From Buttiauxella agrestis ATCC 33320 (GTDB lineage Bacteria > Pseudomonadota > Gammaproteobacteria > Enterobacterales > Enterobacteriaceae): a stretch of DNA of 64,000 nt. A program made the translations under genes and the position numbers. Of this stretch, positions 1-64,000 are shown one piece after another. The stretch's first letter is position 1, and each line of letters begins with the position of its first letter. The stretch covers positions 1 to 64,000 of the forward strand of contig NZ_JMPI01000013.1 in assembly GCF_000735355.1 (NCBI RefSeq), read 5' to 3'. The notes beneath the pieces are model-generated. The model made no database searches. It worked only from the letters and a program-made list of their open reading frames with translations, and was not told the origin of the DNA.

Positions 1-166
1 TTTATGCAAATCCGTTAAGCGATACAGAGCACAGAACACACCTCTTTCAGCCACATGAATCACATCCGGTACATACTTATGGGTGGTAAAACATAAAAGG
101 CGCAATGCTAATAAGGCACTGCGGGTACGGTTATCGGAACTGAGAACATGACAAGCAGGCTAACTT

Positions 167-640
167 ATGGCTAAGAATACTATCTGTCTTTGGTACGACC
201 ATGACGCGGAAGCCGCCGCTCATTTCTATGCTGCAACCTTTCCAGACAGCAGCGTAGGTGCAGTTATCCCCGCCCCCGGCGACTATCCGGATGGAAAAGC
301 TGGAGACACAATCGTTGTCGAGTTTGTCGTTGCGGGTGTGTCATGCATCGGCCTCAACGGCGGACCACATTTCAAACATAGCGAAGCTTTTTCCTTCCAG
401 ATTTCGACAGAAGATCAGGCAGAAACGGATCGCTACTGGAACGCAATTGTCGACAACGGTGGTCAGGAAAGCGAATGCGGCTGGTGCAAAGATAAATGGG
501 GTATTAGCTGGCAAATCACCCCGCGCGTGCTGACCGAAGCTTTGGCTACAGGCGGAGACACTGCCAGGCGCGCGTTTGAAGCGATGATGACGATGAAGAA
601 AATAGACGTTGCTGCAATCAAAACGGCGATACATAGCTGA
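167..640 (+). CDS. VOC-family (PhnB/YjdN-like, glyoxalase fold) protein
   Basis: A 157-residue protein of the vicinal-oxygen-chelate superfamily, in the PhnB/YjdN or '3-demethylubiquinone-9 3-methyltransferase' Pfam group; that older name is misleading, and most members have no proven activity. It opens with the typical NTICLWYDHDAEAAAHFY segment, in which a beta strand is followed by a helix with an AxxFYxxxFP motif (residues 4-26). The WCKDKWGISWQ stretch near residues 106-116 is the family's C-terminal hallmark. The length is normal for the family. The ATG at 167 starts the conserved domain, with no strong Shine-Dalgarno visible. A terminator hairpin follows at once, so it is probably monocistronic. 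It runs in the same direction as tauABCD but is separated from it by about 200 bases. Substrate unknown. Confidence 0.85.
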   Translation: MAKNTICLWYDHDAEAAAHFYAATFPDSSVGAVIPAPGDYPDGKAGDTIVVEFVVAGVSCIGLNGGPHFKHSEAFSFQISTEDQAETDRYWNAIVDNGGQESECGWCKDKWGISWQITPRVLTEALATGGDTARRAFEAMMTMKKIDVAAIKTAIHS

Positions 641-666
641 TAAGTCTGAGTTAATACATGATCACT

Positions 667-690
667 ACGGGCCTTTTGGCCCGTATCTTT
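667..690 (+). terminator. Intrinsic terminator after the VOC gene
   Basis: A 7-bp stem ACGGGCC / GGCCCGT with a TTTT loop is followed by a T-rich tract (ATCTTTCT). It lies 27 bases after the stop codon and separates this gene from tauABCD. Confidence 0.75.
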
Positions 691-846
691 CTCCTGAATA
701 CCACCCCATTTCGATTCCCATCCCCCAACTATCCTTCCCCAAAATTCATCTAAAAACATAAACGCATTAGCGATAATTTTTAATTCTTTTATCTAATTCT
801 CGCCATTAGAAATACTGCTCCTATCAAAAATACTGGAGCACTCATC

Positions 847-1821
847 ATGGTAGCGAAACGACATTCTCTCTGGCTGGCAGCACTAGCCCTTATCGCAACG
901 CCGGTCTTCGCGGTGGATGTCACCGTGGCGTATCAAACATCCGCTGAACCCGCCAAAGTCGCGCAGGCTGATAACGCTTTTGCCAAAGATAGCGGCGCAA
1001 AAGTGGAATGGCGTAAGTTCGACAGCGGCGCAAGTGTTGTGCGTGCGTTGGCATCGGGCGATGTACAGATTGGCAATATCGGCTCCAGCCCGCTTGCGGT
1101 GGCAGCAAGCCAAAAAGTGCCTATCGAAGTGTTCCTGCTCGCCTCGCAGTTAGGTAACTCCGAAGCGCTGGTTGTAAAGAAAGGCATCACCAACCCGAAA
1201 GATTTGATTGGCAAGCGTATTGCCGTGCCGTTCATTTCCACCACGCATTACAGCCTGCTGGCAGCACTCAAACACTGGGGAATAAAACCCGGCCAGGTTG
1301 AAATTCTGAACCTTCAGCCACCGGCAATAATTGCCGCCTGGCAGCGCGGTGATATCGACGGAGCATATGTCTGGGCACCGGCGGTCAACGAGCTGGAGAA
1401 AGATGGCACTGTGTTGACCGACTCCGCGCAAGTGGGCAAATGGGGCGCGCCAACGTTGGATGTTTGGGTAGTGCGTAAAGATTTCGCGCAGCAGCATCCG
1501 GAAGTGGTGGAAGCCTTTGCTAAAAGCGCTCTCGCTGCCCAGAAAAGCTATATCGATAACCCTGATGAATGGCTGAAGCAGCCGGACAACCTGAGCAAAC
1601 TCTCTCGTCTGAGTGGCGTGCCAGAAAGCGACGTTCCGGTACTGGTGAAGGGTAATACCTACCTCACCGCCAGCCAGCAAACTGAGCAGCTCAGTGGCCC
1701 GGTAAATAAAGCGATTGTCGACACCGCGCAGTTCCTGAAAGCGCAGGGTAAAGTCCCGGCGGTGGAAACGGATTATAGCCAATTCGTCACCGACCGTTTC
1801 GTGAAAACGCTGGCGCAGTAA
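847..1821 (+). CDS. tauA: Taurine ABC transporter substrate-binding protein TauA
   Basis: A 324-residue periplasmic solute-binding protein that captures taurine and delivers it to the TauBC permease under sulfate limitation. Residues 1-22 form a Sec signal peptide (basic start, hydrophobic LAALALIA core, cleavage after PVFA). The mature part is an SBP_bac_9/NMT1-type bilobal binding protein with the conserved [16 protein letters not shown] region and the [11 protein letters not shown] loop. The start has a good Shine-Dalgarno (GGAGCACTCATC before ATG). tauB follows 10 bases after the stop, so tauABCD is one operon. In E. coli this operon needs Cbl and CysB. The region before the start (about 740-840) is AT-rich, but I could not place a Cbl site with confidence. 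Confidence 0.95.
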
Positions 1822-1831
1822 GGAGTTAGCC

Positions 1832-2599
1832 ATGTTACAGGTTTCGCATTTAAGCGCAGATTACGACGGAAAAACCGTTCTTAATGATATCAATCTGACG
1901 GTGGACGAGGGCGAGTTGATGGTGGTCCTGGGCCCGTCCGGTTGTGGGAAAACTACGCTGCTAAACCTGATTGCGGGTTTTGTTCCTTACCACTCAGGCA
2001 ATATTACGCTTGCGGGTAAACAGGTTACGGGGCCAGGCGCTGAGCGCGGTGTGGTGTTCCAGCATGAAGGATTGCTACCGTGGCGCACGGTACTGGATAA
2101 CGTCGCGTTTGGCCTGCAACTTGCCGGGCAGTCGAGGCCGCAGCGTGAGGAAATTGCCCTCGATATGTTGCGCAAAGTGGGTCTGGAAGATAAGGCGAAA
2201 CGTGCCATCTGGCAACTCTCTGGCGGGCAGCGCCAGCGCGTGGGAATTGCTCGCGCACTCGCCACTCGTCCGCAACTTTTATTGCTCGATGAACCCTTTG
2301 GAGCTTTGGATGCATTCACCCGCGAGCAGATGCAGACACTGTTACTAAAACTCTGGCATGAAAGCCGCCGTCAGGTGCTGCTGATTACACATGATATTGA
2401 AGAAGCGGTTTTCCTGGCGACCGAACTGGTGCTGCTTTCTCCTGGGCCTGGGCGCGTGCTGGAACGTTTGCCGCTTGATTTTGGCCGTCGATTCACGGAA
2501 GGCGAGCCATGCCGCAGCATCAAATCCGACCCTGAATTTATCGCGAAGCGTGAGTACGTGCTGAGCCGGGTGTTTGAACAACGCGAGGGCTTTTTATGA
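1832..2599 (+). CDS. tauB: Taurine ABC transporter ATP-binding protein TauB
   Basis: A 255-residue ABC ATPase that powers taurine import; it sits on the cytoplasmic face with TauC. The Walker A motif GPSGCGKTT is at residues 34-42, the Q-loop around [11 protein letters not shown] (74-84), the ABC signature LSGGQRQR at 129-136, and the Walker [13 protein letters not shown] near 149-160, followed by the switch histidine in ITHDIEEA. Length and motifs match TauB/SsuB-type ATPases. The stop overlaps the tauC start by four bases (ATGA), so translation is coupled. The neighbouring tauA, tauC and tauD decide taurine rather than alkanesulfonate as substrate. Confidence 0.95.
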
Positions 2600-3423
2600 G
2601 CATCGTTATTCAGGATAAAGCCCGCCGCACTCGGCTGGCATTGCGTTGGCCGTTCTCGCGCCAGCTTACGCTAAGCCTTGCGACGCTCACCGCCATCATT
2701 TTGTTGTGGTGGTGGGTTGCGGCTGAGCAGTGGATTAGCCCGCTGTTTTTACCACCTCCAGGCCAGGTGCTGACAAAACTGATTAGCATCGCCGGGCCGC
2801 AAGGTTTTATGGATGCCACGCTCTGGCAGCATCTTGCCGCAAGCCTGTTGCGCATTCTTACCGCGTTGCTGGCGGCGGTGCTGATAGGCATTCCGGTCGG
2901 CATTGCGATGGGGCTTAGCCCAACGGTGCGCGGCATTCTCGACCCGTTAATTGAGTTATATCGCCCGGTGCCGCCACTGGCTTATCTGCCGCTGATGGTG
3001 ATTTGGTTTGGCATCGGGGAGACATCGAAAATCTTGCTGATTTACCTGGCGATATTCGCGCCGGTTGCGATGTCAACGATGGCTGGCGTGCGCAGTGCGA
3101 AACAGGTACGCGTTCGGGCAGCCGAAGCACTAGGCGCATCACGCCTGCAGGTGGTCTGGCATGTGATTTTACCCGGCGCGCTGCCAGAAATTCTGACCGG
3201 TTTCCGTATCGGGCTTGGCGTTGGCTGGTCAACCCTGGTCGCGGCTGAACTTATCGCCGCCACACGTGGATTAGGTTTTATGGTTCAGTCCGCCGGTGAA
3301 TTTCTGGCAACTGACGTAGTGATTGCAGGTATCGGCGTGATTGCAGTTATCGCATTTTGTTTAGAACTGGGTTTACGCGCCTTGCAGCGCCGCTTAACCC
3401 CATGGCATGGAGAAGGGCAATGA
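2596..3423 (+). CDS. tauC: Taurine ABC transporter permease TauC
   Basis: A 275-residue inner-membrane permease of the BPD_transp_1 family with about six transmembrane segments; the first is [15 protein letters not shown] near residues 29-43. The EAA loop that contacts TauB is visible as [24 protein letters not shown] near residues 176-199 (EALGAS and G-x-LPE core). The start is ATGA-coupled to tauB and the stop ATGA-coupled to tauD, so the whole operon is translationally linked. Length is that of the E. coli protein (275 aa). Confidence 0.95.
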
Positions 3424-4268
3424 GTGAAAAAGTGAATATTTTGCCGTTGGGGCCATACATTGGCGCGCAGGTGACTGGTGTCACGCTGAGCCGCGGTTTG
3501 ACCGATAACCAGTTTGAGCAGATTTATCACGCGTTAATCCGCCATCAGGTGTTGTTCCTGCGCGACCAGCCGATTACGCCAGCTCAACAGCGTACACTGG
3601 CGCAGCGGTTTGGCGATCTGCATATCCACCCGGTTTATCCGCATGCGCAAGGCGTGGAAGAGATTATCGTGCTGGATACGCACAACGATAACCCGCCTGA
3701 TAACGATAACTGGCACACCGATGTGACGTTTATCGAAACGCCGCCAGCCGGTGCGATACTGGCAGCAAAACAGTTGCCAGAATTTGGTGGTGATACATTG
3801 TGGACCAGTGGCATTGCCGCATTCGAGGCACTTTCAGAACCGTTCAAGCGCTTGCTCTCAGGGCTGAAGGCAGAACATGATTTCCGCAAATCATTCCCGG
3901 AGTATAAACATCTCGATAGCGAAGAAGAGCATCAGCGCTGGCGCGAAGCCGTAGTCAAAAATCCTCCGCTACTGCATCCGGTGATTCGAACACATCCGGT
4001 AAGTGGCAAGCAGGCGCTGTTTGTGAATGAAGGATTCACAACGCGGATTGTCGACCTCTCTCAAAAAGAGAGTGATGCGCTGCTCTCATTCCTTTTCGCG
4101 CATATTACAAAACCCGAGTTCCAGGTGCGCTGGCGTTGGCAGGAAAATGACATTGCCATCTGGGATAACCGAGTCACGCAGCATTATGCGAACGCCGATT
4201 ATCTTCCGGCTCGACGCATCATGCATCGTGCGACGATTTTAGGGGACAAGCCTTTCTGGCGCGGATAA
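3420..4268 (+). CDS. tauD: Taurine dioxygenase TauD (2-oxoglutarate and Fe(II) dependent)
   Basis: A 282-residue cytoplasmic non-haem iron dioxygenase. It hydroxylates taurine with 2-oxoglutarate and O2, releasing sulfite for cysteine synthesis and aminoacetaldehyde. The iron-binding facial triad is at His99 and Asp101 (NWHTDVTF) and His255 (VTQHYANAD), the same numbers as in the E. coli enzyme; the Arg residues near 266-270 (ARRIMHR) fit the 2-oxoglutarate site. I chose the ATG at 3420 because it overlaps the tauC stop (ATGA), follows the Shine-Dalgarno AGAAGGGC, and gives the family N-terminus [16 protein letters not shown]. Last gene of the operon. Confidence 0.96.
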
Positions 4269-4279
4269 TGCGATTTTCA

Positions 4280-4303
4280 GGGTGGCAATGCGCCACCCAA
4301 AAT
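4280..4303. terminator. Convergent terminator between tauD and nepI
   Basis: The stem GGGTGGC / GCCACCC (4280-4286 and 4292-4298) has a 5-base loop and is flanked by a T-rich run on one side and an A-rich run on the other, so it could serve both converging transcripts. Confidence 0.6.
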
Positions 4304-4305
4304 CC

Positions 4306-5490
4306 TTACTTCACGCGCACTTTCGTGGCGACTAACAATGCTGTTAACAACATTAAACTGCCTGACAGGACTAATGGTGAAAGCAGGCCGAGATTATCCA
4401 ACGCCAGGCCGCCAATCGCGGCACCACAGGTATTTGCCAGTTGAATGACAGCGACCTGAATCGACCCTGCTTTTTCTGCCTGATCCGAAAGTGAGCGGGT
4501 GATCCAGGTTGACCATCCAACTGGAATCAGAGCAAAGGCGAAGCCCCAGATAATGGCGATAGCAGAAGCAACAATTTTATCCGAACCCCACAATACCAGC
4601 GTGATTGCGCTCAATGCCAGAATCAGCGGTGCGATAGCCAGAGCCGCTTTCAGCGAGCGTCTGAGAAATACTGCTGAAAGTGAAGTGCCGACAAAACTAG
4701 CGATACCAAAACTTAACAGCACCAGCGTTAGACCGTCGACGTCGAATCCGGCCAGCGTCGTATAAACAGGGCGAATATAAGTGAAGAAGGCAAACTGGCC
4801 TGCAAAAGCAGTAAAAATAGCGGCCATACCTGCCAGCACGCCAGGGCGTTTAAGCAGGCCAAACATATTTTGCTTCTTTTGCGTCGTTTCGCCAGGCAGC
4901 GACGGTAGCGCTTTCCATACCCAAATAATGCAGGCCACACCCATCAACGCAGCGCCGTTAAATACATTACGCCAGCCGATAATCCCCCCCAGGAAACTAC
5001 CTAACGGGGCGGCGATCACCAGCGCGATGGACACCGCGCCAAAGATAACCGACAGCGCCTTTGGCACCGTGCGCGCTGGAACCAGACGCATAGTTAAGGA
5101 GGCAGACATCGCCCAAAAACCACCTAGCGCAACCCCCAGACAGGCGCGGCCAATCAACAGCATCGTGAAGTTTTCAGCAAACGAAACCAACAGGCAGGAG
5201 AGGGTCAGCAGGATGGCAAACAGAAACACCACAAAGCGGCGGTCGGTTGAACGAATAACGCTTGTGACAAAGAGACTGGCAAACATCGCGACAAAAGCGG
5301 TGACCGTAACGGATTGCCCGGCAACACCTTCGGATATTCCCAGTTCTTGTGCCATTGGTGTTAGCAGACTGACAGGCAAAAACTCCACGGTAATCAAACA
5401 TGCCACGCAAAATGCTACGGCAAATACCGCTGACCAATTAGGCCGCGTGACGGCCCTCGGTTCGTTTATCCCATCTATATGCTCACTCAT
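4306..5490 (-). CDS. nepI: Purine ribonucleoside efflux pump NepI (MFS)
   Basis: A 394-residue, 12-TM major facilitator of the DHA1 family that is close to E. coli NepI (YicM) along its length; NepI exports inosine, guanosine and 6-mercaptopurine by proton antiport. Recognisable stretches are [19 protein letters not shown] (near residue 15), the loop-2/3 motif with [23 protein letters not shown] and [13 protein letters not shown] chose the ATG at 5490 because it gives the family N-terminus MSEHIDG; a GTG nine bases upstream (5499) is in frame. The start region is a 13-bp tandem duplication that also creates a short upstream ORF (see findings). In E. coli this gene sits elsewhere, so its place next to tau is an accessory arrangement. 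Confidence 0.9.
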
Positions 5491-5594
5491 TATGCTCACT
5501 CATTTTTCCACCCGGCACGATTTTCAATTTAGCCGCGTAGTGTAGCACCGTAAGTGTGACGCATTTAACGTTTTGGCAACTTTTTCGCAGTCAT

Positions 5595-6308
5595 CTAAAA
5601 ATCCAGCTCAAGGGCAAAACACAGATATGCCATCAGCGGTGCACAAAACTGAAATTGCTCAGTGCAAAAATTGATAGCACCTGGTTTGCATAGCTCTTCA
5701 AAATCGATATTTTTGACGGCGATAAAGTCTTTACGTTTCAATTCAGTTAATAGGGGATGCGTTTTTTCATAACCCTTTGGCGGGCGAATTAAACTATCCC
5801 CATCCATGATAAAACCATGGTCTTGCAGTGTTTTTAACGCCTTTTGATACGCGTTAGGATTTTCATCAATACAGGCTCTAATTGCATTTAAAGCTTTTGA
5901 CTCCGGATGCCAGATACCCGCGGCAATAAAGCAACCTTCCTCAGCAATATGCAGATAAAATCCTGGGGCATGGACATCCTTCCCCTGGAAATGACGAAAC
6001 TGGATGCCAACATTAGTTTTGTAGGGTGTTTTATCTTTGCTGAAACGGCTGTCCCGCTGAGGGCGCATAAGACTGCCACCGACTTTTTTCGGCACGGCAG
6101 TGAGCTTCGATGAAATGGCAAGAATACCGGGCTGCATCTGCTCGATAAACCGCAGGGCAGGGGTTCTGACAACATGCTCGTATTCATCCTGATGGTCTTT
6201 AAACCAATCACGCGAATTGTTTTGCGCGAGCTTGTTCAGGAATTGCAGGCTTTCCGGGCTAAAAGTAGTACCTGCCAAATTTGGAGTTTTAAGTGTTTTA
6301 GTCGCCAT
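5595..6308 (-). CDS. DUF2461 (TIGR02453) family protein
   Basis: A 237-residue protein of the DUF2461 family, widespread in bacteria and fungi and without an established function. The diagnostic region is visible: FSPESLQFLNKLAQNNSRDWF near residues 17-37, then GSLMRPQRDSRFSKDKTPYKTN with a conserved RFSKDKTPYKT core near 78-99, and GFYLHIAEEGCFIAAGIWHPES near 116-137. It is transcribed towards nepI, about 100 bases away, and faces the AT-rich gap before hsdM. No catalytic motif is apparent. Confidence 0.85.
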   Translation of the reverse strand: MATKTLKTPNLAGTTFSPESLQFLNKLAQNNSRDWFKDHQDEYEHVVRTPALRFIEQMQPGILAISSKLTAVPKKVGGSLMRPQRDSRFSKDKTPYKTNVGIQFRHFQGKDVHAPGFYLHIAEEGCFIAAGIWHPESKALNAIRACIDENPNAYQKALKTLQDHGFIMDGDSLIRPPKGYEKTHPLLTELKRKDFIAVKNIDFEELCKPGAINFCTEQFQFCAPLMAYLCFALELDF

Positions 6309-6604
6309 TACCGATGAACCTTTATTAGTAGCAATAGTACGGATGTTAGCAGAGTCTTAGTATTCTAAATACTGATGATTTGAATCAGTTAGTAGGTTTT
6401 TAATTTATTAAATAATTTTAATTTATTGTTTATTGGCTAATTCATTATGTATTTATATTAATAATGAAAAAATTATTTCATTTTATTTCATTACTTCAAA
6501 AATACCTTCGAGAAATCTTTTTCAAAACGATATAAATCAATGTAGTGAGATATAAAATGACTTATATGTAAGCGCATCTATTCTTCACATTCCCGGCTTC
6601 ATTA
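6309..6604. other. AT-rich intergenic region, probable left edge of the restriction-modification island
   Basis: About 300 bases, very rich in A and T (especially 6360-6500), between the divergent DUF2461 and hsdM genes. It must hold both promoters, but no single -35/-10 pair stands out. I found no copy of the ileX 3' end or of any integrase gene here. The change in composition relative to both sides fits an island edge. Confidence 0.5.
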
Positions 6605-8947
6605 ATGTCTAATATTAATTTTTCTCAAACGGCTGCCTTTATTTGGTCAGTCGCTGATTTGCTTCGTGGTGATTTTAAGCAGTCCCAGTATGGGCGCGTA
6701 ATTCTTCCTTTTACTTTGCTACGCCGACTTGAGTGTGTTTTGGCACTCAGCAAAGATGCGGTGGTTGAGGAAGCACAGAAGCTGAAGGCCAGCCCATTAC
6801 CGGAAGAAGGGCGAGAGAAGTTTCTATTACGTGCAACCAAAGGCTTATCATTCTTTAATACCTCACCGATGGATCTCGATAAAATGGGGCAGAATGACAT
6901 TAAAGAAAACCTGGAAAACTATATTCAATGTTTCTCAAAGGATGCGCGTGAAATCTTTGAGTACTTCAAATTCAGCGAATTTATAGGCCTGCTGGATGAT
7001 GCAAACCTGCTGTTTAAAATCGTTAAAAAATTCGCGACTACCGACCTGAGCCCGAAAGCCATTTCTAATCATGAAATGGGCCTGGTGTTTGAAGAGTTAA
7101 TCCGCCGTTTTGCTGAGAGTTCAAACGAGACGGCCGGGGAGCACTTTACCCCACGCGATATCGTGCGCTTAACCACTTCGCTGGTGTTTATGGAAGATGA
7201 TGAAGCGTTGTCGAAAGACGGCATCATCCGCACCATTTACGACCCGACCGCCGGTACCGGTGGCTTCCTCTCTTCTGGCATGGAATACGTGCACGAACTG
7301 AACCCAAAAGCGGTGATGCGTGCATTTGGCCAGGAGCTGAACCCGGAATCTTACGCCATCTGTAAAGCCGATATGCTGATCAAAGGCCAGGACGTTAGCC
7401 GCATCAAGCTGGGCAACACGCTTTCCAACGATCAGCTCCCGCAGGACCAGTTCGACTACATGCTTTCTAACCCGCCGTTTGGCGTGGACTGGAAAAAAAT
7501 CGAAGGCGAGATTAACGACGAGCACCAGCAAAAAGGCTTTAACGGGCGCTTTGGTCCTGGCCTGCCGCGTGTGTCTGATGGCTCGCTGCTGTTCCTGATG
7601 CACTTAATCAGCAAAATGCGTGATAGCAGCAATGGTGGGCGTATCGGGATTATCCTCAACGGTTCACCACTGTTTACCGGTGGGGCGGGTAGCGGTGAGA
7701 GCGAAATCCGCCGTTATATTCTGGAAGCCGATTTGCTGGAAGGCATTGTCGCGCTGCCGACGGATATGTTCTACAACACCGGCATCGCGACTTACGTATG
7801 GATTTTATCGAATAAGAAAGCCCCGGAGCGTAAGGGCAAAGTTCAGCTGATTGATGGCACCAATCTGTGCGGCAAAATGCGTAAGTCTTTAGGCTCCAAG
7901 CGTAATCTGATGGGCGAGGATGATATTAAGCTTATCACCCGTACCTTTGGTGAGTTTGAGGTGGTGGATGCGACTTCTCTTGAAGAGTTGGGGCTGGAGA
8001 AAGCGCCGGAGCAAAAATCTAACCGTGGCCGCCAGTCTGCAACTGCCAAAACCGAAGCACCGAAAACCTTCGCCAGCAAAATCTTTAACAGTACTGATTT
8101 TGGTTACCGTCGCCTGACCATTGAGCGCCCGCTGCGTTTGTCCGCACAGGTGACCGATGAAGCGATTGCCACTCTGCGCTTTGCCACCAAACCACTGAAT
8201 GCACCGATGGAACGTTTATACGAAGAGTTCTCCGCACAGTGGCAAGACGAAAACTACGGCGACTTTATTGATATCGAAGTTGAAGCCCGTGCGATTATCA
8301 AAGCTGAATTTGCCGAGCTGAAAGAGAAGCAGATTAAAGACCTGCTGGATAGCAAACTGTGGCTGGCTCAGCGTGCATTGATGAATAAGGCGCAGCAAAT
8401 CCAGACGGCGTTGGGCGCTAAGGCTGGTGGTCAAGCGCAAGTGAGTGATGACTTTAATGAGTTCCAGTTAACACTCAAAGGTGCGATTAAAACCGCTGGC
8501 GTTAAGCTGGATACCAAAGAGAACAAACAGTTTATCGACTCCATCACCACGAAAAACCCAGCCGCCGAACCGGTAGTGAAAAAGGTGCTGAAAGAAACCG
8601 CCCAACCACTATATGGATCGTATGAATACCTGGGAAAAGTGGTGGAGTTCGAGCAGGATGGCGATCTGCGTGATAACGAAAATGTGCCACTAAACCCTGC
8701 TATTGCCACCAGCGTTCTGATTGAGAACTACTTTAAAGCCGAAGTCTTACCGCATGTTCCCGATGCCTGGATCAACGCCGATAAGCGCGATGCCAAAGAC
8801 AGCGAAGTGGGGATAGTTGGTTATGAAATTCCATTTAACCGTCATTTCTATATTTATCAGCCACCTCGCCCGCTGGAAGACATTGATGCCGATCTGGATG
8901 CCGTAAGCTCTGAGATTATGAAGCTGCTGCAGGAGGTACACTCCTGA
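6605..8947 (+). CDS. hsdM: Type I restriction-modification system methyltransferase subunit HsdM
   Basis: A 780-residue N6-adenine methyltransferase subunit of a type I system. With HsdS it methylates the host site; with HsdR added it restricts unmodified DNA. An HsdM_N helical domain covers about residues 8-140. The catalytic domain has SAM motif [10 protein letters not shown] at 213-221 and the adenine motif IV NPPF at 289-292. After about residue 490 comes a further region of almost 300 residues, so the protein is much longer than the roughly 500-residue HsdM of the EcoKI family; this long form is known in many type I systems. The start at 6605 is followed at once by the family N-terminus ([19 protein letters not shown]). 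Its stop overlaps the hsdS start by one base (TGATG). Confidence 0.95.
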
Positions 8948-10266
8948 TGACTAAATATAAGGCGTATCCGGAATATAAGGATTCTGGGGTTGAGTGGTTG
9001 GGGGACGTGCCTAATCACTGGAAAACTATAGCTATATCTAGATTGTTTTCTAGGACTAAGCGTACCGGTTATACAGAGAAAGAATTATTATCTGTTTATC
9101 GAGACTATGGTGTGATACCTAAATCTAGCAGAGGTGATAATAATAACAAACCGTCAGAGGATTTATCACCTTATCAATTAGTGCGACATAATGATTTGGT
9201 AATGAATAAAATGAAGGCCTGGCAAGGCTCCATTGCGATTTCGGAATGTGAAGGGATTGTTAGCCCTGCTTATTTTGTTTACCAACCAAACAAAATTCTT
9301 TTTGAATTGGCTCATCCACGATATGTTCATTATTTGTTGCGTAATCCAATTTATGTTACCCAATATTTAAGTCGTTCTAAGGGCATACGGGTAAATCAAT
9401 GGGATTTAGACCCTGATGAGTTCAGAAAAATTGAATTGCTGCTGCCTACTAAGTCTGAACAGGCAAAAATATATAGTTTCCTCGATCACGACACCGCAAA
9501 AATCGATAACCTGATCGAGAAGCAGCAGCAACTGATTGAACTGCTAAAAGAAAAACGTCAGGCAGTGATTAGCCATGCTGTGACTAAAGGGCTAAACCCT
9601 GATGTGCCGATGAAAGACTCTGGTGTTGAGTGGTTGGGATTAATATCGGGATGTTGCAGTCTAACTAAATTAAAATATCTCGTGTTTTTGAAGACGGTAA
9701 AATTAATTGATAATAATAGTCAGTATGTTGGCATGGAAAATATCTCAAGCGGCACTGGGCAGTTCTTGACTAAAGATGAATTAATTCCTGAAGGTGCTTC
9801 AATTTCATTTGGTTGTGGTGATGTTCTTTTTGGGAAACTACGCCCTTATTTGGCGAAGTCTTGGTTAGCCACATTCTCGGGTGTATGTTCTTCTGAGTTT
9901 TTAGTCTTGCATACTAGGGTATTGCATCCTAAGTTTTTAAATTATTACCTTTTGACGAACGAATTTATTAAACAAGTAGATTCCTCTACATACGGTTCTA
10001 AAATGCCAAGGGCAAATTGGGATTTTATTGGTCAACTGCCTGTACCAACTTGGTCATATGAAGAGTCAGAAGCTATTGCAGCATATCTAGATAGTATTAC
10101 TTTTAAACTAGACAATTTGCTTGAGAAGCAATATCAACAAGTAAGATTTCTCCAGGAACGCCGCACCGCCCTTATCTCCGCAGCTGTCACCGGCAAAATC
10201 GATGTACGCGATTGGGTTGCACCAGACACCAGCGAAGTTGAGGAATCACAGGAGGCTACCGCATGA
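8947..10266 (+). CDS. hsdS: Type I restriction-modification system specificity subunit HsdS
   Basis: A 439-residue specificity subunit with two target-recognition domains. Each half opens with a nearly identical block (KDSGVEWLG near residues 11-19 and again near 222-230), then a variable TRD, then a coiled-coil spacer (LDHDTAKIDNLIEKQQQLIEL near 178 and LDSITFKLDNLLEKQYQQVRF near 381). This is the usual pseudo-symmetric HsdS layout, each TRD reading one half of a split site. The TRD DNA (about 9000-9480 and 9640-10130) is visibly more AT-rich than the conserved blocks, as expected of exchanged domains. It is coupled by overlap to hsdM and hsdR. The target sequence cannot be read from this. 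Confidence 0.94.
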   Translation: MTKYKAYPEYKDSGVEWLGDVPNHWKTIAISRLFSRTKRTGYTEKELLSVYRDYGVIPKSSRGDNNNKPSEDLSPYQLVRHNDLVMNKMKAWQGSIAISECEGIVSPAYFVYQPNKILFELAHPRYVHYLLRNPIYVTQYLSRSKGIRVNQWDLDPDEFRKIELLLPTKSEQAKIYSFLDHDTAKIDNLIEKQQQLIELLKEKRQAVISHAVTKGLNPDVPMKDSGVEWLGLISGCCSLTKLKYLVFLKTVKLIDNNSQYVGMENISSGTGQFLTKDELIPEGASISFGCGDVLFGKLRPYLAKSWLATFSGVCSSEFLVLHTRVLHPKFLNYYLLTNEFIKQVDSSTYGSKMPRANWDFIGQLPVPTWSYEESEAIAAYLDSITFKLDNLLEKQYQQVRFLQERRTALISAAVTGKIDVRDWVAPDTSEVEESQEATA

Positions 10267-13200
10267 GTATGGACACCACCAAAGAGCTCATTTTCCAGGA
10301 TGAAATGATAGCTCAGATGGAAGATAAAGGCTGGACTCGTGGCAAAGCTGATGGCTACGACCGCGAACGTGCCTTGTACTCGCAGGATGTCATCGCCTTT
10401 GTGCAAAATACTCAGCCGCTGGAGTGGGAAAAATTTTCTAAGATTTACCCCAGCGATACCGAGCGCCATTTCCTTGACTTGCTGGTGGCCCAACTTAAAA
10501 AAGCCGATAACAACGCCACAGACCAGCTATCGCGCACTTACGGCACGCTGGGCGTATTGCGTCACGGTATCAAAAGCCACAATGCCCGTTTTTCGCTATG
10601 CCAGTTTAAACCCGAGCATAATCTCAACCCGGAAACTCTGGCGCGCTATAAACAGAATATCTGCCGTGTGGTGCCGGAACTGGTTTACAGCCCGTATGCC
10701 ACCAAAGCGGCATTGGATGAAGCGGGTTCAGTAGCCAAGAAATGGCGTATCGATCTGGTGCTGTTTATCAACGGCCTGCCGATTGCCACGCTTGAGCTGA
10801 AATCAGAATTCAAGCAAGCGGTACATAACGCGATCAAACAATATAAGAAAACGCGTTTGCCGAAAGACCCGCTAACCAACAAGCCTGAGCCGCTGCTCAC
10901 CTTCAAACGTGGCGCACTGGTGCATTTTGCCGTCAGCCAGTATGAAGTGTTTATGGCCACCAAACTGACGGGGGATGACACCTTTTTCCTGCCGTTTAAC
11001 AAAGGCACCAAAGAAGGCGGCGCGGGTAACGCAACGCCCGAGAATGCAAACGAATACGCCACCAGCTATTTGTGGAATGAAGTTCTGCTGCCAGACAACC
11101 TGCTGAAAATCCTTGCCAGTTTTGTGCACCTGCAAATCGAAGAGAAAGAGGACTGGAATGGGCTGAAAGTTAAAAAAGAAAGCCTGATCTTCCCGCGTTA
11201 CCATCAGTGGGATGTGGTGAATAAACTGATTAGCGCCGCTGCGGTAGAAGGCACTGGCCATAAATACTTGATTCAACACAGCGCCGGTTCCGGTAAATCT
11301 AACTCTATCGCATGGACTGCCCACCAGCTTTCCCGTCTCTATGATGGGAAAGGCGAGAAGCAATTCCATTCGGTCATTGTGGTCACTGACCGCACCGTGC
11401 TGGATGACCAACTCCAGGACACCATTTACCAGTTTGAACATGCGGATGGTGTTGTCGGGCGCATTAACAATAAAGAAGGCGATGGCTCAAAATCAGAAAA
11501 GCTCGCCAGCGCGCTGGAAAACTCGCAGCCAATAATCATCGTGACGATTCAGACCTTCCCAAATTTACTTAAATCCATCGAAAATAGTCTTAGCCTCAAA
11601 CAGCGTAAATATGCGGTCATCGCCGATGAAGCGCACTCATCGCAAAGCGGAGCGACGGCACGCCAGCTTAAAGAAGTGCTGATGTCTGAGGAAGTGGATG
11701 ACGATGTAGTGTTGTCGTCGGAAGATATTCTGGATGCGACCATCGCCGCACGTAAAAACAGCAGCAATCTTAACTACTATGCGTTTACCGCCACGCCAAA
11801 AGCTAAAACTCTGGAGCTGTTTGGCCGCCGTCCTAATCCTCTCGAACCCGCATCAAAAACCAATAAACCGGAAGCTTTCCACGTTTACTCCATGCGCCAG
11901 GCCATCGAAGAAGGCTTTATTCTTGATGTGCTGAAGAACTACACCAACTACAAAGTGGCGTATAAGTTGCTGCAAAAACTGGATGACCCTGACCGGGAAG
12001 TGGACAGCAAAAAAGCCAAAATCAAACTGAACCAGTGGGTCGTGCTGCACGAACACAACGTGTCGCAAAAAGTAAAAGTGATTGTTGAGCACTACCGCAA
12101 ACATGTGATGCATTTACTGGGTGGGCAGGCCAAGGCAATGGTCGTCACCAGTTCTCGCAAAGCCGCGGTGCGCTACAAACTGGCATTTGATAAATACATT
12201 GCGGAGAACAACTACCCGAAGATTAAAGCTATGGTCGCGTTTTCTGGCGAAGTAGAATTCTTCGAAAGTGATCCTAACGGCCTAGCGCTGCTGAATAAGA
12301 AGTTTACCGAAACCAATATGAATCCAGGACTGAAAGGCCGGGATATGCGCAAAGCCTTCGATAGCGATGATTATCAGGTAATGCTGGTGGCGAATAAGTT
12401 CCAGACCGGTTTTGACCAACCGAAGTTGTGTGCCATGTATGTGGATAAAAAACTGGGTGGCGTGGAGTGCGTACAGACGTTATCTCGTTTGAACCGCACC
12501 TATCCGGGTAAAGCGCAGTCGGGCACCTTCGTACTTGATTTCTGGAACGAACCCGAGGAAGTTCTGGGCGCATTCCAGCCATACTACCAAACAGCAGAAC
12601 TGACCGATGTCAGCGATCCACAACTGGTCTTTGAGCTGTTCCAGAAGCTGCGCACCAGCGGTATTTTCCAGTGGAATGAAGTCGAGCAATTCTGTGACGC
12701 CTTCTTCACTAAAAACAAATCTAACGCCGCGATAAGCAATATCTGCAAACCTGCCGTTGAGCGCTGGAAGAAGCGTTATACCTCCGCTGTTGAGGCTTAT
12801 AAGCTGGCAAAAGAAATCTTTGAACGCACGAAAAAGACTAACGATACCGTGCTTATCACCAACGCGGAAAACAGCTTCAAAGACTGCAAACAAGAGAAAG
12901 ACAAGCTGGATATCTTCAAGAAAGATCTCGGCAGTTTTGTACGCTTCTATGAGTTTATGTCGCAAATCGTTGAGTACGATGACAAAGAACTGGAAAAACT
13001 CAGCCTGTTAGCCCGCCATTTGCGTCCGTTACTGCATGAGCAGCGCATTGAAGAAGACGAGATTGATTTAAGCAATGTGGAGATGAGCCATTACCGCTTA
13101 TCAAAACTCCACGAGCAGCATCTCAAGCTTCAGGAAGATGCCGAAGAGTACAAAATCGAGCCGGGCAATGACATTGGTACAGCCAAGCCGAAGGATAAGA

Positions 13201-13511
13201 AAGAAGAGTTTCTGTCGAATATTTTGTTACGCCTGAACGACCTGTTTATTACTGATAACCTCAGCGACAAAGACATGATCAACTATGCCTTGACCGTGCG
13301 CGACAAGTTATCGGAAAACCAGGCTGTCATGACGCAGATTGCCAATAACACCCGTGAGCAAGCCATGCTGGGGGATCTCCCTAAAGCGATTGATGACGCT
13401 GTGATGGACAGCAACGACGCCCAGCAAGAGATGATGATGCAGTACCTGTCTAACCCAGAACTGGCAAAAGGGTTTGCGCGGGTAGTGTTTGATATGTTGA
13501 AAGGGGCATAG
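10263..13511 (+). CDS. hsdR: Type I restriction-modification system endonuclease subunit HsdR
   Basis: A 1082-residue motor/nuclease subunit that translocates DNA using ATP and cleaves it after collision. The N-terminal nuclease domain carries a PD-(D/E)xK-like triad, Asp164 and Glu178-x-Lys180 (WRIDLVLF...LELK). The SF2 translocase follows, with Walker A AGSGKS at 341-346, the DEAH box at 455-458 (ADEAHSSQSG), motif III FTATP, and motif VI around QTLSRLNRTYPGK near residue 739. The C-terminal region after about 800 is helical and rich in Lys/Glu, as in the HsdM-binding part. The start overlaps the hsdS stop (ATGA). The reading frame is intact, so the system should be functional if expressed. 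Confidence 0.95.
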   Translation: MSMDTTKELIFQDEMIAQMEDKGWTRGKADGYDRERALYSQDVIAFVQNTQPLEWEKFSKIYPSDTERHFLDLLVAQLKKADNNATDQLSRTYGTLGVLRHGIKSHNARFSLCQFKPEHNLNPETLARYKQNICRVVPELVYSPYATKAALDEAGSVAKKWRIDLVLFINGLPIATLELKSEFKQAVHNAIKQYKKTRLPKDPLTNKPEPLLTFKRGALVHFAVSQYEVFMATKLTGDDTFFLPFNKGTKEGGAGNATPENANEYATSYLWNEVLLPDNLLKILASFVHLQIEEKEDWNGLKVKKESLIFPRYHQWDVVNKLISAAAVEGTGHKYLIQHSAGSGKSNSIAWTAHQLSRLYDGKGEKQFHSVIVVTDRTVLDDQLQDTIYQFEHADGVVGRINNKEGDGSKSEKLASALENSQPIIIVTIQTFPNLLKSIENSLSLKQRKYAVIADEAHSSQSGATARQLKEVLMSEEVDDDVVLSSEDILDATIAARKNSSNLNYYAFTATPKAKTLELFGRRPNPLEPASKTNKPEAFHVYSMRQAIEEGFILDVLKNYTNYKVAYKLLQKLDDPDREVDSKKAKIKLNQWVVLHEHNVSQKVKVIVEHYRKHVMHLLGGQAKAMVVTSSRKAAVRYKLAFDKYIAENNYPKIKAMVAFSGEVEFFESDPNGLALLNKKFTETNMNPGLKGRDMRKAFDSDDYQVMLVANKFQTGFDQPKLCAMYVDKKLGGVECVQTLSRLNRTYPGKAQSGTFVLDFWNEPEEVLGAFQPYYQTAELTDVSDPQLVFELFQKLRTSGIFQWNEVEQFCDAFFTKNKSNAAISNICKPAVERWKKRYTSAVEAYKLAKEIFERTKKTNDTVLITNAENSFKDCKQEKDKLDIFKKDLGSFVRFYEFMSQIVEYDDKELEKLSLLARHLRPLLHEQRIEEDEIDLSNVEMSHYRLSKLHEQHLKLQEDAEEYKIEPGNDIGTAKPKDKKEEFLSNILLRLNDLFITDNLSDKDMINYALTVRDKLSENQAVMTQIANNTREQAMLGDLPKAIDDAVMDSNDAQQEMMMQYLSNPELAKGFARVVFDMLKGA

Positions 13512-13874
13512 TTTTTTAGCTGGCCAGGAGTGGGGATGCATTGTCGGGAATGGAACACCGGTAAAATGTACCCCCATCTGCAGTGGCAGACCCGAAACCA
13601 TCAGCCCATTCCCCGTATGAATAAATGGGCTGGGAAAAGTGTAGCGGTATCAGGAACAGTTTTTAGGACCAATTTAGTATCTGGTTTTTTTCTATCACCA
13701 CAGTTTTAACGGCTAATTTCGGTGCATGTATTCCTTGTAGTGTGTAACCGTAGTTGGGGCGTAATCCCGCCTGATTTGGATAAATCAGCTGCATCAAGGC
13801 GGGGAAAACTACCGTTTACAGCTTTAAGCGCTAAACTTTTCTGCAAAATTCCACCAGCAAAGAGGGGAATAGTT
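13512..13874. other. Non-coding stretch with two imperfect hairpins between hsdR and the small ORF
   Basis: About 360 bases with no convincing gene. Two inverted repeats are visible: CAGCCCAT...ATGGGCTG around 13597-13632, which may end the hsd transcript although no T-run follows, and a nested structure at 13766-13803 in which CCCGCC pairs with GGCGGG and encloses TGATTT-GGAT-AAATCA. The second lies about 70 bases before the small ORF. No insertion-sequence ends were recognised. Confidence 0.45.
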
Positions 13875-14171
13875 ATGGGAAGGAAACCTGACTCGGCAGA
13901 TATGGCGGGGAAAATGCAAGCCTACAGAGAGGCAAGGCTTAGGATGAAAGCCAGGGAGCTAGCGGCGCGAGACGGCATATCCTTTGAGGAGGCTCTAGCC
14001 ATTATCAGGCGGCGGCGAGAAGAAATTAAAGACGCTGTGGGGATGATTAGCAAAAAAGCCAACAAGACCAAAAAGCCCAAAGGGAAAACCAGCGGCGTTC
14101 TAGTCTACGGCTCTGTGCTTGCGGGGTTATCCGGTGTCACCAGCCCGCGCACTTGGAAGAAAACAAAATAA
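13875..14171 (+). CDS. Small basic hypothetical protein (island-borne)
   Basis: A 98-residue protein that I do not recognise. I chose the ATG at 13875 because AGAGGGGAATAGTT gives it a Shine-Dalgarno; an upstream extension to 13722 is open but runs through the inverted repeats. The N-terminal half is an Arg/Glu/Ala-rich amphipathic helix (about residues 12-60, including DGISFEEALAIIRRRREEI). The tail is Lys-rich (KKANKTKKPKGK near residues 66-77) and ends with a short hydrophobic GVLVYGSVLAGLSGV stretch. Arg is coded mainly by AGG/AGA and Leu often by CTA, unlike the neighbouring backbone genes, which points to recent acquisition. It may be a remnant of the mobile element that entered at the tRNA. 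Function unknown. Confidence 0.5.
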   Translation: MGRKPDSADMAGKMQAYREARLRMKARELAARDGISFEEALAIIRRRREEIKDAVGMISKKANKTKKPKGKTSGVLVYGSVLAGLSGVTSPRTWKKTK

Positions 14172-14323
14172 TTATATCTTTTCGAGTCTGCCAGCAGTTG
14201 AGGCCAAAAATTCCAACCTGTAAAAGACTCAGGCCACCAGTACTGGTAGTTCAGCTTTTAAAAATGTCACTGTAAGAATATGAAAAATGGTTTTTATTTA
14301 ACCATTGTGTTTACTTTTTTGAA

Positions 14324-14342
14324 GTATCCCCGGAGTATCCCC
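14324..14342. repeat. Tandem GTATCCCC repeats beside the ileX 3' end
   Basis: Two copies of GTATCCCC spaced by three bases (11-bp period), about 50 bases from the tRNA 3' end on the island side. Short tandem repeats beside tRNA-integrated elements can be arm-type integrase or excisionase sites; here that is inference only. Confidence 0.4.
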
Positions 14343-14389
14343 AGAAATAACAAAGGACTCACGTTTTTAGCGTAAATCCTTGTTTTATT

Positions 14390-14465
14390 TGGTGGCCCCT
14401 GCTGGACTTGAACCAGCGACCAAGCGATTATGAGTCGCCTGCTCTAACCACTGAGCTAAGGGGCC
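14390..14465 (-). tRNA. ileX: tRNA-Ile2 (CAU anticodon, ileX)
   Basis: A 76-nt tRNA on the minus strand, starting GGCCCCTTAGCTCAG and ending in an encoded CCA. The acceptor stem GGCCCCT/AGGGGCC (one G-U pair), the D-loop, the anticodon CAT in GACTCATAATC and the TTCAAGTC T-loop are all present. A CAU anticodon in this body is the minor isoleucine tRNA whose C34 is changed to lysidine by TilS to read AUA; it is not a methionine tRNA. Its position next to mug and rpoD is that of ileX in E. coli. The 3' end points toward the hsd island. Confidence 0.95.
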
Positions 14466-14591
14466 GTGGCGCAGGATTATAATGTAACTTTGGGCTTCAA
14501 TCCAGTCATTGCGTGACATCTGCTGTTTTTATAAACAATGATGAATCAATCCCTTATGTTTGCTTCTTAATCTATCACTATAGGAAATGTA

Positions 14592-15098
14592 ATGATTAGC
14601 GATATCCTGCAACCCGGATTGCGGGTTGTGTTTTGCGGCATTAATCCAGGTAGGTCATCAGCGCATACGGGATTCCACTTTGCGCATCCCGGGAACCGCT
14701 TCTGGAAGGTGATACATCTAGCTGGCTTTACCGATCGACAACTCAAACCTGAAGAAGAGCAGCATTTGCTTGATACGCGCTGTGGTATCACGATGTTAGT
14801 CGAACGACCGACGGTTCAGGCAAGCGAAGTTAAGCTGCAAGAGCTTCGCTCTGGTGCGCGTGAGCTGGTGACTAAAATGCAGGATTATCAGCCGATGGCT
14901 CTTGCCGTGTTGGGTAAGCAGGCGTTTGAGCAAGCCTTTAGCCAGCGTGGGGCGAAATGGGGAAGACAGGATATTAGCATTGGGGATACTGAAGTGTGGA
15001 TTTTGCCTAATCCCAGCGGTTTGAACCGAGCCACTCTTGATAATCTGGTTGAGTCTTATCGAGCGTTGGATCTTTCGCTTAAGGCCAGAGGTAGGTAG
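14592..15098 (+). CDS. mug: G/U mismatch-specific DNA glycosylase Mug
   Basis: A 168-residue uracil-DNA glycosylase superfamily enzyme (family 2). It removes uracil and 3,N4-ethenocytosine opposite guanine. The active-site motif GINPG is at residues 16-20 with the catalytic Asn18, followed by HPGNRFW (31-37) and the second motif NPSGLNR near 141-147, whose NPSG wedge inserts into DNA. It is full length compared with E. coli (168 aa). It converges with rpoD over a shared terminator. The ATG at 14592 follows the Shine-Dalgarno TAGGAAATGTA. Confidence 0.96.
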
Positions 15099-15117
15099 TC
15101 TGCAGAGTTGCAGATAT

Positions 15118-15145
15118 AAAAAAGCCCTCACGAGGAGGGCTTTTA
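15118..15145. terminator. Bidirectional terminator between mug and rpoD
   Basis: The stem AAGCCCTC / GAGGGCTT is preceded by an A-run and followed by TTTT, so it can end transcripts from either side. It lies 20 bases after mug and 14 bases beyond the rpoD stop. Confidence 0.85.
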
Positions 15146-15159
15146 GAAGGGCGATGTGA

Positions 15160-16998
15160 TTAGTCGTCCAGGAAGCTACGCAGAACTTCAGAGCGGCTCG
15201 GGTGGCGCAGTTTGCGCAATGCCTTCGCTTCAATCTGACGGATACGTTCGCGGGTTACGTCGAACTGTTTACCCACTTCTTCCAGCGTATGGTCGGTATT
15301 CATGTCGATACCGAAACGCATGCGCAGGACTTTCGCTTCACGCGCAGTCAGGCCAGCCAGAACGTCGTGCGTTGCATTACGCAGGCTCTCAGAAGTTGCA
15401 GAATCCAGCGGCAGCTCGAGGGTAGTATCCTCGATGAAATCACCCAGATGCGAATCTTCATCGTCGCCGATTGGCGTTTCCATGGAGATTGGCTCTTTAG
15501 CAATTTTCAGCACTTTGCGGATTTTGTCTTCCGGCATCAGCATGCGTTCAGCCAGCTCTTCCGGCGTTGGCTCGCGGCCCATCTCTTGCAGCATCTGGCG
15601 CGAAATACGGTTGAGTTTGTTGATAGTCTCAATCATATGCACCGGAATACGGATGGTACGCGCCTGGTCGGCGATAGAGCGAGTGATAGCCTGACGAATC
15701 CACCATGTTGCATAAGTTGAGAACTTATAACCACGGCGGTATTCAAACTTATCAACCGCTTTCATCAGGCCGATGTTACCTTCCTGAATCAGGTCGAGGA
15801 ATTGCAGACCACGGTTGGTGTATTTCTTGGCGATAGAAATAACCAGACGTAAGTTTGCTTCAACCATCTCTTTCTTCGCACGACGAGCTTTCGCTTCACC
15901 GATGGACATACGACGGTTGATATCTTTAACCTGTTCGATGGTCAGGCCGGTTTCTTCTTCAATTTGCTGTAGTTTCTGCAAGCTGCGATGCACGTCGTCA
16001 GCAACGTCATGCAGTTTTTCAGACCACGGCTTGTTCATTGCGATTGCAGCGTTGAACCAAGTTTCGCTGGTTTCGTTGCCGGTGAACAGTGTGATGAAGT
16101 TTTTCTTCGGCATTTTGCACTGTTCAACACACAATCTCATGATGAGGCGTTCTTGCGTACGAACACGGTCCATCATGACGCGCATGCTGTTTACCAGGTA
16201 ATCGAATTGCTTCGGTACCAGGCGGAACTGTTTGAAAACTTCAGACAGTTGCTGAATCTCAGCGGCAGCATCAGCATGAGCGCGACCTTTCGCTTTGATG
16301 GTATCGCGAGTGCGTTCGTACTGCGTGCGCAGTTCGCCGAATTTCTCACGAGCGAGTTCAGGGTCGATGCTGTTGTCATCGTCCGCGTCGTCGTCGTCAT
16401 CTTCCTCTTCGTCACTATCACTATTTTCTTCTGTGGTTAACTCAGAACCAATGTGAGTGGCGGTAGGGGCCAGATCTTCTTCTGCATTCGGATCAACGAA
16501 TCCGGTGATCAAGTCAGACAGACGTGCTTCTTCTGCTTCAACTCGGTCGTACTGCTCAAGCAGATAAGTGATCGCTTCCGGATATTCGGCAACGGAGCAC
16601 TGCACCTGGTTGATACCGTCTTCGATACGCTTAGCGATATCGATTTCACCCTCACGGGTTAACAGCTCAACGGTACCCATTTCACGCATATACATGCGAA
16701 CCGGGTCAGTGGTACGCCCGATTTCGGATTCTACGCTGGACAGAACCTGTGCGGCAGCTTCTTCCGCATCTTCGTCTGTGTTGTTTGAGTTTTCAGCAAG
16801 CAACAGGTCATCGGCGTCAGGTGCTTCTTCCATCACCTGAATGCCCATGTCATTGATCATTTGGATGATGTCTTCGATCTGATCGGAGTCGACGATATCT
16901 TCCGGCAGATGGTCATTGACCTCGGCATAGGTCAGATAGCCTTGCTCCTTGCCCTTGGTAACAAGAAGTTTAAGCTGTGACTGCGGGTTTTGCTCCAT
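15160..16998 (-). CDS. rpoD: RNA polymerase primary sigma factor RpoD (sigma-70)
   Basis: A 612-residue housekeeping sigma factor. Region 1.1 starts [20 protein letters not shown]. Region 1.2 holds [12 protein letters not shown]. The non-conserved region includes a strongly acidic run ([13 protein letters not shown]). Region 2 contains the -10-recognising helix with [15 protein letters not shown], region 3 follows, and the region 4.2 helix-turn-helix [19 protein letters not shown] recognises the -35. The protein ends in RSFLDD as in E. coli. I chose the ATG at 16998 because it gives the universal N-terminus; the open frame upstream runs to 17097. It is the distal gene of the rpsU-dnaG-rpoD operon, with heat-shock and internal promoters known in dnaG in E. 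coli. Confidence 0.98.
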
Positions 16999-17151
16999 AA
17001 GACGGTATCCACACTTCAGTATTAGGGTTGGTGTCGGTCGGCGAAACCGCCAACAATAACGTAACGAGGGCTGACTTATTTTATTGCCGCTGCCCATCCT
17101 TGCGGCGTTCGGGTTTACCCGACGAATGTTCGGCAGTTAAGCCGATGGTAT

Positions 17152-18897
17152 TTACTTTTTCGCGCGTGATTGTGTTATCACACGGACTTCCTCACGTTCC
17201 GCAGGCGTTAGCCCTGACGTTCTGGAACGTGCCATCAATTCTTCAAATCTCAACTCCAGCACCGAATCAAACATATGTTCAAGTGCATCATTGAACGTTT
17301 TTTCTGCGATGTCCTTATCTGCTATATCGTCCCATGAAGAGAGTTTTTCAAGGGTGGCGGCTTCATTTGTGCCGCGATATAGCTCTAAAAGCTGCCCGGT
17401 GGTTAAACCCGGTTGCGCCAGACAGGTATTCACCAGGTCGATAAAGAGTTTCAATCCTGGCAATTTCGCTTCTTCCAGACCGCTAAGCGGTGGCACATTG
17501 GGTGCCAGTTCTGGATTTTGGACCAGCAATCCTATCAGTATACGCATGGTTGTGCGTTTTAGCTGTGGAGCCGGGCGCGGCGTACTGTTTTCAGCAAGCT
17601 TTGGCATCAGCTTTTCAAGCTGGCTATCGTCCAGAATACCCAGTTTGTTACCCAGTTCCTGACGCAGATAAATGCGCAGTGTTTCGCCAGGTACCTGAGT
17701 TATCAGGGGTAATGCAAGGGTGCTCAGACGAGCACGGCCATCGGGAGAACTTAAGTCAACCTGTGGCATCAGGCTGTTAAAAAGAAACGTAGAAAGCGGC
17801 TGGGCATGTTCCATACGCGCTTCAAATGCTTCTTTCCCTTCTTTACGCACCAGCGTATCGGGGTCTTCACCGTCCGGCAGGAACATAAAGCGTAACTGAC
17901 GCCCGTCCGTCATATAAGGTAGCGCAGTTTCCAGCGCGCGCCATGCGGCGTCTCGACCTGCGCGATCCCCGTCATAACAACAGACAACGGTATCGGTAAC
18001 ACGGAACAGCAACTGGATATGGTCGGCAGTCGTTGAGGTGCCTAGTGAGGCAACGGCATAAGAAATGCCGTATTGCGCCAGCGCCACCACATCCATATAG
18101 CCTTCCACAACCAGCAAACGAGCCGGTTCTGGCTGACTCTGTTGAGCTTCATACAGGCCATAGAGCTGGCGGCCTTTATGGAAAATATCGGTTTCCGGGG
18201 AGTTCAGGTATTTCGGCAGGGCATCGCCCAGCACACGGCCACCAAAACCAATCACCCGGCCACGCTTGTCGCGGATGGGGAACATCACCCTTTCGCGGAA
18301 GCGGTCGTAACTGCGCCCCTGATCGTTAGTAATCAACATCCCCGCATCCGTCAAAGCCTGACGGTTTTCGCTATTGCCACCAAAACGCTTTAATACGTTA
18401 TCCCAACCGGGAGGGGCATAGCCGATGGCGAAGTGTTGAATAACCTCAGAACTTAAACCGCGCTGTGCCAGGTACTGGCGAGCAGGTTCAGCTGATTGTT
18501 GAGCCAGGGATTGCTGATAAAAGGCGTTCAGGCCATCCATCAATTGATAAAGACTTTGCCGTTGATGACGCTCAATCTGGCTCGGTCCGTTACCCGCTTC
18601 GTAAGGCACTTCGAGATTGTGCATTGCTGACAATTCTTCAACGCTTTCGACAAACTCAAGCTTGTCATAGTTCATTAAAAAATCGATGGCGTTGCCGTGT
18701 GCCCCACAGCCGAAGCAATGGTAAAACTGTTTCTCACCGTTTACGGTGAAAGAGGGGGTTTTTTCGTTATGGAACGGACAGCACGCATGATAGTTCTTGC
18801 CCTGCTTTTTGAGCTTAACACGCGCATCGATGAGATCGATGATGTCGGTGCGAGCCAGCAAGTCATTGATGAATACACGTGGAATTCGTCCAGCCAT
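17152..18897 (-). CDS. dnaG: DNA primase DnaG
   Basis: A 581-residue primase that makes RNA primers for the replication fork through contact with DnaB. The N-terminal CHC2 zinc domain has CPFHNEKTPSF (Cys40, His43) and FYHCFGCGAHG (Cys61, Cys64). The TOPRIM catalytic core carries VEGYMDVVALAQYG near residue 265 and CYDGDRAGRDAAWRA near 309-323. The C-terminal DnaB-interacting domain starts around 435. Length equals that of E. coli. It lies about 150 bases before rpoD and 166 bases after rpsU. Poor initiation and mRNA processing are known to keep DnaG low in E. coli; the same gene order is kept here. Confidence 0.98.
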   Translation of the reverse strand: MAGRIPRVFINDLLARTDIIDLIDARVKLKKQGKNYHACCPFHNEKTPSFTVNGEKQFYHCFGCGAHGNAIDFLMNYDKLEFVESVEELSAMHNLEVPYEAGNGPSQIERHQRQSLYQLMDGLNAFYQQSLAQQSAEPARQYLAQRGLSSEVIQHFAIGYAPPGWDNVLKRFGGNSENRQALTDAGMLITNDQGRSYDRFRERVMFPIRDKRGRVIGFGGRVLGDALPKYLNSPETDIFHKGRQLYGLYEAQQSQPEPARLLVVEGYMDVVALAQYGISYAVASLGTSTTADHIQLLFRVTDTVVCCYDGDRAGRDAAWRALETALPYMTDGRQLRFMFLPDGEDPDTLVRKEGKEAFEARMEHAQPLSTFLFNSLMPQVDLSSPDGRARLSTLALPLITQVPGETLRIYLRQELGNKLGILDDSQLEKLMPKLAENSTPRPAPQLKRTTMRILIGLLVQNPELAPNVPPLSGLEEAKLPGLKLFIDLVNTCLAQPGLTTGQLLELYRGTNEAATLEKLSSWDDIADKDIAEKTFNDALEHMFDSVLELRFEELMARSRTSGLTPAEREEVRVITQSRAKK

Positions 18898-19063
18898 AGG
18901 CCCCGTTTGGTACTCGCTTTCTTTCTGTTTTGCGATGAAGCTGCAAATTGAAAGAGCAGGAAGTATGTCAGTTCATGAACGAAAATAAGCCGCGCATTCC
19001 TTTCGGAAGCACGGCCTTTACAACTACTACTGGTCTGTTCCGGAGGTGCGAACCTCCAGGATA

Positions 19064-19285
<222 letters not shown>

Positions 19286-19400
19286 TCACCTTTGATAAAT
19301 TCGGTTTGCCGCTGACTTAGGCGTCAGCTATTTCAAAATGGTGCGGAATTTTACTGCAACTACTGCTGCTTTGTAAAGCACCGGACAACCAGAAACCTGG

Positions 19401-19450
19401 CTTTTAAGGCCGGAATCTTCCAGGGGTGCGGATTATACACCACCTGCGGC
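19401..19450 (-). promoter_or_regulatory. Probable promoter of rpsU-dnaG-rpoD
   Basis: On the minus strand a perfect -10 TATAAT (19432-19437) lies in the rpsU-tsaD intergenic region about 150 bases before the rpsU start. No strong -35 is seen at 17 bp. E. coli has two promoters and a LexA site here; I could not place the LexA box with confidence. Confidence 0.5.
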
Positions 19451-19526
19451 CAATAGGTGAGCAAAGTTTTACATTGACAGCCCGTAAGCATAAACTTCGC
19501 CGCAAGACTGTGAGGTAGAGAAAGCC

Positions 19527-20540
19527 ATGCGCGTATTGGGTATAGAGACATCCTGTGATGAAACCGGCATCGCCATTTATGACGATGAAAATGGGTTATT
19601 AGCTAATCAATTGTATAGTCAGGTGAAATTACACGCTGACTACGGCGGCGTGGTGCCGGAGCTTGCCTCCCGTGACCATGTGCGTAAAACCGTGCCATTG
19701 ATTCAGGCGGCTCTTAAAGAAGCCGGAATAACCGCTAAAGATATTGACGGTGTCGCCTATACCGCAGGGCCAGGTTTGGTCGGAGCGTTATTAGTGGGCG
19801 CAACAATTGGCCGCTCGCTGGCGTTTGCCTGGGATGTTCCTGCCGTGCCGGTTCATCATATGGAAGGGCATTTATTAGCGCCGATGCTGGAAGACAATCC
19901 ACCTGAGTTCCCGTTTGTGGCACTGCTGGTCTCCGGCGGGCACACACAGTTGATTAGCGTCACTGGTATCGGTCAGTACGAACTGCTGGGCGAATCAATT
20001 GATGACGCTGCCGGTGAAGCCTTTGATAAGACAGCCAAACTGTTGGGGTTGGATTATCCTGGTGGGCCAATGCTGTCAAAAATGGCGGCTCAGGGTGCAG
20101 CAGGTCGTTTTGTTTTTCCTCGTCCAATGACAGATCGTCCTGGTCTTGATTTCAGCTTCTCTGGCCTGAAAACTTTTGCGGCGAACACTATTCGTGGCAA
20201 TGATGCCGACCCGCAAACCCGTGCCGATATCGCTCGCGCATTTGAAGACGCGGTCGTTGATACGCTGATGATCAAGTGCAAACGCGCTCTGGATCAAACC
20301 GGTTTTAAACGTCTGGTGATGGCGGGTGGCGTAAGTGCTAACCGCACTCTGCGTGTGCGCATGGAAGAAATGATGACAAAGCGCCGGGGTGAAGTGTTCT
20401 ACGCGCGTCCTGAGTTCTGCACCGACAATGGCGCGATGATTGCCTATGCGGGCATGATTCGACTTAAAGCAGGAACGGCAGGAGAGCTGAGTGTGACGGT
20501 GCGTCCACGCTGGCCGCTGGCAGAGTTACCTGCAGCGTAA
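19527..20540 (+). CDS. tsaD: tRNA N6-threonylcarbamoyladenosine synthase catalytic subunit TsaD
   Basis: A 337-residue ASKHA-fold enzyme. With TsaB and TsaE it transfers threonylcarbamoyl from TC-AMP to A37 of ANN-reading tRNAs. The metal-binding HHMEGH motif puts His111 and His115 in the usual places. The N-terminal GIETSCDET phosphate loop and the later [12 protein letters not shown] motif (about 267-278) are intact. Length matches E. coli (337 aa). It is divergent from rpsU, as in E. coli, and ends at a hairpin shared with plsY. Confidence 0.98.
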
Positions 20541-20562
20541 TAACTTTGTAGAGTCAGTCGAG

Positions 20563-20590
20563 AAGGAGTGAGAAATCACTCCTTTTTTTT
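20563..20590. terminator. Bidirectional terminator between tsaD and plsY
   Basis: The 9-bp stem AAGGAGTGA / TCACTCCTT with a GAAA tetraloop is followed by T8. The right arm overlaps the plsY stop codon. Confidence 0.85.
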
Positions 20591-21193
20591 ATCTTTATTT
20601 TTGCGCAGCTTCTTCCAGATTTTAGTTTCCTGGCCGCGCCATAAACGCTGAATGTTGTCATGGTGACGCATCAGGATCAGGCAGGAAAGCATCGCTACCG
20701 GGAAAGTGAATTCTGGTCTGAACCACCAGACATAAAACGGGGCAATCAGCGCACTGATAATAGCGCCAAGGGATGAATAGCCGCTCAGTAACACGCTCAA
20801 CAGCCAGGTTCCCGCCATCACGCCGGTTAAATCCCAGCCGATGGGAGCGATAGCACCAAAAGCTGTCGCCACACCTTTACCGCCATGAAAGTTGAAGAAT
20901 ACCGGCCAGATATGACCAATACACGCGGCGATAGCAATCAGACCTAGCCAGAACGGGGTCACGCCAAGTTCGTAAGCTGCCCAGACGGGTAACATTCCTT
21001 TGAGAACATCAAAAATCAGTACCGCTACGGCTGCACCTTTACCGCCTAGTCGCAAGACATTGGTCGCACCTGGATTGCCGGAACCGTTAAGCCGGGGATC
21101 GGGCAAACCGGCAACTCGGCAGACCAGAATGGCGCTAGAAATGGAGCCGCAAAGATACGCAAGCAGGATCATGACGGGCGCGATTGCACTCAT
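20576..21193 (-). CDS. plsY: Glycerol-3-phosphate acyltransferase PlsY
   Basis: A 205-residue integral membrane acyltransferase that transfers acyl from acyl-phosphate to glycerol-3-phosphate, starting phospholipid synthesis. Five TM segments are expected. The three conserved loops are visible: [12 protein letters not shown] near residues 37-48, the glycine-rich phosphate-binding [11 protein letters not shown] near 103-113, and a final loop near [10 protein letters not shown] (176-185). The tail is Lys-rich ([12 protein letters not shown]). In E. coli (ygiH) it also lies between tsaD and folB. Divergent from folB across about 107 bases. Confidence 0.96.
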
Positions 21194-21300
21194 AACGCTG
21201 TTCCATTTTGAAAGTGTCGTTGTATTCTCTGCATCTGTGGATAATACGCATATTTCGCCGGAAGTGGTATCTGGCGTGACTAAAAACCGGGCAGGGCGTG

Positions 21301-21666
21301 ATGGACATTGTATTTATAGAGCAACTGACTGTAATCACCACCATTGGTGTTTATGACTGGGAACAAACCATTTCTCAGAAGCTAGTCTTCGATATCGAAA
21401 TGGCGTGGGACAACCGCCAGGCGGCCAGCAGCGATGATGTAAATGATTGCCTGAGCTACGCTGATGTCAGCGAAGCGGTTATCAATCATGTATCAGGTGG
21501 CCGTTTTGCTCTTGTGGAGCGTGTCGCCGAAGAAGTGGCGCAATTGCTGCTAACCCGCTTTAACTCACCGTGGGTGCGTTTAAAAGTCAGCAAGCCAGGC
21601 GCTGTTGCACAGGCGGCAAACGTAGGGGTTGTGATTGAGCGTGGCAGTAATCTGAAAGCCGATTAG
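21301..21666 (+). CDS. folB: Dihydroneopterin aldolase FolB
   Basis: A 121-residue enzyme of folate synthesis that converts 7,8-dihydroneopterin to 6-hydroxymethyl-dihydropterin and glycolaldehyde, and also epimerises it. The family N-terminus MDIVFIEQL and the motif [15 protein letters not shown], with its substrate-binding Glu near residue 73, are present; Lys98 in VSKPGAV is the expected catalytic lysine. I chose ATG at 21301 over the GTG one codon upstream because it gives the conserved start. Confidence 0.96.
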
Positions 21667-21775
21667 TCCATTCATATTTGTTAAACCAAATGTGCGTAGG
21701 CTGGTCATAACTGTCATCTTTTTGCGGCAGCTGCCGCATTTTTTATGTTTGTTTTAGGGGTTAGAGGATTTATTA

Positions 21776-22594
21776 ATGAGCGATCTGCACTCGCTAGCTA
21801 TTGCTGCGATTCTTGGTGTTGTTGAAGGGCTTACGGAGTTTTTACCTGTCTCATCCACCGGTCATATGATCATCGTCGGTCATCTGTTGGGTTTTGAGGG
21901 TGACAAGGCAAAAACTTTTGAAGTGGTTATCCAGTTAGGTTCTATCCTGGCGGTTGTCGTGATGTTCTGGCGTCGCCTGTTTGGGCTTATCGGAATTCAT
22001 TTTGGTCGTCCGCAGCATGAAGGTGAAGGTAAAGGCCGTTTAACGCTAATCCATATTCTGCTGGGTATGGTGCCTGCGGTGGTTCTGGGGCTGATTTTCC
22101 ACGACACCATCAAGTCGCTCTTTAATCCTGTAAATGTGATGTACGCGTTAGTCGTTGGCGGTGTGTTGCTGATTGCGGCTGAACTTTTGAAACCGAAAGA
22201 GCCGCGTGCGGTTGGCGTTGACGACATTACTTATCGCCAGGCATTTATGATTGGTTGCTTCCAATGCTTAGCGCTGTGGCCGGGTTTTTCACGCTCAGGT
22301 GCGACAATTTCCGGCGGTATGTTAATGGGCATTAGCCGTTACGCCGCGTCAGAGTTCTCGTTCCTGCTGGCCGTGCCGATGATGATGGGTGCGACGGTTC
22401 TGGATGTTTATAAGAGCATCGGCTTTTTGAGCATGGCCGATTTGCCTATGTTTGCCGTTGGTTTTATTACTGCCTTTATTGTGGCGCTGATTGCAATTAA
22501 AACTTTCTTGCAACTTATCAAACGTATTTCTTTTATTCCGTTTGCGATTTACCGTTTCGTTGTCGCCGCGGTGGTTTATTTCGTGTTCTTTTAA
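21776..22594 (+). CDS. uppP: Undecaprenyl-diphosphatase UppP (BacA)
   Basis: A 272-residue polytopic inner-membrane phosphatase that recycles undecaprenyl pyrophosphate to the monophosphate lipid carrier for peptidoglycan synthesis; overproduction gives bacitracin resistance. The two family motifs are present: the Glu-rich [15 protein letters not shown] at residues 17-31 and [14 protein letters not shown] near 170-183, with its Arg and Ser. Length equals that of E. coli (273 aa). A strong terminator follows, then the accessory sugar operon. Confidence 0.97.
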
Positions 22595-22607
22595 CGTTAA
22601 CCATTAA

Positions 22608-22642
22608 TAATAAAAGCCACTCGCTTAGAGTGGCTTTTTTAT
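22608..22642 (+). terminator. Intrinsic terminator after uppP
   Basis: AAAGCCACTC-GCTTA-GAGTGGCTTTTTT: a 10-bp stem whose right arm runs into T6. It isolates the next operon. Confidence 0.88.
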
Positions 22643-22660
22643 TTCCTCTGCATGGGGGTT

Positions 22661-22724
22661 GTAATGTAAAAAATTGTGCGAGCAATCACATTACGCTCCC
22701 TATTTACTGACTATTATCACATGC
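22661..22724 (+). promoter_or_regulatory. CRP-dependent (class II-type) promoter of the PTS/mannosidase operon
   Basis: A CRP box TGTGC-GAGCAA-TCACA (22675-22690) matches nine of the ten core bases of TGTGA-N6-TCACA. It lies inside a wider inverted repeat GTAATGT...ACATTAC (22661-22667 and 22688-22694). A -10 TATTAT at 22712-22717 predicts a start near 22724, which puts the box centre at about -41.5, the class II position. This fits catabolite control of a sugar operon. The predicted RNA begins about 18 bases before the leader ORF. Confidence 0.65.
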
Positions 22725-22741
22725 TCTATTCTGGAGGAAAT

Positions 22742-23242
22742 ATGTCAGCCATAGTCCGCCGATTTATCAGTTATTGCTTCTTCTGTCTGCTGGGGAAATT
22801 CAGCAGCGTGAAGTCGTTGCTGAGCGGACTTTGCTGTTTCAACTCGGTTCAGTCATTGAGTGTTGCTGACGAATCTTCTCAGGAAAATACCGAAGATGAG
22901 TTTTCCGGTGGTTGGTCCCGTTTGTGGGATTGTGCCGGTGAGAGTCTTTTTGCCTCCGCTCAACGTCTGCCGATCCCGAATGCTTCCAACACCGTAAATA
23001 CCACTATTCAGGCTCGTCTGGTTGCACAACTTCGCCATGAATTAGCGTTTAGCTTTACCACCCGCAGTGTGCATCAATTGCTGGTTTGCCATCGTTTGAG
23101 TGGCGAGTCAGATGCCAATTCAGATTCTCATAACCCATTGCTTTATTGCTTAAAAAGCACAATGCGCCTCACCGCCATTGTGCTTTTTTTGTTGTCCAAA
23201 TCCGACCCGAGAGAGAAACCATTATGTATATCGTTTGTGTAG
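22742..23242 (+). CDS. Unrecognised leader ORF upstream of the PTS operon
   Basis: A 166-codon ORF with a strong Shine-Dalgarno (CTGGAGGAAAT before ATG). I do not recognise it. The product would start Cys- and Ser-rich (MSAIVRRFISYCFFCLLGKF), has an acidic stretch near residue 45-53, and shows no clear fold. An in-frame GTG/ATG further upstream (22676) is less likely because it precedes the predicted transcript start. The last quarter crosses an intrinsic terminator (23149-23191), and the stop TAG at 23240-23242 lies 18 bases inside the IIB gene in another frame. It could be a true small protein, a leader peptide whose translation controls read-through, or a chance frame over a regulatory RNA. 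Codon choice does not look random, but support is limited. Confidence 0.45.
   Translation: MSAIVRRFISYCFFCLLGKFSSVKSLLSGLCCFNSVQSLSVADESSQENTEDEFSGGWSRLWDCAGESLFASAQRLPIPNASNTVNTTIQARLVAQLRHELAFSFTTRSVHQLLVCHRLSGESDANSDSHNPLLYCLKSTMRLTAIVLFLLSKSDPREKPLCISFV
23149..23191 (+). terminator. Intrinsic terminator (attenuator candidate) before the PTS genes
   Basis: A perfect 12-bp stem AAAAGCACAATG / CATTGTGCTTTT with loop CGCCTCACCGC is followed by T-rich DNA. It stands between the CRP promoter and the IIB gene and inside the leader ORF, so the operon needs either read-through or a second promoter downstream. Confidence 0.85.
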
Positions 23243-23538
23243 CTGCATGCCCAACGGGCGTCGCCCATACCTTCATGGCCGCTGAAGCGTTGGAAATCAC
23301 CGGCAAAAGCCGCGGACATGAAATCAAAGTCGAAACCCAGGGCAGTATGGGAGCAGAAAACGAAATTACCGCAGAAGATCTGGCGCGTGCAGATGGCGTG
23401 ATCATCGCCGCAGATGTCGCCATCAACAACAAAGAGCGCTTTGATGGCATGTTAAAACTGGAATGCAGCGTGGCAGACCCGATCAAATTCGGCGAGGCCG
23501 TCTTTGAAGCCATCGAGCAGGAGATAAATCATGGCTAA
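23224..23538 (+). CDS. PTS fructose-family transporter subunit IIB
   Basis: A 104-residue EIIB of the fructose/mannitol superfamily. It receives phosphate from IIA and passes it to the sugar bound by IIC. The phospho-cysteine is Cys9 in VAACPTGVAHTFMAAEAL, the standard Fru-IIB signature. The domain ends with KFGEAVFEAIEQEI. I chose the ATG at 23224 because it starts the signature region and has GAGAGAAACC just upstream; a longer open frame from 23146 includes the terminator. It overlaps the IIC gene by eight bases. IIB and IIC are separate proteins here, as in the E. coli Frw and Fry systems, while E. coli MngA is a fused IIABC. Confidence 0.93.
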   Translation: MYIVCVAACPTGVAHTFMAAEALEITGKSRGHEIKVETQGSMGAENEITAEDLARADGVIIAADVAINNKERFDGMLKLECSVADPIKFGEAVFEAIEQEINHG

Positions 23539-24658
23539 ATTTCAGGGTGGCGGAACGAAATCCTCCACGGGCACCGAAGTGAAAAACGCCATCATGACGG
23601 GCGTATCGTACATGCTGCCGTTCGTCATTGCTGGTGCGGTAATTATGGGCATCGCCCGCATCGGGGCTTCGATGTATGGCATTGATAACATATGGGATGC
23701 CAGCCATGAACAGGCTGCGAGCCTTGTCGTACAGATGCTGCATAAGTTCGACGGCTTTGGCGGTTTAGCGCTGTCCTTGATGTTGCCGATTGTCGCGGGT
23801 TACATCAGCTTTGCGATTGCTAATAAACCCGGCATTGCTCCGGGTATGGTGGGTGGCCTGCTGGCAAGCAACCTGGGAACCGGCTTCCTTGGCGCGCTGG
23901 CGGCCGGTTTTGTGGCAGGTTATGTGGTGCGATTGTTGACGGCAAAAGTGAAGCTCCCACGCTCGCTGGCCTCGGCAGGGCCGATTTTTATTCTGCCCGT
24001 GGGCGGCACGTTGCTGACCTGCATCATCATGGCTTTTGTGATTGGCACGCCGCTGGCGGCGCTGAATCGTGGCATGGAGGCGTGGCTACTGGCGATGTCC
24101 GGCACTAACAAAATTATTCTCGCGGCGGTGGTCGGTGGCATGGTTGGTTTCGACCTCGGCGGCCCGGTCAACAAAGCGGCGGTAACGACCGCCATGGCAC
24201 TGCTGGCATCCGGTATTTACGACCCGAACACGGCGGCTCAGGTGGCGATCATCATTCCGCCCATTGGCCTTGGCGTGGCTTCACTCATCTGGAAACATCG
24301 CTTCCCGGAATCATTGCAGGAAGCGGGTAAAGCCTCAACGCTGATGGGCTTGATTGGCGTCTCAGAAGGGGCGATTCCTTTTGCGCTGGCGAATCCGAAA
24401 ATCATTGTTATCAATGTGGTCGGCACCGCGACGGGCGCGGCAATGGCGGTCGGTTTAGGGGCGGTAAACCACGCACCAATCTCTGGTTTTTATGGTTGGC
24501 TGGCGGTCGATGGCTGGCCGATTTATATCCTGTCGATAGCCGTGGGTTCCGCGATAGTGGCGCTAGGTTCTTTGCTGGTGTTTCGTCAGTCCAATATTAC
24601 TAATACCAAAGAAGAAAAAGCCGTAGCTCCCGCACCGAAATTTAAAGTTAGCCGCTAG
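23531..24658 (+). CDS. PTS fructose-family transporter subunit IIC
   Basis: A 375-residue membrane permease of the Fru family, with about 8-10 TM segments. Family landmarks are VKNAIMTGVSYMLPFVIAGA (near residues 17-36), the FAIANKPGIAPGMVGGLLA loop (about 94-112), GGPVNKAAVTTAMAL near 210-224 and GVSEGAIPFA near 277-286, where the Glu is expected to contact sugar. The C-terminal tail is polar and ends KFKVSR. Start overlaps IIB. A short hairpin (AGCCG-CTAG-CGGCT, 24649-24662) lies over the stop codon and could partly reduce downstream transcription. Confidence 0.94.
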   Translation: MAKFQGGGTKSSTGTEVKNAIMTGVSYMLPFVIAGAVIMGIARIGASMYGIDNIWDASHEQAASLVVQMLHKFDGFGGLALSLMLPIVAGYISFAIANKPGIAPGMVGGLLASNLGTGFLGALAAGFVAGYVVRLLTAKVKLPRSLASAGPIFILPVGGTLLTCIIMAFVIGTPLAALNRGMEAWLLAMSGTNKIILAAVVGGMVGFDLGGPVNKAAVTTAMALLASGIYDPNTAAQVAIIIPPIGLGVASLIWKHRFPESLQEAGKASTLMGLIGVSEGAIPFALANPKIIVINVVGTATGAAMAVGLGAVNHAPISGFYGWLAVDGWPIYILSIAVGSAIVALGSLLVFRQSNITNTKEEKAVAPAPKFKVSR

Positions 24659-24783
24659 CGGCTTATTGAATGGTGTGTGAGTGAATATAAATGGGGCCGC
24701 TGAGTCTCAGGGGTTTCTACATTTAAAATAAAGATGTGATGCTGCGGAAAATATTATTTCTAGTATCTCGTTAAGGTCGATAT
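24659..24783 (+). other. 125-base gap between IIC and the mannosidase gene
   Basis: AT-rich, much longer than the other spacers of this operon, which overlap or lie about 30 bases apart. No convincing promoter could be fixed. It may hold a processing site or a secondary promoter for the hydrolase. Confidence 0.3.
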
Positions 24784-27390
24784 ATGAAAACTGTTCATCT
24801 GGTGCAACATACTCACTGGGACCGTGAGTGGTATTTTACTGAGAATGATTCAAAAGCCGTACTTTATTATTTCATGGACGATTTATTACAGCGCCTTGAA
24901 GAAGATATAACGTTAGGGCCATTTGTTCTGGATGGGCAAACCGTCGTTATTGAAGACTATTTAAGTGTCGCGCCTCATCAGGAAACCCGGTTGCGGAAAT
25001 TAATCGAACAGGGTCGAATCGTGACAGGCCCGTGGTATACGCAGAGCGATTTTCTGGTGGTGGGGGCTGAATCAATTACCCGCAATTTACTGCTGGGGCA
25101 GGCCGATTGCCAGCGCTTTGGGGGCAAGATGCCAATTGGTTATGTGCCTGATTCTTTTGGTCAAAGTGCGCAGTTACCGATGTTTTTGCAACAGTTTGCT
25201 ATCGACTATGCGGTCATCTGGCGCGGCTGGAGCGAATTTAATGTGCCGCACAGTGAGTTTAGCTGGCAGGCCGCCGATGGCAGCAAAGTCACTACCGCAG
25301 TGCTTCCATGGGGTTACGGCTGCGCGAAATGGCTGCCGGAAGAGCCTTGCGCCGGGCAGAAAGCGCTGGAACCTATTCTGGCGAAACAGACTCGTTTTTC
25401 ACTGACCGACCACGTTTTGCTGCCCAATGGCAATGACCAGTCGCCGTTTGAATACCGCGTGCCAGCGATGCTTGACCAACTCAATCAGCAGCAGGATGAA
25501 TATCGTTTTGTACGCAGCAGTTTCAGCCAGTTTTTCCAGGCGCTGGAAAAGACTAACGTCCCTCTTCCACTGTACCAGGGCGAGCTTATCAGCCCGAAAT
25601 ATATGCGTATTCACCGCGGTATTTTCTCAACCCGCGTGGATATCAAACAGCTGAATGCGCAACTCGAACAGACACTCAGCCAGCATCTCGAGCCATTGCT
25701 GGCCGTTAACTGGCGGCTTGGCCTGCCGTACCCACAAAGTGCGGTCGAGAGTATCTGGCGCGAAGCGATGAAATCCCATGCTCACGACAGTATCGGAGGC
25801 TGCAACTCAGACCGGGTGAATGCGATGGTCAAAAACCGCCTTGAGTCCGGCCTGGAAATGGCTAACCAACTTATTGACCTGAATATGAAAATGCTGGCTG
25901 AAGGGATTACGGCGCAGCAGGATGGCAAGAAAATCATCATCTTTAACGCGCGTCCGCAAAGGAGTCATGGCCTGGTTGAATTGACCATTTTCACACCCGA
26001 GCAAGATTTCCGCGTGGTCGATAGCGAAGGCAAAGAGTGCCGTTGGCAAATCGTCGAAGAAAGCCGTCAGGATATGTCGATCATTGTTCAGGAGTTATCG
26101 AACAGCACTGAAACCACCTGGTATCGCAAATGCCTGTTACTGCTCGAAGTGACCGATATTCCGGCGTGCGGCTATCAGACTTTTTATCTACAAGAGGGCG
26201 TTCGCGCAGGCTTCCTCCAGCAGACTCAACCGGTGGTAAAACTGGAAAATGAATGGCTGCGGCTGGAAGCGAATAAGAAAGGGATCCTGACGCTTACCGA
26301 CAAACGCAGTCAGCAAATTTACCCTCACATTTTGCAACTGGTTGATGGTGGCGACGCGGGCGATAACTACAACTATTCACCACCGTTTGAAGACTGGCTT
26401 ATCAATAGCGATGAATTCCTGACGTCGCTCCATGGTGTACAGGGGCCGTTGCAAAGTAGCCTGACGCTCAACTGGCAGATGGCGGTGCCGCAGAATTTAG
26501 CCGCTCGTCAAGAACGCTGCGCCAATGCTGAACTCGATATCACGATGATCGTCACGCTGGCACACAGCAATGCCTGGTTGGATGTGCAGATCAGCGTCAA
26601 TAACACCGTTTGCGATCACCGGGTGCAAGTATTGCTCCCGACAGGCGTTGCCCAGCACGTGCACTTTGCCGATCAGCCATTTGGGCTGATTGAGCGTCCA
26701 AACCTGCCGCCAGAAATGGCGGTCTGGCAGGATGAACAGTGGACCGAAGCACCGGTTGCGCTTTATCCGATGCAAAGTCAGGTGATGATGCACGACGCGC
26801 AACGCGGATTATCTACGGTGACCAAAGGGTTGCGTGAATACCAAATTCCTGAGGACCGCCAGGATGTTATCGCGGTGACGTTGCTGCGCAGCGTTGGCTG
26901 GCTCGGACAGGCGAATATGCCTTATCGTCCAGGTCGTGCGTCCGGCATGGTTTTGCCTTCGCCTGATTCGCAAATCCAGGGCATGCACCATTTCAAACTC
27001 AGCATACTGGCTATGAATAACGGCGCAGATAGCGTTTTTTGGCGTGACGTTGAACGCGCCCGCGGCAATCTTCACGCCTGGCTTGCTACCGGCTGGTCAC
27101 GTTTTCGTACTAATCCACACGGCCACGTTTTCCCGCCGCATTACAGCGTCTTAAGCTGGGATACCGAGCTGCATTTCAGCACTCTGAAAAAGGCGCAACA
27201 AAGCGATGCGCTGGTGGTGCGCGGCTGGAGCCCATCGACACAAACTCAAGCGTGCGGAGTTATCAGCACAAATGGCGACGTCACATCCGCAACGCTTGCA
27301 GAAATCCCGCTGAAAACCCCGCAGGACATAGTATCAGGCTGTGCGCCAGTCACTTTTATCATCGATTTTGAAGGGGTGAAAACATGCTAA
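24784..27390 (+). CDS. Glycoside hydrolase family 38 alpha-mannosidase, MngB-like
   Basis: An 868-residue cytoplasmic GH38 enzyme related to E. coli MngB (mannosylglycerate hydrolase, 877 aa), which cleaves the phosphorylated alpha-mannoside brought in by its PTS. Zinc ligands are visible as His11 and Asp13 (HTHWDREW), Asp123 in GYVPDSFGQS, which is also the expected nucleophile, and His334 in KSHAHDSIGG. Domains run in the usual order: catalytic alpha/beta barrel (to about 265), middle three-helix domain (about 270-365), then the beta-rich C-terminal domains. No signal peptide, so the substrate is intracellular. It overlaps the EI fusion gene by seven bases. 2-O-alpha-mannosyl-glycerate is the first guess for the substrate, but the transporter is of a different make from MngA, so another alpha-mannoside is possible. 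Confidence 0.9.
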   Translation: MKTVHLVQHTHWDREWYFTENDSKAVLYYFMDDLLQRLEEDITLGPFVLDGQTVVIEDYLSVAPHQETRLRKLIEQGRIVTGPWYTQSDFLVVGAESITRNLLLGQADCQRFGGKMPIGYVPDSFGQSAQLPMFLQQFAIDYAVIWRGWSEFNVPHSEFSWQAADGSKVTTAVLPWGYGCAKWLPEEPCAGQKALEPILAKQTRFSLTDHVLLPNGNDQSPFEYRVPAMLDQLNQQQDEYRFVRSSFSQFFQALEKTNVPLPLYQGELISPKYMRIHRGIFSTRVDIKQLNAQLEQTLSQHLEPLLAVNWRLGLPYPQSAVESIWREAMKSHAHDSIGGCNSDRVNAMVKNRLESGLEMANQLIDLNMKMLAEGITAQQDGKKIIIFNARPQRSHGLVELTIFTPEQDFRVVDSEGKECRWQIVEESRQDMSIIVQELSNSTETTWYRKCLLLLEVTDIPACGYQTFYLQEGVRAGFLQQTQPVVKLENEWLRLEANKKGILTLTDKRSQQIYPHILQLVDGGDAGDNYNYSPPFEDWLINSDEFLTSLHGVQGPLQSSLTLNWQMAVPQNLAARQERCANAELDITMIVTLAHSNAWLDVQISVNNTVCDHRVQVLLPTGVAQHVHFADQPFGLIERPNLPPEMAVWQDEQWTEAPVALYPMQSQVMMHDAQRGLSTVTKGLREYQIPEDRQDVIAVTLLRSVGWLGQANMPYRPGRASGMVLPSPDSQIQGMHHFKLSILAMNNGADSVFWRDVERARGNLHAWLATGWSRFRTNPHGHVFPPHYSVLSWDTELHFSTLKKAQQSDALVVRGWSPSTQTQACGVISTNGDVTSATLAEIPLKTPQDIVSGCAPVTFIIDFEGVKTC

Positions 27391-29864
27391 CCCTCGACTT
27401 TATTTGTACGTTACCCAACGGTATTCATGCGCGTCCGGCCAGTGAAATTGAACAACGTACGCAACGATTCAACGCAGCTATTACGCTGATTAACCGGAGC
27501 AAAAAGACTCAGGTCGATGCGAAAAGCGTGCTGGGGATGATTGGTGCGGATATCACGCAGGGCGACTCGTGCCAGTTTCTGATTGAGGGCGACGATCAGC
27601 AGGCCGCGTTTGAGTGCCTGGAAGCGTTTATGCGCAATGAGTTTGCTGATTGCGACGAACTGCTGGCACTCACACCGGAAACGCATAACCAGCCCCTACC
27701 GGTATTTATTGAGCACGCCCAACCGGTTTACCTCCGTGGCAATGGCGTCAGCAAAGGGATTGGACGTGGTGTCCCGTTGCATATCGATTCCGTGGATCTC
27801 TATGAACTCTCGCGCCATGAGCCTGAAACCGACATTCCCCGCCAGCAGCAACAATTGCTTGAGGCCTGGGCGTTAACGCAAAAAAACCTGAATAGCGCGG
27901 ATCCCGGTGCCGCACAGGTTTTGGCGGCTCAGCTTAAATTGCTCAGCGATCCGGCATTCAAATCATGCCTGCTCTCGCACGCCAGCGCACGTAACGCATT
28001 ACAGGCGATTGCGCTCACGGCACAGGCTTTGAGCCAGCCGTTGCTCAACAGCAGCAGCCAGTATCTGCGCGAGAGGGTTATCGACATTCGCGATCTCTGT
28101 CAGGGAATTGCCGCTAATCTGCTGGGCAGACCCCTGGAAGCGCAAATGACGCTGACACAAGACAGCATTGTTATCTGCAACGGTACGCTGACGCCCGGTC
28201 AATTCCTGCGGCTGCGTAACCCGCATCTTAAAGGCATCGTGATGGGCGACGGCGGGGAAACTTCACACACCGTAATTCTGGCGCGTTCCTTCGGTATTCC
28301 CTTGCTGTGTGGAGTGACGCAGCGTGAAGGACTGACGCGCACTGCCAGCATGCTGCTCCTCGACAGTCGCTACGGTGTGCTGGTGGCAAACCCGGATGCG
28401 GCGATGGAAAACTGGTATCGGCTGGAAACGCAAAAACAGCAGGCGATTGCACGGCGGAGCGCACCGCTGCGTGAACAGCAAGTCGCGACTTCAGATGGGT
28501 CAACCTTTAGCGTGCTGGCGAATATTGCGCTGGCCGTTGAAGCGCAAAGCGTCTTCGCCCATGGTGCCGATGGCGTGGGACTGTTCCGCACGGAAATGTT
28601 GTTCTGTGAACGCAGCCTACCACCCGATGAAGAAGAACAATATCAAGCGTATAGCGAAGTATTGAAAAGTGCCGAGGGTAAAAAAATCACCATTCGTACG
28701 CTGGATATTGGCGGCGATAAACCCTGTGAATTCCTCGATTTACCGAAAGAGGAAAACCCCTTTTTGGGCTATCGCGCCGTGCGCATGTACCCGCAATTCC
28801 ACGAGATTTTCACCACTCAGGCACGCGCATTACTTCGAGCGAGCGCCGTCGGGCCAGTGAATATTATGGTGCCGATGGTAGCGACACTTGCAGAAATCCA
28901 ATGGCTGCACAGTCAGTTTGCTCATGTTGCGCAAACCTTGCAGCAGGAAGATATTCCGATTGGTGAATGGCACCTCGGCATCATGGTTGAAGTGCCTTCT
29001 ACGCTCTATCTTCTGGAAAAAGCCGCTAACTATCTCGATTTTGTTTCTATCGGCAGCAATGACCTGGCGCAGTATTTTCTCGCTTGCGATCGCGGGAACC
29101 CTTACGTACGGCATCTGTATGACTATCGTAATCCCACATTTTTAGCGTTGATGCGAGATATCACGCGCCGTGCGCAGGCGGCAGGATTGGCGATAAGTCT
29201 GTGTGGTGAAATGGCAGCAGATAAACAAATGTTACCGCTGTTAGTCGGCATGGGATTGACGCAATTGAGCATGGCAGCCAGCGCCATCACGCCATGTAAA
29301 GAAGCGCTCAAAGTGCTGGATGTGCAGCAATGTCGGCAGTTGCTTGAAACGGCGATAGGCTGTGACACCAGCGAGGAGGTCACAGAATGCGTCGAGCATT
29401 TCATGCGAGCGCAGTCGCACAAACCCGTATTGGCGAAGGAGTTGCTGTTGCTGGATAAAACAGTAAGCAGTAAAGAAGAAGCCATCAAATTGCTGACCGA
29501 TAACCTGGAAGTGCTGCAGCGGGTCGTTTCGGGCGCGTTGGCTGAACGGGCCATCTGGGAACGTGAGGCCGTATTCTCCACGGCTCTCGGTTTTTCCGTG
29601 GCAATTCCGCACTGTAAATCGCCACATGTTTTGCACAGTAGTATTTCTCTTTTGCGCGTAAAATCGCCGCTGAGTTGGGGCGAAGGTGTTGATGTGCAAC
29701 TGGTTATCATGCTGACGGTGAATGATCAGGAGCAGGATAATCACATGAAGATTTTCTCGCGCCTGGCCCGGAAACTGATGCACAGCGACTTCCGTGAACA
29801 GTTGCAAATGCTGTCAGACGCCTCTGCGATCACCGAACTTTTATCGGCTGAACTGGCACTTTAA
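27384..29864 (+). CDS. Fused PTS phosphotransferase (HPr - enzyme I - EIIA fructose type)
   Basis: An 826-residue multiphosphoryl transfer protein of the FryA/FrwA (PtsA) type. The HPr-like domain covers residues 1-90 with His15 (NGIHARPAS). Enzyme I follows, with the phospho-His295 in GDGGETSHTVILAR, the PEP-binding region with GLFRTEMLF near 405 and the GIMVEVPSTLYLLEKAA and IGSNDLAQYFLA motifs of the PEP barrel. The C-terminal Fru-type EIIA (about 685-826) has His743 in VAIPHCKSP. Phosphate should pass from PEP through EI, HPr and IIA to Cys9 of the operon's IIB, making uptake independent of ptsHI. The start lies inside the mannosidase stop region (ATGC overlap). Confidence 0.94.
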   Translation: MLTLDFICTLPNGIHARPASEIEQRTQRFNAAITLINRSKKTQVDAKSVLGMIGADITQGDSCQFLIEGDDQQAAFECLEAFMRNEFADCDELLALTPETHNQPLPVFIEHAQPVYLRGNGVSKGIGRGVPLHIDSVDLYELSRHEPETDIPRQQQQLLEAWALTQKNLNSADPGAAQVLAAQLKLLSDPAFKSCLLSHASARNALQAIALTAQALSQPLLNSSSQYLRERVIDIRDLCQGIAANLLGRPLEAQMTLTQDSIVICNGTLTPGQFLRLRNPHLKGIVMGDGGETSHTVILARSFGIPLLCGVTQREGLTRTASMLLLDSRYGVLVANPDAAMENWYRLETQKQQAIARRSAPLREQQVATSDGSTFSVLANIALAVEAQSVFAHGADGVGLFRTEMLFCERSLPPDEEEQYQAYSEVLKSAEGKKITIRTLDIGGDKPCEFLDLPKEENPFLGYRAVRMYPQFHEIFTTQARALLRASAVGPVNIMVPMVATLAEIQWLHSQFAHVAQTLQQEDIPIGEWHLGIMVEVPSTLYLLEKAANYLDFVSIGSNDLAQYFLACDRGNPYVRHLYDYRNPTFLALMRDITRRAQAAGLAISLCGEMAADKQMLPLLVGMGLTQLSMAASAITPCKEALKVLDVQQCRQLLETAIGCDTSEEVTECVEHFMRAQSHKPVLAKELLLLDKTVSSKEEAIKLLTDNLEVLQRVVSGALAERAIWEREAVFSTALGFSVAIPHCKSPHVLHSSISLLRVKSPLSWGEGVDVQLVIMLTVNDQEQDNHMKIFSRLARKLMHSDFREQLQMLSDASAITELLSAELAL

Positions 29865-29894
29865 CGGACTGTATTTTTAACGGACGATGTTGAA

Positions 29895-31118
29895 ATGACC
29901 CTAACCACTCCCTTCCCGGATGCATCACAAAGCCACCGCCAACCGTTGGCCGTTCTGGCATGCGCCTTTTTCCTTTGGGGCTGCCTGACCAGCATCAACA
30001 GTGTATTGATTCCGTTTTTCTATCACTACTTTTCACTGACCTACCGTGATGCGATGCTGGTCAACGTGGCGTTCTATCTGGCTCCCTTCGTGGCGTGTTT
30101 GCCTTGTTCGGCGCTTATGGCGCGGCTGGGTTACAAAATGACGCTGATACTGGCCGTGGGGTTTGCCGCTCTGGGTTGTTTGCTGATGGCGCTGGCGATG
30201 TGGATGGTGACGTTTTCGCTGATACTGGCGGCGATATTCATCCTGGCCATGGGGGTCGCAGCAATGCAGGTGGTGGCGAATCCCTACGTCACGCGGTTAG
30301 GGCCGCCAGAAACGGCGGCGGGACGGTTGAGTCTGGCCTCGGCGATTAACTCCACGGGTACCACGGTTGCACCGCTGCTGGTGGCAAGCCTGTTGGTCAT
30401 CTTCCCGGTAAGTCTGGGTGCGCATCAGGAGCCAGTACGCTGGCTTTTCCTGGGGCTTGCCGCTCTGACATGCGGATTAATTGTCTTGTTGTATACCCGC
30501 CATCTGCCTGATTTTCGTCAGTTACAGATGCAGCGATTGAGCCAGCGCACCAGTGCGTTATTCGGCGAGTCTCACTTTGTGATGGGGTTGCTGGCGATTG
30601 GCACCTATGTTGGCGTGGAGGTAGCGATTGGGACGACCGCCCTGAGTTATCTCAGCGATAAGTCGCTCGGGAGCCTCGATTTGCAACAGGCGACTTCGCT
30701 GATTGCAATTTACTGGGGCGGTTCGCTGGCCGGGAGAATGTTGTACGGCCTGGTTGCGCATCGCGTGAATGCTATCTGCGCATTCCGTATTGCGACCGTC
30801 ATGGCAGGCATCCTGGTGATCGCTGCTATAGGGTTCGCAAACCTGTTGGGAGGCGTGTGTTTACTGCTGGTGGGTTTAATGAATTCGCTGATGTACCCGG
30901 TGATTTTCGCCCAGAGCGTGCGCAATCTGGGCGATAAAACCAGCCTTGCTTCTGCTTTTCTAATTATGGCGGGAATTGGCGGTGCAATACTGCCGTTCCT
31001 GCAAGGCTGGATGGTAGACGTCATCGGCTTGCGGTTAAGTTTTTTACTGCCTTGCGCTGGGTATTTAGTGTTGATGGGGGTTGGCCTGAAAATGCGCCAA
31101 CCATCGGCAATCAGCTAG
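29895..31118 (+). CDS. MFS transporter of the fucose permease (FucP/FHS) type
   Basis: A 407-residue 12-TM major facilitator of the fucose-galactose-glucose:H+ symporter group. Seen: [19 protein letters not shown] in TM1, the [20 protein letters not shown] stretch after TM4 (near residues 133-152) that is typical of the group, and a central loop near 200-225. It is the last gene of the operon, 30 bases after the EI fusion. A proton symporter beside a PTS is redundant for the same sugar, so it may take up a breakdown product or an alternative sugar, or export. Its stop overlaps the 3' end of cca by eight bases on the opposite strand, with no terminator visible between them. Confidence 0.88.
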
Positions 31119-32358
31119 CCGCAGGGGTTGTCAGCCCTGCTTCTTTTTTCCATGCTTCAACAGCGGCTATACGGCGGCGATTCAGCTCAGTGCGAATCGC
31201 CGGGCCGCTGAACCCATCATCGAGCACTTCTTTATTGGCCACACTTTTCGCTGCAACCCACGCTGCTCGCAGTAATCTGCCCTGAGGGTAATCGCTGGCT
31301 TCAAAACCGGTGCGCCCACGCGCGTCAGCCTCGCTGGTTAATGCGACTTGCTCAACGCGATGGGGTTTACGCCATGCGTCGATAGCATCGAACAATTTGA
31401 CGATAGTTTTCGGCTGCAAAATGGAAATTGTATGGATGAGGTCGTGATACTCGGCAACCAGTTTGGCAAGGTCGCGGATTTCATTGGGCACGCGCATACG
31501 CTGGCACAATTGCTCGACAAGTTTCACACCCGCTGGACCATGCCCGTGATGGCGCGGCCAGAACTCTTTGGGCGTTAAACCTTTACCGAGGTCATGGCAT
31601 AACGTGGCAAAACGCACGTCAACTTCCGGGCTAAGCTGCGCGGCAATCGACAGCGTCATCAATACATGAATGCCCGTGTCAATTTCCGGATGCCATTTTT
31701 CTGGCGCAGGTACGCCAAACAGCGCGTCGATTTCCGGGAACAACACTTTCAGTGCGCCACATTTGCGCAGCACATCGAAATAAACCTGAGGGTTACGGCT
31801 GGTGAGCGCATTTTCCGTCTCTTTCCAGACTCGTTCTGGTGTGAGGTGCTCAAGTTCGCCATTGGCGGCCATTGAGGACATCAGTGCCTGGGTTTCCGGG
31901 GCAATCTGGAAATTAAGATGGGCGTAACGTGCAGCAAATCGCGCGACGCGTAACACGCGCAACGGATCTTCATTGAAAGCAGGGGAAACATGACGCAGCT
32001 GGCGTTTTTCGATATCTGCTCGCCCGTTGTACGGGTCGATATACTCGCCGTGTTCATCCTGGGCAATCGCGTTGATGGTCAAATCGCGGCGCAGCAAGTC
32101 TTGCTCAAGCGTGACATCAGGCGCGGCATAACAGGTAAAACCTGTGTATCCCTGGCCTGATTTACGCTCGGTACGCGCTAACGCATATTCTTCACGCGAT
32201 TGAGGGTGCAGAAACACCGGGAAATCTTTCCCAACCTGCTGGTAGCCTGCATCCAGCATCTCTTGCGGTGTTGCTCCTACCACGACCCAATCTTTATCTT
32301 TGACCGGTATGTTCAACAACCCATCACGCACTGCACCACCGACCAGATAAATCTTCAC
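31111..32358 (-). CDS. cca: Multifunctional CCA tRNA nucleotidyltransferase
   Basis: A 415-residue class II CCA-adding enzyme that builds or repairs the tRNA 3' CCA end. The nucleotidyltransferase head carries [11 protein letters not shown] (residues 5-15) and the metal-binding Asp-x-Asp in VKDKDWVVV (19-27); [10 protein letters not shown] (near 90) is the next motif. The C-terminal HD phosphohydrolase domain has TLCHDLGKG near 253 and HGHGPAGV. The long form with an HD domain is that of gammaproteobacteria. The start is GTG, giving the family N-terminus MKIYLVGG. It converges tail-to-tail with the sugar operon. Confidence 0.97.
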
Positions 32359-32418
32359 GCTTTAATGCCCCTGCATCCAATTACGATAATATCTAAGTGT
32401 AGGATACAGGGTTGAAGA

Positions 32419-33039
32419 TTAGTTCATCCAGCGGTCTTTCTTCTTACGGCTTGGGATCATGTGTGGCAACAGCAGGCCGAGCAGTAAACCGAAACCAGCG
32501 ACACCGCCGCCGTACATGAACCATTGCATAATAATGGCGCGTTGTTTGTCATCGAGCTGTACGTTGGCGGCATCCACTTTTTTCTTCGCCACGATCAACT
32601 GATTCTTAAGCTGTTGATTTTCTTCTTTCAGACCGGCAATCACGCTGTCGCTTTGCGCCACTTTTTGCTGCATATCCGCAGTACGCTGATTCCAGGTGGT
32701 ATCAATATTCGTGAGTTTGTCAGTCAGCGTTTTGACCTGGTTTTCAAGGTCAGGCACACGAGTGCGCAGGCTTGGTGTGGTGCTAAGTTGCGCCAGTGGG
32801 ATCCAGGAAGTGCGACCATTCGCATCGCGAACCTGGCCGTATTTGGTTTCTTCATTACTGGAAAGCAGAGTCACTTCTTCACCCGCATTGACGGTGCCAA
32901 GCAAGCGATAATTATCCCCAGGACCACTACGCACCCAGGTATTTAATTCATCAGATACGTAACGTTTTTCATCGGCATGAGCCACAACAGAAACGCTAAG
33001 AGAGAGCAAAGTAAGGCAAATTAGGCGGAATTTGTGCAT
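32419..33039 (-). CDS. ygiM: SH3 domain protein YgiM (TIGR04211 family)
   Basis: A 206-residue envelope protein. Residues 1-22 form a signal peptide (cleavage after VVAHA). An SH3_3 domain follows (about 25-90, with YVSDELNTWVRSGPGDNYR). A coiled coil covers about 95-165, and a single TM helix near the end (MYGGGVAGFGLLLGLLLPHM) is followed by a basic tail. So the SH3 part is periplasmic and the C-terminus anchors in the inner membrane. Same length as E. coli YgiM, and same place between cca and ygiF. Function not established; the SH3 domain suggests peptidoglycan or protein binding. Confidence 0.93.
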   Translation of the reverse strand: MHKFRLICLTLLSLSVSVVAHADEKRYVSDELNTWVRSGPGDNYRLLGTVNAGEEVTLLSSNEETKYGQVRDANGRTSWIPLAQLSTTPSLRTRVPDLENQVKTLTDKLTNIDTTWNQRTADMQQKVAQSDSVIAGLKEENQQLKNQLIVAKKKVDAANVQLDDKQRAIIMQWFMYGGGVAGFGLLLGLLLPHMIPSRKKKDRWMN

Positions 33040-33282
33040 GATTTCGTCGTTATTGTCATAAATAGTGGAACGATAGTAGTGGCATCAGTCTGACGGCGCA
33101 ATCCGTAAACCTGAATGGGAATCATCCTGGTGTGAATTTGACCAACTACTCGCGGCAAATGGCCCGTCAAAATACGCGCCACTCATGGTAATTTGGCGAA
33201 AAATATTATCTACTGACAACCATCATACGATTAAGTTCTCCGGGCTTTCGCCCGATGTGACCCAACTAAAAGTAAAAAGACG

Positions 33283-34581
33283 ATGACCCAAGAAATCGAA
33301 CTCAAATTTATTGTGAATCCCGTTGCCCTGGATTCTCTTCGTAACACCTTAAACGCACTCGAAAGCCAGCACAGCGAACCTCGCCAGTTGCTCAACATCT
33401 ATTATGAAACGGCGGACAATCTGCTGCGTCGTCACGATATGGGGCTGCGCATTCGCGGAGATAATGGCCGCTATGAAATGACGATGAAAATTGCTGGCCG
33501 TGTCATTGGCGGGCTGCATCAACGCCCGGAATACAACGTTGAGCTGACATCACCGGAACTGGCACTCGCGCAGTTCCCGGCAGAGGTCTGGCCGGAAGGT
33601 ATTTCCCCGGACGAAATACAGTCACAGCTTAATCCTTTATTCAGCACTGATTTTGCCCGTGAAAAATGGGTCGTTACGCACGGTAAAAGCCGTATAGAAC
33701 TGGCACTGGATTTAGGTGAAGTGAAAGCGGGTGAACAGGTTGAGCCTTTATGTGAGCTGGAGCTTGAGCTGCTGGAAGGTGAAACCGCGGATGTTCTGGA
33801 TTTTGCTAAACAACTGGTTGCACAGCCGGGTCTGCGCCAGGGTAGCCTGAGCAAAGCTGCGCGCGGGTATCACCTGGTACACGGTAATGCCGAGCGTGAA
33901 ATCAAACCGTTAACCGTCCTGCGTGTTGCACCAAAAGCGACGGTAGAACAAGGGCTGGAAGGCTCTCTCGAACTGGTTCTTTCTCACTGGCAATATCACG
34001 AAGAGTTGTGGTTGCGCGGCAACGGCAAAGCGAAAGCTCAGGTTCTGGAAGCAGTTGGCCTTGTGCGCCATGCTCTGGCATTGTTTGGCGGCGTTATACC
34101 GCGCAAGGCGAGCACACAATTGCGTGAGCTGGCGGCCACTTACGAAACGATGCTGGCGACCGATCTCAAAGCGCCTGAACTGGCATTCAGCGCCGAAAGT
34201 AGCCAGGCCAAACTGGCTCTGACCGAATGGCTGGTTGGACGCCAATGGCAGAAATTTACTGACGAAAAAGCCAATGTTAAACTGGCTGGTTCGTTTAAGC
34301 GTTTTGCGGATACTCATCTTTCGCGCCACGCCGCAGAACTGAAAGAAACTTTCCAGCGTCCGTTGGGCGATAGCTACGCCGATCAGTTGCCGCGCCTGGC
34401 ACGTGAAACCGGCTCTATCCGCTTGCTGGCGGGCGTCTATGACGACGCGAAAACTCAACCGTGGCTTGATAACTGGCAAGGGCTGCGTCACGCCATTGCC
34501 ACTCGCCAACAAGTTGAAATCGAACACTACCGCAATGAAGCTATTTCGCAGGCTCCGTTCTGGCTGCACAGCGGTAAATAG
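33283..34581 (+). CDS. ygiF: Inorganic triphosphatase YgiF (CYTH-CHAD)
   Basis: A 432-residue protein. The N-terminal CYTH domain (about 1-200) has the ExExK motif at Glu4, Glu6 and Lys8 (EIELK) and hydrolyses inorganic triphosphate, as known for the E. coli protein. The C-terminal CHAD domain (about 215-430) is helical and binds polyphosphate in other members; conserved His/Arg/Lys residues, such as RHALALFGG near 264, are visible. It lies 27 bases before glnE, so the two are co-transcribed. Confidence 0.95.
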   Translation: MTQEIELKFIVNPVALDSLRNTLNALESQHSEPRQLLNIYYETADNLLRRHDMGLRIRGDNGRYEMTMKIAGRVIGGLHQRPEYNVELTSPELALAQFPAEVWPEGISPDEIQSQLNPLFSTDFAREKWVVTHGKSRIELALDLGEVKAGEQVEPLCELELELLEGETADVLDFAKQLVAQPGLRQGSLSKAARGYHLVHGNAEREIKPLTVLRVAPKATVEQGLEGSLELVLSHWQYHEELWLRGNGKAKAQVLEAVGLVRHALALFGGVIPRKASTQLRELAATYETMLATDLKAPELAFSAESSQAKLALTEWLVGRQWQKFTDEKANVKLAGSFKRFADTHLSRHAAELKETFQRPLGDSYADQLPRLARETGSIRLLAGVYDDAKTQPWLDNWQGLRHAIATRQQVEIEHYRNEAISQAPFWLHSGK

Positions 34582-34608
34582 TCACCATCGTTTCTTAGGG
34601 ATACGACC

Positions 34609-37461
34609 ATGATGTCGCAAGCGCCACTATTACAGCAGCATTTGCAGGCGGCGCTGGCGCGTCTGCCACACGAGATTGACCGCCAGACACTCAGCCCTGA
34701 AGCTCAGGCTGTGCTGGCGTTTAGTGACTTTGTTTGTGACAGCATGGCGGCTCACCCCGCATGGATAGTGGAGATTGAGCAATCACCTCCGCTGGCCGAC
34801 GAATGGCAGAACTATGCGGCCTGGTTGCAACAAGAGTTACAGGGGGTCGATAGCGAACCCGCGCTAATGGCCGCACTGCGCCTGTTCCGTCGCCGCATGA
34901 TGGTGAGAATTGCCTGGGCACAGGCTCTGCTACAACTCCCGACAGAAAGCTCGCTGAAGCAACTGAGTGTGTTAGCGGAAACGCTGATTATTGCTGCTCG
35001 TGACTGGCTTTATGCCGCATGCTGCCGCGAGTTTGGCACGCCTTGTAACCAGGCCGGGGTGGCGCAACCGCTCATGATCCTCGGGATGGGCAAGCTGGGC
35101 GGCGGCGAGCTGAACTTCTCCTCTGATATTGACCTGATTTTTTCCTGGCCTGAAAACGGCTCCACACAAGGCGGGCGACGTGAACTCGATAACGCGCAGT
35201 TCTTTACCCGCCTCGGCCAACGGCTGATTAAAGTTCTCGACCAACCCACGCAAGACGGCTTTGTCTATCGCGTTGACATGCGCCTGCGCCCGTTTGGTGA
35301 CAGTGGCCCGTTGGTGGTGAGCTACGCCGCACTGGAAGATTATTACCAGGAGCAAGGCCGCGACTGGGAACGCTACGCGATGGTCAAAGCCCGTATTATG
35401 GGCGATAAAGACGACGTCTGGAGCCAGGAGCTGCGCAACATGCTGCGGCCTTTTATTTTCCGTCGCTACATCGATTTCAGCGTCATTCAGTCGCTGCGTA
35501 ATATGAAAGGGATGATTGCCCGCGAAGTCCGTCGCAGAGGGCTGACCGACAACATCAAACTTGGCGCGGGCGGCATTCGTGAAACCGAGTTTATCGTCCA
35601 GGTATTCCAGTTGATTCGCGGTGGGCGAGAGCCGTCGTTGCAATCTCGTTCTTTGCTACCCACGCTGGAAGCGATCCAACACTTGCACCTGTTGCCGGAA
35701 GGCGATGCGGCCAAAATGAAAGAGGCGTATTTGTATCTGCGTCGCCTCGAAAACTTGCTGCAAAGCATCAATGACGAACAGACTCAAACATTGCCGGGCG
35801 ATGAGCTGAACCGTGCGCGGCTGGCGTGGGGCATGAATGCGCGGACCTGGGATGAATTGCAAGAAACACTGCAACGCCACATGAGTGCGGTGCGTCAGGT
35901 ATTTAACGACTTGATTGGCGACGATGAGCCGGAACCGGGCGAGGATAAACTCGCTGAAGCGTGGCGCGAGCTGTGGCAGGACGCGCTGGATGCAGATGCC
36001 AGTACGCCCGTACTTGAGCATTTAACGCCAGATGCGCGTGCCGAAGTGTTACGCCTGGTGAGTGATTTCCGCCAGGATACCGATAAGCGCACCATTGGCC
36101 CGCGTGGCCGCCAGGTTCTGGATCAACTGATGCCGCGTCTGCTCTGCGAAGCCTGTTCGCGCAGCGATGCTCCATTGCCGTTATCACGCCTAACGCCGCT
36201 GCTGCTCGGCATTGTAACGCGAACCACTTATCTTGAGCTGCTGACGGAATACCCTGGGGCGCTGAAACACCTGATTACGCTGTGCGCCGCCTCGCCGATG
36301 ATTGCCAGTCAGTTAGCGCGTTACCCGTTGCTGCTCGACGAACTGCTCGACCCGAACACGCTGTACCAACCTACCGCCACCGACGCCTATCGCGACGAGC
36401 TGCGGCAGTATTTGCTGCGCGTGCCTGATGACGATGAAGAACAGCAGCTCGAAGCCTTGCGCCAGTTCAAGCAGGCGCAGTTGCTGCGCGTCGCTGCCGC
36501 CGATATCACCGGCACCTTGCCAGTGATGAAAGTCAGCGACCATTTGACCTGGCTTGCTGAAGCCATGATTGATGCCGTTGTGCAACAAGCGTGGGTGCAG
36601 ATGGTTGGGCGTTACGGCCAGCCAAAACATCTACAGAACCGTGAAGGGCGCGGATTCGCTGTTGTCGGCTACGGCAAACTTGGCGGCTGGGAGCTGGGTT
36701 ACAGTTCCGATCTGGATTTAGTATTCCTGCACGATTGCCCGTCAGATGTAATGACAGATGGCGAACGCGAAATTGACGGCCGCCAGTTCTATTTGCGCCT
36801 CGCGCAACGCATCATGCACCTGTTCAGCACACGAACCTCATCGGGCATTTTGTATGAAGTCGACGCGCGTTTGCGCCCGTCTGGTGCGGCGGGCATGCTG
36901 GTGACTACCGCTGAAGCCTTCGCTGATTACCAACAAAATGAAGCCTGGACCTGGGAGCATCAGGCCCTGGTGCGGGCGCGTATCGTGTATGGCGATCCGC
37001 AACTGAAACAGGAATTTGATGCCATTCGCCGCAAGATTTTATGTGTTCCACGCGAAGGCGAAAAACTCCAGACCGAAGTGCGGGAAATGCGCGAAAAAAT
37101 GCGTGCGCATCTGGGCGGGAAAACCCGTGAACGCTTTGATATTAAAGCCGATGAAGGCGGGATTACTGATATCGAATTTATCACCCAATATCTGGTGTTA
37201 CGTTATGCGGCACTGGCCCCAAAACTGACACGCTGGTCTGATAATGTGCGCATTCTGGAATTAATGGCGCAAAACGACATCATGAGTGATGACGAAGCGA
37301 AAGCGCTGACGCATGCTTATGTCACGCTACGCGATGAGCTTCACCACCTTGCGTTGCAGGAGCTACCAGGAAACGTGGCCATGGAGACTTTCACTCAGGA
37401 ACGCGAACAGGTTCTGAGAAGCTGGCACACGTGGCTCAGTGAGCCGCAAACACGCGCATAA
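34609..37461 (+). CDS. glnE: Bifunctional glutamine synthetase adenylyltransferase/deadenylase GlnE
   Basis: A 950-residue enzyme that adds and removes AMP on glutamine synthetase in response to PII and glutamine. Two nucleotidyltransferase domains are visible: the N-terminal deadenylase around [18 protein letters not shown] (residues about 162-179, with Asp-x-Asp) and the C-terminal adenylylase around [18 protein letters not shown] (about 690-707), each followed by a helical domain. Length is that of E. coli (946 aa). Two in-frame ATGs stand side by side at 34609 and 34612; the first is used here. It leads into hldE after 55 bases. Confidence 0.97.
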
Positions 37462-37516
37462 GATTAATTGTGATATTATCCGCGACAAAATTTTATCCCT
37501 CTCTGGAGAGTCAGGA

Positions 37517-38947
37517 ATGAAAGTAACGCTGCCCGAATACAGCCGTGCAGGCGTCATGGTAGTTGGTGATGTGATGCTGGATCGCTACTGGTATGGCCCT
37601 ACAAGCCGCATTTCCCCGGAAGCGCCGGTACCGGTCGTGAAAGTCGATACCATTGAAGAACGTCCAGGTGGTGCAGCCAACGTGGCGATGAACATTGCTT
37701 CATTAGGGGCCAATTCGCGCCTGGTGGGTCTGACGGGCATCGACGATGCAGCACGTGCGCTCAGCCAAACGCTGGCGGGTGTCAACGTTAAGTGCGATTT
37801 CGTCTCTGTGCCGACTCATCCGACAATCACCAAACTACGTGTACTTTCCCGTAATCAGCAACTGATTCGCCTCGACTTCGAAGAGGGTTTTGAGGGGGTT
37901 GATCCAGAGCCACTGCATGAACGTATCAGCCAGGCGCTGCCGCACATTGGTGCGCTGGTGCTTTCTGACTACGCAAAAGGCGCATTAGCAAGCGTGCAGC
38001 AAATGATTTGCCTTGCGCGTGCGGCAAACGTTCCTGTGCTGATTGACCCGAAAGGAACTGATTTCAATCGTTATCGCGGCGCAACGCTGCTGACACCAAA
38101 TCTCTCTGAATTTGAAGCGGTCGTCGGCAAGTGTAAGAGCGACGAAGAGCTGGTGGAGCGTGGTATGAAGCTGATTGCTGAGTACGATCTTTCTGCTCTG
38201 CTGATCACGCGTTCTGAACACGGTATGACGTTATTGCAGCCGGGTATCAAGCCGTTCCATCTGCCGACTCAGGCCCAGGAAGTTTACGATGTGACCGGTG
38301 CGGGTGATACCGTGATCGGCGTGTTGGCGGCAACGCTTGCCGCGGGTAATTCGCTCGAAGAAGCGTGTTTCTTTGCAAATGCGGCAGCAGGTGTAGTCGT
38401 TGGCAAACTGGGGACTTCTACGGTTTCGCCAATTGAGCTGGAAAATGCTGTGCGTGGGCGTGCCGATTCAGGTTTTGGTGTAATGACCGAAGCAGAGCTG
38501 AAAGTCGCTGTGGCAAATGCACGTAAACGCGGTGAGAAAGTCGTAATGACCAACGGCGTGTTTGACATTCTTCACGCGGGTCACGTTTCTTATCTGGCAA
38601 ATGCTCGCAAGCTTGGCGACCGACTGATTGTTGCGGTCAACAGCGATGCTTCTACCCGACGCCTGAAAGGCGAAACTCGCCCAGTGAATCCGCAGGATCA
38701 ACGTATGATCGTGCTAGGTGCGTTGGAAGCCGTGGATTGGGTCGTATTGTTTGAAGAAGACACACCGCAGCGTTTAATCGGCGAAGTGTTGCCTGATTTG
38801 CTGGTCAAAGGTGGCGATTACAAACCGGATGATATCGCCGGGAGTAAAGAAGTCTGGGCTAACGGTGGTGAGGTGATGGTGCTGAACTTTGAAGATGGTT
38901 GTTCAACCACCAACATCATTAAAAAGATTCAGAGCCACGAGGCGTAA
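37517..38947 (+). CDS. hldE: Bifunctional heptose 7-phosphate kinase / heptose 1-phosphate adenylyltransferase HldE
   Basis: A 476-residue enzyme of ADP-heptose synthesis for the LPS inner core. The PfkB/ribokinase-type kinase domain covers about 1-318, with GGAANVAMN and the catalytic [13 protein letters not shown] near residue 257-269. The cytidylyltransferase-like domain covers about 340-476, with [12 protein letters not shown] near 349-360. I chose the ATG at 37517 after the Shine-Dalgarno GAGAGTCAGGA because it gives the conserved [12 protein letters not shown]; the open frame reaches back into glnE. A terminator follows. Confidence 0.97.
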
Positions 38948-38980
38948 GCCACGAAATTGAGTCTCTACCACGCAAAGTAA

Positions 38981-39006
38981 AACGCCCCAGCCGGGGCGTT
39001 TTTTAC
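38981..39006. terminator. Terminator between hldE and ubiK
   Basis: AACGCCCC-AGCC-GGGGCGTT followed by T-rich DNA: a strong 8-bp GC-rich stem. It may also serve the converging ubiK, whose stop overlaps its edge. Confidence 0.88.
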
Positions 39007-39287
39007 ATCTGCGGTTCTGTTGGCGGTGCGACATCCGGAGCCTGAACGCTACGGCTTTCCAGTTCGCTCAAACGCTGTTCCAGTAATGCCAGTTTTTCGC
39101 GAGTGCGCAGTAGCACTTGCGTCTGCACATCAAATTCTTCACGGCTAACCAGGTCCAGACGCGTTAACTGTGACTGTAAAACCTGGCGAACTTTCTTCTC
39201 GACATCATCCCCGAATTCACGAATCCCTTTCGGCATTGACTCGTGGACCTGGCGAGCTATCTGTTCAATTTTTTTCGGGTCAATCAT
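39003..39287 (-). CDS. ubiK: Ubiquinone biosynthesis accessory factor UbiK
   Basis: A 94-residue BMFP-family protein (YqiC) that binds UbiJ and lipids and supports the aerobic Ubi complex. It opens [21 protein letters not shown]-terminal coiled coil ([21 protein letters not shown] onward, about 51-80) drives trimer formation. I chose ATG at 39287 because GGAAG lies five bases ahead and the family N-terminus follows; an ATG four codons upstream (39299) is less well placed. Confidence 0.94.
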
Positions 39288-39426
39288 AGCGGCTTCCATA
39301 ATCTTACGGGATTGTCTTACGGTATTAGCATTAATTGTAATGCCTGCGAGCCTCCTTAGAAACCCGAAATGTTCTAAGGTTTGGCGTTGCCAGAGAAAAT
39401 CATCGGCGTTATAGTAAGTCTGCTTA

Positions 39427-39567
39427 TTCTCAGGGCGGGGTGTAACTCCCCACCGGCGGTAAATCAGCGAACGCTGAAAGCCCGCGAGCGCTCCAGAGCA
39501 ATCTGGAGGTCAGCAGATCCGGTGTAATTCCGGAGCCGACGGTTATAGTCCGGATGGGAGAGAGTAA
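39427..39567 (+). promoter_or_regulatory. FMN riboswitch (RFN element) of ribB
   Basis: The conserved RFN landmarks are present in order: CAGGGCGGGGTGTAACTCCC, CACCGGCGGTAAA, AGCCCGCGAGC, the variable stem around CTCCAGAGCAATCTGGAG, GGTCAGCAGATCCGGTG, and the closing CCGACGGTTATAGTCCGGATG...GAGAGAG. It lies about 100 bases before ribB, so FMN binding should lower ribB expression. The expression platform (39568-39660) is AT-rich, without an obvious long hairpin plus T-run, so control may act on translation or Rho. Confidence 0.97.
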
Positions 39568-39665
39568 CGACTAAGCTCAAGCTTTTAAGCCTGCTCACGT
39601 TATTTTTATAGCTCCTAAGACTGCCCTGATTCTGGTAACCATAATTTTAATGAGGTTTTTTTACC

Positions 39666-40319
39666 ATGAATCAGACGCTCCTTTCTGCATTTGGCACCCC
39701 TACACAGCGCGTAGAACACGCTCTTGAAGCACTACGTGAAGGCCGCGGGGTTATGGTTCTTGACGATGAAGATCGCGAGAACGAAGGTGACATGATTTTC
39801 CCTGCGGAAACCATGACCGTTGAGCAAATGGCTCTGACCATTCGCCACGGTAGCGGTATTGTTTGCCTGTGCCTGACTGAAGAACGCCGTAAACAACTCG
39901 AATTGCCAATGATGGTTGAGAACAACACCAGTGCCTATGGCACCGGGTTTACTGTGACTATCGAAGCTGCAACCGGTGTGACTACCGGTGTTTCTGCCGC
40001 AGACCGTATTACCACTGTTCGTGCCGCCATTGCTGATGGCGCAAAACCAAGCGACCTGAACCGCCCGGGACACGTATTCCCGCTGCGTGCTCAGCCTGGT
40101 GGCGTGTTAACTCGCGGTGGCCACACTGAAGCGACTATCGATTTAGTGACGCTTGCTGGCTTCAAACCTGCCGGTGTGCTGTGCGAACTGACCAACGACG
40201 ACGGCACTATGGCGCGTGCACCTGAGTGCATCACCTTTGCCCGTGAGCACAACATGGCTGTGGTGACGATTGAAGACCTGGTGGAATACCGTCAGGCTCA
40301 TGAACGCAAAGCCAGCTAA
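39666..40319 (+). CDS. ribB: 3,4-dihydroxy-2-butanone-4-phosphate synthase RibB
   Basis: A 217-residue Mg-dependent enzyme that turns ribulose 5-phosphate into 3,4-dihydroxy-2-butanone 4-phosphate plus formate, the four-carbon input of riboflavin synthesis. Motifs seen: the acidic [16 protein letters not shown] (residues about 33-48), TGVSAADR near 116-123, and [24 protein letters not shown] (about 133-156, core HVFPLR and RGGHTEA). It is a monofunctional RibB without the RibA domain. The FMN riboswitch upstream and the terminator downstream frame it as a single-gene unit. Confidence 0.98.
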
Positions 40320-40349
40320 CATTTATCTAAGAAAGTTAAGCTAAAAAGC

Positions 40350-40383
40350 AAAAAGCCCGGTTTCTACACCGGGCTTTTTTTCA
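40350..40383. terminator. Bidirectional terminator between ribB and zupT
   Basis: AAAGCCCGGT-TTCTAC-ACCGGGCTTTTTT: a 10-bp stem with A- and T-runs on its two sides, between converging genes. Confidence 0.88.
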
Positions 40384-41148
40384 ACCAATCCCATTGGTTT
40401 GCAATAACGTCAGGCTAAACCCCATCACTGCCATACCGCAAAGCACGCCATAACTCGGGTTGTTGTGCGGGTCTATTTCTTTGGCAAGCGGCATCAGTTC
40501 ATCCACCGACAGCGCAACCATAATACCTGCCACGGCGGCCATAATGGCAGCCATAAGAACCGGCGAAACCATCGGGCCTAAAATCAACCAGGCCAGCACA
40601 CCACCCAGGATTTCGGCAAGTCCTGAAATCCCCGCCCAAAAAATAGCTTTTCGTTTCGAGCCGGTAGCCGCGTAAACCGGGCCTGCAACGGCTAAACCTT
40701 CAGGAATGTTATGCAACGCTACGGCAAGTGCTATCCCCATTCCTAATTCCAGATTGCTGCTGGCCGTCACGAAAGTTGCAACGCCTTCCGGGAAGTTATG
40801 CAAACTAATGCCGAGTGTCAGCAACAGCGCCGTGCGACGCAAATTGCGAGGCTGCGGTTTGCTGTCCATTAAATCTTGCGGATGTGCATGGGGCAGGGCA
40901 CGGTCAAGGGCGAAATAGCCCAACAGGCCCACCATGAACATACCGTAGCCCAACACAGGCGACATTCCTTCGGTGTGAAGCGCGGCAGGCAGCATCTCCA
41001 TCAGCGAGATAAGCAGCATTATGCCGGCTGCAAAACCGAGGGAAAATGCCAGCACACGGTTTGATGGCTTCTGGCCAAGCACGCCAAGAAAAGCGCCTAT
41101 GAAAGTGGCTCCCCCGGCTAATAGGGTCAGGATCAAGGGTACTGACAT
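40381..41148 (-). CDS. zupT: ZIP-family zinc/divalent metal transporter ZupT
   Basis: A 255-residue inner-membrane ZIP transporter for Zn(II), with known activity towards Fe, Co and Mn in E. coli. Eight TM segments are expected. The metal-binding TM4-TM5 signatures are [14 protein letters not shown] (near residues 117-130) and [16 protein letters not shown] (near 146-161). The His-rich loop HAHPQD follows TM3. The start has a good Shine-Dalgarno (AAAAGGAGTGATAA). A Fur-like box lies 15 bases upstream on the promoter side, and ygiD is divergent. Confidence 0.97.
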
Positions 41149-41162
41149 TTATCACTCCTTTT

Positions 41163-41181
41163 GATAATGATTCTCATTCAT
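41163..41181. promoter_or_regulatory. Fur-like box in the zupT promoter region
   Basis: GATAATGATTCTCATTCAT matches the 19-bp Fur consensus GATAATGATAATCATTATC at 14 positions, including the first nine. It lies between zupT (start 41148, minus) and ygiD (start 41348, plus), nearer zupT. Confidence 0.65.
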
Positions 41182-41347
41182 ATTAATGGGCGACGTGATA
41201 AAAATCGAGAGCCAGTTGAGAAGCTTTACACATCGCTTACATTCAAATTTCCTGAAGATCTTCATCATGCTTATCTGAGTTCTTCATAACGCAAAAACGC
41301 GTACTGTAGTTTTCATAAACTGAATGACCTGATTAAAGGACACCACC

Positions 41348-42136
41348 ATGACAACTCAACGAATGCCTGCGCTGTTCCTCGGACATGGTAGCCCAATGAA
41401 CGTGCTGGAAGATAACCAATATACCCAGGCATGGCGCCATTTGGGAGAGACCTTACCGCGCCCGAAAGCAATTGTGGTGGTATCTGCGCACTGGTTCACT
41501 AAAGGCACGGGTGTTACGGCAATGGAAACGCCAAAAACCATCCATGATTTCGGTGGTTTCCCGCAGGCTCTCTACGATACTCATTATCCGGCACCCGGTT
41601 CGCCTGAGCTTGCCCAGCAGTTAGTCGACTTACTGGCTCCTGTTCCGGTCATGCAGGATAAAGAAGCCTGGGGATTTGACCATGGCTCCTGGGGCGTGCT
41701 GATAAAAATGTACCCGAATGCTGATATTCCCATGGTGCAGCTCAGTATCGACAGCACGAAACCAGCCGCATGGCATTTTGAAATAGGCCGCAAGCTGGCG
41801 ACGCTGCGCGATCAGGGCATTATGCTGATTGCCAGTGGCAACGTGGTTCATAACCTGCGCACTGCACGCTGGCACGGTGAAAATACGCCGTATCCCTGGG
41901 CTGAGTCGTTTAACCAGTACGTGAAAGATAATCTCACATGGCTTGGGCCAGTCGCTGAACACCCGTTGGTGAACTATCTCCAGCATGAAGGCGGCTCGTT
42001 ATCAAACCCAACAGCCGATCACTACTTGCCGTTGTTGTATGTCCTGGGGGCGTGGGATGGCAAAGAGCCGATTACGCTGCCGACAGACGGTATTGAGATG
42101 GGATCGTTAAGTATGCTTTCAGTTCAGATAGGGTAG
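41348..42136 (+). CDS. ygiD: 4,5-DOPA-extradiol-dioxygenase YgiD
   Basis: A 262-residue class III extradiol ring-cleavage dioxygenase. The E. coli homologue cleaves L-DOPA, but its physiological substrate is unclear. Metal ligands are visible in LFLGHGSPMN (His14), SAHWF (His near 49), and FDHGSWGVL (His near 113), together with NVVHNLR near 173-179. It is divergent from zupT, which is its neighbour in E. coli too, and converges with ygiC over a long palindromic hairpin. Confidence 0.95.
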   Translation: MTTQRMPALFLGHGSPMNVLEDNQYTQAWRHLGETLPRPKAIVVVSAHWFTKGTGVTAMETPKTIHDFGGFPQALYDTHYPAPGSPELAQQLVDLLAPVPVMQDKEAWGFDHGSWGVLIKMYPNADIPMVQLSIDSTKPAAWHFEIGRKLATLRDQGIMLIASGNVVHNLRTARWHGENTPYPWAESFNQYVKDNLTWLGPVAEHPLVNYLQHEGGSLSNPTADHYLPLLYVLGAWDGKEPITLPTDGIEMGSLSMLSVQIG

Positions 42137-42165
42137 TTAAAGGCGCGAATTTCGCGCCTTTAACT
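42135..42165. terminator. Palindromic bidirectional terminator between ygiD and ygiC
   Basis: A perfect 15-bp inverted repeat AGTTAAAGGCGCGAA / TTCGCGCCTTTAACT around a single central T. Its left edge overlaps the ygiD stop. Confidence 0.8.
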
Positions 42166-42167
42166 TA

Positions 42168-43328
42168 TTACTCTACAAACACATGCGGATAGAAACGTGA
42201 TAGATCCTGAGTGATTAATTCTCGATCTTCACGAATGCCGATCCCCGCCGGTTGATCGTTGATGAGCCAGCTTCCGATCAGCACATAACTATCGCCGAAT
42301 TTAGGCAACTGATAGAACTGCTGGACGATCATGCCTTCTTCGCCGTATGGGCCATCGACACGGGCAATTTCTTCGCCGTTTTCGATGATCTTCACATTTG
42401 CACCTTCGCGAGAGAAGATAGGCTTCACGACATACTTATCCATCTGCGGATAGTTATCTTCGGCGAAATAAGCAGGCAGCAAGTTGGGATGGTCCGGGAA
42501 CATTTCCCACAGCATTGGCAGTAATGCTTTGTTGGAGATAATGCTCTTCCAGGCAGGTTCCAGCCAGCGAACACCAGCATCTTCGAGTTTGGTGGAGAAC
42601 ATCTCACGCAGCATGAATTCCCACGGATAGAGCTTGAACAGGTTACTGATAACCTGATCCTGCAAATCCGTGAACTGGCCTTTCTCGCCTAAACCGATGT
42701 CTTCCATGTAGACGAATTCGCTCGCCACTTCTGCTTCGGCTGCGCAGTCTTGCAAATACTGGACGGTGCCGCGATCTTCTACGGTGTCCTGGCAGCAGGC
42801 AAAATGCACCAGATTAAAGCCGTGCTGTTGTTTTAACTCAGCAAAACGCTCGATCAGCTTTTCTTGCAGGCTGTTGAACTGATCGCTTCCCGCCGGGAGA
42901 TTCCCAGCCTGAACCTGATCTTCAAGCCAGATCCACTGGAAGAATGCCGCTTCATACAAAGAGGTTGGCGTATCGGCGTTATTTTCCAGAAGTTTAGGTT
43001 CGCCCACGCCATCCCACGCGATATCAAGACGCGAGTAAAGTGATGGCTGCTGGGTACGCCATGACTGGCGCACAAACTCCCAGGTGTGTTTAGGGATGCG
43101 GAATTTAGCCAGCAGCTCATCACTACTCACGACTTTTTCGACAACCTTCAGACACATTTGATGCAGTTCAGCAGTTACTTCTTCCAGGCGTTCAACCTGT
43201 GGAAGCGTCAGCTGGTAATAAGCGTCTTCACACCAGTACGGCTCGCCATACATGGTGTGGAAGTTGAAACCGTATTCTGTGGCTTTCTCGCGCCAGTCCG
43301 GGCGCTCAGTAATCGCAATTCTTTCCAT
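42168..43328 (-). CDS. ygiC: Glutathionylspermidine synthase-like ATP-grasp protein YgiC
   Basis: A 386-residue protein of the GSP_synth family, which has the ATP-grasp domain of glutathionylspermidine synthetase without the amidase half. It has [20 protein letters not shown] at the start, [20 protein letters not shown] near residues 114-133, and the nucleotide-binding [14 protein letters not shown] near 301-314. The E. coli homologue has no demonstrated activity. It follows ygiB after six bases, so the two form a unit downstream of tolC, on the same strand. Confidence 0.94.
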
Positions 43329-43334
43329 AATTTC

Positions 43335-44009
43335 TTAGCCACCCATGGAGCGAGAAGAACCTGTTGCGCTGCTGCTGCGTTGCATCGTCGATTGTTTCGC
43401 TACGGAGTCACCAAAACCGCCACGAGTCACTGTGCTGGTGGTCGCAGGTTTTGGTGCCATCGCTGTTTTAGGGACGGTCGCGGTGCGGCCTGGCGTTGCT
43501 GCACCATAGCTCTTGCCGCTGGCATCAGCATATTTGCCGTAAGCCGGACTTGCCGGGTTTTTGGAGGTGAACAGAGGTTGCTGTGCAAAGCCTGCACCGC
43601 CGCCCATCAGGCGACCCATCATGTAACCTGCCATTAACGGCATCCAGAAACTGCCGCTTTGCTGCGGCTGTGCCTGAGCTTGCTCACCCGCCATGCTCGC
43701 TTGAGCTGGAGCCTGCTGACATTGGCCTTCGCCAAACTCAGCGATACATTCTTCGCGCGATGCATATTTAGGAGCAGTACGTTCTGCTTCTTTCACTGCG
43801 TTATTAAACGCGGTTGTACATTCGGCACTTTTGCCTGGATTGGCTTGTGAGCAGTCATCCGCATTTTGATACATGGAGACTGTTTCGTCATTTTGTTCGC
43901 AACCGGCAAGCATAAACACTGCGGTAACTGCCAGTGCGACCGGCGTCAAATGGCGTGCGTTCCAGCTTTTGCGGAACGATGCGTGATTTATGATTTTTGT
44001 CCGTTTCAT
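43335..44009 (-). CDS. ygiB: DUF1190 lipoprotein-like protein YgiB
   Basis: A 224-residue protein with a long signal-like N-terminus ending in a lipobox LAGC (Cys37), so probably a lipoprotein. The next part has several Cys residues ([20 protein letters not shown]). A Met/Gly-rich stretch ([20 protein letters not shown]) lies near residues 128-147, and a Thr/Ser/Arg-rich tail ends SSRSMGG. It belongs to the YgiB/DUF1190 family of enterobacteria, without a known function. It is followed at once by ygiC. Confidence 0.92.
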
Positions 44010-44135
44010 TATTCTGTCCTGAGCCCAGTGGTTATGGTGCTTAGAATAGGGGATGAATGGTTGAAATTAAAGCGATGACGGCCGTTTGGAGGGAGATCTT
44101 TACTTTGCCTTACGTTCGAGTGCGTAAGTTGTGAT

Positions 44136-44157
44136 GGGGGCATGTTGTCATGCCCCC
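44136..44157 (-). terminator. Stem-loop just beyond the tolC stop
   Basis: GGGGGCATG-TTGT-CATGCCCCC is a perfect 9-bp stem 12 bases past the tolC stop, but no T-run follows on the minus strand. It may be an mRNA 3' stabiliser or a weak terminator before ygiB. Confidence 0.5.
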
Positions 44158-44168
44158 GAGAACTATGA

Positions 44169-45662
44169 TCAGTTAGCGAATGGGTTAGCTGATTTTTTGC
44201 TTGTTGCTGAAGCTGGAGTCGCTTTTGCAGGCGTCGCAGTCTCAGTGGTCGCTGCTGTGTCAGCAGTATAACCATCAGCGCGCGCATTCTGGTCTGGTGT
44301 TTCTGGAGCAACACTTTCAGCTGTTGTTGGCACTGGTTTACCCAGCGTTCCGTTCAACGCAACAAGGTCCTGTTCGTTAAGCGTACCCAATGCGGCCTTA
44401 ATGTTCAGCTGGTTGATCAGGTAGTTATAACGAGCGCTGGAGAGCTGCTGTTTTGCGTTATACAGCGTAGTGGTCGCATCCAACACATCAACGATGGTAC
44501 GTGTACCCACGGAATAGCCTGCTTCAGAGGCATCTAAAGAACTTTGTGCAGAGACAACCGCTTGTTTGTAAGCGTTGATAGTACTGATAGACGCGTTCAC
44601 GTTGTTAAACGAAGAACGAACCGTTTGCACCACGCTACGGTGTGCGCTTTCCAGTTGCTCACTCGCACCAACAAAGTTGTATTGCGCTTGTTTCACCTGG
44701 GAAGTCACCGAACCGCCGCTATACAGTGGCAGCGAGAAGTTCAGGCCGATTTTATTCTGGCCAATGTTGCTGTCGTTATATGCCTGGCTGCTAGTGGTGG
44801 TTTTAGAACCACTATAAGTGGTATCAGATACGCCTGTAGAAGCGGTTAAACCCACGGTTGGCATATGGCCGGTTTCTGCGTAGCGGATTTGCTCGCGAGC
44901 TAAGTCTTGAGACAGACGAGCTTGCAGCAAGGCCAGGTTACGCTTTTCTGCTTCTTTCAGCAGATTATTCACCGCATCAGGCTTATTGGTTTTGAAGCCA
45001 TCAACATTGAGCGAAGCCAGAGACGGATAGTAGTTACCCGTCACCTGGCGCAGCGTTTCTACTGAGTTATCCAGGTTGTTACGCGCAGTCACTTCGTCTG
45101 CTAATACGCTATCGTATTGCGCACGGGCGTTCTGCACGTCGGTAATAGCAACCAGGCCAACGTTAAAGCGTTGAGTCGTTTGGTCTAACTGGCGGTAAAT
45201 AGCCTGCTTCTGCGCTTCAGTGAAGGACAGTGCATCAATGGCGCTCAGCACATTAAAATAGGCCGTCGCAGTATTCAGAATCAGCGTTTGTTGATCGGTC
45301 TGATAAGTGACGTCTTGAATACCGGCAGATTTTTCTTGTAGGGTCAGCGCACGCCATTTCGACATATCAAAAATGGTTTGCGTCAACTGCAAAGAGCCAC
45401 TGGTTTGGCTGGAGTCGATGCCATTCGAATCATTGAAACCATTGGTGTATTCATAATCGGCACCAAGGCCGAGCTGCGGCAGTAATGGGCTGCGTGCTTC
45501 GTTAATTTTTTCGAATGCGGCATCACGGTCAGCAGCGGATTTACGTAGGTCCGGGTTGCTTACACGTGCCTGCTGATAAACCTGCATCAGGTTTTCTGCC
45601 TGGCTCATGGCACTGAAACCCGTTAGGCTCAGACCGATAAGAATTGGGAGCAGTTTCTTCAT
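44169..45662 (-). CDS. tolC: Outer membrane channel TolC
   Basis: A 497-residue outer membrane exit duct for AcrAB-type drug pumps and type I secretion. The signal peptide (MKKLLPILIGLSLTGFSAMSQA) is followed by mature ENLMQVYQQA. The two OEP repeats are visible in the pairs of long helices and the repeated NARAQYDSVLADEVTARNNL / KQAVVSAQSSLDASEAGYSVGT type segments. The C-terminal tail after about 450 is variable and Ala/Thr-rich. I chose ATG at 45662 over an ATG two codons upstream because AAGGAA is then properly spaced. The promoter region is shared with the divergent nudF. Confidence 0.98.
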   Translation of the reverse strand: MKKLLPILIGLSLTGFSAMSQAENLMQVYQQARVSNPDLRKSAADRDAAFEKINEARSPLLPQLGLGADYEYTNGFNDSNGIDSSQTSGSLQLTQTIFDMSKWRALTLQEKSAGIQDVTYQTDQQTLILNTATAYFNVLSAIDALSFTEAQKQAIYRQLDQTTQRFNVGLVAITDVQNARAQYDSVLADEVTARNNLDNSVETLRQVTGNYYPSLASLNVDGFKTNKPDAVNNLLKEAEKRNLALLQARLSQDLAREQIRYAETGHMPTVGLTASTGVSDTTYSGSKTTTSSQAYNDSNIGQNKIGLNFSLPLYSGGSVTSQVKQAQYNFVGASEQLESAHRSVVQTVRSSFNNVNASISTINAYKQAVVSAQSSLDASEAGYSVGTRTIVDVLDATTTLYNAKQQLSSARYNYLINQLNIKAALGTLNEQDLVALNGTLGKPVPTTAESVAPETPDQNARADGYTADTAATTETATPAKATPASATSKKSANPFAN

Positions 45663-45874
45663 TTGCATTCCTTGTTGTGAAGCAGAATATTGTTTGTTAG
45701 CGCTGACAAGAGCCGAAAATGATCGCCGATTCTAGCAGAGTCTGCCAGCTGGGCTGCTTGGCGTAATGTGCCATCTGCCCTTAATTTTCATCAATCTACC
45801 ACATAGCAAATGAAACGGCAGTCAAACTGGCTTGAAATTACGCACTCGTGACCATAAAAAATCAGGAAATTACT

Positions 45875-46507
45875 ATGACTGAGCAAAACCCTCAACTTGT
45901 CACGTTAGGGAAAAACGATGTTGAAATTATTGCACGGGAAACGCTTTATAGCGGTTTTTTTTCGTTGGATCTTTATCGATTCCGCCATCGCTTGTTTAAT
46001 GGCGAAATGAGTGGTGAAGTCCGACGTGAAATTTTAGAACGCGGTCATGCCGCAGTGCTGCTACCCTATGACCCTGTGCGAGACGAAGTTGTATTGATAC
46101 AACAGATTCGGATTGCAGCGTATGACACCAGCGAAAGCCCATGGTTACTGGAGCTGGTGGCCGGAATGATTGAAGAAGGTGAAAGCGTCGAAGACGTTGC
46201 GCGCCGTGAGGCCGTAGAAGAAGCCGGGCTGTCTGTTGGTCGTACAAAACCGGTTATTAACTACCTGGCAAGCCCGGGCGGCACCAGCGAACGTTTATCT
46301 ATTCTCGTTGGGGAAGTCGATTCGACAACCGCTACGGGCATACATGGTCTGGCAGATGAAAACGAAGATATTCGGGTTCATGTCGTGAGCCGGGAACAGG
46401 CTTATCAGTTAGTAGAAGAAGGGAAAATCGACAACGCGGCTTCAGTCATCGCACTGCTTTGGCTGCAATTGCATCATAAGAAATTAAGAGAAGAGTGGAA
46501 GAAATAA
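45875..46507 (+). CDS. nudF: ADP-ribose diphosphatase NudF
   Basis: A 210-residue Nudix hydrolase that splits ADP-ribose to AMP and ribose 5-phosphate. The Nudix box is present in [23 protein letters not shown], with REAVEEAG at its core. The part before it starts [21 protein letters not shown] chose ATG at 45875 because it follows the Shine-Dalgarno AGGAAATT; a GTG at 45848 is in frame but poorly placed. First gene of the nudF-yqiB-cpdA-yqiA-parE unit, in the E. coli order. Confidence 0.96.
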
Positions 46508-46509
46508 AC

Positions 46510-46932
46510 ATGAAGCGCTACACACCTGACTTCCCTGAAATGATGCGCCTGTGCGAAACCAATTTTGCGCAACTTCGACGCCTGCTTCCTCGTCTTGACG
46601 AGGTGGGAGAAAAGGTCACTTATCAGGTCAGTAGCGCCCAGTATCGGCTCACCATTCTTGAGTCGACTCGTTACACAACGCTTGTGCAAATTGAACAAAC
46701 CGTCCCGGCGATAAGCTACTGGAGCCTGCCGTCAATGTCCGTCAGGCTTTATCATGACGCTATGGTCGCGGAAGTGTGTTCAAGTCAGCAGATCTTTCGT
46801 TTCAAAGCACGTTATGATTATCCTAATAAAAAGTTGCATCAACGCGACGAAAAGCATCAAATTAACCAGTTTCTGGCCGATTGGCTGCGGTATTGTTTAG
46901 CGCATGGAGCGATGGCGGTTCCGGTTTGTTAG
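46510..46932 (+). CDS. yqiB: DUF1249 family protein YqiB
   Basis: A 140-residue cytoplasmic protein of the DUF1249 family, full length against E. coli YqiB. The middle and C-terminus are highly conserved ([20 protein letters not shown] and the [20 protein letters not shown] helix). No catalytic motif recognised. It starts three bases after the nudF stop; ATG at 46510 gives the family N-terminus [12 protein letters not shown]. Confidence 0.94.
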
Positions 46933-46957
46933 TGAGGGTGAAACCTAAGGACACCAT

Positions 46958-47785
46958 TTGGAAAGCCTGTTAAATCTTCCTGTGGCCGGTGGGGGCCAGA
47001 TCAGGATCTTGCAAATTACAGATACCCACCTGTTCTCTGGAAAGGACGAAACGCTGCTTGGTATCAATACCTGGATGAGCTATCAGGCGGTAATTGACGC
47101 CATCCTCGCCGAGCAGCGTCATTATGATCTTATTGTTGCCACTGGGGATTTAGCCCAGGATCACAGCGCGGAAGCCTACCAACATTTTGTTGAAGGCATT
47201 GCGGAGATTCCTGCGCCCTGTGTTTGGTTGCCGGGCAATCATGATTTCCAACCCGCGATGTTCAGCTCGTTGCTGGAAGCGGGAATTTCACCTGCGAAAC
47301 AGGTTTTCCTCGGGGATAACTGGCAGATTCTGATGCTCGACAGCCAGGTCTTTGGGGTTCCGCATGGTGAACTGAGCGATTATCAGCTCGACTGGCTGGA
47401 GCGTAAGCTCGCCGGATCGCCTGAGCGGCATACCCTCTTACTTTTGCATCACCACCCGGTTCCGGCAGGCTGTAGCTGGCTGGATCAACACAGCCTGCGT
47501 AACGCCGCAGAGTTGGATAACGTGCTGCAGAAATTCCCGAAAGTGAAAACGTTGGTGTGTGGTCACATTCACCAGGAGTTAGATCTCGACTGGAATGGCC
47601 GCCGGATGCTGGCAACGCCGTCTACATGCGTCCAGTTTAAGCCGCATTGCGCGAACTTCACCCTCGACACCATTGAGCCAGGTTGGCGCTGGCTTGAACT
47701 TCATCCAAACGGTGAGGTGACTACTGAGGTTTGCCGCCTGAAAGGAGCGGTATTTAACCCTGATACCGCTTCAGAAGGGTATTGA
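46958..47785 (+). CDS. cpdA: 3',5'-cyclic-AMP phosphodiesterase CpdA
   Basis: A 275-residue class III cAMP phosphodiesterase with a calcineurin-like metallophosphoesterase fold; it lowers cAMP and so CRP activity. Metal-site motifs are ITDTHLF (residues 20-26), GDLAQDHSA (near 63-71), GNHDF (near 94-98), HHHPVPAG (near 163-170) and GHIHQELD (near 205). The start codon is TTG, after the Shine-Dalgarno AAGGAC; the E. coli family start MESLL is reproduced only by this TTG. The stop overlaps the yqiA start by one base (TGATG). Confidence 0.95.
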
Positions 47786-48360
47786 TGTCTACGCTACTTT
47801 ATCTCCACGGCTTCAACAGTTCGCCGCGTTCAGCCAAAGCCACCAGCTTTAAAGCGTGGCTTGCGCACCATCACCCGCATATCAACATGGTGATACCGGA
47901 ACTCCCGCCGTATCCTGCCGATGCAGCAGAACTGCTGGAGTCGTTAGTGCTGGAACACGGCGGTGAGCCGCTGGGCGTTGTCGGTTCCTCTTTGGGGGGC
48001 TATTACGCCACCTGGCTGTCGCAATGTTTCATGCTGCCAGCGGTTGTGGTCAACCCGGCAGTACGGCCTTTTGAATTGCTGGTCGATTATCTCGGCACCA
48101 ACGAGAACCCCTACACCGGGCAGCAATATGTGCTAGAGTCACGCCATATTTACGATCTTAAAGTCATGCAAGTGGACCCGTTAGAAGCGCCAGATCTCAT
48201 CTGGTTATTGCAACAAACGGGTGACGAAGTGCTTGATTATCGCCAGGCGGTGGCATACTACACCCCCTGTCGCCAGACGGTAGAATCCGGTGGCAATCAC
48301 GCCTTTGTAGGCTTCGAAGATTATTTCACACAGATAGTCGACTTCCTTGGCCTGCACTGA
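47785..48360 (+). CDS. yqiA: Esterase YqiA (alpha/beta hydrolase)
   Basis: A 191-residue alpha/beta hydrolase with esterase activity on short acyl and CoA esters in E. coli. It has the oxyanion region [15 protein letters not shown], the nucleophile elbow GSSLGG near residues 73-78 and a C-terminal catalytic His in GGNHAF near 170-175. I chose ATG at 47785, which overlaps the cpdA stop, over the TTG one codon earlier. It lies 44 bases before parE. Confidence 0.95.
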
Positions 48361-48401
48361 GGCCTGATGTCGGATTCTTGTTTCGCAATCTGAACGAATA
48401 A

Positions 48402-50300
<1,899 letters not shown>

Positions 50301-50321
50301 TCATCGCTCTCGGAAATCAGG

Positions 50322-50356
50322 ATCAACGGCTGCAAAGCGTTGATCCTTTTTTTTGC
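50322..50356 (+). terminator. Intrinsic terminator after parE
   Basis: GGATCAACG-GCTGCAAAG-CGTTGATCC followed by T8: a 9-bp stem with a long T-run. Confidence 0.9.
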
Positions 50357-50420
50357 CTGAAGTTCTTTCTCCCCCGCGTTATGACTCCCTTCACATTTTT
50401 CCTGATTGTCGCTTGAAATA

Positions 50421-50463
50421 GTAATACTCCATCCGTTATTCTTTTTTGGAGTTAAACTTCATT
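50421..50463 (+). promoter_or_regulatory. Probable RpiR-family operator upstream of nanE
   Basis: GGAGTTAAACTTC (50448-50460) is repeated almost exactly before the lyase gene (55234-55245). A weaker inverted half GTAATACTCC lies at 50421-50430. It is 23-38 bases before the nanE ATG, over the expected promoter or initial transcribed region, so repression by the locally encoded RpiR protein with release by a sialic acid intermediate is likely. Confidence 0.65.
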
Positions 50464-50485
50464 TTGATGTGAAAGGCGGAGCAGA

Positions 50486-51166
50486 ATGTCACTACTAGCA
50501 AAATTAGATAACAGCGTGCGTGAATGTGGCGGACTTATTGTCTCTTGCCAGCCAGTTCCAGGCAGTCCGATGGACCGCCCTGAAATTGTGGCTGCAATGG
50601 CGCAGGCTGCGGTGAATGCAGGTGCCGTCGCCGTTCGCATTGAAGGCATCGAAAATCTCAATGCGGTGCGCCCGCTGATTGCTGTTCCCATCATCGGCAT
50701 TATCAAACGCGACCTGGAGGACTCTGCTGTACGTATCACGCCTTTCTTGCAGGATGTGGATGCTCTAGCGAAAGCGGGGGCGGATATTATTGCGTTTGAT
50801 GCCACTTTCCGCCCGCGCCCGGTGGCTATCGACGAACTCATTGCGCGTATTCACCACCACGGTTTACTCGCGATGGCAGATAGCTCAACGGTTGAAGAGG
50901 GGCTGAATTGCCAGCATCAAGGCGTTGAAATCATTGGTACTACCATGTCTGGCTACACCAGCGCGGTGACGCCACACGAACCCGATTTGGTGATGGTGTC
51001 TGAACTGAGCAACGCAGGCTGCCGCGTGATTGCAGAAGGACGCTACAACTCCCCCGAACTGGCCGCCCAGGCTATTGACCACGGTGCATGGGCTGTGACC
51101 GTCGGTTCTGCCATCACGCGTATTGAACATATTTGCCATTGGTTCAGTGATGCCGTTAAGCGCTAA
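50486..51166 (+). CDS. nanE: N-acetylmannosamine-6-phosphate 2-epimerase NanE
   Basis: A 226-residue TIM-barrel epimerase that converts ManNAc-6-P to GlcNAc-6-P in sialic acid catabolism. Features seen: [20 protein letters not shown] (near 15-34), the catalytic lysine region IIGIIKRDL near residues 71-79, [10 protein letters not shown] near 110-119, and the phosphate-binding [13 protein letters not shown] and [13 protein letters not shown] near the C-terminus. Length is normal (E. coli 229 aa). It is the first gene after the shared operator and precedes nanK by 13 bases. Confidence 0.95.
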
Positions 51167-51179
51167 ACCGGAGAAAACA

Positions 51180-52055
51180 ATGAACACACTTGCCATTGAT
51201 ATCGGCGGCACCAAACTGGCTGCGGCAATCATTAATTCAGCTCTGGAAATATCGCAGCACATGGAAATCCCAACGCCTGCGAACGCGGAACCACAAGCGC
51301 TGGAGCAGGCATTAGCGCAATTAGTTGAGGCTTATCAAGGGAAAGCGCAGCGTGTGGCGGTGGCATCAACCGGTATCATTGATAAGGGCATTCTCACTGC
51401 GCTGAACCCAGATAACCTTGGCGGGCTGAACCATTTCCCATTGCAGGCCATTGTAGAAAAATATACCGGCCTGCCGTGCGTTGTGCTCAACGATGCCCAA
51501 GCCGCCGCGTGGGCTGAATATTGTCATTTGTCGGCACAATTCAAACACGTCACGTTTATCACCGTTTCTACAGGAGTCGGTGGCGGCATCGTCATCAATG
51601 GCGAGTTATTAATCGGTCCACATGCCTTTGCAGGTCATATCGGCCACATTCAGGCCGATCCGAATGGCCCACGTTGTGGATGCGGGCGCGTGGGTTGTGT
51701 TGAAGCTATTGCTTCCGGGCGTGCCATCGCGGCGGGAGCCACTCAAGAACTCGAGGGTAAAAATGCCCGCGAAATTTTTGCTCAGGCTCTATCGGGCAAC
51801 TTACAGGCACAACAGCGAGTCGCGCGCTCGGCGCAGGCCATCTGCCAGTTAATCGCCAATATTAAAGCGCTACTCGACACCGAATGTATCGTGCTCGGCG
51901 GAAGTGTGGGTCTGGCGAAGGGTTATCGCCAGCAGGTTGAACATCAGCTCGCACAACTTCCGCAGGCATTTCAGGTTCCCGTTTACTCCGCGCATTATCA
52001 ACACGATGCAGGGTTAATGGGGGCCGCACTCTGGTCAGAACATCTCGTCATCTGA
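51180..52055 (+). CDS. nanK: N-acetylmannosamine kinase NanK (ROK family)
   Basis: A 291-residue sugar kinase of the ROK family that phosphorylates ManNAc at C6 before epimerisation by NanE. The phosphate-1 loop DIGGTKLAAAI is at residues 6-16; the catalytic-base segment is VVLNDAQAAAWAE (Asp near 105); the ROK zinc motif CGCGRVGCVE lies near 165-174 after HIGHIQADP. I chose ATG at 51180 because GGAGAAAACA precedes it and it starts the family N-terminus; the open frame reaches back over the nanE stop. Confidence 0.95.
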   Translation: MNTLAIDIGGTKLAAAIINSALEISQHMEIPTPANAEPQALEQALAQLVEAYQGKAQRVAVASTGIIDKGILTALNPDNLGGLNHFPLQAIVEKYTGLPCVVLNDAQAAAWAEYCHLSAQFKHVTFITVSTGVGGGIVINGELLIGPHAFAGHIGHIQADPNGPRCGCGRVGCVEAIASGRAIAAGATQELEGKNAREIFAQALSGNLQAQQRVARSAQAICQLIANIKALLDTECIVLGGSVGLAKGYRQQVEHQLAQLPQAFQVPVYSAHYQHDAGLMGAALWSEHLVI

Positions 52056-52125
52056 AGATTTATAAATTAATAAATTCAGATAGATACCTCATCCCTACAA
52101 TAACCATAAGCAGGAAAGTGCCATC

Positions 52126-54101
<1,976 letters not shown>

Positions 54102-54135
54102 TAAAATGAGTTAACAAACCTGTTTTTCTTTGACG

Positions 54136-54179
54136 GCGCGATGCGGCATACCCCCTATGCTGACATCGCGCTTTTTTTA
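54136..54179 (+). terminator. Intrinsic terminator after nanQ
   Basis: The stem GCGCGATG / CATCGCGC encloses a second inverted pair (GCATA/TATGC), and T7 follows. It separates the nan operon from the regulator gene. Confidence 0.85.
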
Positions 54180-54259
54180 CCGCCACAGACTTGCTACGCT
54201 TTGACCCATTCGATATTGCAGGCTTTTTGCCACCTTTCGCCCTACAGAGCAGGAAATTT

Positions 54260-55141
54260 ATGGAGCCTCAAGCGCTACGCCTTAAACCTGGAAAAATCCT
54301 CGACACATTAGGGGCGATGCAAAATAGCCTGACGCGCGTTTCCCAGCGTATCGCGCAGTTCATTCTGACTTCTCCGCAGCAGGTCACTCAGCTTTCTATC
54401 GCCGAGCTTTCGCGTGAAACGCAGGCGGGCGAGGCCACCGTCATCCGCTTTTGCCGCACCCTGGGTTATAAGGGGTTCCAGGATTTTAAAATGGACCTGG
54501 CCATTGAACTTGCCACGACGGAACCGGACAACAACAGCCCGTTGCTGGATGGCGAAATCAGTGAGTCTGATGATGCGCATACCATCGGTTTAAAACTGCA
54601 AAGCACGATAAACAATGTGTTATCTGAAACCCTTAACCTGCTGGATATGAACCAGGTTATTCAGGTCGTTAACGCGCTACGTACCAGCAACTCGGTATAT
54701 ATCTTCGGCGTCGGTTCTTCGGGGATCACCGCAGAAGACATGAAACATAAGCTGATGCGCATTGGATTACGGGTCGATGCCGTCACTAATAACCACTTCA
54801 TGTATATGCAGGCCACATTATTAAAAGCCGGTGATGTCGCGATTGCGATAAGCCACACCGGGACTTCTCCAGAAACTGTCCACGCGCTCAAACTCGCCAG
54901 AGAGGCGGGAGCCACCACGGTCGCGCTGACCCATAATCTTGGCTCTCCATTAATTGATGTCGCAGACTTTAGTCTGATTAACGGCAACCGCCAGGGAATG
55001 CTGCAAGGTGACTCGATTGGCACCAAAACGGCGCAGCTCTTTGTGCTCGATTTACTCTATACCTTGTTGGTTCAGGCCGCCCCGGAGCAGGCTCGCGAAA
55101 GCAAATTGCGCACTATGGACGCACTGAATATCGCAAAATAA
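54260..55141 (+). CDS. RpiR-family transcriptional regulator of the sialic acid locus
   Basis: A 293-residue regulator. The N-terminal RpiR helix-turn-helix domain covers about 15-90, with SQRIAQFILTSPQQVTQLSIAE, ETQAGEATVIRFCRTLGYKG and FQDFKMDLAIE, the typical wing. The C-terminal SIS sugar-phosphate-binding domain covers about 130-275, with VYIFGVGSSGITAEDMKHK near 152-170 and AISHTGTSPET near 200-210. RpiR-type regulators control sialic acid genes in Haemophilus and Vibrio, where amino-sugar phosphates are effectors; E. coli uses GntR-type NanR. I chose ATG at 54260 because GCAGGAAATTT precedes it; an open frame runs from 54191. The likely operators lie before nanE and before the lyase gene. 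Confidence 0.9.
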   Translation: MEPQALRLKPGKILDTLGAMQNSLTRVSQRIAQFILTSPQQVTQLSIAELSRETQAGEATVIRFCRTLGYKGFQDFKMDLAIELATTEPDNNSPLLDGEISESDDAHTIGLKLQSTINNVLSETLNLLDMNQVIQVVNALRTSNSVYIFGVGSSGITAEDMKHKLMRIGLRVDAVTNNHFMYMQATLLKAGDVAIAISHTGTSPETVHALKLAREAGATTVALTHNLGSPLIDVADFSLINGNRQGMLQGDSIGTKTAQLFVLDLLYTLLVQAAPEQARESKLRTMDALNIAK

Positions 55142-55233
55142 TGCCGTATTAGCGGCATTGATCACAGTTCAACGTATTTAGCCTTTCCCGGCCGTGGTGA
55201 TGGTTGCATCACTCCATTTGTCGCCTTAATATA

Positions 55234-55275
55234 GAGTTAAACTTCATTATCAAAAATCATTAGAAGTAAAACTCC
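55234..55275 (+). promoter_or_regulatory. Probable RpiR-family operator upstream of the lyase gene
   Basis: GAGTTAAACTTC (55234-55245) and the inverted GAAGTAAAACTCC (55263-55275) form a near-perfect inverted repeat with 17 bases between the arms. The left arm is identical to the element before nanE. It ends 12 bases before the lyase ATG. Confidence 0.7.
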
Positions 55276-55287
55276 AGAGAGGCTTGC

Positions 55288-56181
55288 ATGGAAAAGTTAA
55301 CGGGCTTAATCGCCGCGCCACATACCCCATTTACCGCTGATGGAAGTGTCAATTATCCGGTTATTGACCAGATTGCCGCACATCTGATTCAGCAGGGGGT
55401 GAAAGGGGCTTATGTCTGCGGGACCACCGGCGAAGGCATCCATTGCTCGGTTGAGGAACGTAAAAAAATTGCCGAACGTTGGGTGAGTGCCAGCGACGGC
55501 AAACTGAGTATCACCCTGCACACTGGCGCACTGAGTATCGCCGATTCCCTCGAACTGAGCCGCCACGCTGAAACTCTGGATATCTTTGCCACTTCGGTGA
55601 TTGGCCCATGCTTCTTCAAACCCGGCAACATTGACGACCTGGTGGAATACTGTCGCATCAACGCCGCTGCCGCACCGTCTAAAGGCTTTTACTATTATCA
55701 TTCCGGTATGTCGGGTGTGAATCTCGATATGGAGCAATTCTTGCTCGTGGCCGCAGACCGCATTCCCAACCTGACCGGAATGAAATTCAACTCCAGCGAC
55801 ATGTACGAATATCAGCGCTGCGTACGCGTGAACAACGGTCAGTTTGATATCCCATTTGGTGTCGATGAGTTTTTACCCGCGGGCCTGGCGTGTGGAGCCG
55901 TGGGCGCGGTGGGCAGCACCTACAACTACGCAGCGCCGTTATATCACCGCCTGATCGATAGCTTTAATCGCGGCGATCAACAAGACGTGGCGGCGTGCAT
56001 GGATAAAGTCATCGCCATCATTCGTGTGCTGGTTCAGTACGGTGGCGTGGCTGCGGGTAAAGTGGCGATGAAACTTCATGGTATTGATGTTGGCGATCCG
56101 CGTCGTCCGCTTCGCCCGATGACTGAGCAACAAAAACAAGACGCATTGCAGGCATTCCGCAAAGCTGACTTCCTGATGTAA
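55288..56181 (+). CDS. nanA: N-acetylneuraminate lyase (eukaryote/Bacteroides-like clade)
   Basis: A 297-residue class I aldolase of the DHDPS/NAL family that cleaves N-acetylneuraminate to ManNAc and pyruvate. The carboxylate-binding motif GTTGE is at 45-49, the catalytic Tyr in FYYYHSG at 135-137, and the Schiff-base Lys166 in GMKFNSSD. The segment GAVGAVGSTYNY (203-214) resembles vertebrate NPL rather than E. coli NanA, and the usual YYxIP is replaced by YYHSG. DHDPS is a less likely reading, given the neighbours. It has its own operator and ends in a terminator. ATG follows the Shine-Dalgarno CAGAGAGGC. Confidence 0.93.
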   Translation: MEKLTGLIAAPHTPFTADGSVNYPVIDQIAAHLIQQGVKGAYVCGTTGEGIHCSVEERKKIAERWVSASDGKLSITLHTGALSIADSLELSRHAETLDIFATSVIGPCFFKPGNIDDLVEYCRINAAAAPSKGFYYYHSGMSGVNLDMEQFLLVAADRIPNLTGMKFNSSDMYEYQRCVRVNNGQFDIPFGVDEFLPAGLACGAVGAVGSTYNYAAPLYHRLIDSFNRGDQQDVAACMDKVIAIIRVLVQYGGVAAGKVAMKLHGIDVGDPRRPLRPMTEQQKQDALQAFRKADFLM

Positions 56182-56187
56182 TGGATA

Positions 56188-56219
56188 GAAGGCTCTATAT
56201 CCATAGAGCCTTCCGTTTT
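56188..56219. terminator. Terminator between nanA and the autotransporter gene
   Basis: An 11-bp perfect stem GAAGGCTCTAT / ATAGAGCCTTC with loop ATCC, followed by CGTTTTG. It lies between converging genes. Confidence 0.8.
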
Positions 56220-56221
56220 GG

Positions 56222-59200
56222 TCAGAACTTAATTTTTATCCCCGCAATCCCGCCGTAATTCACGCTACTACCTTCAAACGACTTCTCAACGTTCAACGAT
56301 CCGGTAAGTGACACTGACTGATTTAGTTGATGGTCCACGCCTGCATTCAACTGCCCCCATGTGCCGCCACTATTGGTAGTGAAGGGAATGTAACCGTCCT
56401 GCGAAGAAAACTCGGTTTTAGACTCGCCTTTAAATTCATGCAAAATGCCGGGGCGAATCCAGGCAGTGGTGCGGGTTTTATCCGCCTTGTTGTTTTGCGA
56501 ATCCTCGTGATTCCAGGTTTGGTGAAGGCGCACGCTGACCCGTCCGGTGAGTGAGTCGGCCCGATCAAACTTCACTCCCGACGCCCGGTCGCGGGTGTTA
56601 TCCAGTTTCACCGTCGAGTAAATCAGCTGCGCCTGCGGCTCAATAAAACGCTGAACGTCTTCGTCAGGCTGCCACGGATAACCCGTCTCAGCAGAGGCGC
56701 TTAACCCGTAACCTTTGGTTTTCATCGGGCTAAGATCGGTCGGGCTGGACTCCACATAGAAGCGGTTGTACTGAGCGACCACATCGAGATAACTTCCCGC
56801 AGGTGTAAAGTGCGTCCAGTAGCCGCCAACGCCCCATGATTTCAGGGTATTGCGCCCGGCATTCTCGCCGTCGGTATGTGTGACCTTACTGTTTATTTTG
56901 CCGATGTTTCCCAGCACCCCGGCAAAATTTGAACTGCCGTCATCTTTGCTTTCGCGATACAAATCAATGCCAAGCTGAATGGCATTGAGCGAAAAGCGTG
57001 ACTGTGGCCCGTCAAAATCAGACTTGCCCTGTTTGTAGATAAACCTTCCCCAGCTCATATGCGGCGATTCAGTCGCCTGCGTGATTTTTTCCGGGCTGGC
57101 GAACTGCTCCCCGGTGCGTTCGTGCAGGCTATCAACCAGCATCCGGCCATAGAGCAGCGCGAGCTGAGGAATGTCCTGATACAGCGAAGTCTCCGCCCGG
57201 TAATTCGGTATAGCAGCCGGTGGTTCGGCAGGTGCGGACGGTTTTACATTATCCACCGGAGGCTTTTCAACGGGCTTCTCACCAGGCGTTGGGTCGGGAT
57301 CGGGTTTTGCGGGTGGTGGCGCAGGGGGAGCCAGGTCTTCAACGACTCTTTCCGGCTGTTTGTTCGAACGCAGATACCAGGCTTCTTCATTGCTGTCATC
57401 GACGCTGGAACGGTACAACGAGTATTCATACGGCCCGGCCTTCACTTTGTTGAGCAGGCTGAATGCTTGCGGGTCGGTGGTCGCCCCGCTAATCGCATCG
57501 ACCACTTTAATCCCGTTGCCGCGCGTCAGTGCGCCGCTGCCATCGGTGTTGGTGATTTTAAGGTTGGTTGCGCCATCGGCATGACCGCCATTAATCACCA
57601 GTTGGTCGGAGGGGGAATTGTCATCATGCAGATGGGTATTTAGCGCAATCGTCCCGTTATCGCCGTGATAGTTATTCACCGTCAGCGTTTTGTACTGGTG
57701 GTTTTCGGGGGTACTGAAATTGATCAGGCTTTGATTATTGTTGAGCGTACTGAGCACTGAATTGCCGGTTAAAAACCACAAACTGGTGTTGTTTAACGCC
57801 ACTTCGGAATACGCATTGGCTGCTGTTAGCGCCGCCCCGGTTGCAATGCTCCCGGACAGGTTGATGTGGGCTTTGCCAGGCAAATTACCGACGCCGTTGT
57901 TTGCCTGCAACCACTGGCTTTCGCCCGTCACCCGGCTGTTCTTTAACTCGATATCGGCATAACCCGTGGTTTGGATACCGTGGCCATGCTCGCTTGTCAG
58001 CGTCGCGTTGGTTAAATTTGCCAGCCCGCGCCAGGCCTGAGAACCCTGAACAGCCAGCGCCGCCGCACCATCGCCGTGCGTTGTAGCCACCACATTATCC
58101 GCCAGAACCTGCCCGCCATTGCTCGCCAGAATGCCGTGTGACAACTCACCATCGGTGGAAACAACGGTGTTTTTAGCCGTCAGCTCGGCTCCGGCTTCAG
58201 CCCACAGGCCGCGTGAATTATCGCCATGAGTCGCCAACGCCACGTTATTAAGCGCCATCTGCGCGGTTTCAGATTTATATTTTCGGCCAACAAACGCACC
58301 GGTCGCATTATCTCCCAGTGTCTCAACAGAAACATTCGTCGCTGAAAGATTCACATCGCCCGGTTTTGCCGCGCCAATGCCGGCATATAAACCTACTGAG
58401 TTATCACCCAACGTTTTCACCGACAAATTCTTCAGAATGAGACTGCCACCGTCATCGGCGGTAGCACCGTAGGCCTGAGAACCTTTCGTCACCAGTGTGG
58501 TTCCATCCACTGTCAGCATCGCGCCTGCACTGCGAGAGGCGACTGCGTGTGGAAAAGTGAGATTGGACGAAACTGGTGAGCCATTCCCGGTGGTGGTGAC
58601 ACTTCCTCCCGTTACGCTCACGGTGGCGCCGATGTTCGCAACAATCCCCATCGCATTATCGTTGCCGGAAGTATTGATATGGCTGTTGGTAATGACCGCC
58701 GTGCTGTTGGCAACACCAATCCCGGTGCCGTAATTGCCGGAAGTGGTAATTCTGGAGGTGTTCACTTCAAGCTGGCTGTTGTTGATGGCACTGATACCGC
58801 TGGCAGGGTTTTCCGTAGTAATAATTTCGCTGTCTTTCAGAATTAGCGAAGAACCGGCACCCTGAAGCAGGATCCCCGGCGACCATGGCCCGCTTATGCC
58901 GGGGGCTGCGGTAGTAGTCATTTTGCTGCTGATAATCTCAGCGCTGGCACCGTCATTGATATTCACACTTGAGCTGCGTGCGCCACGCGTTTCAATTGTT
59001 GTATTGCCGATTTGCGCGTGGGAGTCAGCGCCTTCCACGGAGACGCCGTGGCTTTGGCTCCCGGTGGTGGTCATGGTGGAATGGCTTACGGAAACAGACG
59101 CTCCTGAAATTGCTCGAGCGGCTGAACTTGAGTGCGCTGCGTTCCCCGCGCCGCTGACGAAGACCGTGCTGTTAGCGAGGGAAATTGCGCTGTTATTGCC

Positions 59201-60106
59201 TTCGGCGCGGCTTCCTCCCTGATTCGTACCGGTCACGGACATCGTTAGCCCCGTTCCGGTTATGCTCGCCCCAGACAAGGCATGAAGTGCGGCGGTTGTG
59301 GTGCTGCTGGTGGCTGCGCCAGAGCTTGTTATCTGGCTGTTTTTTAGGGAGATCTCACCTTTATTTTCTGCTCTGATAGCACTGGCGCCAATGGCTGACG
59401 TGGTAAGTTGCAAGCCCTCGCCGTGAATAGACGAGTTGTCGTCGCTTGCCAGTAGGACATGACTGTAGTTACCCGAGGTTTCAACAGACGTCTCTTTCAA
59501 ATCGACTTTGCCGCCTTGTTTCGCGGAAATACCTACGCTGCTGGAAGAAGATGTCTTTACGCTTGAGCGATTAAGCGCTGCCAGGGAATAGTCGCCCGTT
59601 ACAACAATCCCACGGTTGTTGATTCCCTTCGTACCGCCGCCTATCGTGACGCGACTGTTTTCGAGACTCAGCTTTCCATTCTCAACGAGCACGCCAGTCA
59701 TATCACTGGCAGTGACAATGGCGCTCGCCGCCGTCAGTGGTTCGAGAGTGATCATGGAATCAACAAGATCCACTCTGCTATTGCCTAAGATAAATACCCC
59801 GGTCTGGCCTTTTGCCCCTGCGGCAGCCGTCGCATTATTTTTTATCACCCCACGGGTTAGGGTAACGGTTTCACTATCTGCGATTTTTATTCCCGACGTA
59901 TTGGCGGCACTCATTTTTATTGTTTCATCAAAGTACGAACCACGAACGGAAATCCCTACGGAACCTACGCTCGTTACCAGTCTTTCCGTACTCGCATCGG
60001 CACAACCAAAACTCAGAACGCCTGCCACTATTCCAGCGGATGTTTTCAGTATTATTTTATGATGGTTATAATGAATATGGGGATGGGGTATTTTAATGAT
60101 TTTCAT
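56222..60106 (-). CDS. Autotransporter adhesin (type Va secretion, pertactin/AidA-like)
   Basis: A 1294-residue secreted surface protein. The N-terminus is an unusual His-rich basic region (five His in residues 8-16) before a hydrophobic core IILKTSAGIVAGVLSFGCA, with likely cleavage after ADA near residue 38. The passenger (about 40-910) is rich in Ser, Thr, Gly and Asn with repeated short units such as ITTSGNYGTGI and TTGNGS, as in a right-handed beta-helix. A Pro-rich linker (about 918-965, PAPPPAKPDPDPTPGEKP) is followed by a beta-barrel translocator (about 1015-1294) that ends in Phe (GIKIKF), the signal read by the BAM complex. Probable role is adhesion or aggregation; the receptor is unknown. 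A LysR-type regulator gene lies upstream on the same strand. Confidence 0.92.
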   Translation of the reverse strand: MKIIKIPHPHIHYNHHKIILKTSAGIVAGVLSFGCADASTERLVTSVGSVGISVRGSYFDETIKMSAANTSGIKIADSETVTLTRGVIKNNATAAAGAKGQTGVFILGNSRVDLVDSMITLEPLTAASAIVTASDMTGVLVENGKLSLENSRVTIGGGTKGINNRGIVVTGDYSLAALNRSSVKTSSSSSVGISAKQGGKVDLKETSVETSGNYSHVLLASDDNSSIHGEGLQLTTSAIGASAIRAENKGEISLKNSQITSSGAATSSTTTAALHALSGASITGTGLTMSVTGTNQGGSRAEGNNSAISLANSTVFVSGAGNAAHSSSAARAISGASVSVSHSTMTTTGSQSHGVSVEGADSHAQIGNTTIETRGARSSSVNINDGASAEIISSKMTTTAAPGISGPWSPGILLQGAGSSLILKDSEIITTENPASGISAINNSQLEVNTSRITTSGNYGTGIGVANSTAVITNSHINTSGNDNAMGIVANIGATVSVTGGSVTTTGNGSPVSSNLTFPHAVASRSAGAMLTVDGTTLVTKGSQAYGATADDGGSLILKNLSVKTLGDNSVGLYAGIGAAKPGDVNLSATNVSVETLGDNATGAFVGRKYKSETAQMALNNVALATHGDNSRGLWAEAGAELTAKNTVVSTDGELSHGILASNGGQVLADNVVATTHGDGAAALAVQGSQAWRGLANLTNATLTSEHGHGIQTTGYADIELKNSRVTGESQWLQANNGVGNLPGKAHINLSGSIATGAALTAANAYSEVALNNTSLWFLTGNSVLSTLNNNQSLINFSTPENHQYKTLTVNNYHGDNGTIALNTHLHDDNSPSDQLVINGGHADGATNLKITNTDGSGALTRGNGIKVVDAISGATTDPQAFSLLNKVKAGPYEYSLYRSSVDDSNEEAWYLRSNKQPERVVEDLAPPAPPPAKPDPDPTPGEKPVEKPPVDNVKPSAPAEPPAAIPNYRAETSLYQDIPQLALLYGRMLVDSLHERTGEQFASPEKITQATESPHMSWGRFIYKQGKSDFDGPQSRFSLNAIQLGIDLYRESKDDGSSNFAGVLGNIGKINSKVTHTDGENAGRNTLKSWGVGGYWTHFTPAGSYLDVVAQYNRFYVESSPTDLSPMKTKGYGLSASAETGYPWQPDEDVQRFIEPQAQLIYSTVKLDNTRDRASGVKFDRADSLTGRVSVRLHQTWNHEDSQNNKADKTRTTAWIRPGILHEFKGESKTEFSSQDGYIPFTTNSGGTWGQLNAGVDHQLNQSVSLTGSLNVEKSFEGSSVNYGGIAGIKIKF

Positions 60107-60312
60107 AACTTGCCTCAGATTGTGAATATTATCGCAGAGGCAGTTAATTCGTCAGGGAGTGGTGGTAAAATAAATAACTGAGTGACGGAGCAGGAATATA
60201 AATACAGTGTAATATTATTTAACTGCCTTGTGCGTTCGATAAGCATACAGGCGAAATTTGAGCAGCCTATTACTCAACGTTAAATGCGGATTTAGTTTTA
60301 TTGTACGTGTGT
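60107..60312. other. AT-rich region upstream of the autotransporter gene
   Basis: About 200 bases, rich in A and T, between the lysR stop and the autotransporter start, both on the minus strand. It should contain the autotransporter promoter and, if LysR acts here, its site. No clean T-N11-A palindrome was singled out by eye. Confidence 0.35.
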
Positions 60313-61233
60313 TTAGTTACCAAGAATGCTGTTGAGAAATAACATGAAACTGGATTTTTGTTCCATCTCTTTTCGATAGGTCAGATACACGTTCACCTGC
60401 TGTACAGGAAATTGCAGGTCAAGCTTCCGCAACCCGAAAACTTGCTGGTAGCGATCAAACCCTTCCTCAGTGATAAAACCCACGCAGTCTGTTTCCGACA
60501 GCAGCGTCATCAGCATCATTAATGAATTCGTTTCAAAAGAGACATGCGTTTTGTTTAGCATTGCCATCAGTGATTGTTTTTTCTGATAAATCACCTGATC
60601 GGCCGTTAAATGGCTGACTAAATCGAGCGATTGTAACTCTTCGATACTGACTGAGGTTTTCTGGAAGGGATTATCTTTTCGGCATACCAGTATCGGGCGT
60701 AATTCACGGAGCAACACGCATTTTAATGTGGCACTGATAACAGGAGCTGCGGAGAAAACAATATCGGCTTTGCGTAAATTAAGTAATTCTAAAGCATCTG
60801 GAATGCCGAGATTCGTTTCTATATATTTGATTTTATAATTAAGATTCTCAGATTTAATTTTTAATATGGTGGACGATAAACTATGCACTGCGACTGAAAA
60901 TGGGGAATAGATAACCAACGTTTCCCGATTATTCGTCTGTTTACTTCGGCCCACCGAATCACTCATTATTTCAAGGGGGTGTTTAAGTTGTGTGTATAGG
61001 TCGTCAGCAAATACCGTCGGGGAAATAGTATTGCCGTGGCGAATAAATAAAGGATCTTCAAAATGCAGACGAAGTTTGCGTAGTGAATGACTTATAGATG
61101 GCGGGGTAACATCCAGAATCTCCGAGACTTCTGTAATGCTGCGCGTGGAATAGATTAAACAGAAGGTAGTCAGTAAATTGAGATTAAAACTGGCAAGTTT
61201 AAGAACTTTATCGGAAACCGTGGTTGTTTTCAT
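60313..61233 (-). CDS. LysR-family transcriptional regulator
   Basis: A 306-residue LysR-type regulator whose layout resembles LeuO/YbeF. The N-terminal winged helix-turn-helix holds FNLNLLTTFCLIYSTRSITE and VTPPSISHSLRKLRLHFEDP (about residues 13-60, with DPLFIRHGNTISPT closing the wing). An effector-binding domain follows from about 90 to 300. I chose ATG at 61233 because it starts the family-like N-terminus and has GAAGGG just ahead; an open frame to 61347 lacks a ribosome site. Being next to the autotransporter, it is a likely regulator of that gene, but a target cannot be proved here. Confidence 0.85.
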   Translation of the reverse strand: MKTTTVSDKVLKLASFNLNLLTTFCLIYSTRSITEVSEILDVTPPSISHSLRKLRLHFEDPLFIRHGNTISPTVFADDLYTQLKHPLEIMSDSVGRSKQTNNRETLVIYSPFSVAVHSLSSTILKIKSENLNYKIKYIETNLGIPDALELLNLRKADIVFSAAPVISATLKCVLLRELRPILVCRKDNPFQKTSVSIEELQSLDLVSHLTADQVIYQKKQSLMAMLNKTHVSFETNSLMMLMTLLSETDCVGFITEEGFDRYQQVFGLRKLDLQFPVQQVNVYLTYRKEMEQKSSFMLFLNSILGN

Positions 61234-61356
61234 ACCCTTCACACCGCGCGCACTGAATAAAGAGTAGCTTAGCAGCGTTTGTGAAATAGGGGGAAGCCGG
61301 GAATCAGAAGAACCGGGCGGGGAAGCATCGCCAACCCGCCGGATCATGATTCTGAA

Positions 61357-61674
61357 TTACTTAATGGCGTCTTCCAGAATATGGATATGAACATCCAGCA
61401 CATCGTCTTTTACAGCTACGCTGTGGTTCTTCATATGACTGGTTTGCAGGTGCGCTTCCAGGTGAGCAACGGTTTCCCATTTTTCCAGCATAAACACGGA
61501 ATCGGGTGCGGTAGTCTGGAACGCAACCTGAGCGTTATGGTCGATGAGAGGCGCATAACCAAAGCAGCCTTCTTCTTCGAGCACGGTTGGAATAATTTTT
61601 GCGAATGCATCCAAAACCGCCTGGCGATGGTGAACGCCCGGGCGAGTACGAATTTCAGCTATAACAGTAATCAT
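61357..61674 (-). CDS. ygiN: Quinol monooxygenase YgiN
   Basis: A 105-residue ABM-domain (antibiotic biosynthesis monooxygenase fold) protein. E. coli YgiN oxidises menadiol and forms a quinone redox cycle with MdaB. It shows ITVIAEIRTRPGVHHRQAVL, EEGCFGYAPL and WETVAHLEAHLQTSHMK, closely like E. coli. I chose ATG at 61674 with GGAG six bases ahead; the TTG two codons upstream (61680) would sit on the Shine-Dalgarno. It lies 30 bases after mdaB. Confidence 0.96.
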   Translation of the reverse strand: MITVIAEIRTRPGVHHRQAVLDAFAKIIPTVLEEEGCFGYAPLIDHNAQVAFQTTAPDSVFMLEKWETVAHLEAHLQTSHMKNHSVAVKDDVLDVHIHILEDAIK

Positions 61675-61704
61675 GTTCAACTCCTTGTTGTCGACATAAG
61701 ACAG

Positions 61705-62286
61705 TTAAGCAAAAACTCGGCCCAGATGCTCGCGGTATTCTGCGATAAAACGCGGAACATCAGGTACTTTCATTACGTCATTGGCGATAAAGGTCGGCAA
61801 ACCTTCCATACCCAGGAATTGGTTAGCTTTGTGGAATGACAGATAAACACCATCAACGCCGACGCCATGGAAGAACTGCTCTTTGTCTTCAAAGGCTTGC
61901 AGCGGAGCATTCCAGGTCAGGGAAAGCATATAGGTTTTGCCCTGAATCAGACCGCCAGAACCGTATTTTTTCTCAGCGTCGGAACGGGTACGCCCATCGC
62001 TGGCATACAGTGAACCGTGGCCTTCGGTGAACACGTCATCAATGTATTTTTTCATGGTCCACGGCGCGCCCATCCACCAACCTGGCATCTGGTAAATCAC
62101 GGTGTCGGCCCACAGATATTTTGCCACTTCTTCTTTTACGTCGTACTCGCTGTCGGTACGAGTGACCTGAACATCATGCCCGAGGTCGCGCAAAAAGCTT
62201 TCCGCGACGTCGGTCAGGGTGTCGTTAAGTTGGCCGTTAGAGTGGGCGAATTTTTTCGCGCCGTTGATAATCAGAATGTTGCTCAT
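61705..62286 (-). CDS. mdaB: NAD(P)H:quinone oxidoreductase MdaB
   Basis: A 193-residue FAD-dependent quinone reductase with a flavodoxin-like fold that reduces quinones by two electrons, protecting against redox cycling. It shows NILIINGAKKFAHSNGQLND at the start, MPGWWMGAPWTMKKYIDDVF near residues 71-90 and LSLTWNAPLQAF. Same length as E. coli. I chose ATG at 62286, which gives MSNILIINGAKK; the open frame runs on to 62340. It pairs with ygiN, and qseBC lies just upstream on the same strand, as in E. coli. Confidence 0.97.
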   Translation of the reverse strand: MSNILIINGAKKFAHSNGQLNDTLTDVAESFLRDLGHDVQVTRTDSEYDVKEEVAKYLWADTVIYQMPGWWMGAPWTMKKYIDDVFTEGHGSLYASDGRTRSDAEKKYGSGGLIQGKTYMLSLTWNAPLQAFEDKEQFFHGVGVDGVYLSFHKANQFLGMEGLPTFIANDVMKVPDVPRFIAEYREHLGRVFA

Positions 62287-62407
62287 AGTTAGTCCTCGAA
62301 TAATTGCGTCTGGCGCGAAGTCTACCGTGATCGCTATCACGGTTAAATGCTAAAAACGGGCAAAGACTTTTGCTTAAAACGCAATAATCCGAGTCTCTCA
62401 GGCATTT

Positions 62408-63763
62408 TTACCAGCGAATCCGAACTTCGAATCCACCATGGGAGGCATTCAGAAACAGCGCCTGCATACCGTGCAAAGCCGCTATACGGCGGACGATGGA
62501 TAAACCCAAGCCGCTGCCAGTTTTCTCCTGCCCTGGCGGGCGGAAGAATCGCTCCCCAAGTGAGTTTAAAAACTCCGGGCTGACGCCGGGACCGTTATCA
62601 GTAATGATAATCTCGTGGCTTTGCAAAACGACCGTGACGACGCTACCACGCGGGCTGTAACGCACGGCGTTATCCAGCACATTTCTGACCATCAAACTGA
62701 GCAGCAGCGGTTGCCCCTGGCGTTTCACACTGGCGTCCTTGATATCAAGACGGAGATCAACGCCCTCGCGTGATGCCTCGTGATACGCATCCATCACCGC
62801 ATTTTGTAGTAATGGCTGAAAAGCTACTTCCTGGATGTCATCCAGCCCGGCTAACGAATCCAGGCGCGATAATGTTAGCAATTGATCGACAAGGCGTGTG
62901 GCGCGGTCAATTCCATCACTCAGATTATTCAATGCGTGGTCGCGTATCGGTGCGTCATCTTGCGCAAGTTGGGCGACTTCGGCCTGCACTTTCAGCGCTG
63001 CCAAAGGGCTGCGCAGTTCATGGGCGGCATCCGAGGTAAAACGCCGCTCGCGCTGCATAAACTCGCCGGTACGGGTAAATAGCTGGTTAAGGGCAACCAC
63101 CATCGGACGGACTTCTTGCGGCAGCGTTGCGGTGGGCAGTTCGCTTGCGTCGTCGGGTTTACGGCTGCGTAACTGGCGCGCCAGCTTGTGCAGAGGGGAA
63201 AGGGCGCGGCTCACCAGCCAGACCAACAACAGCAGAATTATCGGGGAGGCAATAAGCCACGGTGTGAGCTGGGACAAAACGATATCTCGCGCCAGGTCTT
63301 CGCGGTATTCCCACTCCTGGCCGACCACGATGCGGTATTTGCCGTCGGGTGTCGTGACCCAGACCATGCGCCACATGTCATCGTCACCCGCAAGTTTGCC
63401 GTCAGTAAATCCGTCACGCTGGTATCTATAAGTGAGATTACGACCATTATCGCCATCATTGAGCAGCAGTTTCCCGTCAGCGCTATAAATGGCGAACGCC
63501 AGCGTGTCATCATCTTGCTTACCACGATGGTGCGAAATCATGCTTTTGGTGCGCGGGAGTTGCGGTTCACCCCGTACTGAGTTGAGATCCAGAACGCTCA
63601 GACGTTTAGCGAACAGCACCTGCTGTGTATCAAACAGCTTATTGAGGTTTTTAGTGGTTTGCTGCCAGGCGGCAATACTCGCGCTAATCCATGCAATCAG
63701 CGTCAGCAAAATAAATCCGGCAATTAATCTTGCCCGTAAACTTTGAGTCAGGGCTTTTATCAT
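62408..63763 (-). CDS. qseC: Two-component sensor histidine kinase QseC
   Basis: A 451-residue inner-membrane sensor kinase. It has a TM segment near 14-34, a periplasmic sensor (about 36-165), a second TM near 167-187, and a HAMP-like region. The phosphoacceptor is His248 in [15 protein letters not shown], and the HATPase domain has [11 protein letters not shown] (N box), DNGPGV (G1) and [13 protein letters not shown] (G2). In E. coli QseC responds to autoinducer-3, adrenaline and noradrenaline and phosphorylates QseB. Its start overlaps the qseB stop by four bases (ATGA). It ends 121 bases before mdaB. Confidence 0.97.
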
Positions 63764-64000
63764 TCTTCACCCAGGGTGTAGCCGATGCCGTGCACCGTGC
63801 GAATAAAACCGCTGCCGAGTTTGCGGCGTAAATGGTGGATATGCACTTCCAGCGCGTTTCTGGAAACTTCGTTATCCCAGCTATAAAGTTTCTCTTCAAT
63901 CATCGTGCGCGGTAATACGCGCCCGGCGTTGCGCATTAATAATTCCAGCAAGGCAAACTCTTTAGGCTTTAACAATAATGTTTCGCCATCACGGGTGGCG
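63760..64000 (-). CDS. qseB: Response regulator QseB (partial, C-terminal DNA-binding domain)
   Basis: The last 79 or so codons of an OmpR/PhoB-type response regulator, cut by the window edge. The winged-helix domain is visible: [38 protein letters not shown] and [14 protein letters not shown]. Being coupled to qseC, it is QseB; the phospho-Asp receiver domain lies outside the window. Confidence 0.94.

Follow-up and report, generated by a model that had tools for sequence, protein, structure and literature searches.

Most known cases of translation-coupled transcription attenuation are biosynthetic operons with short leader peptides. In attenuators of the trp/his type, translation of the leader is combined with an early RNA hairpin that could pause RNA polymerase, and in pyrBI-type attenuation, where pyrL encodes a short peptide, pausing at U-tracts is sensitive to UTP. 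The leader ORF of the Escherichia coli pyrBI operon (PyrL) is reported to be translated across an intrinsic terminator located before the structural genes; to keep the hairpin from forming, the ribosome must be tightly coupled, and this coupling is incomplete, the pyrL hairpin having lowered expression about 18-fold even in the wild-type (PMC5021804). In arfA and brfA, a terminator or stem-loop lies in the coding region before the stop codon, and a stop-less mRNA results (PMC8012679, PMC6881298). The leader of a sugar operon can also have an RNA-level function, as reported for Vsr217, a small RNA from the malK 5′ UTR of Vibrio (PMC8265627).

We analyzed a locus in the window (the whole stretch of 64,000 nucleotides under study) where a leader ORF crosses an intrinsic terminator ahead of a fructose-family PTS operon, an arrangement like that of pyrBI. 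In contrast to pyrL, the leader is a conserved gene with 128–137 codons before the hairpin; the operon is a catabolic PTS operon of the CRP type and not one for pyrimidine synthesis; a covarying stem-loop (P1) is present, and the leader stop codon often overlaps the next gene. A terminator inside the reading frame is shared with arfA and brfA, but no sequence relation to them was found when 18 leader members were compared with Pfam and NCBIfam, the terminator here additionally stands between the gene and an operon that follows it, and lineages differ in the frame that crosses the hairpin. With trp/his-type attenuators the locus shares predicted leader translation and an early hairpin with the potential to pause polymerase; unlike them, it has no run of codons for a single amino acid shared by the lineages (alignments inspected by eye) and no competing antiterminator among the local structures scanned, and its ORF crosses the terminator. 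Vsr217 belongs to a different operon, regulated by MalT, and is described as a small RNA rather than as a translated conserved gene (PMC8265627). We propose, with a probability of roughly 0.6, that leader and terminator together form a pyrBI-like translation-coupled transcription attenuator of a CRP-driven PTS/mannosidase operon.

The window reads as Buttiauxella-like, the close named relatives of its leader ORF being those of B. izardii (86% protein identity), B. agrestis (81%), and Buttiauxella sp. B2 (81%). The gene order begins with what is presumably uppP, followed by a terminator-like site (22612–22638, from a promoter/terminator scan), a CRP-like box, a −10-like hexamer, a Shine-Dalgarno sequence (CTGGAGGAAAT), the leader ORF with its internal terminator, and the gene for IIB. 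The leader ORF (22742–23242, forward strand) starts with ATG at 22742, comprises 166 codons (137 ahead of the terminator), and ends with TAG at 23240–23242; a strong Shine-Dalgarno sequence and an open frame of this length had been noted in the preliminary description and were found as stated. Family scans and locus comparison identified the genes that follow on the same strand as those for PTS fructose-family IIB (23224–23538), which is the first structural gene, PTS fructose-family IIC (23531–24658), a GH38 alpha-mannosidase (24784–27390) that is mannosylglycerate hydrolase-like (below the cut-off of that model), an HPr-EI-IIA fusion (27384–29864), and a GluP/FucP-like MFS sugar transporter (29895–31118). 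Among the 13 further loci that were read, the transporter gene was matched in 3. A Pfam scan of six window proteins revealed no BglG-family antiterminator protein of the kind that BglG/LicT-type PTS antitermination involves. Elsewhere in the window, Rfam models matched an FMN riboswitch (39422–39569), an STnc500-like sRNA (54089–54259, reverse strand), and a tRNA (14393–14465, reverse strand).

The leader DNA was matched over its full length in 8 of 12 genomes of the genus, namely the window's own and seven relatives at 82–87%. A family-level protein search of 295 genomes gave 16 leader matches, of which 15 were kept (3 Buttiauxella and 12 others); the match in genome G258 (E 3.5e-4) was rejected as false, having an internal stop and sitting within another long ORF. 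A further relative, 35% identical, is located ahead of IIB on a Chimaeribacter arupi plasmid. In the record of this plasmid, the one annotated record examined, whose gene table is incomplete, no feature lies under the leader, and the gene may be widely missed by annotation. Two other searches took no account of the leader ORF. The exact hairpin pattern occurred in 22 of 392 family genomes, at one site each (control, 0), and all 22 also carry the leader ORF, six of them being new. An IIC protein search at E ≤ 1e-140 retrieved 24 of the 392 genomes: the same 22, G747, in which leader and hairpin are divergent, and G745. Leader and terminator were present in 23 of these 24; in G745 a contig end truncates the locus about 120 nt before the match, so that it could not be judged. 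An order-level profile search, whose sample overlaps that of the family and in which scoring was limited to 9 candidates in those listed genomes that had more, found the leader only in Buttiauxella (2 of 394 genomes). The resulting comparison set comprised 28 loci with nine genus labels (8 Buttiauxella, 18 other genomes, the plasmid, and G747), the plasmid locus being grouped under the genus of its near-identical genome locus. Two pairs are near duplicates (L040/L047 and L006/L007); L007 and L047 were omitted from the synonymous resampling of P1, the ORF structure scan, and the pause-motif scan.

A comparison of synonymous with non-synonymous change, which the preliminary description had proposed as a check, gave dN/dS values of 0.10–0.22 for the part of the ORF before the hairpin in all 28 Buttiauxella pairs, against 0.51–2.76, where defined, for the +1 and +2 frames of the same DNA. 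Values within other groups were 0.13–0.57; in genus g80, where changes are few, one pair at 0.57 was not separated from its off-frame values of 0.44 and 0.73. Frame-breaking changes in close relatives had been named as evidence that would count against the earlier interpretation; the ORF is open through the hairpin in 28/28 loci. Judged by its homologues and codon constraint, the leader ORF is a protein-coding gene under purifying selection; its protein is conserved, which makes it very likely to have a separate function. Outside Buttiauxella, leader proteins share about 30–43% identity with that of the window (12 loci), compared with 81–86% for IIB and 78–85% for IIC; hence the leader evolves much faster than its operon.

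The protein belongs to no known family. That of the window matched nothing in Pfam, NCBIfam, or PHROGs, and 18 members compared with Pfam and NCBIfam gave scattered matches for one or two members at E 0.006–0.08, which we took as chance. No match to the Arf family was found among these 18, and thus no sign of kinship with ribosome rescue factors; a PDB search up to E 1 gave no relative. The most hydrophobic 15-residue stretch falls within the first 45 residues in all 28 loci. This, the purifying selection, and the presence of the leader in each of the 23 judgeable operons found via IIC would also suit an ordinary first gene, its protein perhaps membrane-bound, followed by a partial terminator that fixes its ratio to the PTS genes without translational regulation. 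An ordinary gene, however, would be expected to stop before the terminator in some lineages, which never happens in the 28 loci and three frames described below, and it would have no need of P1. We consider this explanation unlikely.

The CRP-like box (TGTGCGAGCAATCACA, 22675–22690, forward strand) is centered at 22682.5 and has 9 of 10 core bases. The −10-like hexamer TATTAT at 22712–22717 sets a predicted start site at about 22724, which places the box near −41.5 to −42.5, probably a class II position, and agrees with the figure of about −41.5 given earlier. A CRP-like box precedes the leader ORF in all 28 loci, its center lying 59.5–69.5 nt upstream of the start codon; in 19 loci it has 9 of the 10 core bases, and in the other 9 it has 8. 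When sites were compared singly with mononucleotide shuffles at a level of 0.05, 5 of 27 failed and one tied. The distance from box to predicted start site was 39.5–43.5 nt in 27/27 loci, a constancy partly built in by seeking the −10 element only near its expected place; in a free search, ties counted, a best-scoring −10 element of 25 of 28 loci gave a distance of 42.5–43.5 nt, and L044, L048, and L075 did not fit. The predicted leader promoter is absent from the list of the promoter scan because that scan requires a −35 hexamer and none is recognized here. The same scan, which misses some promoter types, showed no sigma-70-like site within the leader ORF, and a promoter between the terminator and IIB is unlikely because the gap is only 26–36 nt. 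In some lineages (L080, L084), genes for AraC-family regulators lie directly upstream, and other or additional control by such regulators is possible there.

The intrinsic terminator inside the leader ORF (23152–23190, forward strand) has 12 contiguous base pairs, as the preliminary description had it, followed by a one-base bulge and 2 more pairs, with a predicted energy of −17.1 kcal/mol and 7 T's. Its exact pattern occurs in one place in the window's own genome and in none of the reversed control. By sequence and fold, an intrinsic terminator stands between promoter-like elements and first structural gene in 28/28 loci, as in pyrBI-type systems, with energies of −16.2 to −20.6 kcal/mol and T-runs of 6–10. 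The minimum-energy fold of about 250 nt of context retained the terminator hairpin in every locus; the accompanying scan for competitors covered local hairpins. The arms AAAGCACAATG / CATTGTGCTTT are identical in 27/28 loci; in the remaining one, G747, a double-sided, compensatory change preserves one pair, and a G-U is present. Synonymous change among seven Buttiauxella sequences was 0.022 for hairpin codons, compared with 0.343 for the ORF before the hairpin and 0.322 for IIB. Judged from these alignments, conservation of the terminator is well beyond chance.

The stem (23152–23190) is almost invariant although the leader proteins are about 30% identical across lineages, a near-identity that, on the sequences compared, exceeds what attenuation or structure alone requires, and a role of the stem in binding RNA or protein is possible. 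A reading of the palindrome as a DNA operator was rejected: only the 3′ arm is followed by a T-run, and a double change in one lineage keeps a pair intact. The preliminary description had offered a short CRP-activated regulatory RNA as its alternative. Such an RNA, of about 467 nt and ending at the terminator, would act through its invariant 3′ hairpin with or without a protein product (a dual-function RNA). Promoter-like and terminator sequences of its own are present, the arms and U-run of 6–10 persist across lineages whose proteins are 29–43% identical to the window's, synonymous change in the hairpin is nearly absent, and Vsr217 offers a precedent of a sugar-operon 5′ UTR that is reported to yield a trans-acting RNA (PMC8265627). 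The loop is nevertheless the variable part of the hairpin, the leader region has weak Rfam matches and none at gathering score, and the dN/dS values are at odds with a non-coding transcript. Codon constraint thus weakens the RNA as a sole role and leaves room for a second one; overall we regard this explanation as very unlikely.

Conservation of the stem in sequence, and not in structure alone, could also reflect a regulatory leader protein with the terminator RNA (or PTS proteins) as its binding target, which would work autogenously as a factor for antitermination or termination. The protein does contain a conserved segment with R98, E100, L101, and F103 in the alignment, and in the loci listed no further ORF of at least 90 aa was noted on the same strand between leader and mannosidase gene, except that of an intron. 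Yet no RNA-binding family was recognized, a structure predicted from four Buttiauxella sequences was uninformative (mean pLDDT 37) and was set aside, and the protein diverges to about 30% identity whereas the hairpin does not. The chance that the protein is such a regulator appears slim.

The frame in which the ORF passes through the hairpin is frame 2 in 24 loci, frame 0 in 3 (members of one genus), and frame 1 in 1. When the last 90 nt and the hairpin were considered, the leader's own frame was open in 28/28 loci and the other frames in 11/56; with the last 30 nt and the hairpin, the counts were 28/28 and 31/56, related sequences being counted repeatedly in both cases, so that these are not independent trials. 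The hairpin alone is open in nearly every frame, with a stop in 1 of 84. The leader thus extends through the terminator in all 28 loci, as in pyrBI-type systems, and stops 13–127 nt past the T-tract. A terminator that precedes the stop codon in 28/28 loci, whichever frame is open, is equally the arrangement of a non-stop mRNA device like arfA or brfA, both of which are reported precedents (PMC6881298, PMC8012679): the protein would normally be tmRNA-tagged and degraded and would accumulate, with the operon responding, when ribosome rescue is saturated. Neither the Arf search of the 18 members nor the CRP-like promoter and operon context points to ribosome rescue, and we consider such a device quite unlikely; it would be compatible with translation-coupled attenuation.

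In the window, the leader stop codon lies inside the IIB gene, which starts at 23224, as had been noted. In 27 loci, the distance of the leader stop from the IIB start varies between −14 and +95 nt, a spread that leaves re-initiation without any conserved geometry, and a separate purine-rich Shine-Dalgarno sequence serves IIB. Of the earlier proposal that ribosomes on the leader permit read-through and then re-initiate on IIB, the first part is consistent with purifying selection, with an ORF that crosses the terminator in every locus, and with the covarying stem-loop P1; the second finds no support. In 27 of 28 loci, the T-tract and the IIB start are 26–36 nt apart. In the other (L088, genome G319), an insertion between terminator and IIB (approximately 5330–7247) encodes a group II intron protein of 463 aa with RVT_1 and GIIM domains; group IIC introns are reported to sit typically downstream of intrinsic terminators (PMC12350094).

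Little synonymous change was also seen in Buttiauxella codons 13–30 and 43–54. Inspection revealed a stem-loop, P1 (22783–22810, forward strand; core stem 22788–22794 / 22799–22805, loop GAAA), that occupies the same place across lineages despite quite different sequence. In an alignment of 28 sequences (27 distinct), its 12 pairs were standard pairs in 79.9% of cases, compared with 35.2–54.0% when one side was slid by 1–3 columns. Ten of the 12 pairs have changed on both sides (shuffles: mean 7.1, with 2/500 reaching 10), and the covariation score was 0.494, compared with 0.244 for shuffles (0/500 reaching the observed score) and 0.098–0.232 for slid registers; a measure of further pair types was not above shuffles (312/500). 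Against synonymous resampling, 244 of 312 pairs were formed, compared with a mean of 173 (sd 7.4, maximum 201 in 1,000), and other registers gave at most 175. A structure scan of the ORF, the third part of which used a wrong anchor motif for one sequence (L075), ranked P1 highest (z 9.6; best elsewhere 6.5, on a background raised by relatedness), and no other conserved local structure was found in the ORF by this local-structure scan. RNAalifold retains five pairs of P1, and in the window sequence an alternative hairpin at 22799–22824 is more stable.

The P1 core ends about 57–63 nt downstream of the start codon; a pause at this point would thus come just after the ribosome-binding site had emerged from polymerase. 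P1 is a candidate pause hairpin for RNA polymerase. A duplex 11–12 nt behind the RNA end is reported to make pauses about ten times longer (PMC12288461). The scan for pause-like motifs downstream of P1 had no control.

Promoter-like elements, coding, terminator, the frame through it, and P1 are read from the DNA; to these the attenuation model adds a pause, an effect of the ribosome, and a regulating signal that we infer. In this model, CRP-cAMP would start transcription at about 22724, and polymerase would make the leader ribosome-binding site and then P1, which probably holds it until a ribosome loads. A ribosome that trails closely across the approximately 400-nt leader would occupy the terminator stem, the hairpin would not form, and the PTS/mannosidase genes would be transcribed, IIB presumably being translated from its own Shine-Dalgarno sequence. 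If translation of the leader were weak, blocked, or slow, the hairpin would form and transcription would end. Terminated mRNAs would, by their sequence, lack a stop codon in the ORF, and their ribosomes would therefore have to be rescued. Published constructs bear on the ribosome effect: terminators within 100 bp of the start of a coding region are reported to work and later ones to be repressed wholly or partly by ribosomes, which catch up with polymerase at 100–200 nt, and one construct with a terminator late in the coding region retained 40% of reference termination (PMC4824070). Since the hairpin lies 385–412 nt into the ORF, these data lead us to expect more read-through when the leader is translated well and termination when it is translated poorly, as at pyrBI (PMC5021804). 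As for a regulating signal, pairing of Spot 42 (first 70 nt of the match) with the first 79 nt of the leader scored −24.9, with a shuffled mean of −24.6, and thus gave no signal. A more tentative extension, which we think rather doubtful, is that leader translation, pause hairpin, and terminator act as one switch tying the PTS operon to the availability and rescue of ribosomes; the level of the conserved, family-less protein would then report the state of the switch, and the mRNA would be stop-less when the operon is shut.

Translation-coupled attenuation is an already known type of mechanism. In our searches of open-licence literature, where most subscription papers are absent, we found no description of this leader or of the combination of a conserved long gene, a CRP-type PTS operon, a covarying internal hairpin, and read-through in whichever frame. 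If the proposal is true, a conserved gene of about 130 codons would show that carbon catabolic operons, too, can be gated by how well a ribosome keeps pace with polymerase, and an apparently unrelated gene would join the few known to carry their own terminator within the reading frame.

The operons of several relatives depart from that of the window. In L040, L081, L082, L083, and L085, the middle of EI (approximately residues 360–680, fewer in L085) is unmatched in the HPr-EI-IIA fusion, which is one ORF of 508–528 aa in four loci and two ORFs in L081. In L079 and L090, two loci of one genus, no match to the HPr-EI-IIA gene was found. The GH38 gene of the Chimaeribacter arupi plasmid (L040, 7597–10129) is annotated as two overlapping CDS and appears frame-broken. 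Several lineages have, after the operon, ORFs that resemble one another on visual inspection (L081, 11320–13395; L079, L085, L087, L090, and L040); that of L081 contains a calcineurin-like phosphoesterase domain, and the L040 gene is annotated as a metallophosphoesterase.
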